52,018 nt of DNA from Prevotella sp. (GTDB taxonomy: Bacteria > Bacteroidota > Bacteroidia > Bacteroidales > Bacteroidaceae), in assembly GCA_017478025.1 (NCBI GenBank), contig JAFVGZ010000005.1, positions 1-52,018 on the forward strand, given 5' to 3'. The first letter of the stretch is position 1. Each line of letters opens with the position of its first letter. The notes under the pieces are model-generated. The model searched no databases. It saw only the letters and a list, made by a program, of their open reading frames with translations, and was not told where the DNA came from. Positions 1 through 52,018 of the stretch are shown piece after piece. A program made the translations under genes and the position numbers.

Positions 1-530
1 AATAGAGGCTCTTTTAGAGACCAAAATAAGTTGTTTTGGTTATGAAGGCAGTGAAGGTGAAGTGAATGTGAACTTTCTCACCTTCACCTTTCTAAACCTT
101 TGTTCCACATGATGTTACGAGCATTTAGTGAAGGTGAAGGTGATTTCTTAAAATTTCGCATTTTTTTTGCTTGCTAAGGGTCTTGGTTTCCGAAAAGGTG
201 CGAAAATACGAAAGAGTGCGAAAATTCTTCGCACATTGTTTATATATAGCGGTGCTCAGGCGCTTCGCGGAGTCTCTTAATTCTTCGCACATTGTTTATA
301 TTTAGCGGTGCTCAGGCGCTTCGCGGAGTCTTCTAATTTCTTTCCAAAAATCCCAACCGCGCCAGCTTAATTATCCTAATTATAATAATTTCTTTCAAAA
401 AAACAAACCCCCTCTCATTTCTTTCCCCCTGTCACAAATTGTAAATTGTACATGGTAAATGGTACATGACGAAGCCTGTCACAAATTGTAAATTGTACAT
501 GGTAAATAGTACATGACATAGTTTCTTTCA
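1..530. repeat. Repeat-rich left intergenic region
   Basis: I see no gene here. The stretch is a mosaic of short repeats. GTGAAGGTGAAG-type runs sit near 53-67 and 128-143, with an inverted partner (CTCACCTTCACCTT) near 78-91. A 56-bp tandem pair occupies 225-280 and 281-336; each unit ends in the hairpin-prone word GGTGCTCAGGCGCTTCGCGG. A 47-bp tandem pair starts at 431 and 478 and carries AAATTGTACATGGTAAAT. The same words recur elsewhere in the window, in the spacers near 10.4, 17.9 and 39.8 kb. Confidence 0.8.
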
Positions 531-537
531 AAAAAAA

Positions 538-571
538 TTTGGATACTTCATTTATTTTGTTTACTTTTGCC
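538..571 (+). promoter_or_regulatory. Bacteroidota-type promoter for the 44-residue ORF
   Basis: TTTG at 538-541, 20 bases, then TACTTTTG at 562-569 is a full match to the TTTG-N19/20-TAnnTTTG layout. The last 29 bases (543-571) recur exactly at 747-775, upstream of the nucleotidyltransferase gene. Confidence 0.75.
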
Positions 572-610
572 TCGCTATACAGAATTAATTACGACAAAGA
601 GCACTACTGC

Positions 611-745
611 ATGAAAACGAAATCAGAAATAATGGCAAGGCTTCGCCAATCAATAGCCAAGAAGAAGGCTTGGCTGGAGAAGAGCGATGAAGAACTTTCA
701 CGCATCTACGCAGAACGTCACGGAACGCCCATCGTCGTTGGCTAA
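611..745 (+). CDS. Small hypothetical protein, 44 residues
   Basis: I do not recognise this protein. It begins MKTKSEIMARLRQSIAKKKA, is lysine- and arginine-rich in the first half, and ends in HGTPIVVG. The ATG at 611 is preferred over the upstream in-frame ATG at 539, because 539 falls inside the -33 box of the promoter at 538-571, which leaves about 40 bases of leader. It lies directly upstream of a MNT-type nucleotidyltransferase behind an identical promoter repeat, so it may belong to the same small module, but nothing in its sequence gives a function. Confidence 0.5.
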   Translation: MKTKSEIMARLRQSIAKKKAWLEKSDEELSRIYAERHGTPIVVG

Positions 746-746
746 C

Positions 747-775
747 ATACTTCATTTATTTTGTTTACTTTTGCC
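747..775 (+). promoter_or_regulatory. Second copy of the 29-bp promoter repeat
   Basis: This is an exact 29-base repeat of 543-571, including TACTTTTG at 766-773. No TTTG lies at the matching upstream position; GTTG at 737-740 is the closest. It starts two bases after the stop of the 44-residue ORF and ends 16 bases before the next start codon. Confidence 0.6.
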
Positions 776-791
776 ACATCATTTGCATCCT

Positions 792-1094
792 ATGAAACAG
801 ACAAACGAATACATAGACCTCATCAAGGCTCACTCAGAAGAGTTGCGCACTCAGTTTGGGGTACGTCAGCTGCGCCTATTCGGATCTGTGTCCCGTGGAG
901 AGCAGCATGAGGGCAGTGATGTGGACGTTTGTGTTGACATGGCACCTCGGATATACCTCGTTTCTCGTCTGCAGCGCTATCTTGAACAGCTGCTGGGCTG
1001 CAACGTAGATGTTATCAGGAAACACAAACACATGAACCCCTATTTACTTCAAAACATTGAAAATGACGGAATCTATGTTTTTGGAGAAGCATGA
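792..1094 (+). CDS. MNT-type nucleotidyltransferase (HEPN/MNT antitoxin-like)
   Basis: A 100-residue protein of the minimal nucleotidyltransferase family. The active-site signature GSVSRGEQHEGSDVDVCVD is clear at about residues 32-50: GS, then RG, then the metal-binding SDVD. In this family such proteins act as antitoxins that modify or neutralise a HEPN RNase toxin encoded just downstream. The start at 792 gives the usual family length. The stop TGA at 1092-1094 overlaps an ATG at 1091, the coupling expected for a HEPN partner, but that partner is broken here. The antitoxin therefore looks intact and orphaned. Confidence 0.8.
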   Translation: MKQTNEYIDLIKAHSEELRTQFGVRQLRLFGSVSRGEQHEGSDVDVCVDMAPRIYLVSRLQRYLEQLLGCNVDVIRKHKHMNPYLLQNIENDGIYVFGEA

Positions 1095-1155
1095 TAGAAT
1101 AAGATATACCCTTAAGCAGATAAATACTGCAATCCGCCATAAAGTATTTCCTTGA
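1091..1155 (+). pseudogene. Frameshifted, truncated HEPN (DUF86-like) toxin remnant
   Basis: The ATG at 1091 overlaps the stop of the nucleotidyltransferase gene but reads M-I-E and stops. One base out of frame, from 1099, the DNA encodes IRYTLKQINTAIRHKVFP followed by TGA at 1153-1155. The first part resembles the amino-terminal helix of HEPN/DUF86 toxins (MID-x-IRxxLxQI). A single-base deletion would explain the frameshift, and the rest of the domain is missing. This is inference from a short stretch of similarity plus gene order. Confidence 0.5.
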
Positions 1156-1373
1156 CGTGCTTTAGAGCATTATGTGCGAAGGTTTTTCCTCCACTTGTAT
1201 AGGCTTCAGAGTGTGTTGTATTCGTGAAATTCTTGCTCCACGCAGTTACGCAAGCGTCCCAAGGGCCGAGCGCGTGCTCCACGTTGTTACGCAAGCGTCC
1301 CATAGGGCCGAGCGCGTGGTAATCTTTTCCGTTCCGTTATCATATCTTTCCGCTAGCACACCTTTTTTCTTAT
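1156..1373. repeat. Intergenic repeats before the surface-protein leader
   Basis: No gene is supported. Two tandem copies of a short palindromic word (GTTACGCAAGCGTCCC then GGGCCGAGCGCGTG) lie near 1245-1276 and 1285-1319. Variants recur at about 7070-7100, 11469-11500 and 11511-11550. The ACGCAAGCGT part is self-complementary. Confidence 0.6.
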
Positions 1374-1404
1374 TTTGTCAGTTCAAAAAAACTTTGTAAC
1401 TTTG
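1374..1404 (+). promoter_or_regulatory. Promoter of the large surface-protein gene
   Basis: TTTG at 1374-1377, 19 bases, then TAACTTTG at 1397-1404: a complete Bacteroidota vegetative promoter. The first good start codon downstream is at 1901, so it predicts an untranslated leader of nearly 500 bases. Confidence 0.7.
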
Positions 1405-1409
1405 CCCCG

Positions 1410-1900
1410 ATGCATGTGATGTGCAGACAACAGACAAAAAACTATAATCATTCAAACTATAATCATATAACCCCAGTCTCGCAGGCTGTAAATCCCTGAC
1501 AAGGAGTGCCCTCACGGGCAGCGCTCGGCATCCCGTCAGGGTAACGCTTTCGCAAGAAAGAAATCAAGCAAAATTCTCTAATTCTCTAATTCTTGACTAT
1601 TATTGAAAGATTTGGAAGATTTGGAAAGATTTGAAAGATTTCTCGCCATTAGGCGACTAAAAACAAGGAGTGCCCTCACGGGCAGCGCTCAGCATCCCGT
1701 CAGGGTGACGCCTTCGCAAGAAAGAAATCAAGCAAAATTCTCTAATTCTCTAATTCTTGACTATTATTGATAAGATTTGCATAGATTTCTTTGCGAGCAA
1801 AGCGAGTAAACTCAATCACTCGCCATTAGGCGACAAAAAACTACCAAGGCTTAAACTATAATCAATTAAAAACTATAATCATTCAAAAAATCAAAAAACT
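1410..1900 (+). repeat. Long leader with a 164-bp direct repeat
   Basis: Two near-identical units start at 1500 and 1664. Each opens with CAAGGAGTGCCCTCACGGGC, continues through a GC-rich hairpin-forming part and an AATTCTCTAATTCTCTAATT run for about 107 bases, diverges, and converges again on CTCGCCATTAGGCGAC. The words AAACTATAATCATTCAAA flank the pair on both sides (about 1438-1470 and 1853-1890), as if the repeats were inserted into or duplicated with a shorter leader. No ORF of credible length lies in it. Confidence 0.7.
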
Positions 1901-4588
1901 ATGAAACAAACAAGACTATTGAGAACGCTCCTCGTGGCATTATGTCTGCTCACGGGGACAAGTAGTGTGTGGGCGGATGCCACCAATTTTGGCTCTAGTA
2001 CGAAGGACAAAAGTCCATGGGATGACAACTACCGTTCATCTACATACACAATTTCAAAAGGAACAAGCAAAACGCTGAATTTCACGATTGAAACTAATAC
2101 ATCTGAAGAAACGTGGCAAAAGTATTGGAACTGGATCTTAGAAGCAAAATGCGGCACATATTGGCTTGACACTCGTGGTGATGATGTCGCTGGTGAAACT
2201 TGGTGCGGAAACGGCTTGTCGCCCGTATCTACCTATAGTGATAATTTTGCGACAGCATTCACACGTGAGAACATGGATGGTGCCACTGTCGCTTTGAATG
2301 TCACTCGCGATGCAAACAATAATGTCGTTATCACATCAACATCAACTAAGCAAGGAACGACATGGTGGAAAAAGGTATCTTTTACGCTACCAGTTGATGA
2401 TGACTTAACATTTAATATGACAGCTGAATACAGTTATGGTACTATTTTAAGTTTTCTGCCTGCAGGCTCTACTATGTCATATGACTTTACATCATTTACA
2501 AATCAGTCTCTCGACAATTCAGGAGTCACTGCAGTTACTGCCAACAGCATCAATTACATTTACCCCACCCAATTAAGAGAAGAACTTGGTTCACGCTTCG
2601 CCTTCCGTTACAATGCAGGACATTGGGATATTGCTTCAGGATTAAAATGGACAACCACAAACAAAAAAGATGACGATTTCACCATACTTAATGTTAAAGC
2701 GGGAGATGTTGTCACACTAACGACAACAAGTGGAACTGTGTTTGCACGAGTTGCTAATCAAATAACAGGAACACACTATGCTGGAACTGATCAAATGAAA
2801 GAAAACACAATAGCTACTGGTGATTTACCTCAGTGGGGCGTATTAATTTCTGGACAGCCCTATACGGTGAAGGCAAATGGTAATCTATATCTGCAAGCTA
2901 AGAGAAATAATTGGACTTCAGCTGACGGAAACATCAAAGCTATAGATGTAGATTATACTGTAATATCAAATATAACTATAACTACAGCAGCATTAGAAAG
3001 TGTAACATCTCCCTCGATTTCTTCTGCAGTTGACGGAGCTAAACGCACTATCACAATTACCCCAGGTGTTTCAAGTGTCTATAGTGGCACGACAACACGC
3101 TATACCTTAGACGGAACAGTTCCAACATCCACCTCTGAGAAATACACCGCTCCATTCCAAATAGAAGAAACCAAGACCATCAAAGTTATAACCATTAGTA
3201 ACTCTTCTGAAAAGACGGAATCGGACATTGCGACTCAAGAGGTCACAGCAGGCGAAGCAATAACCTTAAATGCTCCTACAGTCACAATGGACTTGAACGC
3301 TGTTGGTAACTATTATGTGCCTACCTACAATTTCAGCTCCGACCAAAGTAGCCTTGGCGAATACACTCCAGCTTCTGCAACAATTTCTTATTCTGTTGCT
3401 GGCGATGAATCTATCGAGGGAAACAGTTTCACACCGACTACTAAAGGTGGCACTGTGACCGTCACCGTTTCTGCTGACGGATACACTTCGGCAAATACAG
3501 TGTTTAATGTACCTGCAATTGTATATAACAAGGTTACAACTTTAGACTTTACAACAGCTACGTATCCCGAAGGGACATATATCACAACAACATCACAGAA
3601 AGAAGGGAAAGCTTATGAAACTGGAAATAAGATACAACAGGATATTTATGCCGTTTCGGCTCCATCTGCACTAACGGGGTATATGGCGTTCCAAGGCGTA
3701 TATAATGGAACCTCAGGCTCCAAAGGATGGTGGATACGGTCTAATCAAGGTGGATTGTATACTCACGGTGCACCACGCTCAGCAGCTGTACTTGGAAGAA
3801 GTGCAAGTGATATCGTGGCATTCAACTGTTCACAGGACGCTGCAAATGTTATGACTTATCTGAATGGAGGCGGGGTTCCAGACGGTAACTACACCATGCT
3901 AAAAAGCAGCAACACGAAAACCTATTATGCAACGATGACAGCAGAAGGTAAGGTCGGCTTTTGTGGAAATAATACTGCAGGATACATTACTTCCATCGAT
4001 ATCTATTCACCTGTAAATACTATTCCTGCAGAAATCAGTACTGTTGGTGCTGCTACATTCGTAAGCAATTACGCTCTTGATTTTTCTAACGTAGCAGGTT
4101 TGGAGGCATATATCGCAACAACGCAGAATGGTGCAAATATTACATTTGACAAGGTTGGTGCTGTGCCAGCAGGCACACCGCTGTACCTAAGAGGTGCTAC
4201 CGCAGATGTACCTGTAGTGGCAAGTGCTGATGCAGTTGGTGAGAACCTGCTCGTTGCTGGTACAGGTGCAGCCGTAGCAAGTGAAGCAGGCGGTAAGTAT
4301 AACTTCATACTGAACAAGGTTGATGATGTGCTTGGCTTCTATTGGGCAGCAGGAAATACTGTAGCCGCGAATCGTGCATACCTGAGCCTCAGCGCTGATC
4401 CATTTGCTGGTGGTGGTGCTAAGGGCGTGAACATGATTTTCAACGGTGAGACAACAGGTATCTATTCCGTTGGCGCTCAGAGCAAGGAGGCAAACGTAAA
4501 GGGTATATACAACCTGCAGGGTCAGCGCGTGTATAATCCTACAAAGGGCCTCTACATCATTGATGGTAAGAAAGTTGTTATAAATTAA
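1901..4588 (+). CDS. Large secreted protein with chitobiase-C-like domain and Prevotella-type C-terminal tail
   Basis: An 895-residue exported protein. Residues 1-25 are a signal peptide (basic start, LLVALCLLTG core, cleavage after SVWA). A chitobiase/hexosaminidase C-terminal-like module lies at about 380-446: TTTRYTLDGTVPTSTSEKYT followed by a strand ending in TIKVITISNSS. This module is usually non-catalytic and common in Bacteroidota surface glycoproteins. The last 30 residues (GIYNLQGQRV, then GLYIIDGKKV) resemble the conserved tails of many Prevotella secreted proteins and loosely the type IX sorting domain. I see no catalytic domain. Its leader is unusually long and repeated. A 57-residue acidic protein follows 25 bases downstream. 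A surface-adhesive or carbohydrate-related role is only a guess. Confidence 0.75.
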   Translation: MKQTRLLRTLLVALCLLTGTSSVWADATNFGSSTKDKSPWDDNYRSSTYTISKGTSKTLNFTIETNTSEETWQKYWNWILEAKCGTYWLDTRGDDVAGETWCGNGLSPVSTYSDNFATAFTRENMDGATVALNVTRDANNNVVITSTSTKQGTTWWKKVSFTLPVDDDLTFNMTAEYSYGTILSFLPAGSTMSYDFTSFTNQSLDNSGVTAVTANSINYIYPTQLREELGSRFAFRYNAGHWDIASGLKWTTTNKKDDDFTILNVKAGDVVTLTTTSGTVFARVANQITGTHYAGTDQMKENTIATGDLPQWGVLISGQPYTVKANGNLYLQAKRNNWTSADGNIKAIDVDYTVISNITITTAALESVTSPSISSAVDGAKRTITITPGVSSVYSGTTTRYTLDGTVPTSTSEKYTAPFQIEETKTIKVITISNSSEKTESDIATQEVTAGEAITLNAPTVTMDLNAVGNYYVPTYNFSSDQSSLGEYTPASATISYSVAGDESIEGNSFTPTTKGGTVTVTVSADGYTSANTVFNVPAIVYNKVTTLDFTTATYPEGTYITTTSQKEGKAYETGNKIQQDIYAVSAPSALTGYMAFQGVYNGTSGSKGWWIRSNQGGLYTHGAPRSAAVLGRSASDIVAFNCSQDAANVMTYLNGGGVPDGNYTMLKSSNTKTYYATMTAEGKVGFCGNNTAGYITSIDIYSPVNTIPAEISTVGAATFVSNYALDFSNVAGLEAYIATTQNGANITFDKVGAVPAGTPLYLRGATADVPVVASADAVGENLLVAGTGAAVASEAGGKYNFILNKVDDVLGFYWAAGNTVAANRAYLSLSADPFAGGGAKGVNMIFNGETTGIYSVGAQSKEANVKGIYNLQGQRVYNPTKGLYIIDGKKVVIN

Positions 4589-4613
4589 GGAACCTCTAAA
4601 AAGAAATACTAAC

Positions 4614-4787
4614 ATGAAAAAAGAATATATAATGCCGCTCATCTATGTTCATGAGGTGAGACTATCCTCTCAGTTGATGTTTACTAGTGAAGTTCACAAC
4701 AAAAATGCTACAGGTGCAGGTCTCGCCAAAGGCGGCATGCTTTGGAGCGACGACGAGGATTTCGACTATGACTACGAGGAGGAGTAA
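4614..4787 (+). CDS. Small acidic protein, leader-like start, 57 residues
   Basis: Reads MKKEYIMPLIYVHEVRLSSQ, then LMFTSEVHNKNATGAGLAKG, then GMLWSDDEDFDYDYEEE. The KEYI-x-P opening, the aliphatic/acidic leader-like half and the aspartate/glutamate-rich end match a class of roughly 60-residue Bacteroidota proteins I know only as hypothetical. It starts 25 bases after the surface-protein stop and precedes a hairpin terminator, so it is probably cotranscribed. A damaged copy of its C-terminal half lies at 5055-5111, also followed by a similar hairpin. The layout resembles a precursor peptide (leader plus variable core), but no modifying enzyme is visible nearby. Confidence 0.6.
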   Translation: MKKEYIMPLIYVHEVRLSSQLMFTSEVHNKNATGAGLAKGGMLWSDDEDFDYDYEEE

Positions 4788-4920
4788 CCCCCTCTGACGT
4801 AGAACAGCAATACATAAGTATCGAAAGATACATAGTAAGTAAGGGCGGCGCAACGCTCTAAGTCCGCGAGGATGCACACAGCGCTGCCTGACACTAAGTT
4901 TAATAGTTAAATAATATAGG

Positions 4921-4958
4921 AAGCGGCGACTTGTCTAAGATGACAAGCCGCCGCTTTT
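4921..4958 (+). terminator. Hairpin terminator after the small acidic protein
   Basis: GCGGCGACTTGTC pairs with GACAAGCCGCCGC (one mismatch) across a 6-base loop, followed by TTTT. It closes the surface-protein and small-protein transcript. Confidence 0.7.
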
Positions 4959-4959
4959 G

Positions 4960-5042
4960 AACCTCTCCCCAGCCCTCCCCCAAGAACCTCTCCCCTGCCC
5001 TCCCCCAAGGGGAGGGAGACGTGAACTGCGAACCTCTCCCAA
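4960..5042. repeat. Intergenic copies of the AACCTCCCC palindromic element
   Basis: Copies begin at 4960, about 4985 and 5031 (AACCTCTCCCC, then AGCCCTCCCCCAAG; the second arm reads AAGGGGAGGGAGACGTGA). This is the same family found in frame inside gltB between 28.1 and 30.4 kb. Here it sits just upstream of, and may have disrupted, the decayed second small-protein copy. Confidence 0.7.
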
Positions 5043-5054
5043 GAACCTGTGAGC

Positions 5055-5111
5055 GCAGGCGATGGTCTCGCCAAAGGCGGCTGGTCCTGGAGTGATGAAC
5101 CAGAGGAGTAA
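5055..5111 (+). pseudogene. Degenerate second copy of the small acidic protein
   Basis: The frame at 5055-5111 encodes AGDGLAKGGWSWSDEPEE and a stop, parallel to GAGLAKGGMLWSDDEDF of the 57-residue protein. DNA identity is strong over GGTCTCGCCAAAGGCGGC. No leader half is present; its place is taken by palindromic repeats. A GTG at 5049 could start a 20-residue peptide but has no support. Most likely a decayed tandem duplicate. Confidence 0.55.
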
Positions 5112-5170
5112 CCTTTTGCGCTCCGCTGTGGGTTTGTCCTAAAAGGAGGACCAAGCGGAATAAACGTAAC

Positions 5171-5214
5171 GCGGCGACCTATCTGAAGTGACAGGTCGCC
5201 GCAGTTGTTTTGTT
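5171..5214 (+). terminator. Second hairpin, copy of the upstream terminator
   Basis: GCGGCGACCT pairs with AGGTCGCCGC across a 12-base loop, followed by a T-rich run. The stem repeats the GCGGCGAC start of the hairpin at 4921, so gene and terminator appear to have been duplicated together. Confidence 0.6.
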
Positions 5215-5269
5215 GCTGTTACGCCAAGGGGAAGAAAGGAGTATTGAGAGGGGATTTTTCTTATTTTAT

Positions 5270-5365
5270 AGAGAATAAAACTAAAAAAGTTTACAATTTT
5301 ATTTTCTATAAAGAATAAAATTACTATATTTGCACCAGATTTCCTTTATAAAAGAAGGAACTAAA
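5270..5365 (+). promoter_or_regulatory. Promoter region of the AAA/DUF4143 ATPase gene
   Basis: TATATTTG at 5325-5332 fits the -7 box; a matching -33 box is not clear. Upstream are two AT-rich direct repeats of the type TTTTATAGAGAATAAAA and TTTTCTATAAAGAATAAAA. Downstream, TTCCTT at 5341 pairs with AAGGAA around a TATAAAAG centre. The repeats could be operator sites; this is inference. Confidence 0.5.
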
Positions 5366-5369
5366 GCGT

Positions 5370-6578
5370 ATGGATATGATATTAAGGCAAAGCTATCTGA
5401 AGAAAATTGAGCGATATCTGGGTAAGGACACAATCATCATCATCACCGGACAGCGACGCATAGGCAAGAGCTATATCCTGCGTCAGCTTAGAGACAGGGT
5501 GGGCAAGGATGAGCAGTCGAATGTTATCTTCATAGACAAGGAGAAGCATGAGTTTGATGATATCAGGACATATCAGGATTTGAATGCCTACATTGACACA
5601 AGACTGGATAAGGGAAAGACCAACTATATCCTTATCGATGAGATTCAGGATATAGAGGAATTTGAAAAGAGTTTACGCAGCTATTATGAGGAGCCGAACG
5701 TGGAGATCATTGTCACCGGCTCAAACTCAAGAATGCTGAGCAGCGACTTGAGTACTGTAATCGGAGGACGATATAAAGAGATTTATATACAGGCATTGAG
5801 CTACGAGGAGTTTATGCAATTCCATCAACTGCCGGAATCGGATGACACACTCAGTAAGTATATACAGTTTGGGGGGTTACCAGGGCTGGTGAGAATAGGA
5901 CTTGACGAGCAGGATGCAGGAGAGTATCAGACGGATGTGTACCATACGGTGCTGCTGAAGGATATTATCCTGCGTAACCAAATACGCAATGTGCCGTTCA
6001 TAGAGAACCTGGTGCGATTTCTGGCTGACAATACAGGGAAGATTATGTCAGCTAATAGTATTGCCAAATATATGAAGTCGCAGGGAGGCAATGTCACCTC
6101 TGCTGCCATCATCAACTACACCAGGTTTCTGTGTGATGCCTATCTGATACACAAGGTGAACCGATATGACATGCATGGAAAGAGACTGTTTGAGAGTAAC
6201 GACAAGCTATACTTCGAGGACCACGGCCTCAGAAACACGCTGGCAGGCGGGGCACGTGAGGGTGATATAGAGAAAGTTATTGAGAACATCATCTACAGCC
6301 ACCTTATACGTCTGGGCTATGAGGTAACAGTAGGACAACTGCAGGCGGGAGAGATAGATTTTGTATGTAAAAAGCCCGCAGGTCACCGAGTGTACGTCCA
6401 GGCATCTTACGTCATATCTGACGATGCAACAAAAGAACGGGAGTTCGGCAACCTGCGAGCCATAAATGATAACTATCCGAAATATGTCATATCAATGACG
6501 CCGCTTGTCAGCAGGCAGGACTCTGACGGTATCACGCACTTGCATCTGAGGCGATTCCTGACAGAGGGTTTAGAATAG
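5370..6578 (+). CDS. AAA-family ATPase with DUF4143 C-terminal domain
   Basis: A 402-residue member of the AAA_14/DUF4143 ATPase family. Walker A GQRRIGKS lies near residue 28, Walker B ILIDEIQD near 90, and the VTGSNSRML sensor segment near 114. After a winged-helix-like middle, the C-terminal part has GEIDFVCKK followed by VYVQASY, the PD-(D/E)xK-like pattern of the family, with Q where active nucleases often have E. The start at 5370 gives MDMILRQSYLKK; an ATG at 5376 is equally possible. These proteins are common solitary genes in gut Bacteroidota and their role is not settled, although a toxin or mobile-DNA link is often suggested. Confidence 0.8.
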   Translation: MDMILRQSYLKKIERYLGKDTIIIITGQRRIGKSYILRQLRDRVGKDEQSNVIFIDKEKHEFDDIRTYQDLNAYIDTRLDKGKTNYILIDEIQDIEEFEKSLRSYYEEPNVEIIVTGSNSRMLSSDLSTVIGGRYKEIYIQALSYEEFMQFHQLPESDDTLSKYIQFGGLPGLVRIGLDEQDAGEYQTDVYHTVLLKDIILRNQIRNVPFIENLVRFLADNTGKIMSANSIAKYMKSQGGNVTSAAIINYTRFLCDAYLIHKVNRYDMHGKRLFESNDKLYFEDHGLRNTLAGGAREGDIEKVIENIIYSHLIRLGYEVTVGQLQAGEIDFVCKKPAGHRVYVQASYVISDDATKEREFGNLRAINDNYPKYVISMTPLVSRQDSDGITHLHLRRFLTEGLE

Positions 6579-6601
6579 ACCTCTATGCCCCCCTCAGCGC
6601 A

Positions 6602-6961
6602 TCACGCTGTGTCACGCTGGGCACTCTTGCGCGTCTTGCGCTGGCAGAAGCGCTGGCACTGGATGCAGACATCGTAGCCCAGCAGCGTGCCGAGGATGAA
6701 GTCCTCCTCGGGCGTTAGCTCGTAGAGCGGACGGGTGACGATGAGACGAATGGCATCAAGGCATTCTCGGCGCCCAAAATAGACGTTGATGTTACGGTTG
6801 CCAGCAGACTGAAGGACATAGTCGATCTTCTGGCTTTGCAGCCGCTCCGTTACGTAACTCTCTAATCGGCGCGAGCAGGTGTAGAGCACCATCTGGCGCA
6901 CACCCTTCTTGTACTCGTATATGTGGTTCATCAGAACCTTAAGGTCTATTGGCGTTAACAC
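6602..6961 (-). CDS. DUF2023 family protein (flavodoxin-associated)
   Basis: A 119-residue protein recognised as DUF2023: MNHIYEYKKGVRQMVLYTCS near the start and VYFGRRECLDAIRLIV in the middle. The C-terminal CIQCQRFCQRK holds three cysteines (CxxC plus one). In Bacteroidota this gene is regularly next to a flavodoxin gene, as here (flavodoxin ends at 7209 on the same strand, about 250 bases upstream). The pairing suggests a partner or regulator of flavodoxin under iron limitation, but no biochemical role is known to me. The start could be the Met at residue 11 instead. Confidence 0.75.
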   Translation of the reverse strand: MLTPIDLKVLMNHIYEYKKGVRQMVLYTCSRRLESYVTERLQSQKIDYVLQSAGNRNINVYFGRRECLDAIRLIVTRPLYELTPEEDFILGTLLGYDVCIQCQRFCQRKTRKSAQRDTA

Positions 6962-7208
6962 AAAGGCAAATTAACAAATTAGCGAATTAACAAATTAACG
7001 AATTAACAAATTACGTTTTAACCCTGCATTATAGCCGCCCCTTATCAAGGGGCTCTAAATGCTCCACGATGTTACGCAAGCGTCACAAAGTGCCGAGCGA
7101 ACGAATTAACGAATTATGAATTTTGCATTTTGAATTTTGCATTTTGCATTATGCATTTTGAATTTTGCATTTTGAATTTTGCATTTTGCATTATGCATTG
7201 TGCATTAA
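6962..7208. repeat. AT-rich repeats between flavodoxin and DUF2023 genes
   Basis: AAATTAACGAATTAAC-type repeats (6966-7015), one ACGCAAGCGT element (7070-7100), then about 90 bases of alternating GCATTTTGAATTTT and GCATTATGCATT words. Similar AATTATGCATTATGAATT words fill gaps at 11655-11690, 17105-17175, 22905-22932, 24655-24680 and 26120-26165. No gene. Confidence 0.7.
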
Positions 7209-7703
7209 TCAAAGCGATGGGGATATCTGTGCTATCCAGGCGTTGATGCGGTCATCGGTCTTATAGTCTTCGTTGACATCATCCAGTGGCAGACCGACGA
7301 AGCGGCCATCTACTACTGCGGTGCTGTCATCGAAGGTGTAGCCTTCGGTGGGTACCTGACCTATGATGTGTGCGCCGCTATCCTTGATGGCATCGTATAT
7401 CTCGCCTATGCCGCCAACGAAGGTATCAGCGTATGACTCACAGTCACCACAACCGAAGAGGGCTATGGTCTTGCCAGACAGGTCGGCAGACTGCAACACC
7501 TTGATGCCGTCATACCAGTCATCCTGCACCTCGCCTGCACCCCATGTGGAGGTGCCGAGGATGAGATTATCTGCGGCAGCAATGGTAGAGGCTTTCATAT
7601 CCTGAACATCAATTACTTCTGCACCCAGCGCGGTGCCAATCTTGTTTGCTATGGCCTCACATGTTCCAGTGGACGAGCCATATACTACTATTGTTCTCTT
7701 CAT
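7209..7703 (-). CDS. fldA: Flavodoxin
   Basis: A 164-residue long-chain flavodoxin, a soluble FMN electron carrier that replaces ferredoxin when iron is scarce. The FMN phosphate loop GSSTGTCEAIANKIG is at residues 9-23, the first isoalloxazine loop TSTWGAGEVQDDWYDG near 55, and the long-chain segment FGCGDCESYADTF near 87. The start at 7703 (MKRTIVVYGSS) matches the family; the longer frame upstream is noncoding. On the opposite strand at 7782-7789, CAAAATTA gives a minus-strand TAATTTTG -7 box about 80 bases upstream. DUF2023 follows downstream. Confidence 0.95.
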   Translation of the reverse strand: MKRTIVVYGSSTGTCEAIANKIGTALGAEVIDVQDMKASTIAAADNLILGTSTWGAGEVQDDWYDGIKVLQSADLSGKTIALFGCGDCESYADTFVGGIGEIYDAIKDSGAHIIGQVPTEGYTFDDSTAVVDGRFVGLPLDDVNEDYKTDDRINAWIAQISPSL

Positions 7704-7889
7704 TGTTTTTTTATTGTTTAGCGTTGTTGCTTTAGTCTTGAAAGCGTTGCTTCGGTCCGAAAGCATTGGCAATTGCGAGTGCAAAATTAAGAAGATTATC
7801 CCGATGCCACAATACCTAAAAATAAGGAAAATATGTGACCAGCAAAACGCAGAATGGAGGATATGGACAAAAAAAGGACCTTTTATTTC

Positions 7890-7920
7890 TTGCACATATC
7901 AAAACTTAATCGTAACTTTG
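7890..7920 (+). promoter_or_regulatory. Dispersed promoter repeat upstream of the CapD-like gene
   Basis: TTG at 7890-7892, 20 bases containing TCAAAACTTAATCG, then TAACTTTG at 7913-7920. The start codon of the next gene is only five bases later, so the mRNA would be leaderless or nearly so. Other copies of this whole cassette lie at 39710-39740, 39833-39863 and, inverted, at 17744-17774 and 17830-17860. Confidence 0.7.
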
Positions 7921-7925
7921 CACCT

Positions 7926-9896
7926 ATGCTAAAGAATATTAAATCAAAGGTACTATGGTCCGCGAGGAGATGGAAGCTTCCATTCTGGTGCATTCTGTTT
8001 TTGGATTGCGCCATTATTGTCATGTCAGGCATCCTCGCATTTTACTTTGTAAGACACGCTAATTTCCTTGTCTCTCACTTCTGGGAGGTGGTAAAGCAGT
8101 TGATATGCATGCTGCCACTCTTTGTGATTGGCATGAAGGCCTTTCACACCTTTAGCGGCTTGCTGCGCTACTCCACCATGCGCGACTGCTATCAGGTGGG
8201 CAAAGCGCTGATGCTGGGCATGGCTATGGTGTGTACCGCAATGGTCATATTCGGCATCTTCGAGGAATTTACATGGGAGATTCTGACTCTTATGTTCGCA
8301 TTGTCATTCATCGGACAGGTTTCGGAACGCATTCTTGTGAGGATGATATACGACTCTATCAGCTTTAGCGGCAAGACAAAGAAGGCCCTCATTTATGGTG
8401 CTATGGACGGTGCTATCTCCATAGCCCATGTCATTCGCAGCCTCCACACCACGGAATACTCCGTGGCAGGCTTCATAAGCGTGAAGGGAGAGAAGAAGGG
8501 CTCATATATCATGGGCGTAAAAGTGTATGACGACAGCGCTGACACGGCAACGCTCATAGAGTCATTAGACATTCAGACATTCTTCGTCAGCCCATTGCAG
8601 CTGGACTATTTCCGCACTCGCAAGGGCCTGATAAACTATCTTCTGAAGCACAATATCAAGATTATGGTGCTCAATCAGGCGATGGAATGGGACCCTTCGA
8701 AGAGCAAAGAAAAGATGCCTATGCTCAAGGAGGTGGAGATAGAAGACCTGCTGCCGCGTGAGAAGATAGATATCAACATGGAGAACATAGGCCGCATGTT
8801 GCACGGCAAGCGCATCCTTATCACCGGTGCTGCAGGCAGCATAGGCTTTGAGATGGTGAAGCAGATAACGAAGTTTGCCCCTGCAGACCTGACACTGATA
8901 GACCAGGCCGAGACTCCTATGCACGACGTGAGGCTCTATATGGCACGCCACTGCCCCGACCTGAGGTGTGAGACGATAGTGGGAAGCATCAACAATGCCA
9001 CACACATGGAGTCCATCTTCAGCTCTCGCAGACCAGAATATGTGTTCCATGCTGCCGCCTATAAGCATGTGCCGATGATGGAAGACAATCCCGCTATGGC
9101 GGTACAGAATAATATATATGGTACGCGCGTGATAGCAGACCTGGCTGTGAAGTACGGCACAAAGAAGTTTGTGATGATCAGTACCGACAAGGCGGTGAAC
9201 CCAACAAACGTGATGGGCTGCTCAAAGCGCATCTGCGAGATATACTGCCAGAGCCTGAACGCCTATCTGCAGGAGAAGGCAGAGAAGGAAGGCAGCGACA
9301 AGGTCTCTACACAGTTCATCACCACCCGCTTTGGCAACGTGCTGGGTTCCAACGGTTCCGTCATCCCTCTCTTCAAGAAACAGATAGCCGAGGGAGGTCC
9401 CGTGACGGTGACACACCCAGACATCATACGATTCTTTATGCTCATCAGCGAGGCCTGCCAGCTGGTATTGGAGGCTGGTACAATGGGCAAGGGCGGTGAG
9501 ATCTTTGTCTTTGACATGGGAAATCCTGTGCGCATAGCAGACCTGGCACAAGAGCTCATACAGCTCTCAGGAGCCAAGGGCATAGAGATAAAATATACAG
9601 GACTGCGCCCAGGCGAGAAGCTTTACGAAGAAGTGTTGAGTGACACGGAGCTAACCAAGCCCACCATTCACCCCAAAATCAGAATCGCCTCTGTGAGAGA
9701 CAGCGACTATACGAAAGCCGTGAGAGACGAGGAAGAGCTCTACAAACTGTCGTTAGAGTATGACAACATGGCCATCGTAAACAAGATGAAGCAGATTGTA
9801 CCTGAATACAAAAGTCAGAACTCTAAGTACGAAGCTCTTGACAATCAGAAAAAAACCGCCGAGGGGGGGGGTATAAATTTTCCATTCAGCGCATAG
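7926..9896 (+). CDS. CapD/WbpM-like nucleotide-sugar dehydratase/epimerase, membrane-anchored
   Basis: A 656-residue polysaccharide-biosynthesis protein. Residues 15-150 hold four membrane segments. A CoA-binding/Rossmann-like middle is followed by an extended SDR catalytic domain from about residue 298: NAD loop ILITGAAGSIGFE, then YKHVPMMEDNP, then STDKAVNPTNVMG with the SKR motif in place of YxxxK. Family members dehydrate or epimerise UDP-GlcNAc-type sugars for capsule, O-antigen or glycan synthesis. The start at 7926 (MLKNIKSK) matches family N termini and abuts the promoter. The last 16 or so residues after KYEALD (NQKKTAEGGGINFPFSA) look like an added tail and include a run of nine G at 9863-9871. 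Confidence 0.88.
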   Translation: MLKNIKSKVLWSARRWKLPFWCILFLDCAIIVMSGILAFYFVRHANFLVSHFWEVVKQLICMLPLFVIGMKAFHTFSGLLRYSTMRDCYQVGKALMLGMAMVCTAMVIFGIFEEFTWEILTLMFALSFIGQVSERILVRMIYDSISFSGKTKKALIYGAMDGAISIAHVIRSLHTTEYSVAGFISVKGEKKGSYIMGVKVYDDSADTATLIESLDIQTFFVSPLQLDYFRTRKGLINYLLKHNIKIMVLNQAMEWDPSKSKEKMPMLKEVEIEDLLPREKIDINMENIGRMLHGKRILITGAAGSIGFEMVKQITKFAPADLTLIDQAETPMHDVRLYMARHCPDLRCETIVGSINNATHMESIFSSRRPEYVFHAAAYKHVPMMEDNPAMAVQNNIYGTRVIADLAVKYGTKKFVMISTDKAVNPTNVMGCSKRICEIYCQSLNAYLQEKAEKEGSDKVSTQFITTRFGNVLGSNGSVIPLFKKQIAEGGPVTVTHPDIIRFFMLISEACQLVLEAGTMGKGGEIFVFDMGNPVRIADLAQELIQLSGAKGIEIKYTGLRPGEKLYEEVLSDTELTKPTIHPKIRIASVRDSDYTKAVRDEEELYKLSLEYDNMAIVNKMKQIVPEYKSQNSKYEALDNQKKTAEGGGINFPFSA

Positions 9897-9966
9897 CGTA
9901 ACGGCATTGCGCCCTATTAGGCAGGGGATTTACAAAAGTAAAGGCCGATGTAGGCCCACCTCTACC

Positions 9967-10413
9967 CTATCGCTTTGCCTGAAAGAACTCTTTCATTATG
10001 TCGGCACATTCCTCTTCCATCACGCCACTGACCACCTGTGTCTTAGGATGAAGAACCTTAGGGGCTACCAATCGGTAGCCTTTTTTTGTGTCCGGTGCTC
10101 CATAGACTATACGCCCTATCTGGCTCCACGCCAATGCTCCGGCACACATGGGGCACGGCTCCACGGTGACATAAATGGTACAGTCGTTGAGGTATTTGCC
10201 ACCCAACGCATTGGCAGCAGCCGTTATTGCCTGCATCTCTGCATGGGCCGTGACATCGTGAAGCGTCTCCGTGAGGTTGTGAGTGCGAGCTATGATGCGG
10301 TTATTGCACACCACGACGGCACCAATGGGCACCTCGTCCTCTGCGGCAGCCTGCTCTGCTTCAGCAAGCGCCTTGCGCATATAGTCAGTATCCTGTGATG
10401 TACAATTTACCAT
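9967..10413 (-). CDS. tadA: tRNA-specific adenosine deaminase
   Basis: A 148-residue TadA, which deaminates adenosine 34 of tRNA-Arg(ACG) to inosine. Zinc-site motifs are intact: HAEMQAI (catalytic Glu) and PCPMCAGAL (two Cys). PIGAVVV and the C-terminal FFQAKR are also typical. The start ATG at 10413 falls in the first unit of a 21-bp tandem repeat. The first residues (MVNCTS) are therefore repeat-derived, and family homology begins at about QDTDYMRKAL. An internal Met at residue 12 is an alternative start. Confidence 0.93.
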   Translation of the reverse strand: MVNCTSQDTDYMRKALAEAEQAAAEDEVPIGAVVVCNNRIIARTHNLTETLHDVTAHAEMQAITAAANALGGKYLNDCTIYVTVEPCPMCAGALAWSQIGRIVYGAPDTKKGYRLVAPKVLHPKTQVVSGVMEEECADIMKEFFQAKR

Positions 10414-10473
10414 TTACAATGTACAATTTACCATTTACAATGTACAATTTACCATTTACAATGTACAATTTAA
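10411..10473. repeat. 21-bp tandem repeat, three copies, over the tadA start
   Basis: The unit CATTTACAATGTACAATTTA plus C repeats at 10411, 10432 and 10453. On the minus strand each unit carries an ATG, and each upstream one opens a six-codon frame (MVNCTL, stop) whose TAA directly abuts the next ATG. The words are shared with the 47-bp pair at 431-520. Confidence 0.85.
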
Positions 10474-10488
10474 GTCCGAGCCCTCAAT

Positions 10489-10588
10489 CCTCACCGAACC
10501 AGCTAAAATTGAGAATTATAATTACCAGAGAGCCTCACCGCATCAGCTAAAATTGAGAATTATAATTACCAGAGAGCCTCACCGCATC
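10489..10588. repeat. 44-bp tandem repeat, two copies plus a partial
   Basis: Units at 10501-10544 and 10545-10588 are identical (AGCTAAAATTGAGAATTATA, then ATTACCAGAGAGCCTCACCG, then CATC). CCTCACCGAACC at 10489-10500 looks like the end of a third. They lie between pssA and tadA. Confidence 0.85.
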
Positions 10589-10623
10589 AGCGAATTCTGA
10601 ATTTTGAATTATTAATTATTAAT

Positions 10624-11376
10624 TTACTTCCGCTGTGTGGCTACGCTGATAAGAACGTATGCCACAATGATTACAGAGAAACCGGAGTAGCAGAGATGCG
10701 TGTTGCCACTGGTGATGCCAGCCAAAACGGTGACAAGCAATGTGAGGGCAGAGAAGCCGATGAAACCGTATTTTATCTCATTGCCCTGCCATCCCCAATG
10801 CTTGAACTTCAGCGCAAACATCGGTATCTCAGCAACCAGTATCCAAGATGAAACAAATATCCCAACTATCAGCAATGGCAGGAACCACGCATGCTTCTCC
10901 AACTCGGGTCCGAAACCAACCAACAGCGAGCCCCAGAAGAGCGCATTGGCAGGAGTAGGCAGACCTATGAAGCTCGTTGTCTGGCGAGTGTCAAGGTTGA
11001 ACTTCGCCAACCTGACAGCGCTGAACGCCGCAACGATGAATGCGAGATAAGGGATTAGGGTTCCGATACAGAAGCCCGAGCATTGGGAACCTGTACCGCA
11101 GAGGGGACTATCGACAACCTGCAGCTCATAGAATATCATGCTTGCCGGTGCTACACCAAAGGTGACATCATCGGCCAGGGAGTCTAACTCCTTACCTATC
11201 TCAGACGATACGCCAAGGAGGCGTGCCGACATGCCATCAAAGAAATCAAAGACAGCACCGAGGATAATAAACAACAGCGCTACAGAGAGATTGCCCGTAA
11301 CAGCATGGGCAGTCGCTATAGCGCCACAGATAAGGTTGCAGCAGGTTATGCTATTGGGGATATGCTTGGTAATCAA
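10624..11376 (-). CDS. pssA: CDP-diacylglycerol-serine O-phosphatidyltransferase
   Basis: A 250-residue integral membrane enzyme making phosphatidylserine from CDP-diacylglycerol and serine. The CDP-alcohol phosphotransferase motif is complete near residues 43-68: DFFDGMSARLL then GKELDSLADD, with the four aspartates in place. Several hydrophobic segments follow. It lies downstream of psd on the same strand, giving the two consecutive steps to phosphatidylethanolamine, although 315 bases of repeats separate them. Confidence 0.93.
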   Translation of the reverse strand: MITKHIPNSITCCNLICGAIATAHAVTGNLSVALLFIILGAVFDFFDGMSARLLGVSSEIGKELDSLADDVTFGVAPASMIFYELQVVDSPLCGTGSQCSGFCIGTLIPYLAFIVAAFSAVRLAKFNLDTRQTTSFIGLPTPANALFWGSLLVGFGPELEKHAWFLPLLIVGIFVSSWILVAEIPMFALKFKHWGWQGNEIKYGFIGFSALTLLVTVLAGITSGNTHLCYSGFSVIIVAYVLISVATQRK

Positions 11377-11691
11377 ATTATCAAATTAACGAATTAACAA
11401 ATTAACAAATTTAAGTTTCGCTTTTGCTCAATTTCCTGAGCTTTCAGGAGTTCTTTCTCCGTTTTCATTACGAAAGCGTCACAGAGTGCCGAGCGAAGAA
11501 GTTCTTGCTTAGGCAAGCGTCACTGCGTGCCGAGCGAAGGAGTTAAGACATTAGTACAGTTATCTGCTATTAATTGTCAAATATCTCTCAAATGAGGTCT
11601 TTGTATAGTCTTAACTACTTAACTACTGGCTACTTGACTACTTGCGAAAGTCGAGTTATGAATTATGCATTATGAATTATGCATTATTAAT
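11377..11691. repeat. Repeat-filled gap between psd and pssA
   Basis: No gene. GAATTAACAAATTAAC words lie near 11390. Two ACGCAAGCGT-family elements (AAGCGTCACAGAGTGCCGAG and AAGCGTCACTGCGTGCCGAG) lie at about 11473-11500 and 11515-11540. TTAACTACTTAACTACTGGC words and an ATTATGAATT run precede pssA-psd. Confidence 0.7.
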
Positions 11692-12426
11692 TTACTTAAG
11701 TATTCCAATGACGGTCTGGTTGCCTGTGGTGGACTGATCCATCGCGACCTTTATCTCGGTTCCTACGGGCAGGAAGAGATCGACACGTGAGCCGAACTTG
11801 ATGAATCCCATGTGCTCGTCGATGTAGCAATGCTCGTTCTCCTTGGCGTAGGTGACGATGCGGCGCGCTACGGCACCTGCCACCTGGCGGCAAAGGATAT
11901 CGACATCCTTCGTCACAGGCTGCCCGTCAGCTGACTTTTCGCCTGTATCCACCTGAGTCGTAATTATTACATTGGTCATCTCGTTCTCATCACTTGCCTT
12001 AGGAAGCCAAGCCTTGTGGAAGTGACCGTCCTGATGCTCCACCTTTTTTACTATACCGTCAACAGGGAACCAATTGGCATGAACATTGAAGAGACTCATG
12101 AAGATGCTCACCATGATGCGCTCCTCCTTGAAATACTTATCCTCAAAGACCTTCTCAATCACTACCACCTTACCGTCAGCAGGGGCCACGACAAGGTTAT
12201 CCGTCTCATCTGTACCGAACAGACGTATAGGGCAACGGAAGAAGTTCAGCACAATACACCATATTGTACCGAAGATGACAATAAAGATTCCAAATGGTAT
12301 GTGACTGTCGAAAGACCTCCATAAGATAATGCCAATAGCTATAAGCGCCATCGCACTGTAAATGAGTGTGTCGGTTCCTTCGCGGTGTATTCTGATTCGT
12401 TTTAGTTTTTTGATGCGGCGTCCCAT
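11692..12426 (-). CDS. psd: Phosphatidylserine decarboxylase
   Basis: A 244-residue decarboxylase converting phosphatidylserine to phosphatidylethanolamine at the membrane. It is of the shorter type and self-cleaves to make a pyruvoyl group; the cleavage site is the GS of [10 protein letters not shown] near residue 210, and [19 protein letters not shown] in the middle is typical. N-terminal hydrophobic segments (about 22-62) anchor it. A perfect minus-strand promoter lies upstream. pssA follows downstream. Confidence 0.93.
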
Positions 12427-12454
12427 CCGTAAACATTATTTAACTACGTTTCTG

Positions 12455-12486
12455 CAAAGTTAGTTATTTTTCCTTTCACGTGCAAA
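12455..12486 (-). promoter_or_regulatory. Promoter of psd
   Basis: Read on the minus strand: TTTG (complement of 12483-12486), 20 bases, then TAACTTTG (complement of 12455-12462), about 30 bases before the start codon. Confidence 0.75.
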
Positions 12487-12573
12487 CAAAATCTGCTTAA
12501 AATCACATTCAGGTTCTTTTTTTCCCTTTCAAAGGCTGTTTTGAGGGTGAAAATTATTAATTTCGCAGCCATT

Positions 12574-15500
12574 ATGCATCCATACATACATCTTCATACA
12601 CACACTTACTATTCTCTTCTTGACGGTCAGAGTCCCGTCAAGGCATTGGTAAAAAAAGCTATCGCCAACGGCATGAAAGGCATGGCCATCACGGATCACG
12701 GCAACATGTTTGGCGTGAAGGACCTCTTTGACGAAGTAAACAAAGCCAACAAAGACCTGAAGAAAGAGGGCAAAGAGCCCTTCAAGCCCATCTTCGGCTG
12801 TGAGATGTATGTGGCGCGTCGCGGCAAGGAGAGGCGTGATGAGCAGAAGATAGACCGTGGTGGATGGCACCTCATAGTGTTGGCCAAGAACCTCAACGGC
12901 TATAAGAACCTGATACGCCTCGTCAGCCGTTCATGGGTGGACGGGTACTATGGCCGCCCCCGTACCGACCACAAGGACCTGGAGCTCTTTCATGAGGACC
13001 TCATTGTATGCTCGGCATGCATAGGCGGCGAGATACCGCAGAAGATATTGCAAGGTGACATAGAGGGTGCGAAAAAGTCGGTGGAATGGCACAAAAAGCT
13101 ATGGGGAGATGACTTCTACCTGGAGTTGCAGCGCCATGAGGTGAAGGACCCAAATCAGCGTGCCAACCGCGAGACATTCCCCCTGCAGCAGAAGGTGAAC
13201 CGAGTGCTGATGGAATTTGCCAAAGAATATGGCATAAAGCTCATCTGCACCAACGACTGCCACTTCGTGGATGAGGAGACGGCAGAGGCACACGACCACC
13301 TGCTATGCCTCGGAACGGGCAAAGACCTTGACGACCCCAACCGAATGCTATACACCAAGCAGGAGTGGTTCAAGACTCAGGAGGAGATGAACGAGATATT
13401 TGCCGACATTCCCGAAGCCCTTGAGAACACGCTTGAGATACTTGATAAGGTTGAGACATACAATCTGGAAAGCGATCCTATCATGCCTTTCTTCCCCATT
13501 CCGCAGGACTTTGGAGTAGAGGAACATTGGCGCGAGAAGTTCACAGAGGCAGACCTCTTTAATGAGTTTACCACCGATGAATTCGGCAAAAATCCACTTC
13601 CTCAGGAGGACGGAGAGAAGAAAATCAAGAAGATTGGCGGCTATGACAAACTGTACCGCATCAAGTTCGAGGCCGACTACTTAGGCAAGTTAGCGTACGA
13701 AGGTGCGTCGCGGCTTTACGGCAATGGCTACACAGTAATAGAGAGCGAGGAGGCGTTGCAGCCCGACGAACTGTCTGCCTGGGCAGCAGAGCATGGCATC
13801 AACGAGGAGGTGGACAACCGAATACGCTTTGAGCTGCACATCATGAAGACGATGGGCTTCCCAGGATACTTCCTCATTGTGCAGGACTTCATCAACTCAG
13901 CCCGCTCGGAGCTGGGCGTATGGGTAGGTCCTGGTCGTGGCAGCGCCGCAGGAAGCGTTGTGGCATACTGTCTCGGCATAACGAAACTGGACCCGCTGAA
14001 GTATGACCTGCTGTTCGAGCGTTTCCTCAATCCCGACCGTATCTCCCTGCCTGATATCGATACCGACTTTGACGACGACGGCCGCGGCAAGGTGCTGAGA
14101 TGGGTCATGGACAAGTATGGACATGAGAACTGCGCACACATCATCACCTACGGCACGATGGCTACGAAGAACGCTATCAAGGATGTGGCACGCGTGGAGA
14201 AATATCCCCTCGCCAAGACCAACGAGCTCTGCAAGGCCATTCCGGATCGTCTGCCAGATGGTCTGAAGATGAATCTTACTAATGTCATCAAGACCGTTCC
14301 CGCCATTGCCGAGGCAGAAGCATCGCTGGATCCACAGGAAGCTAACACCATCAAATATGCCAAGATGCTGGAGGGCACGGTGCGCAACATCGGCATCCAC
14401 GCCTGCGGATTTATCATCTGCCGTGATCCTATCAGCGACCACGTGCCCGTAAGCACCGCAGACGACCCGGATTTCCCAAACGTAAAGACTGCCGTAACAC
14501 AATATGACGGACATGTCATCGAGTCAACAGGCCTGATAAAGATGGACTTCCTGGGCCTGAAGACCCTGTCGGAGCAGAAGGAGGCCGTGAAGAATGTCAA
14601 GCTGACACGCGGCATAGACATAGACCTGGACAATATCCCCATTGACGATGAGCTGACATACCAGCTCTATCAGCGCGGACAGACGATAGGAACATTCCAG
14701 TTTGAGAGTGCCGGAATGCAGAAATACCTTCGCGAGCTGCACCCCACGGTGTTCGAAGACCTCATCGCCATGAACGCCCTCTACCGTCCCGGACCTATGG
14801 ACTACATCCCCGCGTTCATCAAGCGTAAGAACGGACAGGAGCCAATCACCTATGACATACCGTGCATGGAGAAGTATCTGAAGGACACCTACGGCATCAC
14901 GGTATATCAGGAGCAGGTCATGCTGCTCAGCCGACAGTTGGCAAACTTCACCCGAGGCGAGAGTGACGCGCTGCGTAAGGCTATGGGTAAGAAGAAGAAA
15001 GACATCGTTGATGCCATGAAGCCTAAGTTCATCGAAGGCGGCGTGAAGAACGGTCACGACCCGAAGGTACTTGAGAAGATATGGGCCGACTGGGAGAAGT
15101 TCGCCTCATACGCCTTCAACAAGTCTCATGCCGCGTGCTATTCGTGGGTGGCATATCAGACGGCCTACCTCAAGGCGCACTACCCTGCTGAGTTCATGGC
15201 AGCGCTGCTCACACGGCGTCGCAACGACATCAAGGAAATAACGAAGCTGATGGACGAATGCAAATCGATGGGGCTGCAGGTCTATGGCCCCGACGTAAAC
15301 GAGTCATACTTCAACTTCGGTGTCAACAAGAAAGGCGAGATACGCTATGGTATGGCCGCCATAAAGGGCATGAGCGAGGCCGCATCCAACGCTATAATAA
15401 AGGAAAGGGAGAAGAACGGGCCTTACACCGATATCTATAACCTTGTGGAACGTGTTCCCGCCACCGCTATAAACAAGAAGGCGCTGGAGTGTCTGGCAAT

Positions 15501-16464
15501 GACCGGAGCGCTCGACAGATTCGGCATAATGCGCGAACAGTATGTGGAACCCGTGGGCAACGATACATTCATAGGCTACCTGACGCGCTATGCGCAGCAT
15601 TACCAGCAGGCGAAGGCAGAGGCCGCCAACAGTCTGTTCGGTGACTTTGACGCTGTAGATATCGTCAAGCCCAAGCCCCCGAAGGCAATGGAATGGAGTG
15701 CCATAGAACGCCTGAACAAAGAGCGTGAGCTCGTGGGCATATACCTCTCGGCTCACCCATTGGATGAATACGGAGCCATACTGTCGTGCATGTGCAACAC
15801 AAAGTGCTCTGAGATAGGCGACCAGAATCTCTATGAGGCTCTGTCACATCGCGACACACTCACCGTCGGAGGCATCGTAACGAATGTCAGACCCATGACA
15901 ACCAAGAAAGGCGACCCTATGGGACGCATCACGATAGAGGACTTTGAGGGCCAGGGAGAGTTCGTGCTTTTCAAGGAGAACTGGGTGAAGTATCAGAGTA
16001 TGCTCTCGGTGGGCAACTCTCTGTTTATCAAGATGAAGTCGCAGGAGCGTCCATACCAGCCGGGAGTTTATTCTATCAATGTTGTCTCGATAGACTTCCT
16101 GTCTAAGATAGAGGAGAGTGCAGAGAATTCTATCATCATCCATATCGACATGGACAAGATGAAACGCACCAACGACAACCTCGACGTTAATACTGACGAG
16201 AACCTTGACATGGACGAGAGCCTTGACGCGAATGACAGCCTTGAGGATATTAAGGTTCAAGATGACACAAGCATCCTGACGGACCTTGCCACTCTGCTGA
16301 AGGACAACCCAGGCAAGCTGAAGCTGTCGATGGTGGTACGCGACTCTACGCGGTCGAAGCAACCTCTGTACCTGCGCTCACGATTGCCGGGAGTGAAGCT
16401 AAACCGTCAGATCTTTGACTTCATAGCCTCGCACGATTCACTCCACGTGACAATGCCAGTATAA
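12574..16464 (+). CDS. dnaE: DNA polymerase III subunit alpha
   Basis: A 1296-residue replicative polymerase. The N-terminal PHP domain opens HLHTHTYYSLLDG with AITDHGNMFG. The polymerase active site PDIDTDFDDDGRGK lies near residue 495, preceded by GPGRGSAAGSVVAY. Finger motifs and an HhH segment follow, then an OB fold (LTVGGIVTNVRPMTTKKGDPM). The start at 12574 gives MHPYIHLHTH, the family N terminus; the upstream frame reaches a TTG but has no homology. Near residues 1200-1226 an acidic near-repeat (DNLDVNT, DENLDM, DESLDAN, DSLEDI) interrupts the usual C terminus. The gene stands alone, divergent from psd. Confidence 0.97.
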   Translation: MHPYIHLHTHTYYSLLDGQSPVKALVKKAIANGMKGMAITDHGNMFGVKDLFDEVNKANKDLKKEGKEPFKPIFGCEMYVARRGKERRDEQKIDRGGWHLIVLAKNLNGYKNLIRLVSRSWVDGYYGRPRTDHKDLELFHEDLIVCSACIGGEIPQKILQGDIEGAKKSVEWHKKLWGDDFYLELQRHEVKDPNQRANRETFPLQQKVNRVLMEFAKEYGIKLICTNDCHFVDEETAEAHDHLLCLGTGKDLDDPNRMLYTKQEWFKTQEEMNEIFADIPEALENTLEILDKVETYNLESDPIMPFFPIPQDFGVEEHWREKFTEADLFNEFTTDEFGKNPLPQEDGEKKIKKIGGYDKLYRIKFEADYLGKLAYEGASRLYGNGYTVIESEEALQPDELSAWAAEHGINEEVDNRIRFELHIMKTMGFPGYFLIVQDFINSARSELGVWVGPGRGSAAGSVVAYCLGITKLDPLKYDLLFERFLNPDRISLPDIDTDFDDDGRGKVLRWVMDKYGHENCAHIITYGTMATKNAIKDVARVEKYPLAKTNELCKAIPDRLPDGLKMNLTNVIKTVPAIAEAEASLDPQEANTIKYAKMLEGTVRNIGIHACGFIICRDPISDHVPVSTADDPDFPNVKTAVTQYDGHVIESTGLIKMDFLGLKTLSEQKEAVKNVKLTRGIDIDLDNIPIDDELTYQLYQRGQTIGTFQFESAGMQKYLRELHPTVFEDLIAMNALYRPGPMDYIPAFIKRKNGQEPITYDIPCMEKYLKDTYGITVYQEQVMLLSRQLANFTRGESDALRKAMGKKKKDIVDAMKPKFIEGGVKNGHDPKVLEKIWADWEKFASYAFNKSHAACYSWVAYQTAYLKAHYPAEFMAALLTRRRNDIKEITKLMDECKSMGLQVYGPDVNESYFNFGVNKKGEIRYGMAAIKGMSEAASNAIIKEREKNGPYTDIYNLVERVPATAINKKALECLAMTGALDRFGIMREQYVEPVGNDTFIGYLTRYAQHYQQAKAEAANSLFGDFDAVDIVKPKPPKAMEWSAIERLNKERELVGIYLSAHPLDEYGAILSCMCNTKCSEIGDQNLYEALSHRDTLTVGGIVTNVRPMTTKKGDPMGRITIEDFEGQGEFVLFKENWVKYQSMLSVGNSLFIKMKSQERPYQPGVYSINVVSIDFLSKIEESAENSIIIHIDMDKMKRTNDNLDVNTDENLDMDESLDANDSLEDIKVQDDTSILTDLATLLKDNPGKLKLSMVVRDSTRSKQPLYLRSRLPGVKLNRQIFDFIASHDSLHVTMPV

Positions 16465-16468
16465 GAGA

Positions 16469-16518
16469 AAGCCCCCTCCAACTCTCCCAAATGGGGAACC
16501 GGAGGGGGGCTTTTTATT
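16469..16518. terminator. Bidirectional terminator between dnaE and adk
   Basis: AAAGCCCCCTCC pairs with GGAGGGGGCTTT, with A-rich and T-rich flanks on either side, so it can serve both convergent genes. The loop (CTCTCCCAAATGGGGAACC) belongs to the same palindromic family as the elements inside gltB, a case of that repeat acting as a terminator. Confidence 0.8.
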
Positions 16519-16523
16519 TACGC

Positions 16524-17093
16524 TTAGCCCTTTATGGCCTTGCTGATATTGGAATAGATTTCGTCGATGTCGCCTACTCCCTGTATCGTTGCATACTTGC
16601 CCTGTGCTATGTAGAAGTCTTTCAGCGGCAGGGTCTGTGAGTAATATGTGTTGAGACGCTTCTTTGCTGTCTCCTCGTTGTCGTCGGCACGGCCTGATGT
16701 CTTGCCACGTGCAATGATGCGCTTTATCAGCTCTTCATCATCCACCTCAAGACCTATGACGGTGCTTACCTTCTCGCCACGCTCTTCCAACATGGTGTCT
16801 AAGGCCTCAGCCTGCGCAATGGTGCGTGGGAAACCGTCGAAGATAACGCCCGGGATGTCCTTGCCCTTGCTGTCGAGGGTCTTGGCCAGGATATCGATGA
16901 TGAGAGCATCAGGCACCAACTTGCCATCGTTGATGTATTTGGCTGCCGTATTGCCCAACTCGCTACCGGCCTGAATCTCAGCACGAAGCACATCACCGGT
17001 AGAGATATGTGCTACGCCAAACTCTGCGATAATCTTATCGCTCTGGGTGCCCTTGCCTGAACCAGGAGCACCAAATATAACAATATTCTTCAT
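16524..17093 (-). CDS. adk: Adenylate kinase
   Basis: A 189-residue adenylate kinase (ATP + AMP to 2 ADP). The P-loop GAPGSGKGTQ is at 7-16, AMP-binding STGDVLRAEI near 32, and FDGFPRTIAQAE near 82. The LID is the short form without zinc cysteines. It follows hpt by 67 bases on the same strand, so both may form a purine-salvage transcript. Confidence 0.96.
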   Translation of the reverse strand: MKNIVIFGAPGSGKGTQSDKIIAEFGVAHISTGDVLRAEIQAGSELGNTAAKYINDGKLVPDALIIDILAKTLDSKGKDIPGVIFDGFPRTIAQAEALDTMLEERGEKVSTVIGLEVDDEELIKRIIARGKTSGRADDNEETAKKRLNTYYSQTLPLKDFYIAQGKYATIQGVGDIDEIYSNISKAIKG

Positions 17094-17160
17094 CTTTCTG
17101 TTTCTATGCTTTACGCATTATGTATTATAAATCCTGAATTACAAATTATGTATTCTTGCA

Positions 17161-17712
17161 TTATGCATTATTAATTATCTCATAAATGTCCCTATAGGAG
17201 CGTCCCGCTCCATCGTAATCAAACCCGTATCCCACGATAAAGGCATCTTCCATCTCCATGCCTACATACTTCACGTTAAGGTCGGGCACAGCTACCTTCC
17301 CAGGCTTGATGGCAAAGACACATATCTCCAGGCTTGCCGGATTTTCATTCGCCATCTTTTCCTTAAGATATTTCATGGTAAACCCAGAGTCCACCATATC
17401 CTCTATTATCACCACATGGCGCCCCTCCAAGCTTGTCGTAACGGACAGCTGGTCGGTGATGCAACCCGTAGAGCTATCGCCGCAATAACTGGAGACCTTG
17501 GTAAAGTCTATCTCATAGTCAAAGTGCAGCTGGCGAAGCAAGTCGGCAGCAAACACAAAAGCACCGTTGAGCACAATGACAAACACGGGATTCTTATCGC
17601 TATAATCACGTGTCAGGGCAACTGCCACCTTGTCAACAGCCTCCAGAATCCGTGCCTCTGGAATAGACAAGACAAACGTCTTATCCTTTAATTTTATTAT
17701 CTTATCACCCAT
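17161..17712 (-). CDS. hpt: Hypoxanthine phosphoribosyltransferase
   Basis: A 183-residue purine-salvage enzyme converting hypoxanthine or guanine with PRPP to IMP or GMP. The PRPP loop VVIIEDMVDSGFTMKYL is near residue 100, and FVIVLNGAFVFAADLLRQL near 44 is typical. The start at 17712 gives MGDKIIKLKDKTF. Two inverted copies of the dispersed promoter cassette lie 32 and 118 bases upstream. adk follows. Confidence 0.94.
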   Translation of the reverse strand: MGDKIIKLKDKTFVLSIPEARILEAVDKVAVALTRDYSDKNPVFVIVLNGAFVFAADLLRQLHFDYEIDFTKVSSYCGDSSTGCITDQLSVTTSLEGRHVVIIEDMVDSGFTMKYLKEKMANENPASLEICVFAIKPGKVAVPDLNVKYVGMEMEDAFIVGYGFDYDGAGRSYRDIYEIINNA

Positions 17713-17743
17713 TTCGTTTCTATGTAATGGTCGAAATTGCCTG

Positions 17744-17860
17744 CAAAGGTACGATTAAGTTTTGAGATACACAAGAGAAACGCTCGTTTTTTCTCTTGTA
17801 CATCCAAAACGAAGTACCTTCGACACAGTCAAAGGTACGATTAAGTTTTGAGATACACAA
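17744..17860 (-). promoter_or_regulatory. Two tandem promoter cassettes upstream of hpt
   Basis: On the minus strand, TTG-N20-TACCTTTG occurs twice, with -7 boxes at 17744-17751 and 17830-17837. The spacer (ATCTCAAAACTTAATCG) is identical in both and matches the cassettes at 7890, 39710 and 39833. Confidence 0.7.
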
Positions 17861-18476
17861 GAGAAACGGAAAGAAATTATATAATGTTTTTTGACAGAAA
17901 TTATTATTATTAAAAGACTCCGCGAAGCGCCTGAGCACCTACTGGAGCGCAAGAATTAGCCCATGCGGAACGGCCACCATAACGAGAGTGTTCAACGGTT
18001 TTCCCGTTGAATAACCGCCACCACATCATGCCCGCCGCCCCATCATTACCGCCACCATTCATGCATACAGATGAGGCGAGAATGTTGCATAAGTCCTATG
18101 AAAAAAGGCGCATCAACTCACCATGAAAAAACCTCTAAAAAATCGCGAAACCACCTTCAGACGACCCAAAACACCCCCGAACGATGTCTTCGAGTAACTT
18201 TTAGGAGGTTAAAGTTACTCCGGAACACCCTGAAAGTTACTCCGGAACACCCTAAAAACTACTCCCGGATAGGCCCAAAAATCACCTATCCTACGTCTTT
18301 TCTTTTCTATTCCTCCTCCTTAAAAAGCCGCATTTTAACACCCCAAACGCTAACATCCACTATAACAGCAAGTTAGGCAAAACGTCAATTTTAGCGTTTA
18401 TACGCGAGCTGCAGATTTTTCGTGGAAAATATGCGACTGTAGAGCACGAATAATTATGCACGATGTTGGAAATGTC
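17861..18476. other. Intergenic region with repeats, no gene
   Basis: Contains an inverted copy of the GGTGCTCAGGCGCTTCGCGG element at 17916-17939, a hairpin at about 17993-18013 (TTCAACGG pairing with CCGTTGAA), and the 22-bp-period array at 18192-18264. CATTTTAACAC at 18331-18341 is shared with the second array locus. The 101-codon plus-strand frame at 18071-18376 spans the array and looks fortuitous. Confidence 0.6.
18192..18264. repeat. 22-bp-period heptamer array, locus 1
   Basis: An inverted heptamer GAGTAAC at 18192-18198 is followed by GTTACTC at 18214, GTTACTC at 18236 and a variant ACTACTC at 18258. All starts are exactly 22 bases apart. Two of the 15-base spacers are nearly identical (CGGAACACCCTGAAA and CGGAACACCCTAAAA). 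The layout matches the arrays near 31.2 and 51.25 kb, but with a different heptamer. Confidence 0.8.
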
Positions 18477-18752
18477 CTATTTATCGTCGTAATGGCCATA
18501 GGCAGCAAGTACATCGACATGAACCTCCTTCTCGAAGATTATATATACAAGCCTATGCTTCTTGGTAATCTCCCTGCTCCAACGATTTTCAGGTTTTCCT
18601 TTCAATGGTTCAGGGTGACCCAGGCCTGTCTTAGGATGAATACGAAGTTCTTCGATAAAACGACTTGCCTTCGCAAAGGCTTTTGGCTCACTCTTGGCAA
18701 GACGCACCAAATCCTCCTTCACTCTATCGGAAAGCTTAATCTCATATATCAT
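18477..18752 (-). CDS. YoeB/Txe-family mRNA interferase toxin
   Basis: A 91-residue toxin of the RelE/YoeB fold that cleaves mRNA at the ribosome. Family signatures: IKLSDRVKEDLVRLAKSEPK at the start, GLGHPEPLKG in the middle, WSREITKKHRLVYII, and C-terminal AAYGHYDDK, ending in the HY pair with the catalytic His. The start codon lies inside the last codons of the antitoxin gene (overlap 18742-18752, ATGATATATGA), so the two are translationally coupled. Confidence 0.9.
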   Translation of the reverse strand: MIYEIKLSDRVKEDLVRLAKSEPKAFAKASRFIEELRIHPKTGLGHPEPLKGKPENRWSREITKKHRLVYIIFEKEVHVDVLAAYGHYDDK

Positions 18753-19008
18753 AACCTAACCGTTTTAAGTGGGTGGACAAATCCTCTCCTGGTAACAAGA
18801 CAGAGTATTCGCCTCGATTTATTTGCTCCTCCGCCTCATCAAGCATGGCAAAATACTCCTCCTTTGTCATCAAAGTGGAGTCTTCTTTTTCCTTCACCAA
18901 CTTCTTGGCATATCGGGCAAGACGCCTCATCAGCGGTTCGCTGTCTGCTATAGCCGCTATGCTACGCCAAAGTTCGGTGTTCATTGCGTTCAATTGTACT
19001 GCCGTCAT
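18742..19008 (-). CDS. Antitoxin partner of the YoeB-like toxin
   Basis: An 88-residue protein, MTAVQLNAMNTELWRSIAAI, with MTKEEYFAMLDEAEEQINRGE and LLPGEDLSTHLKRLGYDI near the end, a type common as the first gene of Bacteroidota YoeB/RelE modules. The N-terminal half probably dimerises and binds the operator; the acidic C-terminal half binds the toxin. The ATG at 19008 is chosen because a promoter lies just upstream at 19033-19063; the longer frame would run through it. Confidence 0.8.
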   Translation of the reverse strand: MTAVQLNAMNTELWRSIAAIADSEPLMRRLARYAKKLVKEKEDSTLMTKEEYFAMLDEAEEQINRGEYSVLLPGEDLSTHLKRLGYDI

Positions 19009-19032
19009 AGTGCTATTGTTTTGTTTCAGATG

Positions 19033-19063
19033 CAAAATTACGCATTTTTCCCGAAACAGCAAA
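19033..19063 (-). promoter_or_regulatory. Promoter of the toxin-antitoxin pair
   Basis: Minus-strand TTTG (complement of 19060-19063), 19 bases, then TAATTTTG (complement of 19033-19040), about 25 bases before the antitoxin start. Confidence 0.75.
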
Positions 19064-19174
19064 GGCAAAGGGAAATAAATTTTCACTTCACCTTAACAGT
19101 CATCCAAAACTCATTCAAAATGAAATCACGGAAGCAGAGGAACGGCCTTGAGGGGGTTAAGGCGAAAGCCTGAG

Positions 19175-21103
19175 TCACTTCTTTAATGCCCTGCAGAAGC
19201 TTACGAATGCCTTGTTACACAGCTTTGTGCCGCCGGGGGTTGGGTAGTTGCCTGTGAAATACCAGTCACCGGGGTGGTGCGGGCAGGCTGTGTGGAGGCC
19301 CTCTACGCTCTGATAGACAAGCTCTATGGGCGTTGTGACACCCTCCGGGCGCAGCATCTCCACCATTTTCTCGTTCAGCTGCCGTACAGAGAAGGGCTCA
19401 TAAAGGCGCTGCACCGGCAGCTGCTGTTCCGAGACAGGCTTCTCCAGCTCCTGCTCACATTGGCGGCATACTTCTTCTATGAGGCTGCCCATACCATTGT
19501 CCTTCAACAGTTCTATGCAGGCACGGAAGGCGATAAACTCCTCGAGGTGCGCCATATCTATGCCATAAAAGTCGGGGTAGCGTACCTGCGGGGCGCTGCT
19601 GACGAGGACTATCTTCTTGGGATGCAGGCGGTCGAGAATCTTTATGATGCTCTCCTTGAGGGTAGTGCCGCGCACGATGGAGTCGTCTATGACCACAAGA
19701 TTGTCCTCTCCAGGGCGCACCACGCCGTATGTGATGTCATAGACATGTGCCGCAAGGTCGTTGCGCTGGTTGCCCTCGGTGATGAATGTGCGCAGCTTGA
19801 TGTCCTTCCACGCTATCTTCTCAATCCTCACATCGTGCCCCTGCCTCATAAATCCGTGCAGCAGGCCGTAGTATGCCACCTCTGCGGTATTGGGAATGAA
19901 GGAGAACACGGTATTCTCCACCTCACCGTTGATAGCCGCTGTGACCGCCGGCACCAGCTGTTCGCCCAGCCTCTGACGCTCGCGATAGATGTCAGCATCG
20001 TTGCCCCTGCTGAAGTATATGCGCTCAAAGGAGCAGGCTGCCCCACCCGTGACAGCCCTGCCCTCGGCCCCTACCTGTTGAGGGAGCGGGGACTCACACA
20101 CGGGCAATCCCTGTGAATGGGGAGAAGCAGGCTCTTTCATGGAACTAAATATGGGCGTGAGGGATATCTCTCCGCTACGGTTTACTATGAGTGCCTGACC
20201 CGCAGGAAGTTCGCGGATAGCCTCCACGGGGAGGTCGAATGTGGTTTGCAGAACGGGCCGTTCGCTTGCAAGTGCAACGATTTCATCGTCCTGATAATAA
20301 AAGGCGGGACGTATGCCCCAAGGGTCACGCACAGAGAAGAACTCTCCGCTGCCTGTCATTCCGCAGATAACATAGCCGCCGTCAAACTGGGGCATGGTAC
20401 TCCTGAGCACATTGGAGATATCCACATGACGGTCTATATAGTCGGTAATGTCCATCCCCGTCAGTCCCTCGGCCTTTGCCTTGACATAGTTGCGCTCCAC
20501 CTCACGGTCCAGGCGGTGCCCCATCAGCTCGAGTATGATATAGGAGTCGCTGTATATACGCGGATATTGCCCCTGTGCCGTAAGGTGATTAAAGACCTCG
20601 TCGATATTGGTCATATTGAAATTGCCGCACAGACAGAGGTTCTTCGCACGCCAGTTATTGCGCCTCAGGAAGGGGTGCACATATGTCAGGCCGCTCTTGC
20701 CGGTGGTGCTGTAACGCAGATGGCCCATGAGGAGCTCGCCGTTGAAATGGCAAACCGCAGGCTCAGCAGTCCCATCTTGGGCTGAAACAGACACGCCCCC
20801 ACCCTCTCCTCGTGGAGAGAGGGGAGCGACGGACTCGCCTGAGGCAAGGGCTCGGGCGAATATCTCCGTGATAGCATCCTTGCCTTCAGCCTTCTCACGG
20901 AACATATACTCCTGCCCCGGAACGGCATTGAGCTGCACGGAAGCAATACCGGCACCCTCCTGGCCACGGTTGTGCTGCTTCTCCATCATCAGATAGAGTT
21001 TGTTCAGGCCATAGAGCCGCGTGCCGTATTTCTGCTCGTAATAGTCCAGCGGCTTGAGGAGGCGTATCATCGCCACGCCGCATTCATGCTTCAGTTGTTC
21101 CAT
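19175..21103 (-). CDS. purF: Amidophosphoribosyltransferase
   Basis: A 642-residue enzyme of the Bacteroidota PurF type, first step of purine synthesis (PRPP + glutamine to phosphoribosylamine). After propeptide MEQLKHE comes the N-terminal nucleophile in CGVAMIRL. The glutaminase domain shows HNRGQEGAG, LRYSTTGKSG and CGNFNMTN. The PRPP site VVIDDSIVRGTTLKESI is near residue 465; HPGDWYFTGNYPTPGG closes the protein. The start overlaps the asnB stop (TGATG). Two segments look foreign to the family: GESVAPLSPRGEGGG near residue 92 and PASPHSQGLPVCESPLPQQV near 325, both encoded by repeat-like DNA. Confidence 0.9.
   Translation of the reverse strand: MEQLKHECGVAMIRLLKPLDYYEQKYGTRLYGLNKLYLMMEKQHNRGQEGAGIASVQLNAVPGQEYMFREKAEGKDAITEIFARALASGESVAPLSPRGEGGGVSVSAQDGTAEPAVCHFNGELLMGHLRYSTTGKSGLTYVHPFLRRNNWRAKNLCLCGNFNMTNIDEVFNHLTAQGQYPRIYSDSYIILELMGHRLDREVERNYVKAKAEGLTGMDITDYIDRHVDISNVLRSTMPQFDGGYVICGMTGSGEFFSVRDPWGIRPAFYYQDDEIVALASERPVLQTTFDLPVEAIRELPAGQALIVNRSGEISLTPIFSSMKEPASPHSQGLPVCESPLPQQVGAEGRAVTGGAACSFERIYFSRGNDADIYRERQRLGEQLVPAVTAAINGEVENTVFSFIPNTAEVAYYGLLHGFMRQGHDVRIEKIAWKDIKLRTFITEGNQRNDLAAHVYDITYGVVRPGEDNLVVIDDSIVRGTTLKESIIKILDRLHPKKIVLVSSAPQVRYPDFYGIDMAHLEEFIAFRACIELLKDNGMGSLIEEVCRQCEQELEKPVSEQQLPVQRLYEPFSVRQLNEKMVEMLRPEGVTTPIELVYQSVEGLHTACPHHPGDWYFTGNYPTPGGTKLCNKAFVSFCRALKK
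20050..20132 (-). repeat. Repeat-derived in-frame insertion in purF (second site)
   Basis: Encodes PASPHSQGLPVCESPLPQQV between a strand and the conserved CSFERIYFSRG. From memory, family members go directly from a short lysine-rich turn to NACSFERIYF. The DNA (CTTCTCCCCATTCACAGGG on the minus strand) resembles the palindromic family loosely. Confidence 0.45.
20793..20832 (-). repeat. Repeat-derived in-frame insertion in purF (first site)
   Basis: GAGCGACGG-side sequence CCCTCTCTCCACGAGGAGAG (minus strand) is a palindrome followed by GGTGGGGGCG. It encodes APLSPRGEGGG in a linker before the conserved GELLMGHLRYST. Intergenic and intragenic relatives occur at 4.96 and 28-30 kb. Confidence 0.6.
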
Positions 21104-22842
21104 CAGTATGCCTGTTCGTGAACGCCGCTAACGGCACGGCCGCTTGGGTCATTGAGTTTCTTGAAGGCCTCGTCCCACTCACGCGCAATGGCAGTAGAGC
21201 ATGCCACGCTGGCTTCCTGCGGCACGCTACGCGCCGCAGAGTCGCTGGGGAAGTGTTCGGCAAAGATGCTGCGGTAGTAATATTCCTCCTTGTTGAGCGG
21301 AGTGTTGATGGGGAAGCGCTCTGCGGCATGTGCCATCTGCTCATCGCTGACGGCTGCCGTAGTTATAGCCTTGAGGGTATCAATCCACGAATACCCTACC
21401 CCGTCGCTGAACTGCTCCTTCTGTCGCCATGCTATCTCCTCGGGCAGCATATCCTGGAACGCCTCGCGAAGGATGCGCTTCTCTATTGTCTGGCCCGGAC
21501 ACATCTTTGACTCAGGGTTCAGTCTCATCGCTATGTCAAGGAATTCCTTGTCGAGCATGGGCACGCGACCCTCTACGCCCCACGCAGAAAGGCTCTTGTT
21601 GGCACGCAGGCAGTCATACATGTAGAGCTTGGAGAGCTTGCGTACGGTCTCGTCATGGAACTCCTTAGCACTCGGTGCCTTGTGGAAATAGAGGTAACCG
21701 CCGAAGATCTCATCTGCTCCCTCGCCTGAGAGCACCATCTTGATGCCCATCGACTTGATGACGCGGGCAAGGAGATACATAGGCGTTGAGGCACGGACGG
21801 TGGTCACGTCATAGGTCTCTATGAAGTATATCACATCGCGAATGGCATCCAGACCCTCCTGTATGGTGTAGTTTATCTCATGATGCACGGTGCCGATATG
21901 CTCTGCCACGAGGCGCGCCTTCTCCAGATCAGGCGCTCCCTTCAGTCCCACAGCGAATGAATGCAGTCTCGGCCACCAGGCCTTTGATTTGCCGTCGTCC
22001 TCTATGCGGTTCTCTGAGTAGCGCTCCGCAACGGCAGAGATGATGCTCGAATCCAGTCCGCCAGAGAGCAGCACGCCGTATGGCACATCGCTCATCAGCT
22101 GTCTCTTCACGGCAGCACGCAGCCCCTGACGGATTTCCTCGCTGTTGGCTGGGTTGTCCTTGACGGCATCATAGTCCATCCAGTCACGCTTGTAGTACCT
22201 CTTCATGCCCGGCTCACGGCTCCAATAGTAATGCCCCGGCAGGAAAGGCTCATAGCGTTCGCATTGGCCTTCGAGGGCTTTCAGCTCAGATGCGACATAG
22301 ACCTTACCGTCAGAATCATAACCTATATAAAGAGGTATGACGCCAATAGGGTCGCGGGCAAGGAGGAACTCGTCCCTTTCCTCGTCATAGAGTGCAAAGG
22401 CGAAGATGCCGCTGAGACGCTCCAGCAAGTCCGTGATAGCCTGTGAAGAGCCGCAGGGAACAGCGGCCTCAGCTGATGAGGCATCCTTTCTGACGGGGAC
22501 AGAGGGGTCTGACAGCATTTGACGGTACAGCGCAAGGATGACCTCACAGTCGCTGCCCGTCTGGAACTGATAGTCAGGAAACTCCCTGCGTATGTCCTGA
22601 TGGTTGTATATCTCACCGTTTACGGCAAGCACCTGCTTGCCATCGGGCGAGAAGAGGGGCTGCTTGCCGCTCTCGGGATCGACTATAGACAGACGTTCAT
22701 GGGCCAATATGGCAGACTTGCCGCAATGGATGCCGCTCCAGTCCGGACCGCGATGACGTATCTTCTGACTCATGCGCAGGGCCTTCTGCCTCAGCGCATC
22801 ACTTTGTTCCTTGATATTGAATATGCCTACTATTCCACACAT
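21103..22842 (-). CDS. asnB: Asparagine synthetase (glutamine-hydrolysing)
   Basis: A 579-residue AsnB: aspartate + glutamine + ATP to asparagine. The start at 22842 gives MCGIVGIFN, so Cys2 becomes the N-terminal nucleophile, as the family requires. RHRGPDWSG and AVNGEIYNHQ mark the glutaminase half, and GVLLSGGLDSSIISAVA (PP-loop SGGxDS) near residue 250 marks the synthetase half. Near residues 112-138 the run SDPSVPVRKDASSAEAAVPC replaces a short family loop and may be repeat-derived. It overlaps purF by one base. Confidence 0.96.
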   Translation of the reverse strand: MCGIVGIFNIKEQSDALRQKALRMSQKIRHRGPDWSGIHCGKSAILAHERLSIVDPESGKQPLFSPDGKQVLAVNGEIYNHQDIRREFPDYQFQTGSDCEVILALYRQMLSDPSVPVRKDASSAEAAVPCGSSQAITDLLERLSGIFAFALYDEERDEFLLARDPIGVIPLYIGYDSDGKVYVASELKALEGQCERYEPFLPGHYYWSREPGMKRYYKRDWMDYDAVKDNPANSEEIRQGLRAAVKRQLMSDVPYGVLLSGGLDSSIISAVAERYSENRIEDDGKSKAWWPRLHSFAVGLKGAPDLEKARLVAEHIGTVHHEINYTIQEGLDAIRDVIYFIETYDVTTVRASTPMYLLARVIKSMGIKMVLSGEGADEIFGGYLYFHKAPSAKEFHDETVRKLSKLYMYDCLRANKSLSAWGVEGRVPMLDKEFLDIAMRLNPESKMCPGQTIEKRILREAFQDMLPEEIAWRQKEQFSDGVGYSWIDTLKAITTAAVSDEQMAHAAERFPINTPLNKEEYYYRSIFAEHFPSDSAARSVPQEASVACSTAIAREWDEAFKKLNDPSGRAVSGVHEQAY

Positions 22843-22964
22843 GGCTTCTGAATTAAATGGTCCTGCATATTGCGATGCCATCGCAACATACGGAATGGGA
22901 TTAATAATTATGCATTATACATTATGAATTAACACGCAAACCCTCTTCCCTCATCCCTCATCTC

Positions 22965-24656
22965 TCATCCATTACGAATCGCTTTCGCGGCCTTTATAAA
23001 GTCCATGAACAGCGGGTGGGGCTGCAGTACCGTGCTCTGATATTCGGGATGAAACTGCGTGCCGATGTACCATTTCAGCTTTGGTATCTCCACTATCTCC
23101 ACCAGATCAGAGGCTGGATTACGTCCTACGCACTTCATCCCAGCGGCCTCAAACTGCTCCAGATAGCGGTTATTGAACTCATAGCGATGGCGGTGGCGCT
23201 CACGTATGAGGGTCTCTCCATAGATATTGGCGGCTCTCGACTTCTGCGTAAGTTCGCAATCATAGGCCCCGAGCCTCATCGTGCCGCCCATCTGAGAGAT
23301 GGTTTTCTGCTCCTCCATCAGGTCTATCACATTGGCAGTCGTCTTGCAATTGGGCTTAGTACGCCCCTTACTCTGGGCAGCGGAGCTGTTGCAAGCGCCG
23401 TTCTTTACGTAGGTGCTCATCTCCGTACTGTTGGCATCAGGCAGGTTCAGCACGTTTCGCGCAAACTCTATCACCATCATCTGCATGCCGAGACATATGC
23501 CGAAACACGGCACATTATTCTCTCTTGCATACTGTGCGGCGAGGATTTTGCCCTCTGTACCGCGTTGCCCGAAGCCCGGACAGATGACCAGCCCGTCCTG
23601 TTCCTTCAGTTTTTCCATGAATGCGGATTGGTCTTCCAGCTCCGAATTGATGAAGGTGAGTTCCAATCGCCTGTTGTTATATGTCGCAGCATGACTCAGG
23701 CTCTCGCTGATACTCTTATAGGCATCCTGCAGGTTATACTTACCCACAAGTCCTATCCTCACCACTTCCTTTGCCTTGCGCCGCAGCTCCAGGAACTTGT
23801 TCCAAGGTCCAAGCTTGGGAGTTTCGCCTACGGGGATAGCCATCTTGCGCAGTATTGCCGCATCAAGACCTTGTTTCTGCATGTTGACAGGCACCTCATA
23901 GATGCTGTCCAGGTCCTCGCTCTGTATCACGCACTCGAGATCTACGTTGCAGAACCCAGCGACCTTGCTGCGCAGATTGTCATCCAGATGCTTCTCTGTC
24001 CTTAGTATGAGTATGTCCGGCTGTATGCCCGCAGACTGCAATTCCTTCACGCTATGCTGCGTAGGCTTGGTCTTCAGTTCGCCCGCAGCCTTCAGATAGG
24101 GCACGTATGTCAGGTGTACACAGACGGCATCGTGCCCCAACTCCCACTTCAACTGCCTTATAGCCTCCAAGAATGGGGCACTCTCTATATCACCAATTGT
24201 GCCGCCTATCTCTGTGATGATAAAGTCCGGGGCACCCGATGGGGCGTTATCATCAATGGTAGCCAGGTGCTTGATGCGCTGTTTTATCTCGTCTGTGATA
24301 TGCGGCACCACCTGTATCGTGTGTCCCAGATAGTCCCCGCGGCGCTCTTTGTCTATGACAGCCTGATAGATTCGGCCTGTAGTCTGCGAGTTATGCCGCG
24401 TGGTCTCGATGCCCGTGAAGCGCTCATAGTGCCCCAGATCCAAGTCGGTCTCCATGCCGTCTGCCGTCACGTAGCACTCCCCATGCTCATAGGGGTTCAG
24501 CGTTCCGGGGTCAATGTTGATGTAAGGGTCAAACTTCTGAATCGTTATCTTATATCCCCGAGCCTGCAGAAGCTTTCCTATCGAGGCCGAGATAATCCCC
24601 TTTCCCAACGATGACACCACACCGCCCGTCACGAAAATATACTTAGTAGATGCCAT
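22965..24656 (-). CDS. pyrG: CTP synthase
   Basis: A 563-residue enzyme converting UTP + glutamine + ATP to CTP. The synthase domain opens YIFVTGGVVSSLGKGI and carries KFDPYINIDPGTLNPYEHGE. The glutaminase domain has the Cys nucleophile in CFGICLGMQ near residue 380, and QFHPEYQS near 536. Between NSTEM and NVIDLMEEQK, about 20 extra residues (KNGACNSSAAQSKGRTKPNC) are present that I do not expect in the family; the rest aligns without gaps. It lies between gltD and asnB on the same strand. Confidence 0.96.
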   Translation of the reverse strand: MASTKYIFVTGGVVSSLGKGIISASIGKLLQARGYKITIQKFDPYINIDPGTLNPYEHGECYVTADGMETDLDLGHYERFTGIETTRHNSQTTGRIYQAVIDKERRGDYLGHTIQVVPHITDEIKQRIKHLATIDDNAPSGAPDFIITEIGGTIGDIESAPFLEAIRQLKWELGHDAVCVHLTYVPYLKAAGELKTKPTQHSVKELQSAGIQPDILILRTEKHLDDNLRSKVAGFCNVDLECVIQSEDLDSIYEVPVNMQKQGLDAAILRKMAIPVGETPKLGPWNKFLELRRKAKEVVRIGLVGKYNLQDAYKSISESLSHAATYNNRRLELTFINSELEDQSAFMEKLKEQDGLVICPGFGQRGTEGKILAAQYARENNVPCFGICLGMQMMVIEFARNVLNLPDANSTEMSTYVKNGACNSSAAQSKGRTKPNCKTTANVIDLMEEQKTISQMGGTMRLGAYDCELTQKSRAANIYGETLIRERHRHRYEFNNRYLEQFEAAGMKCVGRNPASDLVEIVEIPKLKWYIGTQFHPEYQSTVLQPHPLFMDFIKAAKAIRNG

Positions 24657-24750
24657 AATTATGAATTACGCATTATAAATAAACAAGCAAACTCTCTTAC
24701 CTCTTCCCTCACCCTTCTTCCCTCTTCTATCTTCATTCATCCTTCCTTCG

Positions 24751-26115
24751 TTAATTGCGTTGCGATTTTATCGCAACATCCACCTTCTTCGCCGCCTCCT
24801 TGCCGCTTGCCATAGCACGCACGACGAGCGACGCTCCCGATGCTGCATCACCGCAAACAAAGACGTTCTCAGGATATTCCGGGTGTTCAGGCTTTAGGAA
24901 TCCCATTGCCAACAGCACCAGTTCGGCCTTGATAATCTCCGGTTTCCCTTTCTCTACCATGATTGGGCGGCCTCCTTCGGGGTTGGGTTGCCAGTCTATC
25001 TCCTGTACCTTCACGCCCGTCAGCTTGCCGTTTTCGCCCAAGAACTCAAGGGTATTGATGTTCCATCTGCGCGTGCAGCCCTCCTCATGGCTTGATGTAG
25101 TCTTAAATGTACGTGGGAAGTTCGGCCACGGATTCTTCGGATCTTCAGGTCCAATCGGCGGCTTCGGCATTATCTCTATCTGCGTCACGCTCTTCGCTCC
25201 CTGCCTGTGCGCCGTGCCTATACAGTCGCTTCCGGTGTCTCCACCGCCAATGACGAGCACGTCTTTGCCCTTTGCCGTTATGCGTTCATCCTTTGCAAAC
25301 TCCACGCCGGCAAGCACACGGTTCTGCTGTGATAGCAGCTCAAGGGCGAAGTGCACCCCTTGCAGTTCCCTGCCGGGAGCCTTAAGGTCGCGTGCTGTGG
25401 GAGTGCCGGTAGCTATTATGACAGCATCATACTGTTCCGACAGCTGCGATATCATCTCAGTACTCTCAACAGTTTCGCCATAGCGGAACGTGATCCCCTC
25501 TTCTTCCATCAAGGCTATTCGGCGGTCTATCACGGCCTTGTTGAGCTTGAAGTTAGGAATACCATAGCGCAACAGACCTCCTGCCGCCTCGTTTTTCTCT
25601 ATCACCGTCACCTCATATCCCATCAGGTTGAGGTCATTGGCAGCCGCCAAACCAGCCGGACCGGCTCCCACCACAGCCACGCGCTTACCGTTTCTCACGG
25701 GGTGGTGTACTGTGATATAGCCTTCACGATACGCTCCCTCCACGATGGCGCACTCGTTCTCACGGTTGGTCGTAGGCTCATGGTTGTAGAGGTTCAGCAC
25801 GCAGGCCTTCTCACAGAGCGCTGGGCAGATGCGTCCGGTGAACTCAGGGAAGGGGTTTGTGGTTGAGAGCAGCTGATATGCCAGCTCCCAGTCACCTTTG
25901 TACAGAGCCTCGTTCCACTCCGGTGCCTTATTGCCAAGCGGACACGCCCAGTGGCAGAACGGCACACCGCAATCCATACAGCGCGCTGCCTGCTGCCTGC
26001 GGTCCTTGGCATTGAGCGTCTGCTCCACTTCGCCGTAGTCATGTATTCTATCGTTTATGGGACGATAGCCAGCCTCTTGCCGGCCTATCTCCAAAAATGC
26101 TTTAGGGTTTCCCAT
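24751..26115 (-). CDS. gltD: Glutamate synthase small subunit
   Basis: A 454-residue FAD/iron-sulfur subunit that feeds NADPH electrons to GltB. N-terminal iron-sulfur cysteines lie in CMDCGVPFCHWACPLG and CPALCEKACVLN. The FAD-binding VAVVGAGPAGLAAAND is near residue 147 and the NADPH site VLVIGGGDTGSDCIG near 285. C-terminal VFVCGDAASGASLVVRA completes the FAD site. It follows gltB by 46 bases. Confidence 0.96.
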   Translation of the reverse strand: MGNPKAFLEIGRQEAGYRPINDRIHDYGEVEQTLNAKDRRQQAARCMDCGVPFCHWACPLGNKAPEWNEALYKGDWELAYQLLSTTNPFPEFTGRICPALCEKACVLNLYNHEPTTNRENECAIVEGAYREGYITVHHPVRNGKRVAVVGAGPAGLAAANDLNLMGYEVTVIEKNEAAGGLLRYGIPNFKLNKAVIDRRIALMEEEGITFRYGETVESTEMISQLSEQYDAVIIATGTPTARDLKAPGRELQGVHFALELLSQQNRVLAGVEFAKDERITAKGKDVLVIGGGDTGSDCIGTAHRQGAKSVTQIEIMPKPPIGPEDPKNPWPNFPRTFKTTSSHEEGCTRRWNINTLEFLGENGKLTGVKVQEIDWQPNPEGGRPIMVEKGKPEIIKAELVLLAMGFLKPEHPEYPENVFVCGDAASGASLVVRAMASGKEAAKKVDVAIKSQRN

Positions 26116-26161
26116 TTCTCTATTTGCTAATTATGCACTATGAACTATGCATTATGAATTA

Positions 26162-29100
26162 TTAATAGTCTCGCTGTATGTCTGCTATCTTGTCCTGCAG
26201 TTTCTTGAATTGCTCCTCATGCAGCACTCGTTTATACTCTATCGGCACTACCTGGATAAACTCCTCCACATAGCGATGCCAGTCATCAAGCATGGTGCGG
26301 GCCAGCTTTGAGCCTGTATATAGGTAGTGTTGCCTTATCAGTTCATGCAGTTCCTTACGATACTGCGTCTCCTCCACCAGGTTGATCTCCACCATATCCA
26401 TGTTGCAGTAGTAGTCAAAATTGTGGTTCTTGTCCCACACGTATGCCACACCGCCGCTCATGCCGGCAGCGAAATTGCGTCCTGTCTCACCCAGCACTAC
26501 CACACGGCCACCTGTCATGTACTCACAGCAATGGTCACCTGCGCCCTCTATCACGGCGATGGCACCTGAGTTTCTGACGCCGAAGCGCTCACCTACCCTG
26601 CCGTTCACGTACAGTTCACCGCTTGTCGCACCATAGAGACCGGTGTTTCCGGCTATGATATTGTCCTCTGCGCTGAAGTTGCTACGCACCGGAGGCAGGA
26701 TGGCAATGCGGCCACCGGAGAGGCCTTTGGCAAAGTAGTCATTGCATTCACCCTCGAGTTTGAAGCTCACGCCACGCATGAGGAACGCTCCGAAGGACTG
26801 TCCGGCAGAACCTTTGAACTTCACCTGCACGGTATCGTCAGCCAATCCCGCACCGCCATAGCGCTTGGCAATAGCTCCTGAGAGCATGGTGCCGGCAGCG
26901 CGGTCGGTATTCTTGATGGTATAGTCGAGGTTCACCTCCGTTCCTTTCTCTATAGCAGGCTGTGCCGCCTTTATCATCTGCATGTCAAGGATGCCGCTGA
27001 AGTCACGCTCCGCATCACATTCATGGCGCAGTACACCCTTCTCTTTATATAACAGACGTGAGAAATCATACTGGGTGAGGGATGAGGGATGAGAGGCAAG
27101 AGTGGGGCTTATCAGCTCCGTGTGTCCTATGATGTCATTCAGGGAGCGGTATCCCATCTGTGCCAGATACTCCCTTACCTCCTCAGCGAGGAAGGTGAAG
27201 TAGTTCACCAAATGATCCACCTTACCGAGGAAATGCTTGCGCAGCTCAGCGTTCTGCGTCGCTACGCCCATAGGACAGGTGTTCTGATTACACTTTCGCA
27301 TCATCACGCATCCTAGTACGATGAGCGCCGTAGTGCCGAAACCGAACTCGTCTGCACCCAGCAAAGCCATCAGTATAATGTCGCGACCGGTCTTCAACTG
27401 TCCGTCAACCTGCAGTCTTACCTGTCCGCGCAGGCCGTTCTTCACAAGCGTCTGCTGAGTCTCAGACAGACCTATCTCAGGCGATATGCCTGCAAAGCGC
27501 ATTGACGAGGCAGGCGAAGCACCCGTTCCGCCCTCGGCACCGCTGATGACGATGAGGTCGGCCTTAGCCTTTGCCACACCCGCAGCGATGGTGCCCACGC
27601 CGCTCTCAGCTACGAGTTTCACGCTGATGGCAGCCGTTGGGTTCACGTTCTTCAGGTCAAAGATGAGCTGCGCCAGATCCTCGATGCTATAGATGTCATG
27701 GTGCGGCGGCGGTGAGATAAGCGAAATACCGGGTATGCTGTGGCGCGTGCGGGCTATGATCTCATTGACCTTAAAGCCCGGCAGCTGTCCTCCCTCACCA
27801 GGTTTAGCACCCTGAGCCACCTTGATTTGCAGTTCTTCAGCGTTGACAAGATATTCTGTCGTAACGCCGAAGCGTCCCGAAGCAATCTGCTTTGTCTTAC
27901 TTGACAGGCTCACGCCATCCACTTCCGCATGGAATCGCGCTGAGTCCTCACCACCTTCACCCGTGTTGCTGCGGGCTCCGAGTTTGTTCATAGCAAGGCA
28001 AAGGGTCTCATGCGCCTCCTTGGACAGCGCTCCGAACGACATAGCGCCCGTAACGAAATGCTTCACTATCTCGCTCACCGGCTCTACCTCATCAATGGGG
28101 ATAGCACGTGTGCCATCACTCTTGCCGCCCTGAGAGGGGCTGGGGGAGATACCCAACAGGTCACGAATGAACAGCGGCTCCGGCTTTTCATCTACCAGCC
28201 GTGAGAACTCCTTGAACTTCTTATAGTCACCCTTGCGGCAAGCCAACTGTAGCGTAGCGATGGTCTCAGGGTTCCAAGCGTGCTTGATGCCGTCCTTACG
28301 CCAATGGAACTGCCCCTGATTTTTGAGCACGCCATCATCGCTCACCCCTCCTTGGGAGGGGCCGGGGGAGGTTTCCCTCACTCTCGCTATGGCATCTGCC
28401 GCAATCTTCTCCAGGCCGATGCCGCCGATGGTGCTCACAGAGGTGCCGAAGTAGCTGCGTAACAGACCCTCGCTCAGGCCGATACTCTCAAATATCTTCG
28501 CCCCGCGATAGCTGCGGATGGTAGAGATACCCATCTTGGCCATTATCTTGAAGAGTCCTTTCTTTACCGCCTTAATGTAGTTTGCCTCTGCCGTTGCATA
28601 GTCCTCCTGTATCTTTCCACGCTTCACGAGGTCGTCCAGAATGGCAAAGACCATATACGGGCACAGCGCGCTGGCGCCATATCCCAGCAGCAATGCGGCG
28701 TGCATAGTCTCGCGTATCTCACCGCTCTCTACTATCAGCGCCGTCTGCACGCGCTTGCCAACGCCTATCAGATAGTGGTGCACAGCCGATACCGCCAGCA
28801 GCGAGGGGATGAAACCTCCCCCAGCCCCTCCAAAGGAGGGAAGTGACTTGCGGACTTCCTCTTCGCGGTCGGTCAGGATGATGTAGTTATAGCCGTCATC
28901 GACAGCCTTTTCCGCATCCTTGCACAGTTTGTCCAATGCAGCCCGCAGGCTCTCACCGCCCTTGGACGGATCGGTGCAGGTGAACGCAATCGGCAGTTTT
29001 ATAGTGTTAAAGCCCTTATACCTGATGTTGCACAGAATATCGAGCTGCGTGTTGTTGAGCACAGGATGTGGCAGGCGCACCATCTTGCAGTTTGTCTCAT

Positions 29101-30817
29101 CGGGGTTCAGAATGCCGTGTCCCACTCTGCCGATATACTCTGTCAGCGACATCACCAGACTCTCGCGGATGGAGTCGATGGCGGGGTTGGTGACCTGAGC
29201 AAACTGCTGACGGAAGTAGTTGAAGAACACCTGAGGCCTTGTTGACAGTACGGCCAATGGTGTGTCGTTGCCCATCGCGGCTGTTGGCTCCTGTCCCGCC
29301 ACAGCCATCGGGATGATGGTGCTGCTGATATCTTCTTCGCCGTAACCGAAGAGGCGCTCTTTCTCCAAGAGGTCTTTTATTCCGTTCTCCACATGGCGAC
29401 CGCTCTTCAGCTTCTCCAGCTCTATGCGGTTTGTCGATAACCACTGGCGGTAAGGGTGCTCCGCTGCCAGCTGCTGCTTTATCTCGCCGTCATAATATAT
29501 CCTGCCCTCCTGGGTGTCTATCAGCAGTATCTTACCAGGTTGCAGGCGGCCCTTCTCTGCCACCTCCGTGGGGTCAAAGTCCATCACGCCTACCTCACTC
29601 GCCACTACCATCGTGTCGTTCTTCGTAATGGTATAGCGGGCTGGGCGCAGGCCGTTACGGTCAAGCATGCCACCCGCAAAGCGACCGTCGCTGAACAGCA
29701 GCGCAGCAGGTCCGTCCCAAGGCTCCATCAGGATGGAGTGATACTCATAGAACGCCTTCAGGTCTTCGCTTATGGGGTTCTTGTCATTGAAGCTCTCCGG
29801 CACAAGTATCGCCATAGCATGAGGCAAAGACATACCAGACATGACAAAGAACTCCAGCACATTGTCCAGAGAAGCCGAGTCGCTCATGCCCTCCTGCACA
29901 ATGGGTGCGATGTCTGTACCCAAGGCTCCAATCGCCTTTGAAGATGGGTCGGGGGAGGTTAGCAGCACGCTCTCCCTCGCCTTCATCCATCCGCGGTTGC
30001 CACGAATGGTGTTGATCTCGCCGTTATGCGCAAGCAGGCGGAAGGGCTGAGCAAGTGCCCATGTGGGGAACGTGTTGGTGCTGAAGCGAGAATGCACCAG
30101 CGCCAGACCGCTCGTGAAGTAAGGGTTAGACAGGTCAAGGAAGTACTCCCTCACCTGCATAGATGACAGCATGCCTTTATATACGATACTCGTGTTGCTC
30201 AGCGAGCAGATATAGAAGTCCTCCAAGCCCTTTCTTCTCTCATCTCCCTGGGAGGCGCTGGGGGAGGTTTGCATCTTCATCTGCTCCACACGCCGCTCTA
30301 TCCTCTTCCTTATTATATACAAGGTTCGCTGCAGCGCTATCTCCCCTTCTTGGGAGTGGCTGGAGGAGGTTGCACCTGTGATGAAGACCTGCTTGACGTC
30401 TGGCTCCGTGCTCAGCGCACGCTCACCCAGGCAGGCGGGGTTCGTGGGAACCGTGCGAAGATGAGACAACTGAAGCCCTTCACGCTCCACCTCCTCTATC
30501 ATCACGCTCAGTATCTCCTGCTGCAGCTTCTCATCCTTAGGCAAGAAGACCAGGCCAGTACCATACAGACCCTTCTCCGGCACAGGAATGCCTTGCAGCA
30601 ATATAAACTCATGCGGTATCTGGAGCATGATACCGGCTCCATCGCCGTCCTTACCTATCTCCGCACCGCGGTGACGCATATTCTCAAGCACCTTCAGCGC
30701 ATCGTCCACCAATTGGTGACTCTTTCCGCCGTGGATATTCACTACCATACCCACGCCGCAAGCATCGTGCTCGTATTCACTCTGATACAGCCCTAGCTGT
30801 TGTTCACACTTTGTCAT
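26162..30817 (-). CDS. gltB: Glutamate synthase large subunit, with several repeat-derived inserts
   Basis: A 1551-residue GOGAT alpha subunit making two glutamates from glutamine and 2-oxoglutarate. The N-terminal nucleophile Cys is in HDACGVGMV (residue 20, after a propeptide). The FMN/2-oxoglutarate domain has GEGGQLPGFKV and SGAEGGTGASP; [3Fe-4S] cysteines are in CVMMRKCNQNTCPMG. A GXGXG beta-helix forms the C terminus. At least six in-frame inserts of the type TSPGPSQGG sit in linkers, near residues 138, 183, 287, 658, 818 and 893; relatives I remember lack them and are about 1510 residues. First gene of the gltB-gltD-pyrG-asnB-purF row. Confidence 0.96.
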   Translation of the reverse strand: MTKCEQQLGLYQSEYEHDACGVGMVVNIHGGKSHQLVDDALKVLENMRHRGAEIGKDGDGAGIMLQIPHEFILLQGIPVPEKGLYGTGLVFLPKDEKLQQEILSVMIEEVEREGLQLSHLRTVPTNPACLGERALSTEPDVKQVFITGATSSSHSQEGEIALQRTLYIIRKRIERRVEQMKMQTSPSASQGDERRKGLEDFYICSLSNTSIVYKGMLSSMQVREYFLDLSNPYFTSGLALVHSRFSTNTFPTWALAQPFRLLAHNGEINTIRGNRGWMKARESVLLTSPDPSSKAIGALGTDIAPIVQEGMSDSASLDNVLEFFVMSGMSLPHAMAILVPESFNDKNPISEDLKAFYEYHSILMEPWDGPAALLFSDGRFAGGMLDRNGLRPARYTITKNDTMVVASEVGVMDFDPTEVAEKGRLQPGKILLIDTQEGRIYYDGEIKQQLAAEHPYRQWLSTNRIELEKLKSGRHVENGIKDLLEKERLFGYGEEDISSTIIPMAVAGQEPTAAMGNDTPLAVLSTRPQVFFNYFRQQFAQVTNPAIDSIRESLVMSLTEYIGRVGHGILNPDETNCKMVRLPHPVLNNTQLDILCNIRYKGFNTIKLPIAFTCTDPSKGGESLRAALDKLCKDAEKAVDDGYNYIILTDREEEVRKSLPSFGGAGGGFIPSLLAVSAVHHYLIGVGKRVQTALIVESGEIRETMHAALLLGYGASALCPYMVFAILDDLVKRGKIQEDYATAEANYIKAVKKGLFKIMAKMGISTIRSYRGAKIFESIGLSEGLLRSYFGTSVSTIGGIGLEKIAADAIARVRETSPGPSQGGVSDDGVLKNQGQFHWRKDGIKHAWNPETIATLQLACRKGDYKKFKEFSRLVDEKPEPLFIRDLLGISPSPSQGGKSDGTRAIPIDEVEPVSEIVKHFVTGAMSFGALSKEAHETLCLAMNKLGARSNTGEGGEDSARFHAEVDGVSLSSKTKQIASGRFGVTTEYLVNAEELQIKVAQGAKPGEGGQLPGFKVNEIIARTRHSIPGISLISPPPHHDIYSIEDLAQLIFDLKNVNPTAAISVKLVAESGVGTIAAGVAKAKADLIVISGAEGGTGASPASSMRFAGISPEIGLSETQQTLVKNGLRGQVRLQVDGQLKTGRDIILMALLGADEFGFGTTALIVLGCVMMRKCNQNTCPMGVATQNAELRKHFLGKVDHLVNYFTFLAEEVREYLAQMGYRSLNDIIGHTELISPTLASHPSSLTQYDFSRLLYKEKGVLRHECDAERDFSGILDMQMIKAAQPAIEKGTEVNLDYTIKNTDRAAGTMLSGAIAKRYGGAGLADDTVQVKFKGSAGQSFGAFLMRGVSFKLEGECNDYFAKGLSGGRIAILPPVRSNFSAEDNIIAGNTGLYGATSGELYVNGRVGERFGVRNSGAIAVIEGAGDHCCEYMTGGRVVVLGETGRNFAAGMSGGVAYVWDKNHNFDYYCNMDMVEINLVEETQYRKELHELIRQHYLYTGSKLARTMLDDWHRYVEEFIQVVPIEYKRVLHEEQFKKLQDKIADIQRDY
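27077..27108 (-). repeat. In-frame insert of a second repeat type in gltB
   Basis: Minus strand reads CTCTTGCCTCTCATCCCTCA then TCCCTCAC, encoding TLASHPSSLTQ. The same CTCTTCCCTCATCCCTCATC words are intergenic at 22938-22970 and 24690-24740, between asnB, pyrG and gltD. Confidence 0.55.
28120..28150 (-). repeat. Palindromic element inside gltB (copy 1)
   Basis: Minus strand: TATCTCCCCCAGCCCCTCTC then AGGGCGGCAAGAG, encoding ISPSPSQGGKS just after IRDLLG. It has the same frame as the other forward copies. Confidence 0.75.
28340..28373 (-). repeat. Palindromic element inside gltB (copy 2)
   Basis: Minus strand: AACCTCCCCCGGCCCCTCCC then AAGGAGGGGTGAGC, encoding TSPGPSQGGVS between RVRE and DDGVLKNQGQ. 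Closest copy to the family consensus. Confidence 0.8.
28813..28847 (+). repeat. Palindromic element inside gltB, inverted (copy 3)
   Basis: Here the plus strand carries AACCTCCCCCAGCCCCTCCA then AAGGAGGGAAGTGAC, so the gene reads its complement as SLPSFGGAGGGF between EEEVRK and IPSLLAVSAVHH. It stays in frame despite the opposite orientation. Confidence 0.8.
29933..29960 (-). repeat. Palindromic element inside gltB, eroded (copy 4)
   Basis: Minus strand: AACCTCCCCCGACCCATCTT then CAAAGGCG, encoding TSPDPSSKA after ESVLL. The second arm is degraded. Confidence 0.65.
30237..30269 (-). repeat. Palindromic element inside gltB (copy 5)
   Basis: Minus strand: AACCTCCCCCAGCGCCTCCC then AGGGAGATGAGAG, encoding TSPSASQGDER between VEQMKMQ and KGLEDFYICS. 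Confidence 0.75.
30337..30371 (-). repeat. Palindromic element inside gltB (copy 6)
   Basis: Minus strand: AACCTCCTCCAGCCACTCCC then AAGAAGGGGAGATAG, encoding TSSSHSQEGEI between VFITGA and ALQRTLYIIRKR. Sixty-seven bases separate it from copy 5. Confidence 0.75.
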
Positions 30818-31072
30818 AATTTCCTTTCTTAAACACTCAATTTGGCTGCAAAATTACCATGTTTTGCGCAATTATGTCACATTTCAGGCATATTTTCTTT
30901 CTTTTACGGAGCCTAAAGTTACAATCTATAACACTATAATACTAATAACAATACATACAGTTACAGGTTTGCACACATTTTCTTTCATTTCGTAATTTAC
31001 CATATAAAACAACGATTTCCCTCTACCTTTTTGCCAGTTTCTATACCTTATTACAATAGTACCCCTTAACCT
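30818..31072 (-). promoter_or_regulatory. Upstream region of the gltB row
   Basis: The minus strand has TAATTTTG (complement of 30849-30856) about 30 bases before the gltB start; a matching -33 TTTG is not at the ideal distance. Further upstream the DNA is AT-rich, without genes or recognisable sites. No sigma-54 or NtrC-like sequence was recognised. Confidence 0.5.
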
Positions 31073-31599
31073 GAAATGTTAAATCAAGTGTTAAAATCGG
31101 GCTTATAATTTTTGCGATTTTCCCCATCAGAAAATGAATTCTAGAAGCGCGAACCTACCTTTCTAATGACGCTGACCTACTTTTCTCGGAGTAAAGTAGG
31201 TCAACTCCGGTGCTAAAGTAGGTCTTTTACCTCCTAATAGTAGGTCTTTTACAAGGTAATAGCAGGTCTTTCATAAGGTAAAAGACCTACTATTACACCA
31301 TAAAATTGTCCGTTTCTGGCAGATAATTATCCGATTTTCAATCGCCAAACCGCCATCCTCCCACCAAACTTCCAACTTCCCATCCCCGCAAAACGAGCTG
31401 CAATCCGTCCAACATCCTTATAATCAGCCCATTCCAAGCATACCGTCATTTCCTCTCCCGAAATCAATCTCAAACGTCAAAAATATCGCAAATTTCGCAT
31501 CGAAGGCAATTTCGTTTTCAAATTTTCAACGAGAGAGGACGAATCCGAAACCCTTCGTTTGCCATTTTAACACTTTTCGGGGTCTGATTTTAACATTTC
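31073..31599. mobile_element. Putative 527-bp element with terminal inverted repeats around the second array
   Basis: The left end has GAAATGTT at 31073 and GTGTTAAAAT at 31088-31097. The right end has the complements, ATTTTAACAC at 31564-31573 and AACATTTC at 31592-31599, in mirror order. It encloses the heptamer array and no ORF of note. CATTTTAACAC is also present to the right of locus 1. Nothing here codes for a transposase, so if mobile it would be non-autonomous. Confidence 0.4.
31152..31290. repeat. 22-bp-period heptamer array, locus 2 (seven sites)
   Basis: Heptamers start at 31152 (AACCTAC), 31174 (GACCTAC), 31196, 31218 and 31240 (GTAGGTC), 31262 (GCAGGTC) and 31284 (GACCTAC): seven sites, each exactly 22 bases after the last. 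The first two and the last are inverted relative to the middle four. Flanks are partly conserved (TTTTAC after, TAATA or TAAA before). Confidence 0.88.
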
Positions 31600-31704
31600 A
31601 TTTGAGGCCGCAAGGCCTATAGGACGCTACCTCACCTTCGGTTCTGCGCCTTGAATGTGGCTTCTGTATGTCAGGTCAGACATAGCTCTTGCCGAGTGTA
31701 CCAA

Positions 31705-31740
31705 CTAAAAAGGGATGTGCCGATTTGACACATCCCCTTT
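31705..31740 (-). terminator. Terminator of the glnN transcript
   Basis: On the minus strand GGGATGTGTC pairs with GGCACATCCC around an AAATC centre, followed by TTTTTAG. It starts a few bases after the glnN stop. Confidence 0.8.
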
Positions 31741-31747
31741 CCCTGGT

Positions 31748-33970
31748 TTATCTGATAAATAACAGTTCTCGATACTTTGGCAGCGGCCAGCAGGCGTTAT
31801 CCACGATGAGCTCAAGCTTATCTATCTGGTAACGGATGCTCTCCAGCTTCGGAGCTACGGTATCGTGATATGCGATAGCCTTCTCGTGCTCGCTCTCAAT
31901 CTTGTTCGCCACCTTGCGCGCGTTGACGAGTTCGTCCACCTGAGTTTCTATAGATGCGCTGCGCTCAGCTATCTCCTCAATGATTTTTATGTTGCGCGCT
32001 GAGAGCTTCTCTACTTTTTCCTTCGGGAATACCTCGCACATGTCGCTCACATTCTGCAGCAGCTGGCTCTGGTAGCGTGTCGCAACCGGAATGATATGGT
32101 TCATCGACAGGTCACCCAGCACGCGTGCCTCAATCTGTATCTTCTTCGTGTAGGTCTCCCACTTCACCTCGTTGCGGGCCTCCAGTTCCTTGCGCGACAT
32201 CACTCCGAGCGATTCAAACATCTGCACGCTGGCCTCATCAAGATAGCGCTCGAAGATCTTCGGGCATGACTTCTCAACGTCCAGCCCGCGTTTTTCAGCC
32301 TCTATCACCCACTCGTCGCTATATCCGTTGCCGTTGAAGCGGATGGGCTTAGACTCCTTGATGTCATCACGCAGGATGTCGATAATGGCGTGGAACGTTG
32401 CTGTGTGCCCTGTACCCTCGGCATACTGTGGGTCATCCTTTATCTCTTCGATGCGCGCGTCAACACGTTTTTTGAAGTTTACGAGCGCTTCAGCCACGGC
32501 TGCATTGAGTGCTATCATTGCCGATGCGCAGTTCGCCTCGCTGCCTACGGCACGGAACTCGAAGCGGTTTCCGGTGAAAGCGAATGGGCTTGTGCGGTTA
32601 CGGTCAGTCTGGTCAATGAGAAGTTCAGGTATCTCAGGGATGTCCATCTTCAGTCCTTGCTTGCCTGCGATAGACAGCTGATCGGGATCAGCGTTCTCTA
32701 TGTGGTCCAACAGGTTGCTCACCTGCGTGCCGAGGAATGAGCTGACAATTGCCGGAGGAGCCTCGTTGGCGCCCAGACGGTGGGCGTTCGTCGCACTCAT
32801 TATTGATGCCTTCAGCAGTCCGTTGTGCTTATAGACGCCCATCAGGGTCTCGACGATGAACACGGCGAAGCGCAGATTCTCTTCCGGTGTCTTGCCCGGA
32901 GCATGGAGCAGTACGCCCGTGTCGGTGCTCAGCGACCAGTTGTTATGCTTTCCGCTGCCGTTGATTCCGGCGAAAGGCTTCTCATGGAGCAGTACGCGGA
33001 AGCCATGTTTGCGTGCCACTTTCTTCATCAGCGACATCAGCAGCATGTTGTGATCCACCGCCAGGTTGGTCTCTTCGAAGATTGGAGCCAGCTCAAACTG
33101 GTTCGGCGCCACCTCGTTGTGACGCGTCTTGCATGGAATGCCAAGCTCCAAAGCCTGTATCTCCAGGTCTTTCATGAATGCCTGTACCCTGTCAGGGATT
33201 GTGCCGAAGTAGTGATCGTCCATCTGCTGGTTCTTGGCAGAGTCGTGTCCCATGAGCGTGCGACCTGTCAAAAGCAAGTCTGGGCGCGCTGAATACAGGC
33301 CCTCGTCAACGAGGAAATACTCCTGTTCCCATCCCAGATTGCTCGTAACCTTCTTTACCTCTGGGTCAAAATAGCGGCACACGTCAGTTGCTGCCACATT
33401 GACGGCATGCAATGCGCGGAGCAATGGTGCCTTATAATCCAATGCCTCACCGCTATATGAGATAAAGACGGTAGGGATGCAGAGCGTGTCGTCGATGATG
33501 AATACAGGCGATGTAGGGTCCCAGGCGGAGTATCCGCGAGCCTCAAACGTTGAGCGAATACCGCCGGAGGGGAACGATGAAGCGTCAGGCTCCTGCTGAA
33601 CAAGCAGCTTGCCGCTGAACTCTTCTACCATTCCGCCTTTGCCGTCATGCTCTATGAATGAGTCATGCTTCTCGGCCGTACCCTCTGTCAGGGGCTGGAA
33701 CCAGTGGGTGTAGTGCGTCACTCCCTGCTCCGTTGCCCACTGCTTCATGCCGGCAGCAACAGCATCAGCCACCTTGCGGTCAAGACGAGCACCGTTCTCC
33801 ATAACGTCAATCATCTTCTCATATACGTCCTTAGGAAGGTACTTGTACATCTTCTCGCGATTGAACACTTTCTTGGCGAAGTAATCGCATGGTCTTTCTG
33901 ATGGTCTCTCTACCTCGAGAGGCTTCTTTTTGAATGCCTCTCCTACAACCTGAAATCTTAAGTTCTCCAT
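31748..33970 (-). CDS. glnN: Glutamine synthetase type III
   Basis: A 740-residue GSIII (ammonium + glutamate + ATP to glutamine), about 1.5 times the length of GSI. Recognised by FQVVGEAFKKKPLEVERP at the start, GGMVEEFSGKLLVQQEPDAS, the metal and ATP site NEVAPNQFELAPIFEETN near residue 285, and KPFAGINGSGKHNNWS near 330. The type III C-terminal extension ends in WPLPKYRELLF. It follows dapL by 48 bases on the same strand, facing the PII-amtB row beyond dapF. Confidence 0.97.
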   Translation of the reverse strand: MENLRFQVVGEAFKKKPLEVERPSERPCDYFAKKVFNREKMYKYLPKDVYEKMIDVMENGARLDRKVADAVAAGMKQWATEQGVTHYTHWFQPLTEGTAEKHDSFIEHDGKGGMVEEFSGKLLVQQEPDASSFPSGGIRSTFEARGYSAWDPTSPVFIIDDTLCIPTVFISYSGEALDYKAPLLRALHAVNVAATDVCRYFDPEVKKVTSNLGWEQEYFLVDEGLYSARPDLLLTGRTLMGHDSAKNQQMDDHYFGTIPDRVQAFMKDLEIQALELGIPCKTRHNEVAPNQFELAPIFEETNLAVDHNMLLMSLMKKVARKHGFRVLLHEKPFAGINGSGKHNNWSLSTDTGVLLHAPGKTPEENLRFAVFIVETLMGVYKHNGLLKASIMSATNAHRLGANEAPPAIVSSFLGTQVSNLLDHIENADPDQLSIAGKQGLKMDIPEIPELLIDQTDRNRTSPFAFTGNRFEFRAVGSEANCASAMIALNAAVAEALVNFKKRVDARIEEIKDDPQYAEGTGHTATFHAIIDILRDDIKESKPIRFNGNGYSDEWVIEAEKRGLDVEKSCPKIFERYLDEASVQMFESLGVMSRKELEARNEVKWETYTKKIQIEARVLGDLSMNHIIPVATRYQSQLLQNVSDMCEVFPKEKVEKLSARNIKIIEEIAERSASIETQVDELVNARKVANKIESEHEKAIAYHDTVAPKLESIRYQIDKLELIVDNACWPLPKYRELLFIR

Positions 33971-34018
33971 AATCTCTTTGCTTTTGTGTTTGTACTGTCG
34001 TTTGTGTTTATTGTGTTG

Positions 34019-35251
34019 TTATCTCATCCACCTTTCTATTCTCTCTAACGCTTCCGCTGTCTGCTCATAGTTTCCGAATGCGGTAAACCTCACATATCCC
34101 TCGCCGCTGGGCCCGAAGCCTACGCCAGGCGTGCACACTACACGTGCCCCGTAGAGCAGCTCCTCGAAGAACTGCCAGCTGGGAGTGCCGTTCGGAGTGC
34201 GCATCCACACGTATGGAGCATTCTCTCCACCATAGACCTCAAAGCCCAAACGCCTGAACGTGTCGAGCAGCATTGCCGCGTTGCGCATGTAATAGCCTAT
34301 AGTCTCCTTCACCTGCTCCTTGCCCTCGGGGGTGTATATCGCCTCGGCGGCACGCTGGCTGAGGTAGCTCGTGCCGTTGAACTTGGTCGATTGACGCCTG
34401 AGCCACAAGGGGTTGAGCTCTATGCGCTCTCCCTGCAGAGTGGCAGCCGTGAGGTCTTTCGGCACTATAGTGTATCCGCAACGCACGCCGGTGAACCCTG
34501 CTGTCTTGGAATAGCTATGGAACTCGATGGCGCATTTCCTCGCTCCGCGTATCTCGTAAATGGAATGCGGGATGTTGTCATCCTGGATGTACGCCTGATA
34601 AGCAGCATCAAAGAAGATAAGCGTGTCATTCTTCAGAGCGTAGTTCACCCACTTGCGCAGCTCTTCCTTGGTCAGAACCGTGCCTGTTGGATTGTTGGGA
34701 TAACACAGATAAATGACGTCAACCCTGTGGGAAGGCAGCTCCGGAACAAAGCCGTTCTCTGCATTACAGGGCAGATAAATCACGTTTGACCACCGTCCTT
34801 CATCGTCCTTCACCCCCGCACGGCCTATCATGGCGTTGGAGTCAAGATATACGGGATAGATAGGATCGGTAACGCCGATGCTGTTGTCCCAGCGTATCAG
34901 CTCCTGAATGTTGCCCGTATCACTCTTCGCACCATCGTTGACAAACACCTCATCAATATCAAGATGTATGCCGCGAGGCAAGAAATCATTCTTCAATATC
35001 GCCTCTCTCAGGAAGTCATAGCCCTGCTCTGGGCCATAACCGCGGAAGCCAGCAGCCGTGGACATCTCGTCTGTAGCGCGGTGCAGAGCCTCTATCACAG
35101 CCGGACAGAGCGGCTGCGTCACATCGCCGATACCAAGCGAGATGACATCCGCATCCTTGTGAGTAGCCTTAAAGGCATTCACCTTCTTTGCAATATCCGC
35201 AAAAAGGTAGTTGCCTGGAAGCTTTAGGAAATGTTCATTAACTAATGCCAT
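34019..35251 (-). CDS. dapL: LL-diaminopimelate aminotransferase
   Basis: A 410-residue PLP enzyme that makes LL-diaminopimelate directly from tetrahydrodipicolinate, bypassing acylated intermediates. Family features: VISLGIGDVTQPL near residue 36, YPNNPTGTVL near 177, and the PLP lysine in HSYSKTAGFTGVRCGYT near 245. It sits between dapF and glnN; its amino donor is glutamate, which ties lysine and peptidoglycan precursor synthesis to nitrogen assimilation. Confidence 0.96.
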   Translation of the reverse strand: MALVNEHFLKLPGNYLFADIAKKVNAFKATHKDADVISLGIGDVTQPLCPAVIEALHRATDEMSTAAGFRGYGPEQGYDFLREAILKNDFLPRGIHLDIDEVFVNDGAKSDTGNIQELIRWDNSIGVTDPIYPVYLDSNAMIGRAGVKDDEGRWSNVIYLPCNAENGFVPELPSHRVDVIYLCYPNNPTGTVLTKEELRKWVNYALKNDTLIFFDAAYQAYIQDDNIPHSIYEIRGARKCAIEFHSYSKTAGFTGVRCGYTIVPKDLTAATLQGERIELNPLWLRRQSTKFNGTSYLSQRAAEAIYTPEGKEQVKETIGYYMRNAAMLLDTFRRLGFEVYGGENAPYVWMRTPNGTPSWQFFEELLYGARVVCTPGVGFGPSGEGYVRFTAFGNYEQTAEALERIERWMR

Positions 35252-35326
35252 ATTCTTAATTTACAATTCTTGATTCTTAATTCACAGTTTTTGTTGTCTC
35301 GTTCTCTGCGTTGCCACCGCAGATAT

Positions 35327-36172
35327 TTAGTCCGTCTGTACCTCTCCCTCAAAGCAGAACTCCGCCGGTCCAGTCAGATAGACGTGGTTATCATCCTCAT
35401 TCCACTCTATATCCAGGGTGCCGCCGTCCATCACGATGCTACTTTTTCTGCCAGCTCTCCCTGTCAGCATCGCGGCTACAGCCGTTGCGCAGGCTCCTGT
35501 ACCACATGCCATCGTAATACCACTACCTCTCTCCCATACGCGAGTGCGGATGATAGCCTTCCCTTCCGACTCTTCGCACACCTTCTTTGCCAGCTCTATG
35601 TTACACCGTTCAGGGAATGAAGAGTGCCGCTCCAATGTCGGACCCAGCTCAGCTACTCTATTGATAAAGTCCGTAAAGATGACATAATGCGGGTTGCCCA
35701 TCGATACAAATGTGCCTTCCGGCAGGTCTCCTCTGAGGTGAAACAGCCTTGAATCAGCAAGACATGGCTCTCCCATATCGACTGTCACACTCTTCACCTG
35801 TCCGTCATTCACATCCAGTTTCAGCAGCTTCACGCCTGACAAAGTCTGCAGACGAACCTCTGTTTTCTCGGTCAGGCCCTTCTCATACACGTACTTCCCT
35901 ATGCATCTTGACGCATTGCCACACATCCGCGCCTCCGAACCGTCAGCATTAAAGATGCGCATCGTAAAGTCTGCAGCCGCTTCTTCACCATTCGTTTCAT
36001 CCGGTCTGCCAATCAATACCAGTCCATCAGCACCGATACCCTTGTGTCTGTCACTCCATACTATGGCGGCATCTGACGGGTCTGATATATTATATAAGGA
36101 GGAATCTACATATATATAATCGTTACCCGCTCCCTGCATCTTAGTGAAGTGTATCTTGTTATTTTGCGTCAT
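35327..36172 (-). CDS. dapF: Diaminopimelate epimerase
   Basis: A 281-residue epimerase converting LL- to meso-diaminopimelate. The two catalytic cysteines are in [11 protein letters not shown] (near residue 90) and [12 protein letters not shown] (near 230). The start at 36172 gives [19 protein letters not shown]; the ATG 21 bases upstream is less likely. A good minus-strand promoter lies 50 bases upstream. First gene of dapF-dapL-glnN. Confidence 0.95.
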
Positions 36173-36222
36173 TTTGCTCAATTTTAAGCCCAAAAACGAA
36201 CTTTTTGATTAAATTTCGAGTG

Positions 36223-36253
36223 CAAAGGTAAACTAAAATTCCAACATGACAAA
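36223..36253 (-). promoter_or_regulatory. Promoter of dapF-dapL-glnN
   Basis: Minus-strand TTTG (complement of 36250-36253), 19 bases, then TACCTTTG (complement of 36223-36230). Confidence 0.75.
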
Positions 36254-36653
36254 AGAAATAAGAACTTAATTTATCTACTTTTCGGCACACAATGACAGTT
36301 CGCAACAATGACAGACGAAGTTACTTTCAAATCGATACATATTCGGCAAAACTGCTTACAATAAGAAATCCAGGCTTCATGCGGCATTGATTTCTGCTGT
36401 TGTTCATTGTGTTTATGCAGGCTTATGTCTTAGAAAGCATCGCCGTTTGCTGCTTACAGATTGTAATCACAACATCAATATACCCTTACAATCCATCCCG
36501 TTTTACCCTAACACAAGTAACAATCTATCACGCCAAGTAATCTTTTTTTAACAAAACGTAAAGATCATGCCGCTTATTTGAATGGAAGCTATTAATTTTG
36601 CACCCAGAAACCGACAGAGTGTCGGTGTAATTCTTACATAATATATATAAGGT
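36254..36653 (+). promoter_or_regulatory. Divergent control region and leader of the PII-amtB row
   Basis: TAATTTTG at 36593-36600 is the likely -7 box for the PII gene; a perfect -33 is not visible. The predicted leader begins with a hairpin at 36611-36625 (CCGACA, GAG, TGTCGG). Upstream, CAATGACAG occurs twice (36289-36312). No gene is supported in the rest of the stretch. Confidence 0.5.
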
Positions 36654-37001
36654 ATGAAAAAGATTGAAGCAATTATCAGGAAGACCAAGTTTGAGGAGGT
36701 AAAGGAAGCCTTGCTCAGTTCTGACATTGACTGGTTTGAGTATCATGACGTGCACGGCATCGGTCAGTCGCGCCAGGAGCGTGTATATCGTGGTGTACAG
36801 TATTCCACTGACGTGATAGAGCGCGTCGCAATCACCATCGTATGCCGTGATCAGATACTTGAACCAACGGTGCAGGTGATCCTCCGCGTGGCACACACGG
36901 GAGAGGTCGGTGACGGTCGAATCTTTACAAGCGACGTTATTGACACCTATTCCATCCGCACGGGGGAGAACGGCGACACCGTTTTAAGAGATAAGAAATA
37001 A
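36654..37001 (+). CDS. glnK: PII-family nitrogen regulatory protein
   Basis: A 115-residue PII protein. MKKIEAIIRKTKFEEVKEAL is the family N terminus. The T-loop region GQSRQERVYRGVQY keeps the YRGxxY pattern with its terminal tyrosine, but has Q where the usual residue before it is E. RVAHTGEVGDGRIF carries the GDGxIF signature. PII trimers bind ATP/ADP and 2-oxoglutarate and plug AmtB when nitrogen is sufficient. amtB starts 31 bases downstream, hence GlnK-type by position. Confidence 0.93.
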   Translation: MKKIEAIIRKTKFEEVKEALLSSDIDWFEYHDVHGIGQSRQERVYRGVQYSTDVIERVAITIVCRDQILEPTVQVILRVAHTGEVGDGRIFTSDVIDTYSIRTGENGDTVLRDKK

Positions 37002-37032
37002 GGATAACACAACAACACAAACACAAACAGCT

Positions 37033-38265
37033 ATGACACATTTACTATCAACAACAGCAATAGACGCCATCTCAGGCGTTGATACGCTATGGGTATTGCT
37101 CGGCGCGATGCTCGTGTTCTGGATGCAGCCAGGTTTCGCACTCGTAGAGGCAGGCATGACACGCTCTAAGAACACTGCCAACATCCTGATGAAGAACTTC
37201 TGTGACTTCATGTGCGGCTCGGTTTTGTTCTGGATTATCGGCTTCTCGCTGATGTTTGGCACTGACCACGGCTTCCTCGGATGGGACGGTTTCTTCTTCC
37301 GTTCAGACGGTGGTAACGACAATCTTCCCATTCCCGCGTTCTTCATATTCCAGACTATGTTCTGTGCCACTGCTGCTACAATAGTCAGCGGAGCTATGGC
37401 TGAGCGCACGAAGTTTTCAAACTATCTGCTCTACTCAGTACTGATATCCGCCTTTGTCTATCCCGTCAGCGGTCACTGGGGCTGGGGTGGAGGCTGGCTC
37501 TCAGAGTTGGGATTCCACGATTTTGCGGGCTCTACTCTGGTGCATGCCTGCGGCGGTATGCTTGCTTTGGCAGGTGCTATGGCCCTCGGCCCACGTATCG
37601 GAAAGTATGACAGGAGCAACAAGAGTCGCGCTATCCCGGGTCACAACCTTGCACTCTGTGCCCTCGGTGTGTTCTGTCTGTGGGTGGGATGGTTCGGATT
37701 CAATCCTTGTTCTGAGCTGAGCATCACTGGCGAGAGCGCAATTCATACGGCTCATGTGTTCATTACCACCAACATGGCAGCAGCCACAGGCGGTCTTGCA
37801 GCATTGGTATATACATGGATTGTCGATGGAAAGCCATCGCTCTCTATGGTGTGCAACGGTATCCTTGCGGGTCTTGTGGGCATTACAGCCGGCTGTGACT
37901 GCGTAGATGTATGGGCTGCAGCAATCATCGGAATCATCACAAGCATCATCATGTGCTGGAGTGTATCGTTCATTGACAAGAAATTGCACATTGACGATCC
38001 TGTAGGTGCCATTTCCGTACACGGAGTAGGCGGTATCGTGGGAACAATTCTCACCGGCATCTTTGTGAACCCAGCCATCAACGGCACAGAGACAGACGTG
38101 CTGACTCAGCTCATTGGCGCTGTTGCAGTATGCGCATGGGCGTTCGTCATGGGCCTCATCATATTCTATGGCCTGAAGAAGACAGTAGGTCTGCGCTGTG
38201 ACAGACGCATTGAAGAGGAAGGTCTGGATGTCTATGAGCACGGTGAGGCATGTTACAACTCTTAA
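37033..38265 (+). CDS. amtB: Ammonium transporter
   Basis: A 410-residue inner-membrane Amt channel with eleven predicted membrane segments. Signature FWMQPGFALVEAGMTRSKN lies near residue 30. The conserved twin histidines of the pore are visible in LVHACGGM (about residue 170) and SVHGVGGIVGT (about 331). It is preceded by PII and followed, 32 bases on, by an outer-membrane protein gene, so one transcript is likely. Confidence 0.96.
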   Translation: MTHLLSTTAIDAISGVDTLWVLLGAMLVFWMQPGFALVEAGMTRSKNTANILMKNFCDFMCGSVLFWIIGFSLMFGTDHGFLGWDGFFFRSDGGNDNLPIPAFFIFQTMFCATAATIVSGAMAERTKFSNYLLYSVLISAFVYPVSGHWGWGGGWLSELGFHDFAGSTLVHACGGMLALAGAMALGPRIGKYDRSNKSRAIPGHNLALCALGVFCLWVGWFGFNPCSELSITGESAIHTAHVFITTNMAAATGGLAALVYTWIVDGKPSLSMVCNGILAGLVGITAGCDCVDVWAAAIIGIITSIIMCWSVSFIDKKLHIDDPVGAISVHGVGGIVGTILTGIFVNPAINGTETDVLTQLIGAVAVCAWAFVMGLIIFYGLKKTVGLRCDRRIEEEGLDVYEHGEACYNS

Positions 38266-38297
38266 ATTCAAGTATAATTTTAATCATCGAAAGCAAT

Positions 38298-39005
38298 ATG
38301 AAGAAACTATTTATTATAGCTATGGCTACGCTTGCGAGCGTTGCTACAACAAGAGCAGAGAGTGATTTTACCGGCACTATCAAAGCCGATTTCGTAAGCA
38401 GATACATCTGGCGTGGCCTCGATTGCGGCCATGTGTCCGTACAGCCTACTCTCGGAGTAGATTACAAAGGGCTCAGTCTCACGGCCTGGGGCAGCGTTGG
38501 ACTGACAGACTCAAACGACACGAAGGAGTTTGACCTGACATTGGCCTATACCAAAGGCGGTTTCAATGTCGGCATAACGGACTATTGGTTCAGCGTGGGG
38601 CAAGACCCTGACGCACGTTATTTCCTTTACAAGGCACACAAGACAAACCATGTCTTTGAGGGCAACGTGGGTTATGACTTCGGTTTCCTAAGCGCACAGG
38701 CCTATGTGAACTTTGCCGGCAACGACGGGTTTAACAAAAGCGGCAAGCGGGCCTACTCCACATATCTGGAACTCGCGGCGCCGTTCAAGTTCGTCACCTG
38801 CGACTGGGTAGCCGCCATTGGTGCTGTGCCGATGGCTACAGAGTATTATGGCACCAGCGGCTTTGCCGTAACAAACATCAACCTCAAGGCGACGAAGGAC
38901 ATCAAGATTACGGATTCTTTCTCCATCCCTGTCTTTGCGCAGGTCATAGGTAACCCCTGTTCACAGAAGGCTTACTTCGTCTTTGGTTTTACACTAGAAC
39001 CATAG
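38298..39005 (+). CDS. Outer-membrane beta-barrel protein downstream of amtB
   Basis: A 235-residue protein with a signal peptide (MKKLFIIAMATLASVATTRA). It then shows alternating aromatic strands such as FVSRYIWRGLDCGHVSVQPT, with a Y-x-W-R-G pattern like the Gcw_chp/TIGR02001 outer-membrane family. The start at 38298 is chosen for the signal peptide. The end is a strand, AYFVFGFTLEP. Placement directly after PII-amtB suggests a porin-like role in ammonium or small nitrogen-solute passage; that is inference. Confidence 0.75.
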   Translation: MKKLFIIAMATLASVATTRAESDFTGTIKADFVSRYIWRGLDCGHVSVQPTLGVDYKGLSLTAWGSVGLTDSNDTKEFDLTLAYTKGGFNVGITDYWFSVGQDPDARYFLYKAHKTNHVFEGNVGYDFGFLSAQAYVNFAGNDGFNKSGKRAYSTYLELAAPFKFVTCDWVAAIGAVPMATEYYGTSGFAVTNINLKATKDIKITDSFSIPVFAQVIGNPCSQKAYFVFGFTLEP

Positions 39006-39034
39006 ACTTCATGATACTGTGAATACCTGAAACG

Positions 39035-39126
39035 GTGTCTTCAAGACACACACGAAAGGGCGAACCATCAAGCACCCCACGATAGCATTCACGTGAGGCC
39101 TGCTTGCTGGCTCGCCCTGAGTTTTA
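39035..39126. terminator. Hairpins between the amtB row and the Lrp gene
   Basis: GTGTCT-TCA-AGACAC at 39035-39049 is a perfect small hairpin. A larger structure pairs AGGGCGA at 39057-39063 with TCGCCCT at 39112-39118, followed by GAGTTTTATT. Together they probably end transcription from the plus-strand row. Confidence 0.6.
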
Positions 39127-39194
39127 TTATAACTTAGAGTCCGCGCAATCAACTGACGATAAGAAAAAGGCAGTAATTAGGCAAACGCCTTACC

Positions 39195-39674
39195 TTATAT
39201 CTCATCGTCAGAAAGATGCGACATCGGAATTTGCCTGTTGATGACGCTGCCGAATGACAGTATCGTCTTGCAACAAACGAGGCCCAATGGCTGTATCTCA
39301 TTCTGCACCAAGGAGAGCAAATGGTGGTGGTCCTTTGCATAAACCTTTACAAAGAGGTCAAAGTCGCTCATGGCATAGTGACACTCCACAACCTCACGCA
39401 GATTCTGAAGCCCCTCAAGCACATGGTCAATATCAGACGGATTCTTCATCTTAAGACCCAGATAGGCGCAGGTATCATAGCCTGTCTTCTCGGGATTGAT
39501 GATGAATTGTGAGCCCTTTATCACTCCCTGAGAGGTCAATTTCTGTATGCGCTGATGTATGGCAGCACCACTGACATTACATGCACGGGCTACCTCAAGA
39601 AACGGCACACGCGCATCTTCGGATATCATCAACAGGATCTTCCTGTCCAGTTCATCAAGTCTAACTTCTGACAT
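39195..39674 (-). CDS. Lrp/AsnC-family transcriptional regulator
   Basis: A 159-residue regulator. The helix-turn-helix is in LDRKILLMISEDARVPFLEV with VSGAAIHQRIQKLTSQGVIK; the RAM ligand-binding domain follows (YLGLKMKNPSDIDHVLEGL, then ECHYAMSDFDLFVKVYAKD). Family members sense amino acids. The neighbouring nitrogen genes make them plausible targets, but no binding site was identified. Confidence 0.92.
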   Translation of the reverse strand: MSEVRLDELDRKILLMISEDARVPFLEVARACNVSGAAIHQRIQKLTSQGVIKGSQFIINPEKTGYDTCAYLGLKMKNPSDIDHVLEGLQNLREVVECHYAMSDFDLFVKVYAKDHHHLLSLVQNEIQPLGLVCCKTILSFGSVINRQIPMSHLSDDEI

Positions 39675-39709
39675 ATTCTTACTAAACTAATAAATGCAAG
39701 CTCATTCTC

Positions 39710-39863
39710 TTGCACATCTCAAAACTTAATCGTAACTTTGACTGAGTCGAAGTTCTTGCGCTCAATTGGTGCTCAGGCGCTTCGCGGAGTCCTCAGTCTT
39801 GGATATGCAAAAACAAATGCGAGCATTTTTTCTTGCACATCTCAAAACTTAATCGTAACTTTG
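39710..39863 (+). promoter_or_regulatory. Two dispersed promoter cassettes before the HExxH protein gene
   Basis: TTG-N20-TAACTTTG occurs at 39710-39740 and 39833-39863 with identical spacers (CACATCTCAAAACTTAATCG). A GGTGCTCAGGCGCTTCGCGG element lies between them at 39768-39791. The proximal copy gives a leader of about 35 bases for the gene at 39901. Confidence 0.7.
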
Positions 39864-39900
39864 CGCCCAATCAAGGACCCACAGCGAGGCTGCTCACAAA

Positions 39901-40233
39901 ATGATTATAAACAATTCCATCATCCCCTTCGGCAAGGATTATCATGCGATAAACCTGTGCGGAGTGGTCTTCACGAAGACACAGCTTACGAGGACAGCGC
40001 TGCGGCATGAGCGCATTCACACGGCTCAGCAGCGGGAGATGTTGTTTGTGGGCTTCTTTCTCTGGTACGTCGTGGAGTGGTTAGTGCGGCTCGTCATGTA
40101 CCGCAACGCCTATCGCGCCTATCGCAACATCTCCTTCGAAAGAGAGGCCTACCAGTACCAGCATATCAAGAGGTACACACGGCAGCGCAGGCACTATGCA
40201 TGGGTGAGACTCCTCAGCGCATCGACTATCTGA
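39901..40233 (+). CDS. Small membrane protein with HExxH motif
   Basis: A 110-residue protein. RHERIH at about residues 36-41 is a zinc-peptidase HExxH motif. An aromatic membrane segment follows (MLFVGFFLWYVVEWLVRLVM), then NISFEREAYQYQ, whose glutamates are well placed to be the third metal ligand of a minimal gluzincin-like fold. I know similar short proteins in Bacteroidota only as hypotheticals. The gene overlaps the convergent MalY-like gene by 40 bases at their 3' ends. Protease activity is inferred from the motif alone. Confidence 0.65.
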   Translation: MIINNSIIPFGKDYHAINLCGVVFTKTQLTRTALRHERIHTAQQREMLFVGFFLWYVVEWLVRLVMYRNAYRAYRNISFEREAYQYQHIKRYTRQRRHYAWVRLLSASTI

Positions 40234-41381
40234 TCCAATGCCTGACTCACTACTGAGCGCGGGCACGCTACGTTCATACGCATATATCCCACACCGCCGG
40301 GGCCGAACATGTGGCCGCTGTTGAAGCATACATGGGCTTTGTCAGCAAAGAATCTAATCAGTTCCGTCTGCTTCATGCCCATCTGCCGGCAGTCAAGGAA
40401 CACAAGGAACGATGCCTCGGGGCGTATGGGTCTTATCTTAGGACACTCCTTTGCCATACGCTCTACGACAAGGTCAACATTCCCCTCCACATACTTTATC
40501 ATCTCATCACGCCACTGGCGCCCCTCTTCGCTATAGCATGCCGTGGTGCAGTCATAGCAGAGGACGTTGCCCAAATCCTGGTCGCTGCCCTCAATGAAGC
40601 TGAACAGCTTGCGGCGTATCGCAGGGTTGAATACTATAGCATGGGCAGACACAATGCCAGGAAGGTTGAAAGTCTTTGTAGGAGCCTGCAGCGTGATACT
40701 GTTCATGCGCGCCTCATCGCTGACAGAAGCAAACGGCACATGGCGGCGACCACCAAGGAGCATGTCGCAATGTATCTCGTCACTAACCACCAGAGCGCCC
40801 TCCTCAGCGCAGATATGGGCAACCTCCTGCAGCGTTTCCCTGCTCCAACAGATGCCGGCAGGGTTGTGAGGATTGCAGAGTATCATCATCCTGCAACCCT
40901 TAATGTCCTGGCGCAGACGGTCAAAGTCCATCTCAAAGGAAGTTGCACTCTCGCGGAGTGAGGACATCACGACCTGACGCTCGTTGGCCTCTGGCACCAG
41001 ATGGAACGGATGATATACCGGTTCTTGTATTAGAATCTTGTCCCCCTTCTCCGTAAACCGCAGCAGCGAGAGGAATATACCAGAGACCACACCGGGGACA
41101 TAGCTTATCTCCTCTGGGCGCACATCAAGCCCATACTCCTGTCTGTTCCATTCACAGATAGCGTTGAAGTAGGCCTCGTTGGTGCAGGTATAGCCGAGAA
41201 TCCCCTGCAGCAGGCGGCGCTGTATGGTGTCCATCACAAACGGAGGCGTGCGGAAATCCATGTCAGCGACCCACATCGGTATGACATCAGTACGTCCGCA
41301 GACATCCTTGAGGTACTTCAGCTTATAACTGTCTGTGCCCTCGCGGGGAATGATTTCATCGAAATATGATGAGCTGGTCAT
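40194..41381 (-). CDS. MalY/PatB-type aminotransferase (cystathionine beta-lyase-like)
   Basis: A 395-residue fold-type I PLP enzyme. PMWVADMDFRTPPFV near residue 35 is the hallmark of the MalY/PatB group. LCNPHNPAGICWSRE, VVSDEIHCDM and the PLP lysine in QAPTKTFNLPGI follow; RMNVACPR near the end carries the substrate arginine. These enzymes cleave C-S bonds of cystathionine or cysteine and some act as regulators. It lies 97 bases downstream of the EnvC-like gene. Its leader holds a nine-base C run (minus strand) at 41403-41411. Confidence 0.9.
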   Translation of the reverse strand: MTSSSYFDEIIPREGTDSYKLKYLKDVCGRTDVIPMWVADMDFRTPPFVMDTIQRRLLQGILGYTCTNEAYFNAICEWNRQEYGLDVRPEEISYVPGVVSGIFLSLLRFTEKGDKILIQEPVYHPFHLVPEANERQVVMSSLRESATSFEMDFDRLRQDIKGCRMMILCNPHNPAGICWSRETLQEVAHICAEEGALVVSDEIHCDMLLGGRRHVPFASVSDEARMNSITLQAPTKTFNLPGIVSAHAIVFNPAIRRKLFSFIEGSDQDLGNVLCYDCTTACYSEEGRQWRDEMIKYVEGNVDLVVERMAKECPKIRPIRPEASFLVFLDCRQMGMKQTELIRFFADKAHVCFNSGHMFGPGGVGYMRMNVACPRSVVSQALDQIVDALRSLTHA

Positions 41382-41478
41382 GATGTATTTCTTTAGAGTG
41401 ATGGGGGGGGGATGGGCGATATGGGCAATGTGGGCGATATGGGCTTTATGTGCTATATGGGGAGAGCGGGGACTTGTA
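41382..41478 (-). repeat. Low-complexity leader of the MalY-like gene
   Basis: On the plus strand this reads nine G at 41403-41411 and then repeated GGGCGATATGGGCAATGT words up to 41460. On the gene strand the C run lies 22 bases before the start codon. Confidence 0.7.
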
Positions 41479-43221
41479 TCAGTTTCTTGCGAGCCACTGT
41501 TCCGGGTTGAGCTTGGCGCGCTCTTTACGCAACTGGAACTGCAGGATATTGTCTTTGCCTACGGTTCCGAGTCCCTGGCCTTTGCTGACACGCTGACCGC
41601 GAGACACGCTGACAGAGCGCAGGTTGCAGTAAACGGAGATGTATGCACCATGACGCACGAGCACTCCCATAGAGCCTCCGACATTGAACACGGCGCTTAC
41701 CTCGCCATCGTAGATGGAACGGGCCACGGCTCCGGCAGATCCGAGGATGTTGATACCCTTATTGTCAAGCACTACTCCAGGCAGTCCCTCCACTCCATGC
41801 TGTCCGAAGTGACTCACTACGCGCCCTCCCGCAATGGGTGACGGCAGGCGACCCTTGTTGGCCTCAAAGCCCCCGCTCACCAATCGGTCAGCGCTTGACA
41901 GCATCGTAGCATTGTCCGAAGCCTTCTTTGCCTCTGCCACAGCACGCTGATGGCGCTCATTATCAGCCGCAGCCTTACGCTCGGCAGCAATGCGCGCAGC
42001 CTCTGCCTCGCGTGCCAACTGCTCAGCGCGCTCACGTGCCTTGCGCTCCCTCTCGGCGGCACGTTCATTGGCAGCACGACGTTCAGCGGCCTGTGCCACA
42101 GCACGAGCCTCAGCCCTTGCCTTCTCTTCGGCTACTTTTGCGGCACGCGCCTCAGCCTTTGCCTTCTCTTCGGCTGCCTTTGCTTCGGCTATGCGACGGG
42201 CATTCTCACGGGCACGGGCCTCAGCCTCAGCCTTCTTGCGAGCCAGTTCCTCAGCTTTCTTCTTTGCTGCCGCAGCAGCCTCAGCCTTACGTTTAGCCTC
42301 GGCAATAGCACGCTGACGCGCACGTTCCACCTCTTCAGCAACGAGTTTGTCTATCTGAGTATTGAGCTCTGCATCCTTCTTCTTCTGCTCATCAATGATG
42401 GCCTGGATGGTCTTCTGCTGACTTTGCAGCGATGTGACAAGTTTCTGCTGCTCGTCCTTCTGTGCTATGAGCTTCTGCTGCTCCTGGTGTCCCTTGCTCA
42501 GCAGAGTGGCTTTCTCACCTCTCACCGCATGCAACTGGCTGCGCTTGGCATTCACCTGAGCCTGACGCTCCTGCAAGGCCTTGCCCTGAGTGCGCTGATA
42601 GGCCGCATATTGACGCATGAAGCGCATGCGACGAAACATCTCCGAGAGGTTCTTGGCAGAGAAAACAAACATCAGCTGGCTCTCTATGCCACGCTGCTTT
42701 GCCATGTATCGCACAGACTTCACATAGTTAGCCTTACGCTCATTGAGCTGATCGTTGAGGTTATCCAACTGTGCAGAGAGAATGTTTATGTCTGTATTGA
42801 TATGGCGCAGGTCGGTGTTTATTGAGTCAATGGTGAGCTGCTGACGGCTCATGTCGCTGTTGATACGCGCCAGATCCTTCATCTTCATCTGCACCTGGGC
42901 CTTGTTTGCTCGAAGTGCCTGCTCCTGCTTCTTGATGTTCTGCTTGATGCGCGCCTGTTCGTTACGCAGTCCTTTCAACTTGGCGGAACTTGGCGTAGCG
43001 GTGGTCTTCTTCGTGCTTGATGCCTTTTTACTGCTACCGGTGCTCTTTTTCTTGGCTGCCGGCTTCGTCTTAGCTGACGATGTGCGAGCCTTGGATGCTG
43101 TTGTACGTGAACGCGTAGCAGCAGACTTTGAGGTGGAGCCCTTCTTTGTCTGCGACATGACATCACATGGAGTAAGCCCCAACATCAATCCTGCTATTAT
43201 ATATATAATAAGGTGTCTCAT
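41479..43221 (-). CDS. EnvC-like murein hydrolase activator (coiled coil plus degenerate LytM)
   Basis: A 580-residue exported protein. A signal peptide (to about residue 23) is followed by a Ser/Thr/Lys/Ala-rich stretch to about 80, a long coiled coil (80-300), an Ala/Glu/Lys/Arg-rich segment (300-440), and a LytM/M23 domain at 465-578. The LytM metal ligands are missing: GINILGSAG replaces the HxxxD/GID motif, and LQFQLRK replaces HxH. As in EnvC, it should activate amidases at the division site rather than cut peptidoglycan itself. One base separates it from the DUF4292 gene. Confidence 0.88.
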   Translation of the reverse strand: MRHLIIYIIAGLMLGLTPCDVMSQTKKGSTSKSAATRSRTTASKARTSSAKTKPAAKKKSTGSSKKASSTKKTTATPSSAKLKGLRNEQARIKQNIKKQEQALRANKAQVQMKMKDLARINSDMSRQQLTIDSINTDLRHINTDINILSAQLDNLNDQLNERKANYVKSVRYMAKQRGIESQLMFVFSAKNLSEMFRRMRFMRQYAAYQRTQGKALQERQAQVNAKRSQLHAVRGEKATLLSKGHQEQQKLIAQKDEQQKLVTSLQSQQKTIQAIIDEQKKKDAELNTQIDKLVAEEVERARQRAIAEAKRKAEAAAAAKKKAEELARKKAEAEARARENARRIAEAKAAEEKAKAEARAAKVAEEKARAEARAVAQAAERRAANERAAERERKARERAEQLAREAEAARIAAERKAAADNERHQRAVAEAKKASDNATMLSSADRLVSGGFEANKGRLPSPIAGGRVVSHFGQHGVEGLPGVVLDNKGINILGSAGAVARSIYDGEVSAVFNVGGSMGVLVRHGAYISVYCNLRSVSVSRGQRVSKGQGLGTVGKDNILQFQLRKERAKLNPEQWLARN

Positions 43222-43222
43222 C

Positions 43223-43855
43223 CTACATACCTGCTATTTTTGCCAAAGCATCCTTCATTGTCACGCGCTCATACTTGGCAGAGACCTCTGAAGCGGGTTC
43301 GACATTGGTATCGTAGCTAATTTTCTTGATATTAATATCAAGCGATGTCTTGCCTAAAGACAGCGCCACATGATTCTTGGTGTACTGGCTCCAGAACTTC
43401 TCCTGTATCATCTGGAAGGTGATACCGTTCTTCTTCAGCATATCCACCTCGTCGTAACGCTCCTTGACATACTGCTTGTGGATGCGGTCAATGAAGAGCA
43501 CATAGTCAGGAGTGAACTCCAACCTGCCTGCCTCCATCAGTCCCAGAGGGGTGATTACAACCCTCACGACAACATTGCGGCGCATCTGCAACTTACCGTC
43601 AACGGTGATATCATTGCTTCCGTCATTGACATTGATGTCAAGTTTCGCAGTGACATTATCCTTCTGCACCTGCTCTGATATCGGCGGGACACCCTGTCCG
43701 CCTGTTCCAGGCGTCTGTATCTTACCCGTTCCAGGCGTTACAGCAGGCGTGCCGGCAGTGCCAGTCTCAGTCGTTCTGTGGCTACCGCACGATGTGATAA
43801 TAATCATTGACATGATGCAAACGAGGCACCACAGCGTTTTCTTTACTCTATTCAT
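43223..43855 (-). CDS. DUF4292 lipoprotein
   Basis: A 210-residue lipoprotein with lipobox IITSCGSH (Cys23). The mature part has VTAKLDINVNDGSNDITVDG and MRRNVVVRVVITPLGLMEAG, typical of DUF4292 and distantly like LolB/LolA-fold carriers. It is fixed in the order dut-TPR-DUF4292-M23 in Bacteroidales, which points to an envelope role. Confidence 0.85.
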   Translation of the reverse strand: MNRVKKTLWCLVCIMSMIIITSCGSHRTTETGTAGTPAVTPGTGKIQTPGTGGQGVPPISEQVQKDNVTAKLDINVNDGSNDITVDGKLQMRRNVVVRVVITPLGLMEAGRLEFTPDYVLFIDRIHKQYVKERYDEVDMLKKNGITFQMIQEKFWSQYTKNHVALSLGKTSLDINIKKISYDTNVEPASEVSAKYERVTMKDALAKIAGM

Positions 43856-43856
43856 G

Positions 43857-45383
43857 TTATTTCTTTAATTTTTCGTTTATCGCCTTCAGATGTTCCTCCA
43901 ACTCTGCCTTCTCCTCCTGACAGGCTTTTTCCACCTCTTCACGGTTGTCCCCGGCCTCATCCAGGAGCTCGCGATGTCTCTTTTCTATCGATTCCATCGC
44001 CATATCGATATATTTCTTAGCCTCCTCATAACGCCCCTCCTGATAGAGAACCCAGGCATAGGTATCAAGATATGTACCATTCTCGGGCTCAGCGGTAACG
44101 GCTGCGAGGCTCATTCTCTCCGCCTTATCAAGGTCGCGCTTGTCAAGTGACAGGAAATAAGCGTAGTTATTGAGGCACAGCACCCTGTTGGGATCATATA
44201 CAAGGCAACTGTCATAGGCATTGTATGCGCTCTCCTTGTCACCTATTTTATGGTATATATCACCTAGCATAAGATATATATCAGAGCTTACCTTCTTGCT
44301 TGTCTCACTGTCTATATTCCCCGCACCGAGCTTCAATGAGCTGATAGCCTCCTCGTTCATATTGTTCAGATACTGCGCCACACCGAGGTAATAGTAGAGC
44401 GCAGGCTGGTTGGGCACGTACTCCACAGCTTTCGTACATTCCCTCACCACGTTCATATCCACTGTGTCAGCCCACAGTATCTCAATGAGATTAAGCCGGG
44501 CTTTGATGTCCTCGGGCTTGATGGAGAGGATCTTTTCCAATGCTCCGCGAATGGAATCCTGCGGTGCTGTCTTCATCCATTGGTATATCAGCGTCACCCT
44601 TGTATCGTCGGTAGCGCGCGGATTGTCAATGAGTTCATCTCTTAGGCTGTCGGCTTTTGCCTCCTCGCCCGTAGCTCTGTAGTAATCCATCAGCGATGTC
44701 TGTGCAGGGATATTGGTTGGTTCCTCTTGCAATACCTTTGTAAATGCCTGCAGCGCCTCCGGCTTCTTGCCGTTGCTGAGAAGCCAGTTGCCCATCATCA
44801 CCTGCAGGTTGAGGTCATTGGGATGGGTGTCTATCAGGCCTTTGAGCTCGTTGTATGCCCCCTGCTGGTCACCCATCAAAGAGTAAGCCTGCATCTTTGA
44901 CAGCGTCAGGTCCTCGCTCTGGCCCTCCTGCAGCTCTATGCGCTTGAGTGTCTTGAGCAGGTTTGGATAGTCGCGCTGCTGCTCATAGATGCGTGTCAAT
45001 AGCTCCAGGATGTCTGTACGATCCGGCACACGGGCCACAAGTTTCTCATAGACCTTCGTCGCCGACTCTATATCGTTACGGTAAAGATATGTCTGCGCAA
45101 GGCGTTCTACGAACTCAGTATTGTCGGGAGCCAGTTCTGCGGCACGTGTAATGCGTGCCACTCCGATACTGTCAAGCCCCATAGCCATGTCAAGGAGTCC
45201 TAGCTTGTAGTTCACCTCAGGTGCCTCCGGCTTCAGTTCGCTACAGCGCAGCAGCAGCTCATACGCCCTGTCAAAGCGCTCCATATCCATCTGCCTCACT
45301 GCCTCGAGGTAGAGATAGTCGAACTTATCTGCCGAAACCGTCAGCGGACAGAGCATCAGTAATATGTAGAAGAGTTTCCTCAT
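43857..45383 (-). CDS. Exported tetratricopeptide-repeat protein
   Basis: A 508-residue protein with a signal peptide ([18 protein letters not shown]) and TPR units throughout, for example [20 protein letters not shown] and [21 protein letters not shown] charged C-terminal helix follows. It probably works as a periplasmic scaffold with the envelope genes downstream. The start overlaps the dut stop by four bases (ATGA). Confidence 0.88.
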
Positions 45384-45817
45384 CTCGTGCCGCTATGTCC
45401 GTATCCGCCTTCGCCGCGCTCAGTGGCATCCAACTCTTCCACAACGACGAACTCTGCCTGCTCATGGCGTGCTATCACCATCTGCGCTATGCGCTCACCC
45501 GGTTCCACCGTAAACGGCTCGTTAGACACATTCACTAGCACTACTCCCACCTCGCCGCGATAGTCGGCATCGATGGTTCCGGGGCTGTTCAGCACCGTTA
45601 TTCCGTGCTTCAGAGCCAGGCCGGAGCGGGGCCTCACCTGTGCCTCATAGCCTTCAGGCAGCGAGATACGCAACCCCGTAGGGAACAGATGTCGCTCCAG
45701 GGGCTGCAGCGTAACGCTCTCATCTATGTTTGCTCGCAGATCCATGCCGGCGCTCTGAGGCGTGGCATACTGCGGCAAGGGTTGTTTGCCTGTGTTTATG
45801 ACGTTTATCTTTATCAT
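45380..45817 (-). CDS. dut: dUTP diphosphatase
   Basis: A 145-residue trimeric dUTPase (dUTP to dUMP + PPi). All five motifs are present: [17 protein letters not shown], the catalytic [21 protein letters not shown] and [11 protein letters not shown]. First gene of the dut-TPR-DUF4292-EnvC-like set. Confidence 0.97.
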
Positions 45818-45897
45818 CGTTTCTCCTTAATATGTCTCAGTATCTGCTTTATATGTCAATGTATCTGCGATACCATCGCAGATCATTTCCTCAATAC

Positions 45898-46992
45898 TCA
45901 TTTATAGAATGTCTTGTCAAAGGCGTGGTATTCGTCCTGTTTCTTCACTATGCGCTTCCACCATGCCTCTATGAAACCGCAGCCATAGCCCGTCAGTTGC
46001 GTGAATGCAGCGGCTATACTTATGAAACCTACCTTCAGCGAGCGGTTCCTTATCGTCGCATCCGTGCATATCAGGAATGCGTAAAGAAGTATCGGCAGCC
46101 ACGGTGCGGCGCATAGCCAGTACCACTTTTCGACGTCATCGTACTCCATCAGCACCCGCCCCACCGCAGATATCAGTATGAGTCCTGCCACGCCTACAGT
46201 AAAGAGGGCAGGCATAGCGTGTACCGGCTTCAGTGTGCCGGGGTGTCTCTTCTCCAGGTTTATGCGCGCTATACCACTGTTATAGACCTGACGGAAGAAC
46301 TTCTTCAGGTCCGTTCTGCGCTTATGCCACACCCATGCCGTAGGGAAAAGGGCCGTCTTGAAGCCTGCCTCCACTATGCGGTACGAGAAGTCTATATCCT
46401 CGCCGAAGCGCATTTTGCTGAATCCTCCCAACTCTCTGTACACCTCGCGGCGTATTCCCATATTGTAAGATCGTGGATAAAACTTATCCAGCGCCTTTCT
46501 CTTCTGCTGTTTCGGAGCCTTGCTATCCGCATCTCCGGCCTTGCCTCCGCGTATGCCGCCGGTGGTAAAGAAGCTTGTCATGGAATAGCTGATAGCCTTC
46601 TGCACAGGCGTAAACGACGGGTGCGACGCATCGGGGCCACCGAAAGCACCGACCTCTTCACCTGCCTCAGCAGCCTGTTCCAATTCTTTTTCCACTGCCA
46701 TGAGGTATCCATCGGGCAGCACCACATCGCTGTCAAGGATTATGAGCCACTCTCCCTTGGCCCGCTCCGCCCCGTAATTACGGCTCTGTCCGGGCCCGCT
46801 GTTATCCTTATAATAGTACGTCAGCAGCAACCGGTCCGCATAGGCGTCGCAGACATCCTTGCAGGTGACGGCCGAACCGTCCTCCACAATGATGACCTCA
46901 TAGTCACAGAAGGCCTGACGAGTAAGGCTCTCCAAGAGTTCCTTCACCTCGTCAGGCCTGTTATATACCGGTATTATCAGCGAATACTTCAT
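45898..46992 (-). CDS. Family 2 glycosyltransferase
   Basis: A 364-residue inverting glycosyltransferase. SLIIPVYNRPDEVKELLESL and VIIVEDGS open the GT-A fold, and LDSDVVLPDGY carries the DxD metal motif near residue 92. The last 110 residues hold three or so membrane segments. The start overlaps the efp stop by four bases. Substrate unknown; membrane glycolipid or polysaccharide synthesis is likely. Confidence 0.9.
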   Translation of the reverse strand: MKYSLIIPVYNRPDEVKELLESLTRQAFCDYEVIIVEDGSAVTCKDVCDAYADRLLLTYYYKDNSGPGQSRNYGAERAKGEWLIILDSDVVLPDGYLMAVEKELEQAAEAGEEVGAFGGPDASHPSFTPVQKAISYSMTSFFTTGGIRGGKAGDADSKAPKQQKRKALDKFYPRSYNMGIRREVYRELGGFSKMRFGEDIDFSYRIVEAGFKTALFPTAWVWHKRRTDLKKFFRQVYNSGIARINLEKRHPGTLKPVHAMPALFTVGVAGLILISAVGRVLMEYDDVEKWYWLCAAPWLPILLYAFLICTDATIRNRSLKVGFISIAAAFTQLTGYGCGFIEAWWKRIVKKQDEYHAFDKTFYK

Positions 46993-47555
46993 TCCTTCAT
47001 GCGCTGCAGATAGCTGCCGTCGCGGGTGTCAACCTGCACGAGCTCACCCTCCTCAATAAACAGAGGCACACGAATCTCAACGCCGGTCTCCAGTGTGGCA
47101 GGCTTGAGAGTGTTGGTAGCGGTGTCGCCCTTCACGCCCGGCTCAGAGTGAACCACGCGCAGCACAGTCTTGACAGGCATCTCGGCATAGAGCACGGTAT
47201 CAGTATCAGCATCGCTGACAACCTCCACGATGTCTGACTCCTTCATGAACTCCACACCCGTTACAAGGTCTGCAGGGATAGGAGTCTGGTCATAAGTCTC
47301 CTGATTCATGAAGATATAGTCATCGCCCTCCTTGTAAAGGTACTGATATGGGCGACGTGAAATCTGCACATCCTCCAGTTTCTCACCAATGTTGAAGCGA
47401 CGCTCCAGCACGCGACCGTCCGTCACGTTCTTCAACTTCACGTTCATAATAGTGTTACCCTTTCCCGGTTTGCGGTGCTGGAAATCGATGCAAACCCAAA
47501 TTCCGCCGTCCATGCGTACGGCTACGCCTTTCTTAATGTCTTGTGAATTAATCAT
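46989..47555 (-). CDS. efp: Elongation factor P
   Basis: A 188-residue EF-P, which rescues ribosomes at proline runs. MINSQDIKKGVAVRMDGGIW starts the KOW domain. The modifiable lysine is in the loop HRKPGKGNTIM near residue 32. Two OB domains follow and the end is TRDGSYLQRMKE. The start at 47555 is set by the family N terminus. A minus-strand TAACTTTG (complement of 47601-47608) lies 45 bases upstream. Confidence 0.96.
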   Translation of the reverse strand: MINSQDIKKGVAVRMDGGIWVCIDFQHRKPGKGNTIMNVKLKNVTDGRVLERRFNIGEKLEDVQISRRPYQYLYKEGDDYIFMNQETYDQTPIPADLVTGVEFMKESDIVEVVSDADTDTVLYAEMPVKTVLRVVHSEPGVKGDTATNTLKPATLETGVEIRVPLFIEEGELVQVDTRDGSYLQRMKE

Positions 47556-47680
47556 AATTTTATTATCTGTAATTGCTTGCGTAAGCGCATAATACGTATG
47601 CAAAGTTACTAATTTTCATTGATTCAGTAGGCCAAAATCAACTTTTTTAACTCTATTTGCCGATATTTCCTCAGCGTTTC

Positions 47681-47711
47681 TTGCGTAATTAAATTATTAT
47701 ATGTACCTTTG
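47681..47711 (+). promoter_or_regulatory. Promoter of rpmH
   Basis: TTG at 47681-47683, 20 bases, TACCTTTG at 47704-47711; the leader to the start codon is about 65 bases. Confidence 0.75.
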
Positions 47712-47779
47712 CACCCCGAATTGCGTCCCATGTGGAGCTCTTTCTTACGCATTAACAATCAAAACAGCATATAGAAACA

Positions 47780-47935
47780 ATGAAAAGAACATTCCAACCA
47801 CACAACCGTCGCCGCGTAAATAAGCATGGTTTCCGTGAGCGTATGTCCACCAAGAACGGCCGCCGCGTACTGGCATCACGCCGTGCTCACGGACGCAAGA
47901 AGCTCACCGTCAGCGACGAGAACCACGGAAAATAA
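47780..47935 (+). CDS. rpmH: Ribosomal protein L34
   Basis: A 51-residue L34: [20 protein letters not shown], then [20 protein letters not shown], then [11 protein letters not shown]. Highly basic; it binds 23S rRNA in the large subunit. The usual neighbours in other phyla (rnpA, dnaA) are absent, as is common in Bacteroidota. Confidence 0.98.
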
Positions 47936-47958
47936 GCCCTTGGGCATTCCGTTGAAAG

Positions 47959-48001
47959 CAGCCTGCCATATTCCGACCAAGGGAGATGACAGGCTGTTTT
48001 T
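47959..48001 (+). terminator. Terminator after rpmH
   Basis: CAGCCTGCCAT pairs with ATGACAGGCTG (one mismatch) and is followed by TTTTT. Confidence 0.85.
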
Positions 48002-48046
48002 ACTTTCCGGCACCACCATGTTTCACCATTCTTATCAGTTTCACTT

Positions 48047-48796
48047 ATGTCGAGATGGGTCGTCAGCGATATCTATGAGCCAGAAGGCCAAGACACGAAG
48101 GCGGAAAACGAGGACAAACTGACCATAGACAAGTGGTCGGACGAGGACAAGCCACGCGAGAAGATGCTGCGCCTGGGCCCCGAATCCATGTCTTCGGCAG
48201 AACTGCTCGCCATCCTCATGCGCTCAGGGAGTGCGCAAAAGACGGCTGTTGACCTTGCCAAACTGTTGCTGCACGACTGTAACGACAACCTTGCCGTGCT
48301 TGGCAAGATGTCGCCAGAGGAGCTGATGTCCTACAACGGCATCGGCGAGGCAAAGGCTCTGAGCATCCTTGCGGCATGCGAGCTGGGCAAGCGCAGGCAG
48401 ATGTCAGAGATGCCGGAGCGCAAAGACCTGAGCAGCGCAGAGAAAATCTACCAGCACCTGTGGCCGCGAATGCGTGACCTTGACGTGGAAGAAGCCTATG
48501 TGGTGCTGATGAACCAGGCCTACAAGCACCTCAAGACAGTGTGTCTGTCACACGGCGGCATCACCGAGACCGCCGTCGATGTGAGACTGGTGATGAAGGA
48601 AGCCATAACCACAGGGGCTACAATCATCGCACTGGCACACAATCACCCCAGCGGCAGCACACGTCCTTCGCGCGATGACGACAACCTGACAAAGCGCATC
48701 GCATCAGCCTGCAGCATCATGAGGATACACTTTGCCGACCATCTCATAGTGACTGACGGCAGTTACTTCTCTTACCGCGAACAGGGAAAGTTGTAG
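48047..48796 (+). CDS. radC: RadC/JAB-domain protein
   Basis: A 249-residue RadC-family protein. The helix-hairpin-helix N-terminal part has SSAELLAILMRSGS and YNGIGEAKALSILAACELGK. The JAMM metalloprotease-like core has AHNHPSGSTRPSRDD near residue 198. The family's function is not established despite the DNA-repair name. The start at 48047 gives MSRWVVSDIY; a later Met is possible. Confidence 0.92.
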   Translation: MSRWVVSDIYEPEGQDTKAENEDKLTIDKWSDEDKPREKMLRLGPESMSSAELLAILMRSGSAQKTAVDLAKLLLHDCNDNLAVLGKMSPEELMSYNGIGEAKALSILAACELGKRRQMSEMPERKDLSSAEKIYQHLWPRMRDLDVEEAYVVLMNQAYKHLKTVCLSHGGITETAVDVRLVMKEAITTGATIIALAHNHPSGSTRPSRDDDNLTKRIASACSIMRIHFADHLIVTDGSYFSYREQGKL

Positions 48797-48893
48797 CAAT
48801 GTGGGGCTATCAGGCCGCATTACCGACTAACGAGTACACAAAACACCGAATCAAACAGACCGATTCGGATTGAACGAGTTTACATAACACCAA

Positions 48894-49214
48894 ATGACAC
48901 AGGAAGAAAAATCAACAGCAGAACAGCGCATCATAGAGGTTCTCAAGACGGTTTATGACCCCGAAATCCCCGTCAACATCTATGATCTCGGGCTGATATA
49001 CAAAATAGACCTGTCCCTTGACGGACATCTGGACCTGGACATGACGTTTACCGCACCGTCATGCCCGGCAGCAGACTTTATCATCGAGGATGTAAGGTCA
49101 AAGGTAGAGTCAGTGAAAGGGGTCACATCAGCAGAGGTCAACATGGTCTTTGAGCCCGAATGGGACAAGTCCATGATGACGGAAGAGGCACGCATAGAAC
49201 TGGGTTTCGACTGA
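48894..49214 (+). CDS. DUF59/SufT-like iron-sulfur assembly protein
   Basis: A 106-residue MIP18-family protein: DPEIPVNIYDLGLIYKID near residue 23, and TAPSCPAADFIIEDVRSKV with the conserved reactive cysteine. Related proteins (SufT, PaaD) help mature iron-sulfur proteins. It lies between radC and lpxH on the same strand. Confidence 0.9.
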   Translation: MTQEEKSTAEQRIIEVLKTVYDPEIPVNIYDLGLIYKIDLSLDGHLDLDMTFTAPSCPAADFIIEDVRSKVESVKGVTSAEVNMVFEPEWDKSMMTEEARIELGFD

Positions 49215-49284
49215 CAAGCAAACGATACGGCAGGTGAGCAGACACACAATCTGCGCTGACCTCCACGCACCAATCCATCGCATT

Positions 49285-50049
49285 ATGGCAGAAAGAACAA
49301 ACATATACTTCATCTCCGATGCCCATCTCGGCTCGCTGGCCGTTGATCACAGACGCATGCAGGAACGCCGTCTGGTAAGTTTCCTTGATTCCATCAAAGA
49401 CCAAGCCGAAGCCATCTACCTCTTGGGCGATATGTTTGACTTCTGGTATGAATACGGAAGAGTGGTCCCCAAGGGCTTCACACGTTTTCTCGGCAAGTTG
49501 TCTGAGCTGACCGACAGCGGCATAGAGGTGCACTACTTCACCGGCAACCACGACATCTGGTGCTACAGTTACCTTGAAGAAGAGTGCGGAGTGATACTCC
49601 ATCGCAAGCCTGAGACCATAGCTCTGCACGACAAGACCTTCTTCATGGCCCACGGCGACGGTCTGGGAGACCCCAATATGATGTTCCATTTCCTTCGCGG
49701 CGTCTTCCACAACAAGCTCTGTCAGTGGCTCTTCAAGTGGCTTCACCCCGACCTGGGCATGACCTTCGGCCTCAACTGGGCCAAGCATTCAAGGCTGAAA
49801 CGCCCCGACGGAAAGGAGTTGCCGTATCAGGGAGAGGACAAAGAGCACTTGGTTCTCTTTGCCAAGCAATACCTGAAGACGCATCCCGACATAGACTATT
49901 TCCTCTTCGGGCACCGTCACATAGAGCTGGACCTCATGCTGTCCGGCCATACACGCATGCTCATCCTCGGCGATTGGATACAATCCTTCGCCTACGCCAC
50001 CTTCGACGGCGAGCAGCTATACTTCTCCAACTACGAAGAGGGAGCGTAA
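49285..50049 (+). CDS. lpxH: UDP-2,3-diacylglucosamine diphosphatase
   Basis: A 254-residue metallophosphoesterase of lipid A synthesis, cleaving UDP-2,3-diacylglucosamine to lipid X and UMP at the inner membrane. The metal motifs are in order: ISDAHLG, LLGDMFDFWYEYG, FTGNHDIW, MAHGDGLGD and FGHRHIELD. The start at 49285 gives MAERTNIYFISDAHLG. A strong terminator follows. Confidence 0.92.
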   Translation: MAERTNIYFISDAHLGSLAVDHRRMQERRLVSFLDSIKDQAEAIYLLGDMFDFWYEYGRVVPKGFTRFLGKLSELTDSGIEVHYFTGNHDIWCYSYLEEECGVILHRKPETIALHDKTFFMAHGDGLGDPNMMFHFLRGVFHNKLCQWLFKWLHPDLGMTFGLNWAKHSRLKRPDGKELPYQGEDKEHLVLFAKQYLKTHPDIDYFLFGHRHIELDLMLSGHTRMLILGDWIQSFAYATFDGEQLYFSNYEEGA

Positions 50050-50071
50050 TACAACATCTATATCAACAGAT

Positions 50072-50122
50072 ACAATTCACCCCGGGACCACGTTCTTGTT
50101 GGTCTCGGGGTGAATTGTGTTA
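50072..50122. terminator. Bidirectional terminator after lpxH
   Basis: ACAATTCACCCCG pairs with CGGGGTGAATTGT, extended by GGACCA and TGGTC, and ends in GTT. It lies between the convergent lpxH and lipoprotein genes. Confidence 0.85.
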
Positions 50123-50149
50123 TGGACTATAGCGGTAATGTGAGGCTGG

Positions 50150-50611
50150 TTATTTCTTGAAGTATATGAAGATAGAGGTATAACCTACACCAGCCACATT
50201 TGCAGCAACTCTCATATACGCATTTTTCTCTTTAGGGTTATAGAAGAAATCAATCGATTCATTCTCATCGTAGAGTTTAACAGTGTTCCCATTCAATGAA
50301 TACGAATTGGTCTCTGTTTCCCAACTGCTAAGTCCGCTCTCTCCTACTTTGTAGTATGAGCAATCTACTTTACCTCCGTCTTTGAATACAGCTTCATAGT
50401 AGATTTGTGAGAATTGTCCTGTTTTGGAAACTTCCACTTCTACCGTCCCATCCGGTCTGGAAATGACAGCCTTGTATGAATACCATTTTCCCTTCAAGTA
50501 GGTGCCTATATCTTCCTCTTCATCATCATCACTTGAACATGCATTAAATGACAGTGCTGTAAGCAGCAATGCTACCATCATTCCGAAATACTTAATCTTG
50601 CTTATCATCAT
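50150..50611 (-). CDS. Lipocalin-like lipoprotein
   Basis: A 153-residue lipoprotein with signal MMISKIKYFGMMVALLLTAL and lipobox LSFNAC. The cysteine is followed by SSDDDEEED, an acidic stretch like the Bacteroidota lipoprotein export signal that sends proteins to the cell surface. The mature part (LKGKWYSYKAVISRPDG and beta-rich remainder) resembles small lipocalin-like domains. TAATTTTG (complement of 50640-50647) is a plausible -7 box. No specific function recognised. Confidence 0.75.
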   Translation of the reverse strand: MMISKIKYFGMMVALLLTALSFNACSSDDDEEEDIGTYLKGKWYSYKAVISRPDGTVEVEVSKTGQFSQIYYEAVFKDGGKVDCSYYKVGESGLSSWETETNSYSLNGNTVKLYDENESIDFFYNPKEKNAYMRVAANVAGVGYTSIFIYFKK

Positions 50612-50705
50612 TTTATTGATTAATTGGTTATTTGGGTTGCAAAATTACTAAAAAAACTACAGACAGAGTAACATTTTTGGACTTTTTTAGGGTGTCCGAT
50701 ATGAT

Positions 50706-50909
50706 GTGCTTACTTTTATGCATATTGCGAGCACCGAAGCCGGGGACGTGGGCGTCCTCGCCCGCGATGCCCCACAAGGGGCAATGACACAGAAAACCCC
50801 ACACAATGGAGGCACCCCTAACGGGGCAGAAAGGAAGGAACATTGTTTTACGCGGGCGAGGACGCCCACGTCCCCGGCCTCGATGTTCGTTGATGATATA
50901 AGCAAGCAC
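50706..50909. mobile_element. 204-bp inverted-repeat (MITE-like) element
   Basis: The two ends are imperfect inverted repeats of about 60 bases. The inner 28 bases match perfectly: 50739-50766 (GCCGGGGACGTGGGCGTCCT then CGCCCGCG) against 50851-50878. The centre has smaller GCCCC-GGGGC hairpins and no convincing ORF. This is the layout of a non-autonomous mobile element or a long structured RNA. Confidence 0.55.
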
Positions 50910-51227
50910 AAACAATGTGGGCATTGTATAAATATGGGACGAAGGCGGCGGTTTGCAAAAATTTCGCCTGCATTTCGCTACTTTTATCAACGAAACGCGA
51001 CATATTTCAAAAAAAATATGTACCTTTGTCACCGTAAAAATGTCCGGCACAATTGAAAAAGTCCAAAAAGACAAATCGTCCAATTTTTGGCGATTTTTTT
51101 GACATTTGTGTTTTTGAAAATGTCGGGCAAAAAATGAAATCTAGAGAGCCGCGAGGCGAAAAATAGTGCATTATTCACAGTTTTTAATGCATTTTTTGAA
51201 GGCGGGAAGAGGATTTTGGGGGTAAAA

Positions 51228-51300
51228 GCAGGTCTATTAGGGTGTCCGCGATGGTGCAGAAGGACCTAATAGCAGGTCTATTAGGGGGTAATAGTAGGTC
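51228..51300. repeat. 22-bp-period heptamer array, locus 3
   Basis: GCAGGTC at 51228 and 51272 and GTAGGTC at 51294 are in 22-base register. The expected site at 51250 (GATGGTG) is degenerate, and an out-of-register inverted GACCTAA lies at 51263. Flanks TATTAGGG and TTTTACCC resemble those of locus 2. Confidence 0.75.
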
Positions 51301-51800
51301 TTTTACCCTGATTTTCGTGTGCGTTTTTTCGGTTTTGTTGTTCTGTTTTGATGGGCAAACCATCAAACACTCTGTTATTCAGCGCGTTAGCTATTCGTGC
51401 TCTCTCGTGCGATATTTGCGAGCGAGGGCAACCTTGGTCCAAAATATCGCGATTTTTTGAAGGGTCGAAAAATCACTTTTGACTAAAAAAAGGGCAAAAA
51501 ATGAGCAAAATGTAAAATCGGCATAGAACAACATGAATGAACATCTTTTGCCCTTACAGGGCGCAACTACACCACCACATGAAAACCCAGGGCGCTGCCC
51601 TGGGCTATATGCTTTTGCCCTTTCAGGGCGCGTACACTGTTTTTTCTTTTACGGAGCTCAGGCAGACAATAAATCTGAGCAGGGCAAATCACCACCTAAA
51701 TTGATGTTGAATCGCCGTTTATGAAAGATGTCCGTTTGTTCGGCATTCTATACTTTTTCATACTATTTCCACTTTTAGTGACAAGTTTCCGCACATTTTC

Positions 51801-51832
51801 TTTGCTCCTTTGCAAAAAATAGCGTACCTTTG
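51801..51832 (+). promoter_or_regulatory. Promoter of the right-end gene
   Basis: TTTG at 51801-51804, 20 bases, TACCTTTG at 51825-51832; the leader to the ATG at 51902 is about 65 bases. Confidence 0.75.
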
Positions 51833-51901
51833 TCGGCGAAAATCTATACCAGGGAAAGGATACACAAATATGAACCTAAATTTGATATAACTACAACCGA
51901 A

Positions 51902-52018
51902 ATGTTTTTTCATACAAGATATTCCTGCCGTTATTGGCTGATTTTTACTATCCTTATGATGTTCTGTGCGCTGCGCGTGGCTGCACAGCAGGTTACCGAT
52001 TTTACGTTTTCGCACATC
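51902..52018 (+). CDS. Exported protein, 5' part only (possible hybrid two-component sensor)
   Basis: Thirty-nine codons reach the window edge: MFFHTRYSCRYWLIFTILMM, then FCALRVAAQQVTDFTFSHI. The start is a signal peptide cleaved near AAQQ. A mature start of the form (Q)xVTDFTFSHI is typical of Reg_prop/Y_Y_Y periplasmic sensors of hybrid two-component systems, whose next residues are usually a D-GLS-N motif. The family call rests on about ten residues and is tentative. A clean promoter upstream supports a real gene. Confidence 0.6.
   Translation, partial: MFFHTRYSCRYWLIFTILMMFCALRVAAQQVTDFTFSHI

Follow-up and report, generated by a model that had tools for sequence, protein, structure and literature searches.

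A family of heptamer arrays in a strict 22-bp register, apparently carried within MITE-like intergenic elements, in two Prevotellaceae genomes

Between the genes for glutamate synthase and type III glutamine synthetase of a Prevotella sp. (assembly GCA_017478025.1), a 7-bp motif recurs at a fixed step in both orientations, which raises the question of what such an array is and what keeps its spacing. The window analysed here is the whole of a 52,018-nucleotide stretch (contig JAFVGZ010000005.1), to which the coordinates below refer. The focal features are as follows.

26162-30817, minus strand: glutamate synthase ORF (Pfam), its 5' end facing the focal element
31074-31598, no strand assigned: MITE-like element of family E, 525 bp, which holds the focal array (four-copy alignment, inverted ends, same-place copy in Prevotellaceae bacterium UBA2718, hereafter G186)
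31074-31150, plus strand: left end of the element, 66/76 (31075-31150) identical to the ortholog and common to three paralogs
31152-31158, minus strand: heptamer 1, AACCTAC, with a variant end base
31174-31180, minus strand: heptamer 2, GACCTAC
31196-31202, plus strand: heptamer 3, GTAGGTC
31218-31224, plus strand: heptamer 4, GTAGGTC
31240-31246, plus strand: heptamer 5, GTAGGTC
31262-31268, plus strand: heptamer 6, GCAGGTC
31284-31290, minus strand: heptamer 7, GACCTAC
31527-31598, minus strand: right end, facing the opposite way to the left one (inverted repeats), 70/72 identical to the ortholog
31748-33970, minus strand: type III glutamine synthetase ORF (Pfam), its 3' end facing the focal element

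The seven heptamers are set at six steps of exactly 22 bp and span 139 bp in all (31152-31290), in the orientations <<>>>>< (two reverse, four forward, one reverse), as the preliminary description of this DNA had stated. The flanks TTTTAC and TAATA, which it had described as kept in the spacers, are both retained in two of the six and not in the other four. The comparison with shuffled DNA that it had proposed came out in its favour: three-copy 7-mer registers were found at 12 places in the real window, several simple repeats among them, and at none in one Markov-2 shuffle. Together with the further shuffles and the congener samples given below, this rules out chance or low complexity as the source of the registers. 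Elsewhere in the window, at 10397-10600, a tandem repeat with a unit of 21 bp (ATGTACAATTTACCATTTACA) gives way to a 44-bp repeat that contains CCTCACC.

The window's genome (2.93 Mb in 43 contigs, 84.7% complete) contains 50 exact matches to GTAGGTC-N15-GTAGGTC, neighbours within one array being counted apart, against none for the reversed control, and 34 inverted pairs of the form GNAGGTC-N15-GACCTNC against one in the control. The G[T/C]AGGTC set amounts to 48 places, including L091 and L092, which are near-identical contig copies; L092 was omitted from the unit profile, end alignments and neighbour-Pfam survey and dropped as a duplicate in the covariation test, and was retained in the 78-place tally and in the ORF-position, orientation, flank-match and end-query counts. 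A profile of 186 units from this genome reads TAATA-G[T/C]AGGTC-TTTTA plus five variable linker bases; units were admitted on a heptamer with no more than one mismatch, a choice that favours the heptamer. Heptamer bases G1, G4, G5 and T6 are invariant in 186/186, and each of linker positions 2-4 has an information content of about 0.2 bit.

A second heptamer obeys the same register. GTTACTC-N15-GTTACTC has 45 matches in the window's genome and 15 in G186; among 20 other congeners there is one match in one genome and none in 19, and the reversed control gave none in the window's genome or G186 and one each in two congeners. The spacers of GTTACTC arrays vary widely while the step stays 22; this pattern itself demanded 22, and a separate analysis free of that demand agrees, though it counted overlapping loci twice. 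A third heptamer, GTAGGC[C/T], is found in arrays together with the others, and arrays of mixed composition are common. Across the window and 68 further stretches, mostly chosen for arrays, we tallied 78 array places (L091/L092 counted twice; at least two GTTACTC places fall outside the tally): 35 with G[T/C]AGGTC only, 18 with GTTACTC/T only, 18 with both and 7 including GTAGGC[C/T], all three heptamers coming together at one place. Both orientations occur at 50 of the 78 places and a single orientation at 28. Arrays mostly have three to seven heptamer sites, and the end copy is often inverted. The longest array of the register seen, L192:9610 in G186, consists of about 9-10 near-identical 22-bp units (GTAAGTAACTTCCCTGTTGGAT). 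Beside GTTACTC arrays at L254:1306 (G186) and L261:1318 (G000) there are ACGGAAA repeats and TTACCAAGCCTTGGTAA palindromes at 22 bp, and an upstream region common to L086, L087 and L116 has GTGTA at ~11-bp steps.

The stringency of the register was measured in an array-blind sample of G186 (439,758 bases, the first 40 contigs at up to 20 kb each). Here 322 heptamers of the superfamily, the list of which was itself drawn from the window's genome and G186, gave 71 neighbour distances of at most 66 bp: 62 were 22, three were 44, and there was one each of 20, 28, 53, 55, 64 and 66, with no 21 or 23 among the 71. Twenty Markov-3 shuffled sets together yielded two distances of 22 against the 62 real ones, and samples of eight other congeners (695 kb) yielded none among superfamily heptamers. 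Relatives were also searched for different 7-mers in such a register, as the preliminary description had suggested; this covered 20-kb stretches of eight congeners and returned a few one-off registers of 20-23 bp. Genus-wide arrays with species-specific heptamers were rejected when the two one-off registers taken to whole-genome search, AACATAGT in G010 and ACACGGCT in G020, proved to be single-copy.

The distribution of the arrays is correspondingly narrow. A search for the boxed G[T/C]AGGTC pair across the genomes of 84,980 species, a set possibly without the window's own genome, returned 24 stretches, all from G186. Among 398 congeneric genomes the boxed pair occurs in two, the window's and G186, and GTTACTC pairs occur in the same two, with single control matches in four others. 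The designation of G186 as nearest relative is based on one gene: its gltB fragment shows 90% identity, against at most 80% for the best long matches of the other congeners compared. The 1.2 kb upstream of gltB in ten other congeners is free of the G[T/C]AGGTC heptamer. IMG/VR viral contigs gave no boxed G[T/C]AGGTC pairs, 23 single 17-mer matches and 8 GTTACTC-pair matches (reversed control pattern, 2). A phage link was rejected, one of these 8 lying in apparent coding sequence and seven being short tandem repeats at about 11 bp; the AAGTTACTC-like short tandem repeats (L292-L298), at ~11-bp steps, come from at least four distinct viral contig sequences. The family A element described below had no match among phages, and a plasmid search gave only ten weak short matches at E about 6. 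Literature searches within open-licence PMC papers brought up no counterpart, neither to Prevotella arrays of this kind nor to the heptamer sequences.

Alignment of the places shows the arrays to lie within larger repeated elements. Families A, B, C, E and F each align as multiple copies in unrelated flanks, as MITEs do, with inverted ends in A, B, C and E and weak ones in F. Family A is about 165 bp long with 15-bp palindromic ends (CTGCCATTTTGTCAG); family B ends in CCGAAAAATAGGACA; families C and E are about 430-530 bp long with longer inverted ends; and family F carries GTTACTC arrays, its right end being conserved in 10 aligned copies. L079 and L088 carry further copies of the focal family E element, and L097 a less similar one. 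Two other families are present in the window.

18118-18460, plus strand: portion of a family F element whose array is of GTTACTC type, the element's true ends being somewhat further out
18192, 18214 and 18236: heptamers of the family F array, GAGTAAC, GTTACTC and GTTACTC
51054-51519, plus strand: family C element, the third member in the window
51228, 51272 and 51294: heptamers of the family C array, GCAGGTC, GCAGGTC and GTAGGTC, with a degenerate slot at 51250

The best reading is that the array is an internal module of a MITE-like intergenic element, and that several families with different ends, at least the five named, carry it. As to position, 47 of the 48 G[T/C]AGGTC places have no overlap with an ORF of at least 100 aa, and 4 of 23 rows (22 places) of GTTACTC arrays overlap such ORFs, possibly spurious ones. 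Neighbouring genes flank the 48 places as minus-minus 16 times, plus-plus 13, plus-minus 10 and minus-plus 8, with one open. The 133 neighbouring ORFs of at least 120 aa, truncated to 450 aa, have matches to 166 Pfam families; among the matches listed, no family occurs in more than two. From their dispersal with defined ends we infer that the elements are mobile. Clean target-site duplications were found neither at L285/L190, where G186 has 31 bp against 671 in the window's genome and thus lacks more than the element, nor at L095/L194, where G186 is also without more than the element itself. Nearly every match to the end queries in the two genomes lay beside an array and no autonomous partner was seen, an absence that means little because the DNA searched was mostly chosen for arrays.

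The elements were also compared with their counterparts in G186. The copy at the focal locus (L151, found through gltB) also has seven heptamers at 22, and similarity to it stops at 31598. The two ends, listed above, are conserved there, the element tail is 80/175 identical, and the sequence outside is 179/255 and 37/92 identical. By linker similarity, one unit appears to have been gained or lost on each side of the focal array between the species. Ends were compared at a second locus, L089/L174, a family C pair with a left end 75/86 identical and 13/120 outside it; end conservation is weaker here because the right end is 47/63 with an 11-bp gap. When the 48 places were compared with 443 kb of G186, both flanks matched one contig at L074, L078, L089, L092, L093, L095 and L111, and addition of the focal locus, with one flank, made eight loci found through genes. 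An array is in place in G186 at five of the eight (L074, L078, L089, L111 and the focal locus) and absent at L095; at L092 there are flank pieces only, and at L093 the flanks lie some 8 kb apart. At each of the five loci G186 and the window's genome have equal numbers of heptamers, 25 in all in either genome, those of G186 all spaced 22, and a changed end base is found in 2 of the 25 G186 heptamers. At the family F place L285, the element is absent from G186. Orientation also changes: at L053/L094 the outer element is collinear and two inner units are inverted in place (>>>< vs ><<<) with the register intact, and in the pairs L069/L078 and L062/L076 conserved genes flank an inverted element, where in situ inversion and separate insertion cannot be told apart. 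At L204/L111 the two species differ less in the intergenic stretch beside the array, which is rich in ATTATGAATT/AAAATTC repeats, than in the adjoining coding DNA.

Base by base, change between the species is rarest at the invariant positions of the heptamer. In five ortholog pairs, taken from 12 listed, the invariant heptamer positions changed in 1/132 cases, the Y position in 8/22, the AT boxes in 18/241 and the linkers in 30/110, and 58-80 of 92-100 aligned bases of the 100-bp flanks are identical, i.e. 18-40% differ. A sixth collinear pair added later, L063/L074, gave 0/24, 2/4, 4/45 and 3/20 for the same four classes; the remaining six are inverted or have units not alignable one to one. 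Over the six pairs the invariant bases thus changed in 1/156 cases and the linkers in 33/130, figures that flatter the constraint and favour conserved arrays, since the pairs were found by array pattern and chosen for one-to-one units. The loci found through genes point in the same direction as the pairs found through arrays.

The reading we lean towards, at somewhat better than even confidence, is that these arrays are same-face sites for a sequence-specific DNA-binding protein, kept in place within MITE-like elements. The heptamers would be bound on one face of double-stranded DNA, one protein unit per 22 bp, and protein binding instead of RNA structure would be what is kept. That a protein array could bind one face had been proposed at the outset, and the idea fits the strict step of two helical turns, the constraint on the heptamer and the degeneracy of the Y position without covariation. 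No binding protein or transposase was found, and in these incomplete genomes neither PF01797 (window's genome) nor PF01051 (both genomes) has a match. Counting against it are the inversions in three ortholog pairs, and the fact that young arrays, L192 for one, would also retain a 22-bp step through unit duplication alone.

That last point belongs to the strongest rival, which we regard as unlikely: ordinary MITEs whose internal minisatellite gains and loses copies through slippage and serves no function. In its favour are the dispersal of the elements and their layout, a leader and a tail around the array with inverted ends, as well as the gain or loss of whole units at the focal locus and the near-identical units of some arrays (L192, L268). 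It does not explain why linkers diverge while heptamers do not, and whole-unit gene conversion would have homogenised the linkers as well. The module is moreover common to several end types, and slippage sits poorly with the sample of 440 kb of G186, where neither 21 nor 23 occurs among the neighbour distances.

It is improbable that the arrays act as RNA, whether as hairpin small RNAs, terminators or RNA-protein binding arrays. Many close with two inverted copies ('><') that make a long stem, and the focal element folds better than shuffled sequence (z -4.94 and -4.96 on the two strands), but the two strands score alike, and inverted repeats demand just that. Hairpins are further disfavoured because the variable Y/R base of inverted copies does not covary, matching in 30/55 adjacent inverted pairs of both genomes (Fisher p 0.42, in line with independence) and 14/33 of the window's genome, which favours recognition of the heptamer itself. 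The 28 places with one orientation only and the lack of a clear orientation bias to genes also tell against RNA, as does Rfam, where the 1.1-kb region 30700-31800 matched no family at gathering score and gave only four sub-threshold microRNA matches. Bacteroides FopS/RbpB small RNAs were set aside as well, those being, in the portion of the literature available, a single-stranded seed plus terminator.

Two further alternatives are very improbable. In tagged REPs, GTAG stands beside a stem. REP/BIME-like repeats mobilised by a Y1 (RAYT) transposase share with the arrays dispersal, intergenic position, both orientations and, in one heptamer, an initial GTAG, but in comparison with the available parts of their descriptions (PMC3733652, PMC2817692) the GTAG here lies inside a palindrome, the 22-bp step is strict and GTTACTC arrays lack GTAG. 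PF01797 has no match in the window's genome (84.7% complete) against matches in 5 of 14 control genomes. The long identical direct repeats of CRISPR are not seen either, only about 7 bp repeating closely and in both orientations. The preliminary description's exclusion of iterons on grounds of geometry was too strong: the plasmid iterons of RK2 and R6K have motifs of about 17-22 bp at about 22-bp steps, and the present unit, 17 bp of motif and a linker of 5 bp, is like them. That a plasmid origin was copied into the chromosome, or that the arrays are decoys titrating a plasmid initiator, is still hardly credible, since an origin would not occupy dozens of places; the arrays are scattered over the chromosome with inverted copies, PF01051 (Rep_3, the one initiator family searched) is absent from both incomplete genomes, and the searches above gave no boxed G[T/C]AGGTC pair in viral contigs and plasmid matches only at E about 6.

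The closest known kind is the BrickBuilt MITE of Porphyromonas gingivalis (PMC4596501), a single element family with, in the available part of its description, 19 copies, 23-nt tandem direct repeats of up to 22.8 copies and IS5-like ends. It resembles the elements here in being dispersed and intergenic in Bacteroidota, in having a leader and a tail around a short tandem array, with small inverted ends, and in its restriction to close relatives. The present arrays instead step by 22 bp, use three heptamer types with inverted copies, have several end types (AAATGTTAAA, CTGCCATTTTGTCAG and others), occupy more places and are conserved chiefly at the heptamer. TAACTGA repeats (MacGregor 2015, PMC4679880), abundant sets of intergenic heptamers also found in five Bacteroidetes, are likewise without a known binder; as far as the available text describes them they differ in being direct repeats, which in the main species mostly stand immediately before start codons, and the string '22 bp' is absent from its main text.

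Returning to the same-face protein array, we would guess that one protein may serve all the element families, either in mobilising them or in some task for the host, for instance organising the chromosome locally, the latter being considered because resident copies stay conserved. A bolder version, which we offer tentatively and rate well short of even, would make the arrays a genome-wide addressing system: a dedicated protein, or a GTAGGTC/GTTACTC pair of them, bound cooperatively every two turns at stations between genes, some 80 or more in number, with several unrelated MITE families captured as carriers and the chromosome of one Prevotellaceae lineage organised or insulated thereby.

A register this strict, held across very different spacers and three intermixed heptamers, is an unusually clear footprint of what may be a DNA-binding activity, and the array DNA is a ready bait for finding the putative binder. 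The arrays also present a case of small mobile elements that are seemingly held by selection instead of decaying.
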